Source of the DNA: a virus
Reading direction: 5' to 3' (one strand)
DNA length: 25,027 nucleotides
Virus record (IMG/VR): IMGVR_UViG_3300028835_000771
Location: 1 to 25,027 of that record
The notes beneath the pieces were generated by a model. The model saw nothing but the letters and a program-made list of their open reading frames with translations, made no database searches and had not been told where the DNA came from. Positions 1 to 25,027 of the stretch are shown here, piece after piece; position 1 is the stretch's first letter, and the number at the start of each line of letters is the position of its first letter. The translations under genes were made by a program, and so were the position numbers.

Positions 1-438
1 ACATTGTGGATGTTTGACCTTATAGAGAAGTTCGAACTTGTTCCAGTTGAGTCCGTGTTGTGGAAAAATTTGGAACACGCTCCCATAAACTTAAGTAGGA
101 TGCGAATCCAAACTGGTGATATGTTTGAATATCGTTCTGATTTCAGTCTTATGCATTATATGTATGTTTTAAGCAGTTATGATGGTCAGAGGTCGCTTTT
201 TAAAATTGAAGATTATAGTGCTATTGTAACATATTTTGGACTTGATAGGGCTAGTTCGAGTCGTACTTCTAATCGTTATGGTTTTATTACTCCAAGATAT
301 ACAGAAAGTCAGACGTTAAACTTTACGAGGAAAAAAATGTTTCCAAACTTTCATGGACTTTATACAGAAGTTCCAGAATCTAATTTGGCTTTTTCAGTAG
401 ACAGGAGGTTACTTAATGTTCAAAATAGTTGTCAATGA
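1..438 (+). CDS. Hypothetical protein, 5' end outside the window
   Basis: The reading frame is already open at base 1, so this is probably the C-terminal part (about 145 residues) of a longer gene. A TTG at 4 and an ATG at 10 exist, but neither has a ribosome binding site that can be seen. The visible part is soluble, rich in aromatic residues (Phe, Tyr, Trp), with no membrane segment and no motif I recognise. Its 3' end overlaps the start of the JAB peptidase gene by 23 bases, and the AGGAGG for that gene lies inside this one, so the two are probably translationally coupled. In PRTRC-type ubiquitin-like operons an E2-like protein is one of the partners, but I see no cysteine motif here to support that role. 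Function unknown. Confidence 0.6.
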   Translation, partial: TLWMFDLIEKFELVPVESVLWKNLEHAPINLSRMRIQTGDMFEYRSDFSLMHYMYVLSSYDGQRSLFKIEDYSAIVTYFGLDRASSSRTSNRYGFITPRYTESQTLNFTRKKMFPNFHGLYTEVPESNLAFSVDRRLLNVQNSCQ

Positions 439-1429
439 TGGAAAAAATGAATTGCCTGATGATGATATTTACTATATTATTGCAAAAGGAGGAATTTATT
501 TAAAGAAAAAAGTGGGAATCCTTGAGAGTATTGCACCTGTTAATCAAATTTCGATCTTAGAAGAAATTGAGCCAATAGCAGAATTAAACATTCGGAAAAT
601 TCCTGCTGAAAAGTTCGCTAAGATATTAGAATTCTTCAAACAAGTTTATAGTTTAAAGAAAAGTGAGGCATGTGTCCTTCTACATTATAATATGAATAAA
701 AAAAGATATATACTACAAGTTCCTCCACAAGAAGTTTCTTATGCTGGAATAGACTATATTAAGAATGTTCTATATGATGGATATGATTTGATAGGTTCTA
801 TTCATAGTCATGGATCAATGTCAGCTTTTCACTCTAGTATCGATCATATGGACGAAAAGCATTTTGATGGACTGCATATAACAATAGGTAATGTAGATAA
901 ACAATTTGTGTCAGTTTCTACTTCAATCATGTCAAATGAACATAGGTTTAATGCAAGTTCATCTAAATATATAGATGGCTTAGAATTAGTCGAACATACT
1001 CCCTGGTGGCCATCGATGTTTAAACCAGGTTTTAAAGTAGTTAATGGAAAGAAAAAATATAAGAAAAATGTTAAAAGTAAACTTGGATATACAGTTCTTG
1101 CAAGTAATGAAGAAAAAAAGTTTGACAAACGATGGCTTAATTTTGTTAAGTCGAAGAAATATGCTAGAGGTTATCAAGTAGGGACTAGTTATCTAAAAGA
1201 TCTATATAAAAATTTACAAATGGGTACTACACGAAATGTTAAAGACGTTGTGATGTTTGAGCAGGGATCTCAGATTAAAGATGAGAAACAAGAGTATAGT
1301 CCTTGTTCAGACTGTCTTTTTAGAAACTTTAAAGTTGAACTTGCTATGAATGACTTAATAGAATCAAAGGAATCAGAAACCGGAGAGGTTGATTTGTCAC
1401 CTGACTTTATGGGTGACTTTATGGGGTAG
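416..1429 (+). CDS. JAMM/JAB-domain metallopeptidase (deubiquitinase-like, PRTRC-A-like)
   Basis: 337 residues. A JAB/MPN+ domain spans about residues 60-170 with the full zinc-peptidase signature: Glu84, then H130-S-H132, seven residues, Ser140, two residues, Asp143 (HxH-x7-S-x2-D). Enzymes of this fold cleave isopeptide bonds or trim the tail of ubiquitin-like proteins. The rest is unfamiliar: a Lys-rich stretch around 205-245, a lone CxxC pair at Cys297/Cys300, and a repeated DFMG at the C-terminus. The start is supported by AGGAGG at 402-407, eight bases before the ATG. It is followed ten bases later by an E1-like gene and then a ubiquitin-like gene, which fits processing or removal of that modifier. 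The metal-binding residues are seen directly; the substrate is inferred from neighbours. An alternative is a RadC-like or tail-assembly JAB protein, but no NlpC/P60 domain is present. Confidence 0.85.
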   Translation: MFKIVVNDGKNELPDDDIYYIIAKGGIYLKKKVGILESIAPVNQISILEEIEPIAELNIRKIPAEKFAKILEFFKQVYSLKKSEACVLLHYNMNKKRYILQVPPQEVSYAGIDYIKNVLYDGYDLIGSIHSHGSMSAFHSSIDHMDEKHFDGLHITIGNVDKQFVSVSTSIMSNEHRFNASSSKYIDGLELVEHTPWWPSMFKPGFKVVNGKKKYKKNVKSKLGYTVLASNEEKKFDKRWLNFVKSKKYARGYQVGTSYLKDLYKNLQMGTTRNVKDVVMFEQGSQIKDEKQEYSPCSDCLFRNFKVELAMNDLIESKESETGEVDLSPDFMGDFMG

Positions 1430-1439
1430 GAGGATATTA

Positions 1440-2132
1440 ATGAAAACAGTAAATATTAAAATTATTGGTTTAGGTGGTGTTGGGTCTGTTCTTTCTGAGA
1501 AAGTATGTAGGTTTGTAGAGCACTTGCAAGACTTCCAATCTTCAATCACTCTTGTTGATGGTGATGCCTATGAACGTAAGAATCTTGAACGACAAGAGTT
1601 TTTAGAGTTTGGTAACAAAGCCACAATTAAAGAAGTTGAGTTAAGTCGTAAATTTAGTGGAATAAATATCAGTCACATTCCTTATTTTGTTAATGAAGAA
1701 ATAATCTCAGAAGTAATTAAAGAGAATGATACAGTACTCTTAGGAGTAGATAATCACAAAACAAGGAAGTTAGTTTCTGATTTTTGTAAAGAGTTACATG
1801 ATGTAACTCTTATTTCGGGCGGAAATGAGTTTACGGATGGGAATGTCCAAATTTATGTTAGAAGGGAGGGTAAAGATTTAACACCGGACTTAAGTTCTTA
1901 TCATCCAGAAATACAAAATCCAGTTGATAAATCGCCTGATGAGATGTCGTGCGAGGAGTTATCTCAATCGGAACCACAGTTATTCTTTACTAACTTAGGC
2001 GTAGCAACTATTATGTGTTGGGCATTTTATAATGTTGCTATAAAAGAAAACTATAAGTTTTCTGAGATTTATTTTGATGTTTTAACAATGTCAGCTGACT
2101 CGAAGTTTAGATCAGTAAAACGAAGGAGGTAG
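1440..2132 (+). CDS. ThiF/E1-family adenylyltransferase (ubiquitin-activating-like, PRTRC-type)
   Basis: 230 residues. A Rossmann-type E1 domain: nucleotide loop GLGGVGS at 10-16, acidic Asp40/Asp42, then NLERQ at 48-52 (the Asn/Arg/Gln signature of MoeB/ThiF/E1 proteins), and GVDN around 102-105. Cys171 in the segment MSCEELSQSEPQ is a candidate thioester cysteine; the following FFTNLGVATIM region resembles other PRTRC ThiF proteins as I recall them. Such proteins adenylate the C-terminal glycine of a beta-grasp modifier. The ATG at 1440 is chosen over an in-frame ATG at 1389 because GGAGG lies just upstream of it and the Rossmann strand starts at once. The ubiquitin-like gene begins three bases after the stop codon. 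The family call is firm; that the neighbour is its substrate is inference. Confidence 0.9.
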   Translation: MKTVNIKIIGLGGVGSVLSEKVCRFVEHLQDFQSSITLVDGDAYERKNLERQEFLEFGNKATIKEVELSRKFSGINISHIPYFVNEEIISEVIKENDTVLLGVDNHKTRKLVSDFCKELHDVTLISGGNEFTDGNVQIYVRREGKDLTPDLSSYHPEIQNPVDKSPDEMSCEELSQSEPQLFFTNLGVATIMCWAFYNVAIKENYKFSEIYFDVLTMSADSKFRSVKRRR

Positions 2133-2135
2133 TAA

Positions 2136-2624
2136 ATGTCTACATATACAAAAGAGCAACTGGAAGCGAAGACAGCCGCAGAACTGAAACAAATGTGTGT
2201 TTATAATCTGAACATTCCTGGAATGTCTAAGAAAAGGAAAGACGTTATTATTGGCGCCATCCTTGAGAACCAGGGTGTACCTTCAGTAGCTCCGAAGACT
2301 GACACACCGAAGACTGACAGACCGAAGGTTGACCAGAGAGTAACTGCTATGGCAGCCTCTTTTGAAAGTCGTCTTACGAAACCTGCAAATCGTAAAGGTG
2401 ATAGGACTACTACAACTGTCCGAGTTTCTTGTGGCGCTTCTTCTGGTGATTTTGACTTGGCTAATAAAACTGTTGGTGCCGTTGCGGAGTTCTTGAAAGA
2501 AGTTCTGAATGTGGACCGACTAGCACAGGGTATTGTTAACGGCAATCCTGTGACCGATAGTTATATTCTGAAGCCAAATGATACACTTGAGTTCTTGAAA
2601 ACAGCTGGATCAAAGGGCTGCTAG
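2136..2624 (+). CDS. Ubiquitin-like beta-grasp protein with N-terminal SAP/Rho-N-like domain (PRTRC-C / Prok_Ub-like)
   Basis: 162 residues in three parts. Residues about 9-47 have the helix-turn-helix pattern of SAP or Rho-N-like domains (AELKQM...IPGMSKKRKDVIIGAI). A linker follows with three tandem 5-residue units (PKTDT, PKTDR, PKVDQ), encoded by 15-base repeats starting at 2292, 2307 and 2322. Residues about 92-162 look like a small beta-grasp domain ending VNGNPV...LKPNDTLEFLK and then TAGSKGC, close to the GTKG-type ends of prokaryotic ubiquitin-like (PRTRC protein C) families. The final Cys after the last Gly would have to be trimmed, perhaps by the JAB peptidase, if Gly is the activated residue. 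It has an excellent AAGGAGG site. The gene is visibly richer in GC than its neighbours (32 of 60 bases at 2281-2340 against 16 of 60 at 661-720). Confidence 0.75.
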   Translation: MSTYTKEQLEAKTAAELKQMCVYNLNIPGMSKKRKDVIIGAILENQGVPSVAPKTDTPKTDRPKVDQRVTAMAASFESRLTKPANRKGDRTTTTVRVSCGASSGDFDLANKTVGAVAEFLKEVLNVDRLAQGIVNGNPVTDSYILKPNDTLEFLKTAGSKGC

Positions 2625-2639
2625 AGAACTAGTTTGTTG

Positions 2640-2664
2640 GGGACTGGTTATTGTAACCAGTCCC
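2640..2664 (+). terminator. Perfect 11-bp hairpin after the ubiquitin-like gene
   Basis: GGGACTGGTTA, loop TTG, TAACCAGTCCC: 11 uninterrupted pairs, 15 bases after the stop codon. It lacks a proper U-tract (TTACTACTT follows), so it may act as a leaky terminator, an RNA-end stabiliser or a processing site rather than a full stop. Confidence 0.5.
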
Positions 2665-2693
2665 TTACTACTTAAAACAAAGGAATTAGAAAG

Positions 2694-3242
2694 ATGAGAA
2701 AAACAGTACAAGAAAGAATGGATGACTTGAAAGTATCCATGATAAAATATTATCGTCACAAATCTTTAGTAACTCAGAACATCTTTACAGCTTGTCTTCT
2801 TTTTAGTGACAACAAAGCTATGATGGCCAGAGGAGTTGCTATATGTTCAGTTTTGGACTCGTTCTCGAAAGCCACTGGAAGAGGAATTGCTCTAAGTAGA
2901 GCTCTCAAAGCTGCTGAAAGTGAAGGAAGTTCTGAACCAATTAATAACTATCCATATCGTTGGAGGACCTTGTTTGTTGGAAGGTCTATGAGGATAAAAA
3001 CAAAAGAAGACAAAGATTATTTTAACGATAAAGTTCTCCCTGTTCTTACTGAAATTCAAGATATTGAGAAAGGGGATGTTAAAACTCAAACAGAAGAAGA
3101 CTCAAATGGGAACATGAAAGTTAAAATTCTATATAGGATTCCTCGTGACTATCCATTAGAGGAGACTTCTAAAATCTTTGACTACAAATCGGAGTTTATG
3201 CCGCAACCAACAGATATAGAGAAGAAGTTATTTCTATTGTAA
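2694..3242 (+). CDS. Conserved-looking phage protein of unknown function
   Basis: 182 residues, mostly soluble and helical. Residues about 45-70 contain a distinctive stretch, ARGVAICSVLDSFSK followed by GRGIALSRALKAAE, which resembles short segments I recall from uncharacterised phage proteins; I cannot name a function. The second half is charged with an EDSNGNMKVK turn and a predicted strand. The start is supported by AAGGAATT about ten bases upstream of the ATG. The gene sits alone between two hairpins (2640-2664 and 3254-3281), so its expression may be set apart from the ubiquitin-like genes on its left. Confidence 0.8.
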   Translation: MRKTVQERMDDLKVSMIKYYRHKSLVTQNIFTACLLFSDNKAMMARGVAICSVLDSFSKATGRGIALSRALKAAESEGSSEPINNYPYRWRTLFVGRSMRIKTKEDKDYFNDKVLPVLTEIQDIEKGDVKTQTEEDSNGNMKVKILYRIPRDYPLEETSKIFDYKSEFMPQPTDIEKKLFLL

Positions 3243-3253
3243 TTCCTTTAGAA

Positions 3254-3281
3254 GACGGGGCGGATCTCAATTCGTCCCGTC
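3254..3281 (+). terminator. 9-bp hairpin (one G-U pair) after the 182-residue gene
   Basis: GACGGGGCG, ten-base loop, CGTCCCGTC, followed by AAGTTTTAATTT. The stem is GC-rich and starts 12 bases after the stop codon. The T-rich tail is imperfect. A weak intrinsic terminator or transcript-end hairpin is the most likely reading. Confidence 0.45.
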
Positions 3282-3303
3282 AAGTTTTAATTTGGAGGGA
3301 AAG

Positions 3304-3558
3304 ATGGCCTATGATGAAAAGAAGGATATTTTGATAAAAATGATTGAGATGAAACAGGGAGATTCGTCGCTCCATTTTTCAGTCTTCTCTTACGACGGCG
3401 GAGAAGCGAAACTTCAGATCTCCAGGATGTTTCAGAAAAAAGATGGAACAGCTTCATACTCGAAAGTTGGACGACTTACGAAAGAGGAAGTTAAGTTCTT
3501 TTTAGACCATTCGGAGGGAATTTTGGAGTTAATAAACAATTTTGAAAGTAGTCGATAA
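3304..3558 (+). CDS. Small protein, possibly PC4/YdbC-like nucleic-acid binder
   Basis: 84 residues. The ATG at 3304 is chosen because GGAGGG lies at 3294-3299; a TTG at 3292 would overlap that site. The sequence reads like a small beta-sheet domain followed by one helix: KLQISRMFQKKDG, then KVGRLTKEEVKFFLDHSEGI. The strand, strand, (K/R)xG-x-LT-x-EE helix order faintly recalls PC4/YdbC single-strand-binding domains, but the match is weak and made by eye. The codons are less AT-rich than the surrounding genes, as in the ubiquitin-like gene, which may point to high expression. It lies upstream of the second E1-like gene. Confidence 0.75.
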   Translation: MAYDEKKDILIKMIEMKQGDSSLHFSVFSYDGGEAKLQISRMFQKKDGTASYSKVGRLTKEEVKFFLDHSEGILELINNFESSR

Positions 3559-3610
3559 AGTTCTTGATTTTTAACAAAGAATCTCTTATTTTAGTATGAA
3601 AGGAAAATAA

Positions 3611-4468
3611 ATGTATTCTTGTATAGCTATTATTGGTCTTGGAACTCTTGGTGGTTTTGTAACTGACTCGGTCTCAGAGCTAGAAACTGTGGAAGAAATA
3701 GTTATAGTAGACTATGACCAAGTACAAGAGAAGAATCTAAGGAATTCAATTTATAAGTGGAATGATGTTGGAAAACTGAAAACTGACGCTCTTTTTGATA
3801 TTATTCGTTCAAAGAATGAAGATATAAAAATAACAAAACTGAATGTGCGATTTATAGAAGAAGAAAATGTTCTTCCAGTTTGTGATCTAGTATTAGATTG
3901 TAGGGACTTTGTATATGATAGAAAAGAGTTGGTAGATGTTAGATTATATATCTCTTCAAGGTATATGATAGTTGACTGTAGGAAGAATGTGAAATATGAC
4001 AAACATTTTGAAGGAAGATATACTAGTAGCTTATCAAAGAGTGACCTTAGAAATGCAGCGAATATGGTTTTAGTACTGATTGAAAATGGTGTTATTTCTT
4101 CTTCAATTAGAGACAACAATGTAAGTAAGTTTGACTTAGACTACCTAAAACAAATGAACCAAAAAACAGACGATGTAGCTTATGATACTGTAGTTGGAGA
4201 AGAAAAGTTAATAAATTTGAGAGAAAATTTACTTCCAATACTTAAGATGAATAAGAAGTCAGACTTAGATGTGAATATGTGTATTGGTGAGAAGAACGTT
4301 TCTGTTAAAACTATACCCAGAGGAGCGTTAAGATCGGGAGAAGATGTTATTGTTAACTTAACGTCGATGTTAAATTTACCAGTAATATTTAATAACTTTG
4401 TAATATCAACATACGAAGAGGAGAACAAAAGTTATGTAGTATTAATTCCAGAAACTGGGGCTGCATAA
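3611..4468 (+). CDS. Second ThiF/E1-like adenylyltransferase
   Basis: 285 residues. The N-terminal half is a clear E1/ThiF Rossmann domain: GLGTLGG at 9-15, Asp34/Asp36 at the end of strand 2, NLRNS at 42-46, VGKLKT at 53-58 and DLVLDCRD at 92-99. It differs from the first E1 of this window: the usual NxxRQ is NxxNS, so the catalytic arginine may be lost or replaced, and no obvious thioester cysteine stands in the usual place (Cys91, Cys97 and Cys123 are the nearby ones). The C-terminal 90 residues are unfamiliar and end ...PETGAA. The stop overlaps the next start (TAATG), so it is translationally coupled to the E2-like protein. The E1-fold call is firm; whether it is active, and on what, is open. 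Confidence 0.8.
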   Translation: MYSCIAIIGLGTLGGFVTDSVSELETVEEIVIVDYDQVQEKNLRNSIYKWNDVGKLKTDALFDIIRSKNEDIKITKLNVRFIEEENVLPVCDLVLDCRDFVYDRKELVDVRLYISSRYMIVDCRKNVKYDKHFEGRYTSSLSKSDLRNAANMVLVLIENGVISSSIRDNNVSKFDLDYLKQMNQKTDDVAYDTVVGEEKLINLRENLLPILKMNKKSDLDVNMCIGEKNVSVKTIPRGALRSGEDVIVNLTSMLNLPVIFNNFVISTYEEENKSYVVLIPETGAA

Positions 4469-4968
4469 TGAGTATAAAAGAGATAGAAGTAAAAAAAGTT
4501 ATAGTTCCGAGGAAGATGATATATAGGAACAGTTTATTTAGAATTACGGATATTGATCCAAAGTATGTTGTTAGAAGTTATGTTGTTAGAACAGTTGATG
4601 GTAAAATTGACTCTATTCGTTTGGATTCAGTACATCCAAACTCTGATCCAGATACGAATGACTTTTGTATCCCTTTCGAACTAAAGAACCTTCCTTTTAA
4701 TGAACGAACTAGAGAGTACATAGAACATATGATTAATATACTCAATATAGATAATTGTTATTTTACTCCGTGGGGGGAGATCGAATATGAAAAAATTGAA
4801 GTTAAGGACTGGGTAAAAATGAAAAAGATAAATCACGAAGAAAGTATTTCTTCAAAACGAAGTATTCTTTCAAAGTTTATAGAAGATAAGATAAGAAAGA
4901 TTTTTGAAAGAAACAGAATAATGATACAAAATCGGAAAAGGGGAAAAATAGATGACAATTTTAAGTGA
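4468..4968 (+). CDS. Candidate E2-like (ubiquitin-conjugating-fold) protein
   Basis: 166 residues. Two probable strands (residues 33-52) lead into VHPNSDPDTNDFCIP: His56-Pro57-Asn58, eight residues, Cys67. Canonical E2 enzymes have HPN, about seven residues, then the catalytic Cys, so spacing and order fit. A helix (about 79-94) and NCYFTPW follow. The C-terminus is a basic, probably helical tail from about 118. The size suits an E2 core, and its start overlaps the stop of an E1-like gene, the arrangement found in bacterial E1-E2-JAB-Ubl operons. I do not see the long E2 segment with Tyr-Pro-x-x-Pro-Pro upstream of HPN, so this could be chance. The reading frame itself is secure; the E2 role is a hypothesis. 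Confidence 0.75.
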   Translation: MSIKEIEVKKVIVPRKMIYRNSLFRITDIDPKYVVRSYVVRTVDGKIDSIRLDSVHPNSDPDTNDFCIPFELKNLPFNERTREYIEHMINILNIDNCYFTPWGEIEYEKIEVKDWVKMKKINHEESISSKRSILSKFIEDKIRKIFERNRIMIQNRKRGKIDDNFK

Positions 4969-5158
4969 AGAAGTTGAACAAGAGATAATCGAGTTAGTAA
5001 AAAAAATGATTGAAGAAACACAAAATGAAGTTACGAAAGATGAAATTAAAGAGGTTATAAATTCAATCCTTCCAGACATTGATGAACTAATATCTGTGAA
5101 GGTAAAACAACATTTTATTGAGATAGCAGAATTTATCAAAAATAAATTTCAGTCATAA
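4952..5158 (+). CDS. Small acidic helical protein upstream of RNA polymerase beta-prime
   Basis: 68 residues, rich in Glu, Lys and Ile, predicted to form two or three helices with no membrane segment (EEVEQEIIELVKKMIEE near the start). It overlaps the preceding gene by 17 bases and stops 11 bases before the beta-prime start. The site AAAAGGGGA lies upstream of its ATG. Position suggests a role with the polymerase (an omega-like or other small subunit, or a chaperone), but no sequence motif supports a specific call. Confidence 0.7.
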   Translation: MTILSEEVEQEIIELVKKMIEETQNEVTKDEIKEVINSILPDIDELISVKVKQHFIEIAEFIKNKFQS

Positions 5159-5169
5159 AGGAGACGACT

Positions 5170-7890
5170 ATGCCAAAAATTTTGGATTATAATAAATTCT
5201 GTGAAGATCTAAAAGAAGTTACTTCAGTTAAAATTATGTTAAAGAAAAGATTTCATCCAGAAGGTTTGTTTTCAGAGCAAATTTTTGGACCAGTGAGAAA
5301 CTATACTTGTCAATGTGGAACATATTATGGAGTTTCTAGATCTGGTGGTACATGTAAGATTTGTAATGTCGATATTGTAAACAGTTATGAGAGAAGGAAA
5401 CGATTTGCTAAGATAACATTACCAATACCAATAGTTAATCCGATGTTCTATGACTTAGTTGTTAGCGTTGGAGGAAATGACATAAGGTCTGTCATTGATA
5501 TGTTAATGAAAAATGATAAAAGTGTTCTCTATATGGACGGAGAAGACCACGTTGTTACAAGTAATCCAGATAAAGTTCCAAAGAAAGTTCAGACATGGGA
5601 AAAGTTCGAAGCAATCCAAAAGGTAGTCTTAGACTTAGCAACTAATCTTGCAAGTGAGGGTTTTAAAGATTGGCAACTAATTAAGAACAATATTGACATG
5701 CTTTTTATTAACCATATAATAGTTCTTCCACCAGATTTAAGACCGGCCTCTAAAGGTGTAAGCAAAAACAATCAAGTAGTTGATAAGATCAATAGATATT
5801 ATGTACAAATACTTACAAAAAAAGAGATAATGAAAGGTACTATCATTGATATAGGTAGAGACAAAGTTTTGTTTTATACTTATTTTAAACAATTACAAAA
5901 AGATGTTAACGAATTGTATTATCATATTCTTGACAAACTTTCGAAGAAAGAGGGTCTTATTAGGGGAAATATACTAGGGAAACGAATTGACTTTTCAGGG
6001 AGAGCAGTAATCGTTCCAGATCCAACCTTAAACTTAAATGAGTGTGTTATTCCGTATTTAATGTTTTTAGAAATGTTTAAGATTCCAGTTGCAAAGAAGT
6101 TACTGGAAATTAGAAGGTTTAAGTTATTAAATAGAGCAATTGATTTTGTTGATGAATGTATTAAACAAAAATCACCTGTTCTTTTTAAAATTTGTGAGGA
6201 GTTGTCAAGAGATGAAGTATGTATTTTGAATAGACAACCATCTCTTCATCGACTTGGAATGTTAGGTTTTAATATTAAGATTAGTTTAGACTCAGTAATT
6301 AAAATTCATCCGCTTGTTTGTTCTCCGTTTAATGCAGATTTTGACGGAGACCAGATGGCAGTTTATATTCCAATATCAGAGGCAAGTAAGAGAGAAGTTA
6401 GAGAGAAACTTTTTGTTAGTAAGAACTTAAGCAGTCCCGCTAATGGGAGTCTTACTACTCCTCCAGGTCAAGATATGGTGTTGGGGATCTTTAGTCTAAC
6501 AAATAATCAGTTTTCAAATTTAAGAGAGGAGACTTCTTGTAAGGGAAGTATGGTTTCTAAGGGGATAAAGATTTTTAATGAATGTTTACCAGAAGATTAT
6601 CCTCTAATAAACGAACCTGTAAATAAGAAGAAGTTGTTAAAGATCTTAAATGATATTAAATCTAGATATAACGAAATAGTTACTATGGAAATACTAGATA
6701 ATATAAAAAGAGTGGGTTTTAAATATTCTACATTATTAGGAACAACAATGTCATTAGGTGATTGTTTTTTCGAAGATTCTGAAAATGTAAAAAGTTTATT
6801 ATACTCACCTGAGAATATTAGGACTCAGTTAACTAATATTTCTAGTAAAGAAACGGAGGAACTTCTAAAAAAGAATTTTACTTATTCTTATTTAGTTGAG
6901 TCTGGTGCGCGGGGAACTTGGGACCAAGTACGGCAAATTATTCTTACAAGAGGATTTATATCAAACTTTAGCGGAGAAATTTTACCAGTACCAATTAAGA
7001 ATAGTTTATTAGATGGTTTAGATCAACAAGAATTTTTTAATTCAACTTATGGTTGTAGGAAAGGACTATTAGATGTAGCACTAAATACAGGCACATCAGG
7101 TTACCTTTCAAGAAAACTGATATTTACTTGTGTAAATTTACAAATTGATTTAGAATTAGACGACTGTGGAACATCTGATTGTTTAGAGGTTTATATAAGC
7201 AATTCAAAGAAAGCAGAGATGTTAGTTTGGAGATATTTTCTAGAAAATAATGAGTTAAAACAAATTACTCCTGAGAACTGGAAAGGTTTTATTGGAAAAA
7301 CAATCCGTTTAAGAAGTCCAATATTTTGTACGAGTCCAAAGATTTGTCATAAGTGTTATGGTGACCTTTACAAAATACTTCATAGTAGATTTATTGGAGT
7401 AATCGCCGCTCAGTCACTTGGAGAACGAGGAACGCAACTTATTCTTCGTACTTTTCATACATCTGGTTCAGCAGTTATCAAGGGTATTAGTGACGACGCC
7501 AGTATTGATATGAAACAAATGGATATTGTTGCAGATTTGTCTGTAATTTCAGGCTTATTACATCAGTTTAAAGATAAAACTCATGAAGATATAGTTTCTG
7601 AATTATTTGACGTGTATAATAGTAGTGGTCAGGGAATCCACCATGTCCACTTTGAATGTGTAGTTTCACAGTTAATGTGGAAGAACTTAAAGAAGTGGCG
7701 TCTTTTGTCTAATCGAGACAAAGTGTCTCCAGAGTTCCATAGCGTACAAACAGTTCCTAGTTATGAGTCATGGTTATTAAGTTTAGCTTTCTCAAATCCG
7801 AAACGAAGTATTCTCCGAGGAATCTTAAATACTGACTCATATCGAGGGATTATGGACAAGATTTTAGAGGGAGAGAAAGTAGATGGATAA
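5170..7890 (+). CDS. rpoC: DNA-directed RNA polymerase beta-prime subunit, phage-encoded, unsplit
   Basis: 906 residues, shorter than the roughly 1200-1400 of bacterial proteins. It carries the bacterial-type landmarks in order: PEGLFSEQIFGP near 30; N-terminal zinc ribbon with Cys47, Cys49, Cys62, Cys65; GKRIDFSGRAVIVPDP; RQPSLHRLGM; the magnesium-binding NADFDGD at 388-394 (Asp390, 392, 394); PGQDMVLGIFSLT; bridge-helix region YGCRKGLLDVALNTG; trigger loop TSGYLSRKL near 641-649; second zinc site with Cys666, Cys720, Cys726 and Cys729; and GVIAAQSLGERGTQL near 743-757. In the last motif Arg753 stands where bacteria have Pro (GEPG). AAGGAG lies ahead of the ATG. Jumbo phages related to phiKZ and AR9 have beta-prime split into pieces; this one is a single gene. 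It catalyses RNA synthesis with the beta subunit encoded just downstream. Confidence 0.97.
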   Translation: MPKILDYNKFCEDLKEVTSVKIMLKKRFHPEGLFSEQIFGPVRNYTCQCGTYYGVSRSGGTCKICNVDIVNSYERRKRFAKITLPIPIVNPMFYDLVVSVGGNDIRSVIDMLMKNDKSVLYMDGEDHVVTSNPDKVPKKVQTWEKFEAIQKVVLDLATNLASEGFKDWQLIKNNIDMLFINHIIVLPPDLRPASKGVSKNNQVVDKINRYYVQILTKKEIMKGTIIDIGRDKVLFYTYFKQLQKDVNELYYHILDKLSKKEGLIRGNILGKRIDFSGRAVIVPDPTLNLNECVIPYLMFLEMFKIPVAKKLLEIRRFKLLNRAIDFVDECIKQKSPVLFKICEELSRDEVCILNRQPSLHRLGMLGFNIKISLDSVIKIHPLVCSPFNADFDGDQMAVYIPISEASKREVREKLFVSKNLSSPANGSLTTPPGQDMVLGIFSLTNNQFSNLREETSCKGSMVSKGIKIFNECLPEDYPLINEPVNKKKLLKILNDIKSRYNEIVTMEILDNIKRVGFKYSTLLGTTMSLGDCFFEDSENVKSLLYSPENIRTQLTNISSKETEELLKKNFTYSYLVESGARGTWDQVRQIILTRGFISNFSGEILPVPIKNSLLDGLDQQEFFNSTYGCRKGLLDVALNTGTSGYLSRKLIFTCVNLQIDLELDDCGTSDCLEVYISNSKKAEMLVWRYFLENNELKQITPENWKGFIGKTIRLRSPIFCTSPKICHKCYGDLYKILHSRFIGVIAAQSLGERGTQLILRTFHTSGSAVIKGISDDASIDMKQMDIVADLSVISGLLHQFKDKTHEDIVSELFDVYNSSGQGIHHVHFECVVSQLMWKNLKKWRLLSNRDKVSPEFHSVQTVPSYESWLLSLAFSNPKRSILRGILNTDSYRGIMDKILEGEKVDG

Positions 7891-8143
7891 TTTTGATATA
7901 TCTAGATTATTAGAAGGCTTAGAAAATATTTCTGAACAAAGACGACAAATAAGAGGAAAACTATTTAAGTTTGTACGAGATTATTATTCGAGTAGTAAAT
8001 ACTGGAACTCGGGATTAGAACGTAAAATGTCATTTAACTATTTATCTGATTACTCTGATGGTGGTCTATTAGGAATTTGTAAAGGAATTTACGATAACCT
8101 TCCAGAAGATTTAAAACTAGAGTGTGGAGGAAAAAAATATTGA
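7883..8143 (+). CDS. Small hypothetical protein between beta-prime and beta
   Basis: 86 residues, charged N-terminus (LLEGLENISEQRRQIRGKLF) then a Tyr/Ser/Asp-rich half; no motif or membrane segment. Its ATG overlaps the end of the beta-prime gene by eight bases with GAGGGAGAG ahead of it, and its stop TGA overlaps the TTG start of beta. The nested overlaps on both sides mean its expression is tied to the two polymerase subunits, so an accessory or assembly role is plausible. Function unknown. Confidence 0.7.
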   Translation: MDNFDISRLLEGLENISEQRRQIRGKLFKFVRDYYSSSKYWNSGLERKMSFNYLSDYSDGGLLGICKGIYDNLPEDLKLECGGKKY

Positions 8144-11142
8144 ACATAAAGAACCCATATTTTAAAGTTAATAAGGAACAGAATATCTTCGTTATAAGAG
8201 AACGAGAATATTCTGAGATATTAGAAAATGTTCGAGAAATCTTAAAACCAGTAGAAGAACTTGGATTTACTATTGCTGAACTTGATCTCCGAGAACACAA
8301 GTTCTCGTCTGGTGAATTAAATAAAACGTTAAGAGAAAATCTAGTTATTCGACTTCAGAAAGGAAATTCTGAAGTAGATTTAAGTATGTTAATACCAAAA
8401 CTAGTTGACCACAATTATATCGTTATTAATGGTCGAAAGAAGATACCACAATTTCAATTAATAGATACTCCCATAGTTACAAGAGGTCAAACTATTAAAT
8501 TACGGACAAACGTTGCTACACTGACAATTTCTGAAGAAAAAGAGGCTCCATTTATCCAGTCAACTTTTTTAAATAAAAAAGTTTCTTTGGCACTTTTGAT
8601 GTTTTCATATTTTGGTCCTGAAGAGTTGGAGAGAAGGTATAATCTTTCTAATTTAAAACCTGAAAGTGATTCTTTAATTGGCAAATTGATGAGTGATTTG
8701 AAAACACGTGAAACTGAGTCTAAAGGGATGACGCAAGACGACTTTATACCAGAGTTAGGAAGGAATTATACAAAATTTAATCCTAAGTCAAAAGGGGAAG
8801 ATATTGTATATGCCATTGACTTAGTATTAAAAACAGATATCATGACAAGAAGATTTTTTGAGAAGGACAACATTCTAGACGAAGTGATATCTGTAATTGA
8901 GAAAGAAGAGCTGGATGACACATTATTTACTAATAAAAGAGTACGATGTTTCGAATATATGGTATTATCGAAAGTGTCAAAAGCAGTTTTTGACTTATGT
9001 TTATCTAATAGAACTACAAGACAGCCAAAGTTTAATGTTAACTCAACGCAGATTCTTTCTGAGTGCAATGTTTCTGATATTGTTCAGTTTGACTTTTCAA
9101 TTAATCCAATAGAAGAGTTAACGAAATTATCTAGGATAAGCCTTCTGGGTCCAGGCGGTTTTAAAAGAGAGAATGTTCCAGCCCATCTTCGAGATATTTA
9201 TCCATCAATGATGGGAAGGATATGTCCAGTTGACACGCCAGACCGAGATAATTGTGGTGTGTTACAAGATTTACTTCCAAACGTAAAACTTGACGAGAAC
9301 CTAAGGTTCACCGAAGAAATTTTAGATAAACAACCAGTTTCAGTACCTGTTTCGTTTATTCCATTTCTAGAACATGATGATCAAACTAGACTACAAATGG
9401 CTTCGTCGCAGATGCGACAGGCTATTATGTTAAAAGAGTTTGATGTACCAATAGTCCAGTCTGGTTGTGAAGGGTTGTTCACTGATTATACTCAATTTGT
9501 AAAGAGAGCTAAAAAGGATGGAGAAGTTATTTATCAAGATCCTAATTTTATAATAGTTATATACGACGATAAAGATATTGACATTTTTGATATATCATAT
9601 AGAAAGATTTACGTTGAAAACATGGACTTTATGAACGTTTATGTTAGAGTGGGTGATAAGTTTAAAGCAGGAGATATTTTAGCAGAAAGTAATTTTTGTA
9701 TGGGTGGAGAAGTACAATTTGGAAAAAATCTTTTAACAGCTGTAATGTCCTATTATGGAAACAATTATGAAGATGGTATTGTAATATCAGACCGATTAGT
9801 TAAAGAAGGAGTTTTTACCTCTGTACATTATAAAGACCTATCTTTTACATTGCCGCCAAACAAAGTCCTTTTGAGTCTCGATGAGGAAAAGTATAAACCA
9901 CTTCCAGATATGTATGAGACGATTGAGGTTGGAAAACCGTATGCAATTATGAAAGAAATCTCGTCTGAAAATCATTTTTCAGTTTTTGAAGAAAAAACTA
10001 AATTAGAGGCACAAAAGAAACTTATTATAACTGAAGTTAATATTTATCCGAATATTTGGAATGACGAGATACCAGAGTTTAGACGATGGATAGAAACTAG
10101 GATTGAAGAACAACAAAAGCGGGAAAATTATTTTAAACAGGTCTTAAAAGATTCCTTATCGAAAAACGTTGCTTCTAGTTTTATACGAGATAAAGGACTA
10201 GATAAATTTTCATTTGTTGAAAAATATAAAGTAAAAAAAGAACGTATAAATGGGGTACGTGTTGAAATGTTTGGAGTCTATTTTAGACAGATCCAAGTTG
10301 GTGATAAGATTGCAAATAGACATGGAAATAAAGGAGTGATCTCTCAAATTGTAGAACATGAAAAGATGCCACAGTTAGAAGATGGAAGACATGTTGATAT
10401 ATGTATTAATCCTCTTGGAATAATTTCAAGAATGAATATTGGTCAATTATATGAGTTACATTTAGCGATGTCATTAGAAGACTTGAAAGAGGAGATCTTG
10501 AAGAGAATAAGAGACGAAAAATATGACAATAAAAAAGTTAGAAAGTACTTGTTCGATTATATTAAAATAATTGATAATACCGAAGAAAATTGGTATACAA
10601 AACAATTTATGGAACAATGTCCAAAAGTAATAGATGAGAACTTTATTAAGAATCTTACTTTAATACAACCTCCTTTTGAGTCTGTAACTAGAAGTCAAAT
10701 TGAACAAGCTTTAGAGTATACAGAAACTATGCCAAAGTATAAGATTTTTGACCCAGTTTCAAAAAGTTTTCTTGAGAATGATATTGCTGTAGGTTTTATT
10801 TACTTCTTTAAAATGATCCATATTGCTGAAGAACGACTAGCGGCTAGAGGAATTGGGTCGTATGCAAGGAGGACATTACAACCTCTTGGTGGAAGAAAGA
10901 ATAAGGGTGGTCAAAGATGCGGTGAAATGGAAACAGCTTGTTTAATTGGCCATGATGCTCCAGTTGATCTCCATGAATTTCTTACAACTAAGTCTGACTG
11001 TATTGATTTAAAGAATGACTATATCCGAAATTTTATCGAAGCTGACTTAGTACCAAGGGAAGAGGAAATTGATGCTACTCCAGAATCTGTTAAGTTGTTA
11101 AAAGCCTACTTAACTGCTATAGGTGTAGTAAGTCAGAGGTAA
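8140..11142 (+). CDS. rpoB: DNA-directed RNA polymerase beta subunit, phage-encoded, unsplit
   Basis: 1000 residues from a TTG at 8140. This start is preferred over GTG at 8122 because GGAGG (8126-8130) sits nine bases ahead of it and would be inside the gene otherwise. Bacterial-type landmarks in order: GPGGFKRENVPAHLRDIYPS and GRICPVDTP near 337-367; NLLTAVMSYYGNNYEDGIV at 530-548; KIANRHGNKGV around 723-733; INPLGIISRMNIGQLYELHL; and QPLGGRKNKGGQRCGEMETA near 914-933. These build the active-site half contributed by beta. It is a little shorter than the bacterial protein. The gene order is beta-prime, then beta, the reverse of bacterial rpoBC. No alpha or sigma gene is seen in this window, so the enzyme either uses unrecognised phage partners or recruits host ones. 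Confidence 0.97.
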   Translation: MNIKNPYFKVNKEQNIFVIREREYSEILENVREILKPVEELGFTIAELDLREHKFSSGELNKTLRENLVIRLQKGNSEVDLSMLIPKLVDHNYIVINGRKKIPQFQLIDTPIVTRGQTIKLRTNVATLTISEEKEAPFIQSTFLNKKVSLALLMFSYFGPEELERRYNLSNLKPESDSLIGKLMSDLKTRETESKGMTQDDFIPELGRNYTKFNPKSKGEDIVYAIDLVLKTDIMTRRFFEKDNILDEVISVIEKEELDDTLFTNKRVRCFEYMVLSKVSKAVFDLCLSNRTTRQPKFNVNSTQILSECNVSDIVQFDFSINPIEELTKLSRISLLGPGGFKRENVPAHLRDIYPSMMGRICPVDTPDRDNCGVLQDLLPNVKLDENLRFTEEILDKQPVSVPVSFIPFLEHDDQTRLQMASSQMRQAIMLKEFDVPIVQSGCEGLFTDYTQFVKRAKKDGEVIYQDPNFIIVIYDDKDIDIFDISYRKIYVENMDFMNVYVRVGDKFKAGDILAESNFCMGGEVQFGKNLLTAVMSYYGNNYEDGIVISDRLVKEGVFTSVHYKDLSFTLPPNKVLLSLDEEKYKPLPDMYETIEVGKPYAIMKEISSENHFSVFEEKTKLEAQKKLIITEVNIYPNIWNDEIPEFRRWIETRIEEQQKRENYFKQVLKDSLSKNVASSFIRDKGLDKFSFVEKYKVKKERINGVRVEMFGVYFRQIQVGDKIANRHGNKGVISQIVEHEKMPQLEDGRHVDICINPLGIISRMNIGQLYELHLAMSLEDLKEEILKRIRDEKYDNKKVRKYLFDYIKIIDNTEENWYTKQFMEQCPKVIDENFIKNLTLIQPPFESVTRSQIEQALEYTETMPKYKIFDPVSKSFLENDIAVGFIYFFKMIHIAEERLAARGIGSYARRTLQPLGGRKNKGGQRCGEMETACLIGHDAPVDLHEFLTTKSDCIDLKNDYIRNFIEADLVPREEEIDATPESVKLLKAYLTAIGVVSQR

Positions 11143-11174
11143 GGTTGTTTCTAATAATGAGAGGAATAGACTTG

Positions 11175-12050
11175 ATGAAAAAAGATGATTTACCTGATAT
11201 TCAAGAAACAAGACCGAGAATTGAGATTCCAATTCAACAAGTAGGAGTTGAGAATGTAGAAATCCCATTTGAACTTGAATCGAAGTACGGTGGTTTTACT
11301 AGTCTAGTGGCAAACGTCTCAATGCGAACGAGTTTAGACTCTTCAATAAGAGGAATCTCGATGTCAAGGTTATTACTCACTTTAAAAAAGTATTTAGATA
11401 GACCATTAAAACATGTTTTAATAAGAGAGATTTTAGAAGACTTAAGAGTCAATATTGGTTCAAAAACTAGTTTTATGAAGTTTGAATTTAGACTTCCAAT
11501 AACTAAGAAGTCACTAATTTCTAACAATGAGTTTCCAATTTATTACAAATGTAGATTTGAAGGTCAGTTGATTAAGTGGCTATCCGCTGGTACCAAAGAC
11601 ATTCCTCTCTTCAAGTTTTTTCAAGGAGTTAAAATACAATATACATCGTACTGTCCATGTTCGGCGGAACTTTGTAATAACTTAGTAGAGAAGGGAGCTA
11701 CTGGATTTCCTCATGCACAAAGATCTTATGTCGATGTCTTAGTTCAAGTAGTAGAACGGCATTATGTTTGGTTAGAGGACATTATCGAAACAATAGAAAG
11801 TGTGGTAAAAACTCTTCCATATCCAATAGTAAAACGAATAGATGAACAAGAGATTGCTAGGATTGCGTCAGAAAATCCGCTTTTTGTGGAAGATGCAATA
11901 CGAGAGATTTCTAACGCCTTTAATAAACGAGAGGACTTTTATGATTGGATTATTAAATGTACCCATGAAGAATCAATTCATACTTCTGAGGCTATTGCTG
12001 TGAACTGGAAAGGAGTGAAAGGTGGGTTTGACGAAACATATTATATTTAA
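11175..12050 (+). CDS. folE2: GTP cyclohydrolase IB (FolE2/MptA type)
   Basis: 291 residues, T-fold enzyme converting GTP to 7,8-dihydroneopterin triphosphate, the first step of folate and of queuosine/7-deazaguanine synthesis. Landmarks: DLPDIQ near the N-terminus; CPCSAELC from Cys160; FPHAQRS with His180; VKRIDEQ...NPLFVEDAIREI with Glu239; and EESIHTSEAIAV near the end, all matching the FolE2 pattern including the catalytic Cys and the metal-binding His and Glu. The ATG at 11175 is preferred because AGAGGA precedes it and the conserved LPDIQ follows; ATG 11157 and TTG 11145 are possible but poorly served. It follows the polymerase beta gene by 32 bases in the same direction. Base composition matches the neighbours. 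No queC, queD or queE partner is in view. Confidence 0.93.
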   Translation: MKKDDLPDIQETRPRIEIPIQQVGVENVEIPFELESKYGGFTSLVANVSMRTSLDSSIRGISMSRLLLTLKKYLDRPLKHVLIREILEDLRVNIGSKTSFMKFEFRLPITKKSLISNNEFPIYYKCRFEGQLIKWLSAGTKDIPLFKFFQGVKIQYTSYCPCSAELCNNLVEKGATGFPHAQRSYVDVLVQVVERHYVWLEDIIETIESVVKTLPYPIVKRIDEQEIARIASENPLFVEDAIREISNAFNKREDFYDWIIKCTHEESIHTSEAIAVNWKGVKGGFDETYYI

Positions 12051-12058
12051 GGACAATT

Positions 12059-12775
12059 ATGATTAATACATCGATATCCTTTGGAATAAGAGACAAAGAG
12101 TCTTTGGAGAGATTAAAGAACTTCCATTCTTTTAATATTCCAATTCAATTATCTATAGATCAGTCGAAGATTTGTCTTGAACTTAAAGAAAGTATCGTTT
12201 CAATAATTAAAGAAAGAAACATACAAGTAAGAGTAGTTCATCTTCCAATTGACTGTTTATCATTGAAGTTTGATGTTATAGTAGAATTAATGGACTTCTT
12301 CTCCCGTAATGTTCAAAGTCGAAAATTTGTGATACACCCGAATAGAGGTATAATAAAATTCGCAAATTATCTTATAGATTGTAATAAAAGGACTTATGAA
12401 CTTTGTATTGAGAACTTTATGTGGAAGAGAAAAAAAGAACTAAGAAGTCCTCTTCAGATTTATAATGTATGTCAGAAGTTTCCAAACTTAAAAATGACTT
12501 TTGATACTAGTCACGCAGAAACTATCTGGTTTGAACATAAAATATTTAGTTATTTTCTGCCTAAGATCTCTGTCGTTCATTTGTCGAACCGAGTAAATAG
12601 AAAAGGACACCGACCTTTTTCAGTTGAAGGTGGGGAGCTTAACTTGGTGGGTTTTGTGGGTAAGTTAAGAAAGGGTTATATGTGGAGTGGAGATATTGTT
12701 TTAGAATATATGTCAGAATATGCAGAGAAGCTCCCTAAAAATTGGAGTCATTTGAACAGGTTGCTTGGTATTTGA
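12059..12775 (+). CDS. TIM-barrel protein, AP endonuclease 2 / sugar isomerase family
   Basis: 238 residues. The pattern of the AP-endonuclease-2-like (Nfo/xylose-isomerase-like) barrel is visible: VVHLP with His61, VIHPN with His93, CIENF with Glu118, FDTSHA with Asp149 and His152, VVHLSN with His174, GHRPF with His184, VEGGELN with Glu190, and DIVLEY with Glu216. These are the positions of the metal ligands of endonuclease IV, so the metal centre looks intact. It is shorter than endonuclease IV (about 280), so it may be a DNA-repair enzyme or a sugar-phosphate epimerase; sequence alone does not decide. It begins eight bases after folE2 ends, with AAGGAC ahead, and is probably co-expressed with it. 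Confidence 0.8.
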   Translation: MINTSISFGIRDKESLERLKNFHSFNIPIQLSIDQSKICLELKESIVSIIKERNIQVRVVHLPIDCLSLKFDVIVELMDFFSRNVQSRKFVIHPNRGIIKFANYLIDCNKRTYELCIENFMWKRKKELRSPLQIYNVCQKFPNLKMTFDTSHAETIWFEHKIFSYFLPKISVVHLSNRVNRKGHRPFSVEGGELNLVGFVGKLRKGYMWSGDIVLEYMSEYAEKLPKNWSHLNRLLGI

Positions 12776-12824
12776 TATGTTATAGAACAAAAATAAAAGT
12801 AGGGGAGTATAATTTAAACCTTAG
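12776..12824 (+). promoter_or_regulatory. AT-rich leader with TATAAT and a TATAGAACAAAA motif
   Basis: The short spacer holds TATAGAACAAAA at 12781-12792 and TATAAT at 12808-12813. The first motif recurs exactly at 20496-20507, ahead of the terminase gene. No good host -35 box stands 17 bases before TATAAT. It may be a promoter for the phage or host polymerase; only suggestive. Confidence 0.3.
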
Positions 12825-12989
12825 ATGATCCCTAGAAAATTTCAACACTTTTTAAATCCTCTCCATATTTACTGTAGACTACGAGATAGTGGTCTATCTA
12901 TCCGTTTCAGTAAATTGATTTGTAAGTTCTACGAAAAAGTACTTTTCAAACTTATCAAGTTATTTTTCATTAATAATCATGAATCTTAA
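12825..12989 (+). CDS. Small conserved phage protein (NPLHIYCRLRDSGLS type), 54 residues
   Basis: A 54-codon frame in what otherwise would be a 228-base gap. The product has a compact, non-random pattern: NPLHIYCRLRDSGLS at 11-25, then a basic amphipathic helix with CKFYEKVLFKLIKLFF. I recall similar tiny phage proteins with NPLHVYCRLRDLGL followed by a YE-containing helix, of no known function. The ATG at 12825 is fixed by an in-frame stop directly before it. The Shine-Dalgarno-like AGGGGAG (12801-12807) is 17 bases away, longer than usual. TATAAT at 12808-12813 would place a transcript start near the ATG, so a near-leaderless message is another option. The next gene starts 14 bases after the stop. 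Confidence 0.6.
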   Translation: MIPRKFQHFLNPLHIYCRLRDSGLSIRFSKLICKFYEKVLFKLIKLFFINNHES

Positions 12990-13003
12990 AAGGAGAATTG
13001 TAG

Positions 13004-13339
13004 ATGACTCCAGAAGATATATCCCGTTTGTATAACAAAGAAAGACGTTATCAAAAGAAAACATTTGGGAGTTACAAGTCTAACGAGTGTTTAAATACTG
13101 CTAGTGTCTTAACGTTCTTAAGAGCCTACCTTGCGCGGGCAGATACGTCTTATACAGAAAGTTGGACTGATGACTTGCCTCCTTGGTTACTAAGATGTAA
13201 AGAATCTGATGTACAACAATCTGCTCCTGTGGTGACATATGACGCGCTTGTGAAGATAATGACATTGGCGGGTGCTGCCTTAGAATCGTTTACAGACATT
13301 GATGTTTCTTTATGGCGACCGGAACTAGGGAATGAGTAG
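13004..13339 (+). CDS. Hypothetical protein, 111 residues
   Basis: Begins ERRYQKKTFGSYKSNECLN, with a central LPPWLLRCKESDVQQSAPV and a helical IMTLAGAALESF. The mix of conserved-looking Trp, Cys and Gly-Ala-Ala-Leu-Glu stretches suggests a real small family, probably mostly helical, but I cannot assign it. The site AGGAGAA stands nine bases before the ATG. GC content is somewhat above that of the neighbours. It follows the 54-codon gene by 14 bases. Confidence 0.8.
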   Translation: MTPEDISRLYNKERRYQKKTFGSYKSNECLNTASVLTFLRAYLARADTSYTESWTDDLPPWLLRCKESDVQQSAPVVTYDALVKIMTLAGAALESFTDIDVSLWRPELGNE

Positions 13340-13398
13340 TATAATACTGCTTATTTGATAAATTGTCTGAATTTAAAATGAACAAAGGAGAGTAGTGA

Positions 13399-14166
13399 AT
13401 GACCGAAAATGAAAATCTCGTAGAAATGATTAAAAAACAGGAGGAGGAGCAACCAAAGTTCTCTGAGTCTGACTTAGATACACCAACAGAAGAGGAAAAT
13501 AGAGAAGAAGGGGGTGAATCACAAGAAGAAAACGAAAACCAGACTCAAGAATATGAGATAAGTACTGTATCTCTTTCTACTTGGTTTGAACAGAACCATG
13601 AAAGGTTTGAAAATATAAATCATGTTAAGGTTGCTATTAGAGGAATCGACGCCTCGAAAACTTTGATTATGTCAGTTCTTGTTCCTGTTCAAGAAGGGAT
13701 TGGTGGAATCCCAAAACGTAAACTTTTTATCTTTGAAGATGCAGATACCACTCCAGTACTTGACCTTCCTGGTTTAAGTATGGAAGTTTTTAATAATGGT
13801 TTTAGAGTTGTTTATAATTTCAACGATGACATCTACTTAAAATGTTATGGAGTAAAAACTGGTTTGTTTGTTGTATTTTGTAAAAATATTAACAGTCAGT
13901 TAATTCCATATACATTTACAAAAGTAAAAAGGAAAGACTCTGGTTTGAACATAGTTAGGATTGGTACAGAAGAGATTATATCAAAACTACCTCAACCAGA
14001 AGATACTGAAGCTTTGCAGATATTATATAAACAAATAGTTAAACATATTAGTGGAATTAATACAAAACAAGACACAGTAAACTGGTTTTTGGAGAGACAA
14101 GAGTCAGTTATGGATATTAACCACCATTTGCAAATTGACAACATTTTGATTCGCACTTTACATTAA
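13399..14166 (+). CDS. Hypothetical protein with acidic disordered N-terminus
   Basis: 255 residues. Residues about 9-52 are dominated by Glu, Gln and Asn (EEENREEGGESQEENENQTQ) and are probably disordered; the remainder looks globular with several strands (KRKLFIFEDADTTPVLDLPG, then GFRVVYNFNDDIYLKCYGVK) and a C-terminal helical part. No enzyme motif is seen. GGAGAG lies upstream of the ATG. It is followed by the long hairpin at 14173-14233. Confidence 0.8.
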   Translation: MTENENLVEMIKKQEEEQPKFSESDLDTPTEEENREEGGESQEENENQTQEYEISTVSLSTWFEQNHERFENINHVKVAIRGIDASKTLIMSVLVPVQEGIGGIPKRKLFIFEDADTTPVLDLPGLSMEVFNNGFRVVYNFNDDIYLKCYGVKTGLFVVFCKNINSQLIPYTFTKVKRKDSGLNIVRIGTEEIISKLPQPEDTEALQILYKQIVKHISGINTKQDTVNWFLERQESVMDINHHLQIDNILIRTLH

Positions 14167-14241
14167 AGGGCCAGTACTGGTAGTAGAAGTTAATAAGAGA
14201 TTTGGATGGGATCTCTTTTCTATTACCAGTACTAAAATATA
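14165..14241 (+). promoter_or_regulatory. Long stem-loop that may bring a distant Shine-Dalgarno to the next start codon
   Basis: A 16-bp outer stem (arms 14173-14188 and 14218-14233, one G-U pair), a six-base bulge, a perfect 7-bp inner stem (AAGAGAT 14195-14201 with ATCTCTT 14211-14217) and a nine-base loop. The next ATG (14242) has no Shine-Dalgarno directly upstream, only AAAATATA. AAAGGG at 14165-14170 lies just before the hairpin; if the hairpin folds, the spacing from AAAGGG to ATG falls to about ten bases (CC plus AAAATATA). Confidence 0.6.
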
Positions 14242-14967
14242 ATGGACATCAATAAAAATTGTCGATTAGTTTTAAAGAACATTTATTTATATGATGTTAG
14301 AGCTTGTCACTATACAATATTGGAACGACTGGGTTTTGACCTTTCGAATATAGATAAACATGATAAAGAAAAACGGAACATCCAAATTGGAAAGTTGATG
14401 AAACAAAATCCTAGGTTTGTAAATGTATTACGAAGTCAAACAAATTATCTAATAGACGAATATCTACTAAGGAATCAAGTGAAGGACGAAGAGTTAATCT
14501 TAAGACAGTATGATGGGATTATTGTAACAAGAACATTAACAGAAGAGATAGGAGGTTATATCCCGCTTGAATTACGTTTGATGTTTGAGATTTTTATTAT
14601 ATCTATTGACCGGTCTAAGTACATTGCTTTTGACGGTAACGAGGTAATAATAAAAGGAGTCCCATATAAATATGAAAGAATTAACCAAATTTATGAAAAA
14701 ATTGTGAAGATAAACTTTAATATTCCGTCAAGGATATTTAAACGTTTACAAGAAATAAAAGATGAGATAATGTTTTCGAAAGACCCAGAACTGTTTTGTA
14801 TTCCTATGGAAGATGAGAAATATAATGTTTTCTTAAAGGAGTATGGCAGTCTCGAAATTACTAAACAAACAATGAAGATGATGGAAGTCGACGATATAGA
14901 CAGACAAAAGTACTTTGACTTCTATATCAAACCTTTTACGAAAAGTATTGTAGTCGAATTTGTTTAA
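14242..14967 (+). CDS. Hypothetical protein with palm-polymerase-like short motifs
   Basis: 241 residues. An in-frame stop nine bases upstream makes ATG 14242 the only normal start, although it has no adjacent ribosome binding site (see the hairpin just before it). The N-terminal third carries striking, conserved-looking blocks: YLYDVRACHYTILERLGFD at 15-33, DKEKRNIQIGKLMKQNPR near 41-58 and RQYDGIIVT at 88-96. In order and flavour these recall polymerase motifs A (Dxx-x-x-YPS), B (K-x3-N-x2-G) and C (YxD), but they are packed far too closely for a known DNA polymerase. The C-terminal half is helical and charged. I regard the function as unknown. Confidence 0.8.
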   Translation: MDINKNCRLVLKNIYLYDVRACHYTILERLGFDLSNIDKHDKEKRNIQIGKLMKQNPRFVNVLRSQTNYLIDEYLLRNQVKDEELILRQYDGIIVTRTLTEEIGGYIPLELRLMFEIFIISIDRSKYIAFDGNEVIIKGVPYKYERINQIYEKIVKINFNIPSRIFKRLQEIKDEIMFSKDPELFCIPMEDEKYNVFLKEYGSLEITKQTMKMMEVDDIDRQKYFDFYIKPFTKSIVVEFV

Positions 14968-14990
14968 CAAAAAAACAAAGAGGAGAAAAA

Positions 14991-16226
14991 ATGAACAAGA
15001 AAATTCTTGGTTTAATACTTATCGGTGTCGTTATAATTGTCGGTCTTATTTTAGGGGGTAGCCTTATTGAAACTGTAGAAAAGGGGACGTATCAAGTAAA
15101 ACAAGCTGCTGTATCTGGAAAAATGTCCGCTAAAATGGACCCTGGGTTATGGTTCCAGATGTTTGGTGATATTGAACCTTGGCCAAAGGCAGAAACTTTC
15201 TTCTTTACAGCTGATATATTAGAAGGAGAAAAAATAGATCAAAGCATTGAAGTTAGATTTGTAGATGGGTCATTATGTAATCTTTCTGGAACTCTACGTA
15301 TTATTCTTCCAATTACGGAATCTGAAGCGATTTCTTTAACGACTGTACGTGGACATAAAAAGTATAAAGATATGGAACAGAAATTGATTCTTCCTACAAT
15401 CAGAAATGTTTTAAGGTTAACAGCAAACCTTATGACTGCTAGAGAAAGTTATTCTACACAAAGGGCTGACTATGTAATGTGGGCTAGGGACCAGATTATA
15501 AACGGTTTGTACCAGACTACTGCTATAGAAAAGAAAATAAAAGATTTGGTTTCTGGTGAGATGGTTACCAAAACGTTCAAAGTAGTAAAAGTAGATGAAA
15601 ATGGGAACCCTCTCTATCATCCTAATCCTCTAAAGGGGACTGGTATTCGTTTGCAGAACTTTGAAATTAAAAAGTTTGTTTACGAGAAAAAGGTAAATAA
15701 CCAGATCGCCACTCAACAAGAAGCGTTAATGGCGGTTGCAACTGCTAAAGCAAAAGCTCAGGAGGCCGAACAGAATAAACTAACTCTTGAGGCACAAGGT
15801 AAAGCAAATGTAGCGAAAGCCCGATATGAAGAGGAACAAATTAAAGTTCGGGCTGTAGTTGTTGCTAATAGAGAAAAGGAAGTTCAGGTTATTGCTGGTG
15901 AACAGAGAAAAGCAGTAGCTAAACTTGACAAAGAAGCAGCTGCATTAACAAAGCAACAACAGATTCTTCTTGGACAGGGTGAAGCAGAAAGGAAACGGCT
16001 AGTACTAGCTGCTGATGGTGCCCTAAAACAGAAACTTGAAACCTATGAGAAAGTTATGTCGATATGGGCTGATGCTTTTTCTAAAAGGAAAGTTCCTTCT
16101 GTTATAATGGGAGGAGGAGGTGTTGATGGAGATGCATTGTCTATGTCAGACGTTATGTCGCTAATGGCAATGAGACAATTAGGATTAGATCTCAGTATTC
16201 CAAGAGGAGCAACTGTTGGTAAGTAA
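14991..16226 (+). CDS. SPFH/band-7 (prohibitin/flotillin-like) membrane protein
   Basis: 411 residues. One N-terminal membrane segment (about 5-24, LGLILIGVVIIVGLILGG), an SPFH domain (about 25-235) and a long Ala/Glu/Lys/Gln-rich coiled coil (about 240-350, e.g. AVATAKAKAQEAEQNK), then a short Gly-rich and Met-rich tail. This is the layout of HflK/prohibitin/flotillin proteins, which form oligomeric rings or cages on the inner membrane face and regulate proteases or membrane domains. AGAGGAG lies ahead of the ATG. A small membrane coiled-coil gene follows after a hairpin, suggesting a partner. Family assignment is solid; its purpose in the phage (membrane remodelling, superinfection control, protease control) is unknown. 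Confidence 0.88.
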   Translation: MNKKILGLILIGVVIIVGLILGGSLIETVEKGTYQVKQAAVSGKMSAKMDPGLWFQMFGDIEPWPKAETFFFTADILEGEKIDQSIEVRFVDGSLCNLSGTLRIILPITESEAISLTTVRGHKKYKDMEQKLILPTIRNVLRLTANLMTARESYSTQRADYVMWARDQIINGLYQTTAIEKKIKDLVSGEMVTKTFKVVKVDENGNPLYHPNPLKGTGIRLQNFEIKKFVYEKKVNNQIATQQEALMAVATAKAKAQEAEQNKLTLEAQGKANVAKARYEEEQIKVRAVVVANREKEVQVIAGEQRKAVAKLDKEAAALTKQQQILLGQGEAERKRLVLAADGALKQKLETYEKVMSIWADAFSKRKVPSVIMGGGGVDGDALSMSDVMSLMAMRQLGLDLSIPRGATVGK

Positions 16227-16231
16227 ACCCG

Positions 16232-16264
16232 AAGTCCCTGGAACTATAAACGTTTCAGGGACTT
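16232..16264 (+). terminator. 13-bp hairpin (one G-U pair) after the SPFH gene
   Basis: AAGTCCCTGGAAC, loop TATAAAC, GTTTCAGGGACTT, six bases after the stop codon. There is no U-tract after it, so it may tune expression of the next gene or stabilise the upstream message rather than end transcription fully. Confidence 0.45.
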
Positions 16265-16286
16265 ACCTAAGAAGGAGTGATTGATT

Positions 16287-16580
16287 ATGTTAGCGCAAGC
16301 TTTATTATCTTTTGTACTGATCATTGTTATTATATGGCTGGGTATGAAGTTTATAGTGAAACCATACTTGAGAAAAAATGAGATTGATCTTGAAAATTTA
16401 ATAAAAAAGAAGAAAGACTTAGAAACGAAAAGATTGGAACTTCAAGCTAAGAGACAAGAAGTAGAAGTGACATTTGACTTGAAACAAGTAGAAGACGAAA
16501 TTAAATTATGTGCGGAAGAGATTGAAAGACTCGAAAAGAAAAGAGGAAGAAGGAAAAAAAAGAATGAAACTGAAACTTGA
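16287..16580 (+). CDS. Small membrane-anchored coiled-coil protein
   Basis: 97 residues from the ATG at 16287, nine bases after AAGGAG; a TTG at 16281 is too close to that site. One membrane segment at about residues 4-24 (ALLSFVLIIVIIWLGMKFIV), then a highly charged coiled coil (KKKKDLETKRLELQAKR...) and a Lys/Arg-rich end (KKRGRRKKKNETET). It lies directly after the SPFH gene and could interact with it at the membrane; that is inference from position and shape. Its 3' end overlaps the next gene by 17 bases. Confidence 0.75.
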   Translation: MLAQALLSFVLIIVIIWLGMKFIVKPYLRKNEIDLENLIKKKKDLETKRLELQAKRQEVEVTFDLKQVEDEIKLCAEEIERLEKKRGRRKKKNETET

Positions 16581-16956
16581 TTTTATAACTAACTCTAGTT
16601 CCTCTAGTTTTGTTATTTGGGGATCGACATTTGATATCGAAAAGCTCAGACAAGATTTGGGAGACAAATATAAAGAATATATAAAAAATGAAGAGTTGGA
16701 AGCAAAAAACGATGACGATGTTTTTGAGTCATTTACTGAATTTATTTATGAATATTTCAATAAGAAAGACTTAAGTATGCAAAGATATTCTTGGGCTGAC
16801 GAAATTGATATTGGAATGGAAATAACTAATATGAAAGAAGACGAGACACTACGAAGTTTTAAGAATAGAATAATTAGGTCATTTAAAGCCTGTGGTATAA
16901 GTGGTGTTAAGTATGAAGATCTTCAATATATAGAAAGATGCTGGATGGACGGATAG
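16564..16956 (+). CDS. Hypothetical protein with N-terminal DFITNSSSSSF motif
   Basis: 130 residues from the ATG at 16564 (an in-frame ATG at 16510 would lie deep in the previous gene and lacks a site; AAGAAGG is upstream of 16564). It begins MKLKLDFITNSSSSSFVIWG. I recall this DF(I/V)TNSSS(S/T)SF opening from many otherwise unrelated uncharacterised phage and bacterial proteins, always at the extreme N-terminus; its role is unknown to me. The rest is acidic and helical with no known domain. Confidence 0.8.
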   Translation: MKLKLDFITNSSSSSFVIWGSTFDIEKLRQDLGDKYKEYIKNEELEAKNDDDVFESFTEFIYEYFNKKDLSMQRYSWADEIDIGMEITNMKEDETLRSFKNRIIRSFKACGISGVKYEDLQYIERCWMDG

Positions 16957-16965
16957 GAGCTTATT

Positions 16966-17580
16966 ATGACTAATTTAAAACCATCAATACTGAATATTGG
17001 TGCTGGAAAAATAAAACCTCTATGGTTGGATAGCCTAGAAACTTATTTTCTAGTTAACCTTGATCCAATGTATTCTCCCCCTGGAAGTCTAAAAAATCGT
17101 GGTGCAATTGAAGAAAAACATTGTTTTTGGAACCATAGTAAACTACAAACAGAAGAAGTTTTTTGTAATGAATCATGGGAAAATTTTCTTCCAAAATACT
17201 TATATTATTTTGATAAAATTGTAATTTATAGATTTCTAGAACATGTTCCGATGGTTAAAGTTCCGTTTTTTATATACCTTCTTTCTGAATGTTTAAATGT
17301 TAAAGACCCAGTTGATGTAATTGTTCCAAATTATGAGAAATTGGCGAGTCGAGTCCTTAAAGAAGACCCTTTTTCTCCAAGTTTTGAAGCAGAAAATATC
17401 TTAACTACAACTGAACTTCTAAATGAACCATATGATCCACATGCAAGCATTTGGACACCAAAACGAGCTAAATATTTCTTTGAGTTAGAAGGAAGGTTCG
17501 AAGTAAAGGGAGTTATAGAAGATTATGAATTTAAAGGTCGAGATATATATATGTGGTTCTTTGCTGAGAAAATAAAATGA
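16966..17580 (+). CDS. SAM-dependent methyltransferase-like protein
   Basis: 204 residues. ILNIGAGKIKP at 9-19 fits motif I of class I methyltransferases (hhxhGxGxxx), NLDPMYSPP follows as the acidic motif II, and a later RFLEHVPMVKVPFFIYLL matches the xxLEHh segment typical of Methyltransf_11-like folds. The C-terminus ends YMWFFAEK, like the final strand. No substrate-specific motif is visible (no DPPY or PC motif), so DNA methylation is not suggested. TAGGAG precedes the ATG. The stop overlaps the next start (ATGA). Confidence 0.7.
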   Translation: MTNLKPSILNIGAGKIKPLWLDSLETYFLVNLDPMYSPPGSLKNRGAIEEKHCFWNHSKLQTEEVFCNESWENFLPKYLYYFDKIVIYRFLEHVPMVKVPFFIYLLSECLNVKDPVDVIVPNYEKLASRVLKEDPFSPSFEAENILTTTELLNEPYDPHASIWTPKRAKYFFELEGRFEVKGVIEDYEFKGRDIYMWFFAEKIK

Positions 17581-17939
17581 AGAAGTCTCTTAGTGGTCCG
17601 TTGCGTATCCATTCCTTCCCTAACTCGACTGGACAAGGAGACAGAAGAACAGTTCATGAGGCTACTTATATTATAAAAGTAGATCAAGATGGAATAAATT
17701 TTATAAAGAATAGATGGGGTAGTACTGGAAGAATGTCAAAAGAGGAATTGGTAGAGTTCTGTGTCAATATCCTTACAGAAAACCAGTTTAGAAACTTCAA
17801 TATTTTTAGAAAGGTTTTTGAAGACGATTTAAGAAAGGCTATTGGAGGAGTTGTAAATTTTCATACTATGAGAACTTCTAGTAACAATTTTAGGAAGTTT
17901 GTAAGAAAGATGAAAGAAAGGGGTTGTAATATATCATGA
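17577..17939 (+). CDS. Hypothetical protein, 120 residues
   Basis: A small basic protein: Arg/Lys-rich with HSFPNSTGQGDRRTVHEATY near the start and GRMSKEELVEFCVNILTEN in the middle, the second a probable helix. No recognised domain. Its start overlaps the methyltransferase-like gene by four bases and its stop overlaps the next start by four (ATGA at both ends), so all three are translationally coupled. Confidence 0.75.
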   Translation: MKKSLSGPLRIHSFPNSTGQGDRRTVHEATYIIKVDQDGINFIKNRWGSTGRMSKEELVEFCVNILTENQFRNFNIFRKVFEDDLRKAIGGVVNFHTMRTSSNNFRKFVRKMKERGCNIS

Positions 17940-18856
17940 GTTTTGAAGAACGAGCTGAGTCTATGGACTTAGTTAACCTTGGTGCTGGTTGTTTTCTTTA
18001 TTCTGATAGATATGGTGAAGTAATTTACAGGAAGTTAATTACAATGAAGGGACCAGGACATGATCTCTTAGATGACTTTGAATTGCCTTACCTTGCGTTA
18101 TTTATTAAGAAGGAGGGAAGTGATCAGTTTCGTTTTGTAGGATTGCTTTCTGACCTGTATAAGTTTGTTGGGAATGATATTCTTAACCAACAAATAAGAG
18201 ACTCCATTTCTGAAACCAGAAACCCAATTTTAATTGAGCGACCTTTTTTCTCTGGTAACTTAGCACAGATGCATAATGAGATCATTATCCAACATCCTTC
18301 GAATGTTCCGCAAATTGGAGACATTTATCCAATGCTTATAGTAAGGAACAGCTATAATGGAACTAGAAAAGCTATTGTTGAGTTTGGTATATGTATGTCC
18401 GAGACAAACTACTTACCAAGACAAGGAGATCTCTCGGGAAATCCCAATGACTGGAATTGGACTGGATTTGGTTTTAGAACTAAACTGGGTACGATATCTC
18501 AAGTACATATTGAAAGTTCAAGAGCTGAAGTAAGTGCTGCTGTTGGAAATTATATCTCAGTTTTTTCGCAGAATATTGTGTCTCTTATTGAAGATAATTT
18601 CAATAGTTCTTTACCAGAAGATGACGTGTTAAGAATTTTAGACCTTATTGAAGAAGTTGGTAAAAAAAGAAGAGAGAGGGTATCAGTTATGTTAGAGGAA
18701 TTAACTAATCAGTCACCAGTTACTTCTAACTGGAACATGTTTCTAGCCATAACTAGATTTAGTAGTAGTGAGAGAAATCTTAATGCTAAAGTTTTGTTAG
18801 AAGACATTGCTGAACGGGTCCTGATAGTTCCGAACCAGATGGTGGCTTTTTTATAA
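17936..18856 (+). CDS. DUF932-like phage protein (tentative)
   Basis: 306 residues. A central stretch, IGDIYPMLIVRNSYNGTRKA (about 121-140) leading into EFGICMSETNYLP, resembles the NSYDGS...RLVCxNG region of DUF932 proteins common in phages and plasmids, although the usual RLxCxNG is altered here. The C-terminal third is helical (IVSLIEDNF...RILDLIEEVGKKRRERVSVM). AAAGGGG lies 12 bases before the ATG. Function of DUF932 proteins is unclear. It is the last gene before the intrinsic terminator at 18864-18897. Confidence 0.75.
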   Translation: MSFEERAESMDLVNLGAGCFLYSDRYGEVIYRKLITMKGPGHDLLDDFELPYLALFIKKEGSDQFRFVGLLSDLYKFVGNDILNQQIRDSISETRNPILIERPFFSGNLAQMHNEIIIQHPSNVPQIGDIYPMLIVRNSYNGTRKAIVEFGICMSETNYLPRQGDLSGNPNDWNWTGFGFRTKLGTISQVHIESSRAEVSAAVGNYISVFSQNIVSLIEDNFNSSLPEDDVLRILDLIEEVGKKRRERVSVMLEELTNQSPVTSNWNMFLAITRFSSSERNLNAKVLLEDIAERVLIVPNQMVAFL

Positions 18857-18863
18857 AGTTATG

Positions 18864-18897
18864 AAAAGAAGGACAGATTTTCTTCCTTCTTTTTTTG
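18864..18897 (+). terminator. Rho-independent terminator
   Basis: AAAAGAAGGA (18864-18873), ten-base loop, TCCTTCTTTT (18884-18893), running directly into more T residues to 18897. A 10-bp stem plus T-tract right after the 306-residue gene closes this transcription unit before the tail gene. Confidence 0.75.
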
Positions 18898-18947
18898 TAC
18901 CTTTGTTTTCGTAAGTAGTTTGAACAAATTATAAAAAGGAGATGTTT

Positions 18948-20219
18948 ATGCCTTCAGAGAGATACTATGTTCCTACTAGAGGATATGATATTCAAATGAC
19001 AATCAAGAACTTAGATTTTACAAATGATCTTCGTTCAGTTAGAATTGTTTCGTCTTTGAGTACTGCCTATCAGGTCGTTTTGTTAGAATTGCTAGCTGAC
19101 CCTAGTGATTTTATCTTACAAGATATTTTTGGAACAGATCCAATAAAGTTAAATGTAAGATATCTTGGTCAACCAGGAGCTCCACCAATGGAACAAGTAG
19201 ATCTAGAATTGATGTACGCTAAAGCAGATTCTAAAATTGTTCAAAAACAAGAAACTCCAGAAACAGTCCTTCAGAAAGAAAGAACTCCATTTATAATACC
19301 GACTGTTTGTCGAAAGCCATTTAAAACTATGAGCACAATTGTTAATGAAGTTTATACTGGTGTGACTCTGAGACAAATTCTGGAAGATTTAGCAGGAAAA
19401 GTAAATGTTAGTTTAGAGTACGACTCTGACGGTGAAAATAAACAGCTTATTGACCAAGTTTGTATTCCTCCAACTACTTTCTATAAAATTATAAAAGAAG
19501 AGTCTAATGTAGGTCCTGACGAGTTCGATGGGTATTTAGATAAGAGGTTTGGTTTATTTGAAGGAGTACCAGGAGTATTTTGCCAACATGACAATAAATT
19601 GTATATAAAGAACCTTACTAAAAAGTTAAATAAGAATCAAACATTTACAGTATATCAATTAAGTGCTGGGGGAGAAAGAAACGAAAAGATAATTGATAAG
19701 AGTATCGATGGAAAAAACTTTTATACATATACAGAGATAGATAATGATTTTTCTGCTAATGCAAAGTTTGCGATTATGGCGCCGACGTTAAGATACGTTA
19801 TTAAACCTTCAAATAAACTATACTATATAATTGAACAAGACTTAAAAACTATCTGCGCTAATTACGGACTAATTTACAAAAACAAAACTATTCAAGTTGA
19901 TCCTGATATATCAACAGAAACGAGAGTTCGATACTATAATGATGATACTGGATATTCCCTCTCGTCTACTCAGTTTGACTCAAGAGTTGCAAGAATAATG
20001 TCAGACTTAGCTACTGTTAGTATAGACTTAGAAAGGAACTTACCAATTTTAAATTTAATGAATGTTGGTGAACCAGTAAAGTTTGATACTAGAGCAGCAG
20101 ACTATGTTGATTTGTCTGGAAAATATATTTTGTGGTCTAGCGAATTAGTTTTCAACAAATCAGGAGAATGGCAGTCAGTTGCTAGAATCAACTTAATTAG
20201 AACGAACAAAAAAATATAA
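18948..20219 (+). CDS. Probable tail/baseplate protein (late-control/hub-like)
   Basis: 423 residues from the ATG at 18948, which stands six bases after AAGGAG (18936-18941 region); the in-frame ATG at 18942 abuts that site. The protein is strand-rich with no signal or membrane segment. The N-terminal part (YDIQMTIKNLDFTNDLRSV..., then ADPSDFILQDIFGTDPIKL) and the closing strand-rich domain (GEPVKFDT...GKYILWSSELVF) look like the strand-rich folds of phage baseplate-hub or gpD-like proteins. This rests on general pattern and on its position before the terminase and tape-measure-like genes. It lies directly after a terminator, so it probably has its own promoter in 18898-18935. Confidence 0.65.
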   Translation: MPSERYYVPTRGYDIQMTIKNLDFTNDLRSVRIVSSLSTAYQVVLLELLADPSDFILQDIFGTDPIKLNVRYLGQPGAPPMEQVDLELMYAKADSKIVQKQETPETVLQKERTPFIIPTVCRKPFKTMSTIVNEVYTGVTLRQILEDLAGKVNVSLEYDSDGENKQLIDQVCIPPTTFYKIIKEESNVGPDEFDGYLDKRFGLFEGVPGVFCQHDNKLYIKNLTKKLNKNQTFTVYQLSAGGERNEKIIDKSIDGKNFYTYTEIDNDFSANAKFAIMAPTLRYVIKPSNKLYYIIEQDLKTICANYGLIYKNKTIQVDPDISTETRVRYYNDDTGYSLSSTQFDSRVARIMSDLATVSIDLERNLPILNLMNVGEPVKFDTRAADYVDLSGKYILWSSELVFNKSGEWQSVARINLIRTNKKI

Positions 20220-20236
20220 TTTTTTGTACAAAAAAC

Positions 20237-20276
20237 TTTCCTTAGGCGCTGTTTCCAGCGTTTTATCCTAAGGAAA
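20237..20276 (-). terminator. Intrinsic terminator for the leftward small gene
   Basis: Outer 10-bp stem TTTCCTTAGG/CCTAAGGAAA, inner 5-bp stem CGCTG/CAGCG, six-base bulge. Read leftward, the inner loop is GAAA (a GNRA tetraloop) and the hairpin is followed at once by GTTTTTTG. Read rightward, an A-rich run follows, so the strand choice is clear. An additional 16-base palindrome (TTTTTT GTAC AAAAAA, 20220-20235) lies beyond it. Confidence 0.75.
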
Positions 20277-20285
20277 AACAAAAAA

Positions 20286-20381
20286 CTAATATTTTGTAAG
20301 GTTTCTCTTACTAAAACAAGTAACATAATCGCTGCTGATTCTTAAGGTCTTAAATTTGTCAAGATCATTTCTAGCTAGCAT
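20286..20381 (-). CDS. Leftward small protein, 31 residues
   Basis: The only leftward gene I support. ATG at 20381 has AAGGGG five bases upstream on its strand, the frame runs 31 codons to TAG, and nine bases later a strong intrinsic terminator pointing the same way begins. The product starts MLARNDLDKFKTLRIS and ends SKRNLTKY: basic, soluble, one Cys. It is unlike any family I know. Short length makes the protein call uncertain; the transcript could instead be a small regulatory RNA. It sits between the tail gene and the terminase, opposite to both. Confidence 0.5.
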   Translation of the reverse strand: MLARNDLDKFKTLRISSDYVTCFSKRNLTKY

Positions 20382-20391
20382 GATTTCCCCT

Positions 20392-20535
20392 TTTTCTTGT
20401 TAGAACATTTAGTTTTAGTCAGCGAAAAAACAACCTCACCTTTACTTCAATTATTAATATATATAGAATTTCCAGATATATAGAATTATCTAAAGTATAG
20501 AACAAAATATAAATAAACCTTCTATTAGGTAAAAA
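20392..20535. promoter_or_regulatory. Divergent control region between the leftward small gene and terminase
   Basis: An AT-rich spacer. It holds two exact copies of ATATATAGAATT (20459-20470 and 20476-20487, 17 bases apart) and a third related TATAGAA at 20496, which extends to TATAGAACAAAA as also seen at 12781-12792. Both flanking genes face away from it, so it should carry promoters in both directions. I cannot tell which bases are the actual promoters. Confidence 0.4.
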
Positions 20536-22215
20536 ATGAACGTAAATATTGAAAAAACAAAGATAATAAAAGTAGAGAACAGAGTCTCTGAGTTTTTTAG
20601 ATGCAAGTACGATTTTAGCTATTTTTGTGAGCATTACATATACATAGAACTTCCTGGTGGTGACGTTCTAATGAAACCTTACGGAAAACAACTAGAATTG
20701 ATAAGTCTTATAAATAAAAAAAGATATGTATTAGTTCTGAAAAGTAGACAGATTGGAATTTCCACTGCTATTCAAGCATATTCAGCGTGGTTATGTTTGT
20801 TCTATGATAATGTAGTTGTTGGGATCATTTCGAAAGATGGGAAAGAAGCAACTGACTTTGCTAGAAATATAAGAGGGATGATTGAGAAAGTTCCTGATTG
20901 GATGAAACCTCCAAAAGGAATCGTTGGACGAGGTTTTGCAAAAAGAACTGAACAATCATTTATTTTAACAAATGGAAGCAAAGTACATGCTTCTCCTGTG
21001 GCACCAACATCACCAGAAAAAACTCTTCGTGGTAAAGCAATTACTCTCTTAGTTATAGATGAGGGTGCATTTATTAAGTTTATTGATACTGCTTGGACTG
21101 CTATGGTTCCTGCTCTTTCAACAAACCAGATGGTGGCTAGGAGAAATGAAATCCCTTTTGGAACAGTTATTTTATCGACTCCGAATAAGACTCATGGAGT
21201 AGGAAAGTGGTTCTTTGATAAGTATACAAATGCTATAACTGGAGATGAGCTATTCTTTCCATTTAGGATACATTGGAAGAATATACCACAGTTAGCTAGT
21301 GATCCTGATTGGTATAAAAACCAATGTAAATTGTTTAATAACGATTCAAGGAAAATTCAACAGGAACTAGAGTTAAAATTTATTTCTACGACTGGTTCAT
21401 TCTTTTCCGCAGAGATAGTCGAAAAACTTCAAGAATTAGAAGTAGAACCAATAGAGAAGGTAAGGATGTATAATGGGGAGATCTGGAAATTTTCAGAACC
21501 AGTTCCTGAGAGATTTTATTTGATTGGAGTAGATACAGCGCCAGAACATGGATCAGATAAGTCTGCTATAACAGTTTGGGACTACCAAACTTTAGAACAA
21601 GTTTGGGAATTTCAAGGAAAATGTCAAGTTAAAGATTTTATAAAAGTAGTTATGTTGGCTTGCACTTTATATCCTGGATGTTTAGTAGTGGAATCAAATT
21701 CTTATGGAAATCAAGTAGTAGAAGAAATAAATAGTTCAGAGTTTTCGTTGATGTTGTATAAAGAAAAACGAGGGATGGGAAAATTAGTACCTGGACTAAC
21801 TACTTCTGCAAAAACGAGACCATTAATGATTGATGCTTTATATTCATATGTTTCTGAATTTCCTGAAATTGTGAAGTCAAAAAGGTTGGTTCTAGAACTT
21901 ATCAGTCTTGTTTCTAAAACAAGTGGTCGTGTGGAAGCTGACTCAGATAGTTATGACGACTTAGCTTTAGCGACATCTGCTGCTTTTTATGTTCGTAAAT
22001 GGGACCCTCCTTTATTAATAGAAAGTGTTACGAAACTTCAAATGAGTGATTTAAATAAAGTAATTGAGTTTAATATTGGTAAAAAAGAGATTACAAACCA
22101 AGCAGTTATGAGACATGTTAAAGATAATATTGAAGATATGGGAGGGTTTGTAGATATCCTTTCTATGTATAATAGAGGAGAGGGAGACATAGATGAGATA
22201 CGAAGAAGTAAGTAA
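20536..22215 (+). CDS. terL: Terminase large subunit (DNA-packaging ATPase and nuclease)
   Basis: 559 residues. ATPase half: Walker A-like KSRQIGIST at 69-77, Walker B LLVIDEGAF with Asp175-Glu176, coupling motif VILSTPNKT near 211-219. Nuclease half (RNase H fold): IGVDTAPEHGSDKSAI with Asp333, CLVVESNSYGN with Glu385, and DSYDDLALA with Asp473/Asp474. It translocates DNA into the prohead and cuts concatemers. Length and motif spacing are normal. The ribosome binding site is weak (TAGG, eight bases before the ATG), unusual here. The next gene overlaps its end by 23 bases. The small terminase subunit is not apparent nearby. Confidence 0.95.
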   Translation: MNVNIEKTKIIKVENRVSEFFRCKYDFSYFCEHYIYIELPGGDVLMKPYGKQLELISLINKKRYVLVLKSRQIGISTAIQAYSAWLCLFYDNVVVGIISKDGKEATDFARNIRGMIEKVPDWMKPPKGIVGRGFAKRTEQSFILTNGSKVHASPVAPTSPEKTLRGKAITLLVIDEGAFIKFIDTAWTAMVPALSTNQMVARRNEIPFGTVILSTPNKTHGVGKWFFDKYTNAITGDELFFPFRIHWKNIPQLASDPDWYKNQCKLFNNDSRKIQQELELKFISTTGSFFSAEIVEKLQELEVEPIEKVRMYNGEIWKFSEPVPERFYLIGVDTAPEHGSDKSAITVWDYQTLEQVWEFQGKCQVKDFIKVVMLACTLYPGCLVVESNSYGNQVVEEINSSEFSLMLYKEKRGMGKLVPGLTTSAKTRPLMIDALYSYVSEFPEIVKSKRLVLELISLVSKTSGRVEADSDSYDDLALATSAAFYVRKWDPPLLIESVTKLQMSDLNKVIEFNIGKKEITNQAVMRHVKDNIEDMGGFVDILSMYNRGEGDIDEIRRSK

Positions 22216-23113
22216 TTTACAGACATACTTAAACGAAGTTTTTGTTGTTCCTACAGGTCTACATGTAGTTGCTAGACTTGATGGAATTGAACTGTTTGGT
22301 TCTGATGGGTTGAATAAATCTTTTATAAAAGCACTTACAAAGTCTAAAAGAACCAAATCCGCAGCAAAGAAGGTAGAATCTCTTGTTGACAGAAAACAAA
22401 TAGTTCCATGTTTTTTGTCAAAAACAATATTAGGGTTTGTTGCAAGGAAATTCTTTACTCCAAGATCACAACGGGCTACTGTTGCTTTCTTCGAACCAGT
22501 AAAAACTAAGAAGATTTATGTTCTTATAGATAATAACGTGAACTTTTTCGCGCATGTATCTAATAACTATATAGCAGCTGTAACTGTTCATGAACTTATG
22601 CATATGGTTGCAAGCAAAAAACCAACCATGTTTTTTAATTTGTTTAAACCTGAACTAATCACTTATTATAAAAATTTATGGAGGATTATTTTTAGCTTAG
22701 AAAAAGATAAAATAAAGGATTCAGATGTTGAGGAAGTAGTTTCATTTATGTTTAGAAAGTTAGAACTAAGCGGAAAAGAAATTACAAACAGTAGTTTAGG
22801 TAAATACTTCAATGTACTTCATTCTACTTTTTCTAGTATTACAACATTGGGAGAGGATGAGTTTACGAGACAGCTAAGAGACTACATAGTGACTGTAAAG
22901 TTGTTTTTAAGGAATTTCGAAGTATTTTTCTCATTGGCTAGAAAGTTCTCACATATTATAGGTCCTTTATACAGTTCATATAAACAATCTTTTGGATACA
23001 AAAATTTGAATGTTTTTTGTGTTCAAGAACTAATATACCCATCTGAAGTAATTTGTATATGTTCTGAACATGGACTTGGAGCAAAAGTATCTAAAGCGAT
23101 CAACCAATTATAA
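22193..23113 (+). CDS. Putative zincin-type metalloprotein next to terminase
   Basis: 306 residues. VTVHELMHMVA carries an HExxH zinc-peptidase motif (His133, Glu134, His137), placed after a strand as in zincins; a Glu in QELIYPSEVICI late in the protein could be the third ligand. No signal peptide or membrane segment. The remainder is helical. Its ATG lies inside the terminase gene, with GAGGAGAGGGA upstream. Placed between the terminase and a tape-measure-like gene, it could be a morphogenesis protease, but no known prohead-protease motif (Ser/His) is present and the substrate is unknown. Confidence 0.7.
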   Translation: MRYEEVSNLQTYLNEVFVVPTGLHVVARLDGIELFGSDGLNKSFIKALTKSKRTKSAAKKVESLVDRKQIVPCFLSKTILGFVARKFFTPRSQRATVAFFEPVKTKKIYVLIDNNVNFFAHVSNNYIAAVTVHELMHMVASKKPTMFFNLFKPELITYYKNLWRIIFSLEKDKIKDSDVEEVVSFMFRKLELSGKEITNSSLGKYFNVLHSTFSSITTLGEDEFTRQLRDYIVTVKLFLRNFEVFFSLARKFSHIIGPLYSSYKQSFGYKNLNVFCVQELIYPSEVICICSEHGLGAKVSKAINQL

Positions 23114-23141
23114 AGTAAAGACCTAAGGAGATAAAAATTAG

Positions 23142-25027
23142 ATGCCTGATAAACCAGATAGACCACCAAATCTGCCTCCAAAGACGAAAGTACTCATAGA
23201 AGAAGCTGATAAAGAAACTACTGACCGAGTTAAACAAATTAGTAGTTTATCTGATACAATGAATAGAATGAATAAAGATGCCCAGGATGCTACAAAAAAG
23301 ATAACTTCACAAGTTAGTTCTATTGCTGTAAAACAGAAAGAAACAGACGATATACTAAAAGAAATAAAAGAAGCACCAGGTGAAGAAATAGAGTCAGTAG
23401 TTCCAGCAGTAAACAGAGTATTAGACAAACTTGGAATGACTATGCAACGGTTAGCTACTGGAATGAAAAATATTACAGTATCTACAGCTAGAGCAACTAA
23501 AGAATCAGTTTCTCAATATGGAAAAGCTATAAGTGAAGATATCAGTGTAAATAGACAGAATGTAATAGCAATGTCTTTGGCACGAGCAACTCCACTTTTT
23601 GGATATTTCGCAGCTAAGTTTATGGAGACTGACGTTTTTAAGAACGCAACTAAGAGACTTAAGGAACGGATTAGTACTACTATTTCAACTGTGGCAACAA
23701 CAGTTGGAAGCAAAGTACGAGAATTATTTTCAAGAAAACCAAAAGGAGTGGTAGGTACAGCAGAAGAAGTAGAGGAGAAAGCTCCAAAGTTACAACGAGG
23801 GGGTTATGTTGAGAGAGGTGGTGTTGCTGAAGTTCATCCAGCAGAAGTTGTTGTACCAATTGATGATTTACTTGAGAGAATTGACAAACGAGTAGAAATT
23901 AGAAAAACTCAAAGTTTACTATTACACAGTATAACATCTCTGTCAAGACATATGGCTCGTACAGAGACTTATGTTGGTGAAATGGAGAAGAAACGAAGAT
24001 CGATAATTGGAGATTTTATACGTGGTTTCCAAAGAGCAACAAATAAAATACAAATGAGTTGGCAAGACAGAATGTTAAAAGCTACTCTTGATTTAAAAGT
24101 TGGCTTACTTGGGATGTCGTCTCGTTTAAGATTAGCTTGGCAAAGAACATTAGTTATGCATCCTGTTTTTAGAACTTTAATAATGTTTACACAACGGTTG
24201 GGAAGAACTTTTACTTTTCCATTTAGATTTTTCTTTGCAGCTCGGGGGAAGTATATAAGTGCTGTTCGAGCCGCAACAAGAGCTCCTAATGCGTTTGAGA
24301 AAATAGTTGGTCTTCTTAGTATAATTTATTCAGAGGGAATGTTTAAACTTGACCAGTTAAACTACTATATGAAACAGCTTCTTGAGTTCCAAACAGGAAA
24401 AGCAGAAGAGTTAGAAAAACCTACGTGGAGGGTCGCTCGAAAAATGCTACGGGGTGCAGCTGTACCCTTTGAACTTGCTGTCCAGAAACTAGGAGATAGA
24501 CAGATAATTTTCTCAAAAAAGCAAGCGGAGATGTTAACAAGAGAAAGAAAAGGAATTATGGGTCTTTTTAGAAAGAAAAAAGAAATAGTAGCACCTGGAC
24601 GAGTAGCTATTGATATAGTTGCTGACAATACTACTAAGATGTTAGAAACTCTTAGTTTCTTTAGATCGTTCTTTCCTGGAGTAGAAAGAAAATCTTTAGA
24701 AATGAGTAAAGAACAAGCTCTTGAAATGAAGAAGACTAGGAAAGGAGTTTATGAAGTAAGTAAGGAAATGGGAGGATTGAGGAAAAGATTGAAGGGAGTA
24801 GGAACTTCTATCTGGAAGTATTTGTTAATAGGAATCTCAGTGATAAGAAGTCTTTTTGGTCGTTTTACTAAACTTATTTCACCACTTGCTTCACTTCTAA
24901 AGGTAGGGATAGGTGGTCTTGTAAAACTTATTATTCCATTTCTGGGACCAATACTCGCTGTACTGGCAGCCGGTGCGTTTGGATATGCGATTGGGCGTCT
25001 TATAAATAAGTATTTAATAAGTCCCAT
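23142..25027 (+). CDS. Tape-measure-like virion protein, 3' end outside the window
   Basis: At least 628 residues, still open at the right edge, so length is unknown. AAGGAG is 11 bases before the ATG at 23142. The first 150 residues are Pro-rich then coiled-coil-like (DTMNRMNKDAQDATKK). At 218-240 a RGGYVERGGVAEVHPAEVVVP block matches the GG...xVHPAE-V-P signature common in tape-measure and other phage tail proteins. A long helical, basic region follows, and from about 558 to the edge there are hydrophobic stretches (e.g. LLIGISVIRSLFG, IIPFLGPILAVLAAGAFGYA), typical of tape-measure proteins that contact the membrane during DNA injection. The tape-measure call is probable, not certain. Confidence 0.75.
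   Translation, partial: MPDKPDRPPNLPPKTKVLIEEADKETTDRVKQISSLSDTMNRMNKDAQDATKKITSQVSSIAVKQKETDDILKEIKEAPGEEIESVVPAVNRVLDKLGMTMQRLATGMKNITVSTARATKESVSQYGKAISEDISVNRQNVIAMSLARATPLFGYFAAKFMETDVFKNATKRLKERISTTISTVATTVGSKVRELFSRKPKGVVGTAEEVEEKAPKLQRGGYVERGGVAEVHPAEVVVPIDDLLERIDKRVEIRKTQSLLLHSITSLSRHMARTETYVGEMEKKRRSIIGDFIRGFQRATNKIQMSWQDRMLKATLDLKVGLLGMSSRLRLAWQRTLVMHPVFRTLIMFTQRLGRTFTFPFRFFFAARGKYISAVRAATRAPNAFEKIVGLLSIIYSEGMFKLDQLNYYMKQLLEFQTGKAEELEKPTWRVARKMLRGAAVPFELAVQKLGDRQIIFSKKQAEMLTRERKGIMGLFRKKKEIVAPGRVAIDIVADNTTKMLETLSFFRSFFPGVERKSLEMSKEQALEMKKTRKGVYEVSKEMGGLRKRLKGVGTSIWKYLLIGISVIRSLFGRFTKLISPLASLLKVGIGGLVKLIIPFLGPILAVLAAGAFGYAIGRLINKYLISP

Follow-up and report, generated by a model that had tools for sequence, protein, structure and literature searches.

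To our knowledge, the bacterial ubiquitin-like (Ubl) conjugation systems with a tested role, CBASS Cap2/Cap3 and Bil, act against phages. In type 6d operons (Iyer et al. 2006, PMC1779556), a JAB protein with an N-terminal domain is accompanied by an E1, by an E2-like protein and by a small Ubl whose C-terminal glycine is conserved; we equate these operons of Iyer, Burroughs and Aravind with the PRTRC cassettes. In the Bil system, the BilD protein consists of an inactive and an active adenylation domain (PMC11354881). The terms ThiF, JAB, E1-like and PRTRC occur nowhere in the text of a review of 224 jumbo phages, and among the titles listed in searches of openly accessible papers, none describes a phage-encoded E1-E2-Ubl set; a search of this scope does not establish priority.

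Here we describe a syntenic E2-JAB-E1-Ubl set that belongs to the fixed gene content of a lineage of large phages encoding their own RNA polymerase. Judged from sequence, this cassette probably constitutes a phage-encoded, reversible ubiquitin-like conjugation system that is used by the phage (probability about 0.72). A first-pass annotation of the locus had recognized a JAB peptidase, an E1 and a Ubl related to PRTRC in a phage. These assignments hold, whereas its further idea that host or virion proteins are tagged is speculative; what it had missed are the E2-like partner, a second E1 without the catalytic cysteine, the fusion of the Ubl to a HeH/Rho_N-like domain and the wide synteny of the locus.

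Organization of the cassette and its phage context

The window, i.e. the whole stretch of DNA analyzed, comprises 25,027 bases (30-40% G+C) of the IMG/VR record IMGVR_UViG_3300028835_000771 and contains the following features:

1-438, plus strand: C-terminal end (~144 aa) of a ~840-aa gene with an E2-like N-terminal domain in relatives (phmmer)
416-1429, plus strand: JAB/JAMM peptidase related to PRTRC_A, 337 aa, predicted to process and deconjugate the Ubl
1440-2132, plus strand: E1/ThiF-type Ubl-activating enzyme, 230 aa, ATG at 1440, invariant Cys171
2136-2624, plus strand: Ubl, 162 aa, N-terminal HeH/Rho_N-like and C-terminal beta-grasp domains, end KG(C)
2148-2273, plus strand: HeH/Rho_N-like domain of the Ubl, possibly nucleic-acid-binding (Pfam Rho_N, Foldseek match to Rho)
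2400-2618, plus strand: beta-grasp domain of the Ubl; the Gly161 codon (2616-2618) is its invariant end, Cys162 appears dispensable
2639-2665, plus strand: stem-loop directly 3' of the Ubl gene (z-score -3.9)
3611-4468, plus strand: second E1-like (ThiF) protein, nucleotide-binding motifs retained, catalytic cysteine absent, conserved ETGAA end
5170-7890, plus strand: RNA polymerase beta' subunit, 906 aa, conserved neighbor outside the cassette proper
8122-11142, plus strand: RNA polymerase beta subunit, 1006 aa, recognized from its translation and recurring in relatives, conserved neighbor

The window belongs to a tailed phage, since it encodes, besides the RNA polymerase beta' and beta subunits, a tape-measure-like protein and the large subunit of a T4-type terminase; the earlier description of a phage with its own RNA polymerase is therefore correct. 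A conserved radical-SAM gene is located upstream of the cassette, and FolE2 lies near it.

The JAB, E1 and Ubl genes had been proposed to form one operon, and their coordinates confirm that they are adjacent and tightly packed, with gaps of 10 nt between JAB and E1 and 3 nt between E1 and Ubl. With its end at 438, the upstream gene overlaps the JAB gene, which starts at 416, by 23 nt. The operon starts left of the window. A stable hairpin follows the Ubl gene in nearly all relatives. Because these hairpins hold the same place while differing in sequence, the cassette probably ends at this point, the hairpin being probably a transcript end or an RNA-stability element.

E2-like protein and JAB peptidase

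The upstream gene is cut by the left window edge and its E2 domain lies outside the window. By phmmer, the product of 1-438 is linked to full-length ~840-aa genes of related records (L003-L038), in which the Pfam profile Prok-E2_D (PF14460) matches the first ~300 residues. Of 35 related records, 5 exceed the Pfam cut-off for this profile and 30 match it at E<=1, the strongest at 2.2e-7 (L024). PRTRC_B matches the same protein of the relatives with 22 bits, versus a cut-off of 131. All 36 E2-like sequences compared, phage and cellular alike, share Asn181 and Cys189 (L003 numbering), and the N-x7-C spacing of these residues is that of classical E2s (UBC9 N85/C93). The phage and cellular E2 domains align with a probability of 99.9. 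The AlphaFold model of the domain is confident (pLDDT 89.6, pTM 0.77); Foldseek returned no significant UBC-fold match for it in the PDB and, among viral models, only unnamed or uncharacterized phage proteins. Thus, an E2 role of the upstream protein is supported by the Prok-E2_D profiles and the invariant cysteine, not confirmed by fold, and in this phage the E2 domain is predicted on the basis of its relatives and of the C-terminal stretch inside the window. We describe the cassette as E2-JAB-E1-Ubl because the left-edge gene carries, in these relatives, an E2-like domain with an invariant cysteine.

The JAMM signature reported earlier for the product of 416-1429 is borne out by matches to Pfam Prok-JAB (1.8e-5, barely above the curated cut-off) and NCBIfam PRTRC_A (1.4e-12) and by the invariance of Glu84, His130-x-His132, Ser140 and Asp143 in 20 aligned sequences. 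The PRTRC_A match spans residues 20-172, thus including a stretch N-terminal to the JAB core, and scores 47.6 bits, below the equivalog cut-off of 101.8; the same profile is matched in all 22 large phage contigs, in none of them above the cut-off. The best match of the protein among PDB sequences is the proteasomal deubiquitinase RPN11 (0.002). Assignment to the lambda tail-assembly type was rejected, as Prok-JAB is the sole domain found (the Pfam search detected no NlpC/P60) and an E1 gene adjoins.

E1 proteins

The E1/ThiF signature noted in the first-pass annotation is confirmed by a match to Pfam ThiF (1.6e-18) and by invariant ATP motifs (G10-x-G-G-x-G15 and N48/R51/Q52) and Cys171 in 24 sequences. 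The match to PRTRC_ThiF (1e-9) scores 38.1 bits, below the cut-off of 144.75. The protein also resembles MoeB/ThiF.

The second E1-like gene, located beyond the interval 416-2624 covered by the first-pass annotation, encodes a protein that matches ThiF (2e-13) and aligns with the first E1 in profile comparison (probability 95.7). It keeps the glycine loop, D34-x-D36, N42, K57 and a DCRD motif and lacks the catalytic cysteine. Beside the cassette, it was found only in the RNA-polymerase-linked loci. We considered the C-terminal domain of this protein as a hidden Ubl and dropped the idea, hhalign giving no relationship (probability 0.3-2.3).

Ubl modifier

The N-terminus of the Ubl matches Pfam Rho_N (3e-5) with 24.4 bits, versus a cut-off of 24.9. 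Its C-terminus shows a weak MoaD-like match; the Pfam search gave no direct Ubl match and the NCBIfam profile search no PRTRC_C match to the window protein. The beta-grasp domain proposed earlier is nevertheless supported: the C-terminal domain aligns with cellular Ubls of the same operon type (hhalign probability 99.8), and an AlphaFold model of the Ubl matches TGS, MoaD, SUMO and ubiquitin in Foldseek, with E-values that are weak though consistent. The GSKGC end noted earlier needs refinement. An alignment of 31 phage Ubls reveals a HeH/Rho_N-like domain at the N-terminus that is joined by a linker to a beta-grasp domain with the end (P)AGxKG. The invariant glycine is followed by nothing in 21 sequences, by a single cysteine in 8 (including the window), by YK in one and by VILTK in one, a pattern that would be expected if the modifier is processed; the conserved end is xKG. 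Cellular relatives show no fixed sequence after this glycine (LAA, R, LGA and others). The functional end of the Ubl is therefore likely Gly161, not Cys162.

Several loci encode Ubls arranged head to tail. Two complete copies are present in the viral locus L011 and two in a Cytobacillus plasmid; the Vibrio phage D69 has three in tandem, and four copies, all with the end KAGVKG, occur in the cultured Bacillus phage KLEB27-3. Every copy in these tandems ends at the same KG. By analogy, this pattern resembles polyubiquitin-type precursors, which require a processing peptidase. A Ubl search of 50,697 phage records gave no match.

The similarity of the E1 and Ubl to MoeB/ThiF and MoaD/ThiS, as well as the radical-SAM gene upstream and FolE2 nearby, would suit a sulfur carrier of the ThiS/MoaD type, in which the E1 makes a Ubl thiocarboxylate for tRNA or cofactor sulfuration and the JAB protein trims the Ubl. 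We consider this very unlikely: an E2-like protein with an invariant cysteine belongs to the unit, and precursors with Ubls in tandem are typically seen with modifiers. Moreover, a search of 14 contigs of up to 207 kb turned up neither rhodanese nor cysteine desulfurase, which makes sulfur transfer less likely, although host enzymes could supply the sulfur. The reading as a conjugation system has its own counter-indications: besides the failure of the E2-like model to match a UBC fold and the position of the E2 domain outside the window, these are a Ubl tail that is xKG rather than GG and the fact that no E3 was identified.

Distribution and conservation of the cassette

The first round of searches identified 36 viral loci (34 without duplicates). 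JAB, both E1s, rpoC and rpoB are present in all 34 and the Ubl in 33; in the exception (L034) the Ubl seems to run into the second E1 through a frameshift. A profile-based scan, which shares contigs with the first round, detected at least 144 viral contigs with an E1 relative, of which 80 were kept and mapped. The complete set of E2, JAB, E1, Ubl, second E1, rpoC and rpoB occurs in 63 of the 80. A recognized E2 is absent in five, some of which are cut by contig ends, and the last of the 80 is the contig of L034. In the remaining 11, E2-JAB-E1-Ubl occurs without the other genes; one or two of these contigs are short pieces, and others reach 340, 459 and 527 kb. Similar sets are thus found in viral contigs above 500 kb. 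Some RNA-polymerase-linked copies are binned as Thermoplasmatales and Woesearchaeota and are probably misbinned viral contigs.

An E2-JAB-E1-Ubl core without RNA polymerase is also found in genomes assigned to Patescibacteria, Methylomirabilota, Chloroflexota, Lentisphaerota and Thermodesulfobacteriota, the Ubl being recognized in some but not all cases of the latter. One cellular relative (L082) has a ribosomal protein gene close to the cassette. In a quick E1 tree, 34 of 35 RNA-polymerase-linked sequences cluster with one Patescibacteria sequence (support 89). Because of this grouping, a single origin of the cassette in the RNA-polymerase lineage is likely, though not firmly shown.

Relative to the nearest relative, L003 (NG86), the dN/dS values are 0.19 for JAB, 0.11 for E1, 0.08 for Ubl and 0.04 for the second E1. 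These values are rough, as dS is close to saturation. Other pairs give 0.06-0.27. The cassette genes are under purifying selection. With its gene order recurring in dozens of contigs and its low dN/dS relative to L003, the three-gene set is far beyond chance. PRTRC-like cassettes are common on plasmids, and the genes might be decaying passengers acquired from a plasmid or host, without function for the phage; the range of 0.04-0.19 against L003, the invariant active sites and the fixed gene order make this extremely improbable.

The distribution also bears on a possible use as a weapon, whereby the cassette would tag either host defense proteins or, in the manner of Bil, the structural proteins of superinfecting phages. 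Large phages carry many conflict genes, and among the cellular relatives the cassette is a scattered accessory operon, which both speak for such a use. In the same direction, Bil conjugates Ubls and thereby interferes with phage assembly, according to the title of Hor et al. (2024) as cited in PMC13373217. However, the whole set stands beside rpoC/rpoB in 63 of the 80 mapped viral loci, as would suit a core function better than an accessory one, and PADLOC found no Bil component at E<0.01. We therefore consider the weapon unlikely.

The E2-JAB-E1 sets found in cultured phages, namely KLEB27-3, the D69-type Vibrio phages and the Salmonella phage Arash, are all distant. An Acinetobacter 'phage' match (L043) was discarded as an ordinary moeB beside housekeeping genes. 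In Arash, the distant E1 and E2 genes bear the annotation 'structural protein' and have other structural genes in their vicinity, and the lambda-type gpK/gpI genes likewise pair JAB and Ubl (PMC1779556), so the cassette might modify or process virion or tail proteins of the phage itself, comparable to the lambda tail-assembly pair. This seems quite unlikely, as the lambda-type pairs have no neighboring E1 and carry the NlpC/P60 domain not found here, and the neighbors in the RNA-polymerase lineage are rpoC/rpoB, not tail genes. Moreover, the Arash label may be the depositor's annotation only.

Proposed mechanism

For the conjugation system that we favor, gene content, homology, invariant catalytic residues, synteny and purifying selection are established, and every catalytic step is inferred from knowledge of the protein families. 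The E1 would adenylate Gly161 of the Ubl and then hold the Ubl as a thioester on Cys171. From there the Ubl would pass to the invariant cysteine of the E2-like domain, which would attach it to target proteins through their lysines or other groups. The JAB peptidase is predicted to trim the extra residues that follow the glycine in some members, to split tandem Ubls and to remove the Ubl from its targets, thus reversing the mark. The second E1 without the catalytic cysteine probably assists the first as a pseudo-E1.

Since the Ubl has a HeH/Rho_N domain and the cassette adjoins the RNA polymerase genes, our guess, itself rather doubtful, is that the targets are proteins of nucleic-acid-bound complexes during infection, possibly the transcription machinery; the synteny with rpoC/rpoB is a weak pointer to the substrate. 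A more specific version, in which a core phage cascade with a heterodimeric E1 and a Ubl bearing its own nucleic-acid-binding domain modifies the transcription machinery of the phage or host, has little likelihood at present. If true, the pairing of a catalytic E1 with one lacking the cysteine would parallel eukaryotic E1s.

The cassette makes it testable whether bacterial viruses use ubiquitin-like tagging for their own ends. Cultured entry points are the Bacillus phage KLEB27-3, with its four-fold Ubl precursor, and the Vibrio phage D69.

Comparison with known systems

No named defense system was assigned, PADLOC returning only generic E1-E2 matches. Like the bacterial Bil (BilABCD) and Bub systems, the phage cassette combines a Ubl, an E1, a predicted E2 and a JAB protein in a single operon, and its pair of E1 and cysteine-less E1 recalls BilD; however, the pair consists of two separate single-domain proteins, and the BilD profile matched only the second E1, at an E-value of 0.075. 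The gpK (JAB plus NlpC) and gpI (Ubl) proteins of lambda/T1 are likewise a phage-borne JAB and Ubl, but they have no E1 or E2, and both their context and JAB architecture are different.

The closest described system is PRTRC/type 6d. The relationship to PRTRC suggested by the first-pass annotation is real, being visible in the PRTRC_A and PRTRC_ThiF matches, though all scores are under the equivalog cut-offs. The shared features are the four predicted activities and the similarity of JAB to PRTRC_A over most of its length and of E1 to PRTRC_ThiF; the E2-like protein of the relatives matches Prok-E2_D/PRTRC_B, in most records below the cut-offs. In contrast to PRTRC, the phage Ubl is fused to a HeH/Rho_N domain and has no PRTRC_C match, the E2 is part of a ~840-aa protein, and the locus includes an extra cysteine-less E1 and linkage to a viral RNA polymerase. 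A PRTRC ParB is absent in 17 of the 22 large contigs, with weak ParB-like matches below the cut-off elsewhere on the other five. By its predicted activities, the phage cassette would work like PRTRC/type 6d, yet it falls outside PRTRC as defined by these profiles.

By sequence and gene order, the nearest relatives of the phage set are the E2-JAB-E1-Ubl operons of Patescibacteria, Methylomirabilota, Chloroflexota and Lentisphaerota, which have neither the RNA polymerase nor the second E1 and in most cases also lack the N-terminal Ubl domain. The phage kit is therefore related to the kits of bacterial chromosomes and plasmids, with added parts.

Cassette genes in cultured phages

Tandem Ubl (ubiquitin-like modifier) repeats were identified in Bacillus phage vB_BauM_KLEB27-3, in which one gene (L041:2718-3425) carries four head-to-tail copies, each ending in KAGVKG, upstream of E2, JAB (PRTRC_A) and ThiF genes. 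The arrangement is that of a poly-Ubl precursor, here encoded by a phage that is in culture. Vibrio phage D69 possesses three Ubl-like repeats with GTKG ends (L040:4388-5179), likewise followed downstream by E2, JAB and E1-like genes. The E2-like, JAB and E1-like genes of Salmonella phage Arash (gp248c-gp246c, L042:1519-4539) have no recognised Ubl adjoining them. The first and last of these three genes are annotated as 'structural protein', labels that perhaps originate from virion proteomics.

Neighboring genes in the RNA-polymerase lineage

Beyond the cassette, the following genes were distinguished in the window and, for the last line, upstream of what it covers:

3304-3558, small protein, putative PC4 transcription cofactor fold (resemblance by eye)
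3611-4468, second E1-like protein
11145-12050, FolE2-type GTP cyclohydrolase (3e-65)
14991-16226, putative SPFH/prohibitin family member (resemblance by eye)
L003:1484-2518 (nearest relative of the window) and equivalents in other loci, radical-SAM protein and WYL_2-like protein

The C-terminus of the second E1-like protein, ETGAA, is conserved in most relatives, and the small protein is conserved in part of the RNA-polymerase lineage. In this lineage, the radical-SAM protein (∼342 aa) and the WYL_2-like protein occupy a fixed position upstream of the E2 gene.

Archaeal-labelled bins and very large viral contigs

Phage-type cassette copies were also found on three genome contigs (L053, L054 and L088) from bins called Thermoplasmatales, Heimdallarchaeota and Woesearchaeota, those on L053 and L088 being accompanied by RNA polymerase. 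Probably these contigs are either viral and misbinned or leads to viruses of archaea. Three viral contigs of 527, 459 and 340 kb (L201, L208 and L209, respectively) contain E2-JAB-E1-Ubl with RNA polymerase absent beside it; weak ParB-like genes lie elsewhere on these contigs.

Follow-up and report, generated by a model that had tools for sequence, protein, structure and literature searches.

A phage gene cassette with a divergent E1-like protein coupled to a predicted HPN-type E2, probably part of a ubiquitin-like conjugation module

The window analyzed here comprises the whole stretch of 25,027 nucleotides from the IMG/VR record IMGVR_UViG_3300028835_000771 and derives from the genome of a tailed phage; its GC content is 33%, and it encodes a large terminase subunit, FolE2, an SPFH protein, and the RNA polymerase subunits beta and beta'. 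A cassette of genes related to ubiquitin-like (Ubl) conjugation is located on the plus strand, directly 5' of rpoC, and the following features were assigned to it and to its immediate surroundings:

1..438, + strand: Prok-E2_D protein, C-terminal part, cut by the window end (the homologue at L001, 3426-5951, has a similar end)
416..1429, + strand: JAB/JAMM metalloprotease, PRTRC_A-like (Prok-JAB 1.8e-5; PRTRC_A 1.4e-12; residue conservation)
1440..2132, + strand: E1a, ThiF/PRTRC_ThiF-like activating enzyme (ThiF 1.6e-18; PRTRC_ThiF 1e-9)
2136..2624, + strand: Ubl, with an N-terminal SAP/Rho_N-like part (Rho_N 3e-5) and a C-terminal Prok-Ub-like beta-grasp sequence
2694..3242, + strand: X, accessory protein, present in about 9 cassettes
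3304..3558, + strand: Y, small accessory protein, present in about 9 cassettes
3611..4468, + strand: E1b, 285 aa, E1-fold and C-terminal beta-grasp-like domain (ThiF 2e-13; AF2 model; structural matches)
4457..4465, + strand: C-terminal G283-A284-A285 of E1b (conservation counts)
4468..4968, + strand: E2-like protein, 166 aa, UBC-like domain at residues 1-110 and a low-confidence C-terminal helix (conservation, profile, model)
4633..4641, + strand: H56-P57-N58 of the E2-like protein (alignment of 33 homologues)
4666..4668, + strand: C67 of the E2-like protein, predicted thioester cysteine (33/33 homologues)
4952..5158, + strand: Z, small helical protein between E2 and rpoC, kept in most cassettes
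5170..7890, + strand: phage RNA polymerase beta' (RpoC-like), marking the genomic position of the cassette
8122..11142, + strand: phage RNA polymerase beta (RpoB-like)

The E1b and E2-like open reading frames overlap by one base (TAATG at 4466-4470), and both lie where the sequence-only reading had placed them. Further downstream, a type IB GTP cyclohydrolase (FolE2, 11145-12050), which occurs in most cassettes, follows directly 3' of rpoB, and positions 14991-16226 encode a phage protein of the SPFH/Band_7 (prohibitin-like) type whose N-terminal segment is hydrophobic.

The 166-residue protein had been singled out for an arrangement of residues as in the active site of E2 enzymes, and HPN-x8-C is literally present, with H56 encoded at 4633-4635, P57 at 4636-4638 and N58 at 4639-4641. 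Direct searches of this ORF against Pfam, PHROGs, NCBIfam and PADLOC gave nothing usable, so that an alignment of homologues was required. The first search with the protein led to L001, a syntenic relative with 69% identity, and the final alignment comprised 33 non-redundant homologues with a median pairwise identity of 25%. Within it solely H56, N58 and C67 are invariant (33/33 each), with P57 kept in 32/33, and after clustering at 50% identity the His, Asn and Cys are all retained in 26/26 homologues; their invariance was one of the checks that the sequence-only reading had proposed. A profile search of 177,635 PDB sequences yielded no more than three matches with E up to 10. All of them are eukaryotic E2s (E2-21 kDa, PEX4, and the ubiquitin-conjugating enzyme 1yrv, in our reading UBE2U) and all align on HPN...C, with a spacing in PEX4 identical to that in the phage protein. 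Each match is weak by itself (E 0.13-0.41), and the weight of this result would lie in its specificity for E2s. The comparison with Prok-E2 families, which had been proposed as a check, was less productive on the Pfam side: the window protein matches none of the E2 families, and no Prok-E2 model matched it or any of 31 homologues, which would still be compatible with a distant relationship. Among the family members UQ_con is the commonest Pfam match, yet it was found in just 2/32 (best 0.0059). By hhalign, the family alignment matched three human E2s with E=2.8e-4 and a probability of 41%, as compared to 0.06-0.6% for control alignments of unrelated cassette proteins. This match was lost once H, P, N and C were masked (E 0.47) and, therefore, it is the active-site motif that carries the homology to E2s in sequence; outside this motif, no similarity to them is measurable.

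The predicted fold points in the same direction. An AlphaFold model built from 32 sequences reaches a pLDDT of ~97 over residues 1-110, with a beta-meander plus helix order and a C-terminal helix of low confidence. With VIA-align, the matches to residues 1-108 are essentially all UBC/E2 domains and extend over about 85-90 residues, at a modest Z of 4.0-4.9 and an rmsd of about 3-4, while the remaining rows match the C-terminal helix; a Foldseek search of the model against PDB and BFVD gave no significant match. Neither a non-UBC fold nor a variable Cys67, the two outcomes that the sequence-only reading had set against an E2, was encountered, and the E2 reading is supported by alignment and model. 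Taking the evidence together, we consider it very probable that the ORF at 4468-4968 encodes an E2. Protein X (2694-3242) was also considered as the E2 of the cassette and was rejected, given that it has no E2 signal and that only about 9 cassettes encode it.

The gene that overlaps with the E2-like ORF encodes E1b, which had been described as a divergent E1-fold protein with NLRNS in place of NxxRQ. This motif is found at residues 42-46, and the fold is well backed: the AF2 model of E1b has a mean pLDDT of 89, residues 1-186 form an E1 adenylation fold, HMMs match MoeB (6e-14) as well as ThiF, and structural comparisons give Z scores of 15-19 to E1s overall, the best match being the E1 domain of Cap2 (19), followed by MccB and SAE2 (about 17) and MoeB and ThiF (16-17). 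The GxGxxG motif is present (G9, G11 and G14, 36/36), as are D34 and K57 (36/36) and D96 (34/36). NxxRQ, on the other hand, is degenerate, reading NLxNS in most homologues, with N at position 45 in 25/36 and S at position 46 in 26/36. One residue before, at site 44, K or R occurs in only 23/36; an HMM alignment with MoeB in which one residue is deleted would place this basic residue opposite the MoeB Arg. No conserved catalytic Cys was found in the crossover-loop region of 36 homologues: C97, within a DCRD motif, is the only invariant cysteine, C123 is present in 27/36, and no conserved Cys follows further on. Thus, of the two E1s initially proposed, E1b is one for which the term "E1" denotes a fold and not an activity.

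C-terminal to the adenylation fold, residues 219-280 of E1b are predicted by AF2 to follow a beta-beta-alpha-beta-beta order, the minimal one for a beta-grasp. Since profile comparison by hhalign found no similarity between this domain and the cassette Ubl, we infer a beta-grasp from the order of secondary-structure elements only. ETG[A/G]A forms the C-terminus of E1b, with G283 kept in 33/36, A, G or S at position 284 in 35/36, and A285 in 35/36. All four Gly and all four Ala codons are in use at this tail and such free variation indicates that selection acts on the protein. A Shine-Dalgarno site for E2 was considered as an explanation for the Gly-Ala end and was rejected, both because the codons vary freely and because the motif persists in L036, where the next gene is 76 nt away. 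Given the lack of NxxRQ and of a conserved catalytic Cys, together with a beta-grasp-like domain with a TG[A/G]A tail, E1b is probably a pseudo-E1 or an adaptor.

The genes further upstream form a core in which PRTRC_A-, ThiF-, Ubl- and Prok-E2_D-type proteins all occur together. In the JAB protein, E84, H130, H132, S140 and D143 are invariant (41/41), and E1a has an intact NLERQ and a candidate catalytic C171 (SCEEL), with the Arg, Gln and Cys of these motifs kept in 42/42 homologues. The PRTRC_A and PRTRC_ThiF scores of these two proteins are both below the curated NCBIfam equivalog cut-offs, so the cassette is PRTRC-like and not a strict PRTRC member. The window Ubl ends with ...AGSKGC and, across its family, G-x-K-G near the C-terminus is conserved and followed by nothing (KG), a Cys (KGC, 12/46 Ubl-family ORFs) or short non-conserved extensions, a pattern like that of processed Ubl precursors. 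The gene upstream of JAB encodes a protein of ~840-860 aa when intact, of which only the last 145 residues are within the window. The Prok-E2_D model is matched by 18/26 of its family members (best 3.3e-6), and in intact homologues the Prok-E2_D/PRTRC_B-like domain is N-terminal, with N181 and C189 as invariant residues (L001 numbering; Cys 26/26). This protein, whose predicted E2 domain would lie just outside the left end of the window, is by its profile matches the second E2-like protein of the cassette. The nearly full pathway of JAB, two E1s, E2 and Ubl that had been proposed is therefore present in its parts and has to be amended by another E2-like domain.

Several variations on these core proteins were observed. 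The C-terminal extension of JAB contains a PCxxC motif (PCSDC, window 1300-1330), likewise found in L001, L008 and L044, which is possibly metal-binding. In L035 (10649-11278), the Ubl continues for some 60 residues past AGDKG, as a natural precursor or a fusion form, and in L027 (6129-6491), L025 (6045-6482) and L028 (6031-6471) a second SAP/Rho_N-like protein, with an acidic, Pro-rich tail instead of a beta-grasp, is encoded upstream of the Prok-E2_D gene.

The distribution of the cassette was assessed in 48 viral loci gathered by searching with E1a alignments, whose ORFs were then scanned with iterated HMMs. In most of them, the gene order is JAB - E1a - Ubl - (X, Y) - E1b - E2 - (Z) - RpoC - RpoB. 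E1b is present in 42 viral cassettes and an HMM-detected E2 adjoins it in 40 of these, starting from -52 to +9 nt relative to the E1b stop. In the other two (L036 and L044), a diverged ORF occupies the E2 position, in which visual inspection shows a retained H-x-N followed later by a Cys. Such recurrence, together with the invariant His, Asn and Cys, indicates that neither the E1b-E2 pairing nor the motif is due to chance. JAB-E1a-Ubl is also found without E1b/E2, namely in L008, L046, L048, NC10 bacterial contigs and L063, and when the larger records that contain the loci with JAB-E1a only (L008, L046 and L048-L050) were searched by profile, no E2 and no full-length E1b were detected. From these distributions, the E1b/E2 pair looks like an addition, in phages encoding RpoB/RpoC, to a PRTRC-like core. 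No match to E1b or E2 was obtained by tblastn against 50,697 phage records, and a scan of bacterial and archaeal genomes found no E2-like protein of this family. A full cassette adjoining RpoC/RpoB was observed on a contig binned as a Thermoplasmatales archaeon (L053, 8679-12836, 28% GC), for which a host origin and mis-binning are both conceivable. In L044 (10712-11941), the N-terminal part of the SAP-Ubl, without its beta-grasp end, runs in frame into E1b, either as a fusion or as a sequencing/assembly error. L063, a contig of 33% GC binned as Neisseriaceae and possibly phage, has two adjacent Prok-E2_D-like proteins (6857-8851) preceding JAB-E1a-Ubl. In L060, a contig of NC10 (Methylomirabilota), JAB-E1a-Ubl (9109-10956) is preceded by a CDC48/PAN-like AAA ATPase (7076-9049), an arrangement that suggests a chromosomal Ubl-unfoldase unit.

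Based on these results, the E1b/E2 pair probably belongs to a phage-encoded ubiquitin-like conjugation module, with E1b as the partner of E1a. This reading draws on the invariance of His, Asn and Cys in an otherwise diverging E2 family, on PDB profile matches confined to E2s, on an hhalign match to E2s above its controls, on confident models that resemble E2s and, for E1b, E1s, on the adjacency of E1b and E2 and their co-occurrence with JAB, E1a and Ubl, and on the conserved JAMM residues, E1a motifs and Ubl Gly of a core with a Prok-E2_D protein in the same cluster. In such a pathway, JAB would trim the residues past the invariant Ubl Gly where these are present (KGC to KG), and E1a would adenylate the Ubl and then hold it on C171. 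Transthiolation would bring the Ubl to C67 of the E2, where N58 and H56 may shape the catalytic site in the manner of eukaryotic E2s. From C67, the Ubl would be passed to an amine on a target, a link that JAB could reverse. E1b is most likely not itself Ubl-activating and would form a pair with E1a, in the role that the inactive subunit has in the heterodimeric SUMO and NEDD8 E1s (SAE1-UBA2 and NAE1-UBA3), while its C-terminal beta-grasp-like domain may dock the E2, as UFD domains do. For the target, the gene position allows guesses such as the phage RNA polymerase or virion proteins. Pfam models detected no phage proteasome in 11 related records, and this makes a self-contained route of degradation slightly less likely.

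Sulfur-transfer pathways, too, employ E1s of the ThiF/MoeB type and Ubls whose tail, e.g., ...GC, is trimmed. The Ubl/E1a/JAB core could thus be a sulfur carrier, in which JAB trims the tail and E1a converts the Ubl to a thiocarboxylate that serves in biosynthesis or RNA modification, with the E2-like proteins as sulfur relays or scaffolds. The KGC ends of part of the Ubl family would fit this explanation, but the cassette encodes two E2-type proteins with an invariant Cys, HPN is an E2 signature that sulfur transfer does not need, and no sulfurtransferase/rhodanese domain was found among the cassette proteins scanned, so we regard a sulfur carrier as unlikely. We give slightly less credence to E1b-E2 as a separate second pathway, in which the modifier would be the beta-grasp domain of E1b itself, processed at TG|[A/G]A. 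Its strand order, the C-terminus conserved at the protein level and the adjacency of E1b and E2 are in line with this. However, the tail of a precursor is variable, whereas the terminal Ala here is itself conserved (35/36), and E1b lacks NxxRQ and has no profile similarity to Ubls. It is likewise rather improbable that E1b combines an E1-like part with a Ubl domain of its own, is processed at the TG[A/G]A end of that domain and feeds this second modifier to the adjacent HPN-type E2, such that two Ubl pathways, one PRTRC-type and one E1b-E2 type, would run side by side, possibly on phage RNA polymerase or virion proteins. That the HPN-x8-C protein is a small beta-rich mimic of the E2 motif, e.g., a metal- or nucleic-acid-binding phage protein, is very improbable: the non-significant Foldseek result and the sequence similarity confined to the motif would allow it, but exactly H, N and C are invariant, the PDB profile matches only E2s, E2s dominate the matches to residues 1-108, and an E1-fold gene adjoins.

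With conjugation by the phage cassette thus inferred from sequences and models as the preferred reading, the closest known system is the PRTRC operon, considering the PRTRC_A-like JAB, the PRTRC_ThiF-like E1a, the Ubl and the Prok-E2_D protein. The type 6d operons, which by our own reading equal PRTRC operons, comprise JAB-N/JAB, ThiF, Ubl, Prok-E2_D and a helical protein, and their E2 is without the active-site His (Iyer et al. 2006, PMC1779556). Both systems share, within one gene cluster, a PRTRC_A-type JAB, a PRTRC_ThiF-like E1, a small Ubl with a C-terminal Gly and Prok-E2_D. They differ in that the phage Prok-E2_D lies inside a protein of ~850 aa, the phage Ubl carries a SAP/Rho_N-like domain, and the phage cassette adds E1b and an HPN-type E2, a type with the His that the PRTRC E2 lacks. 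The HPN...C active site is shared with eukaryotic and archaeal E2s (PEX4, UBE2U, UBE2D) and the Caldiarchaeum E1/E2/RING cascade (PMC5654768), whereas the phage domain is very short (~110 aa) and without the N-terminal helix. The bacterial Bil/Bub and CBASS Cap2 systems share E1, E2, Ubl and JAB components; those serve host defense and Cap2 has its E1 and E2 fused, while the phage genes are separate and encode two E1-like and two E2-like proteins.

The known cases of Ubl conjugation in bacteria are mainly host defense systems (Bil/Bub, CBASS Cap2) or belong to mobile elements of the PRTRC type. The jumbo-phage overviews that we examined make no mention of a Ubl conjugation system, and no report of phages encoding one was found in the open-licence PMC literature, in agreement with the sequence-only reading, which knew of no description of this pairing. 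What is new here is the extra E1b and HPN-type E2, the architectures of the Ubl and E2_D proteins, and the phage RNA polymerase context. Large uncultured phages with their own multi-subunit RNA polymerase would thus keep a pathway in which two E1-like proteins are joined by two E2-like ones; of the latter, one has a eukaryotic-type HPN...C active site that is absent from PRTRC E2s. With its compact gene set, the cassette lends itself to asking if phages attach such tags to their own proteins or to those of the host, and E1a/E1b may be a prokaryotic parallel to the eukaryotic heterodimers of an active and an inactive E1. Among cultured large phages, Bacillus phage vB_BauM_KLEB27-3 and Salmonella phage Arash share a PRTRC_A/JAB gene followed by a ThiF gene; unlike the phage analyzed here, they have, going by annotation, no E1b/E2 pair in the displayed regions. 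In Arash (L066, 2261-4539), the ThiF gene that adjoins JAB is annotated as "structural protein", which may hint at an association with the virion.
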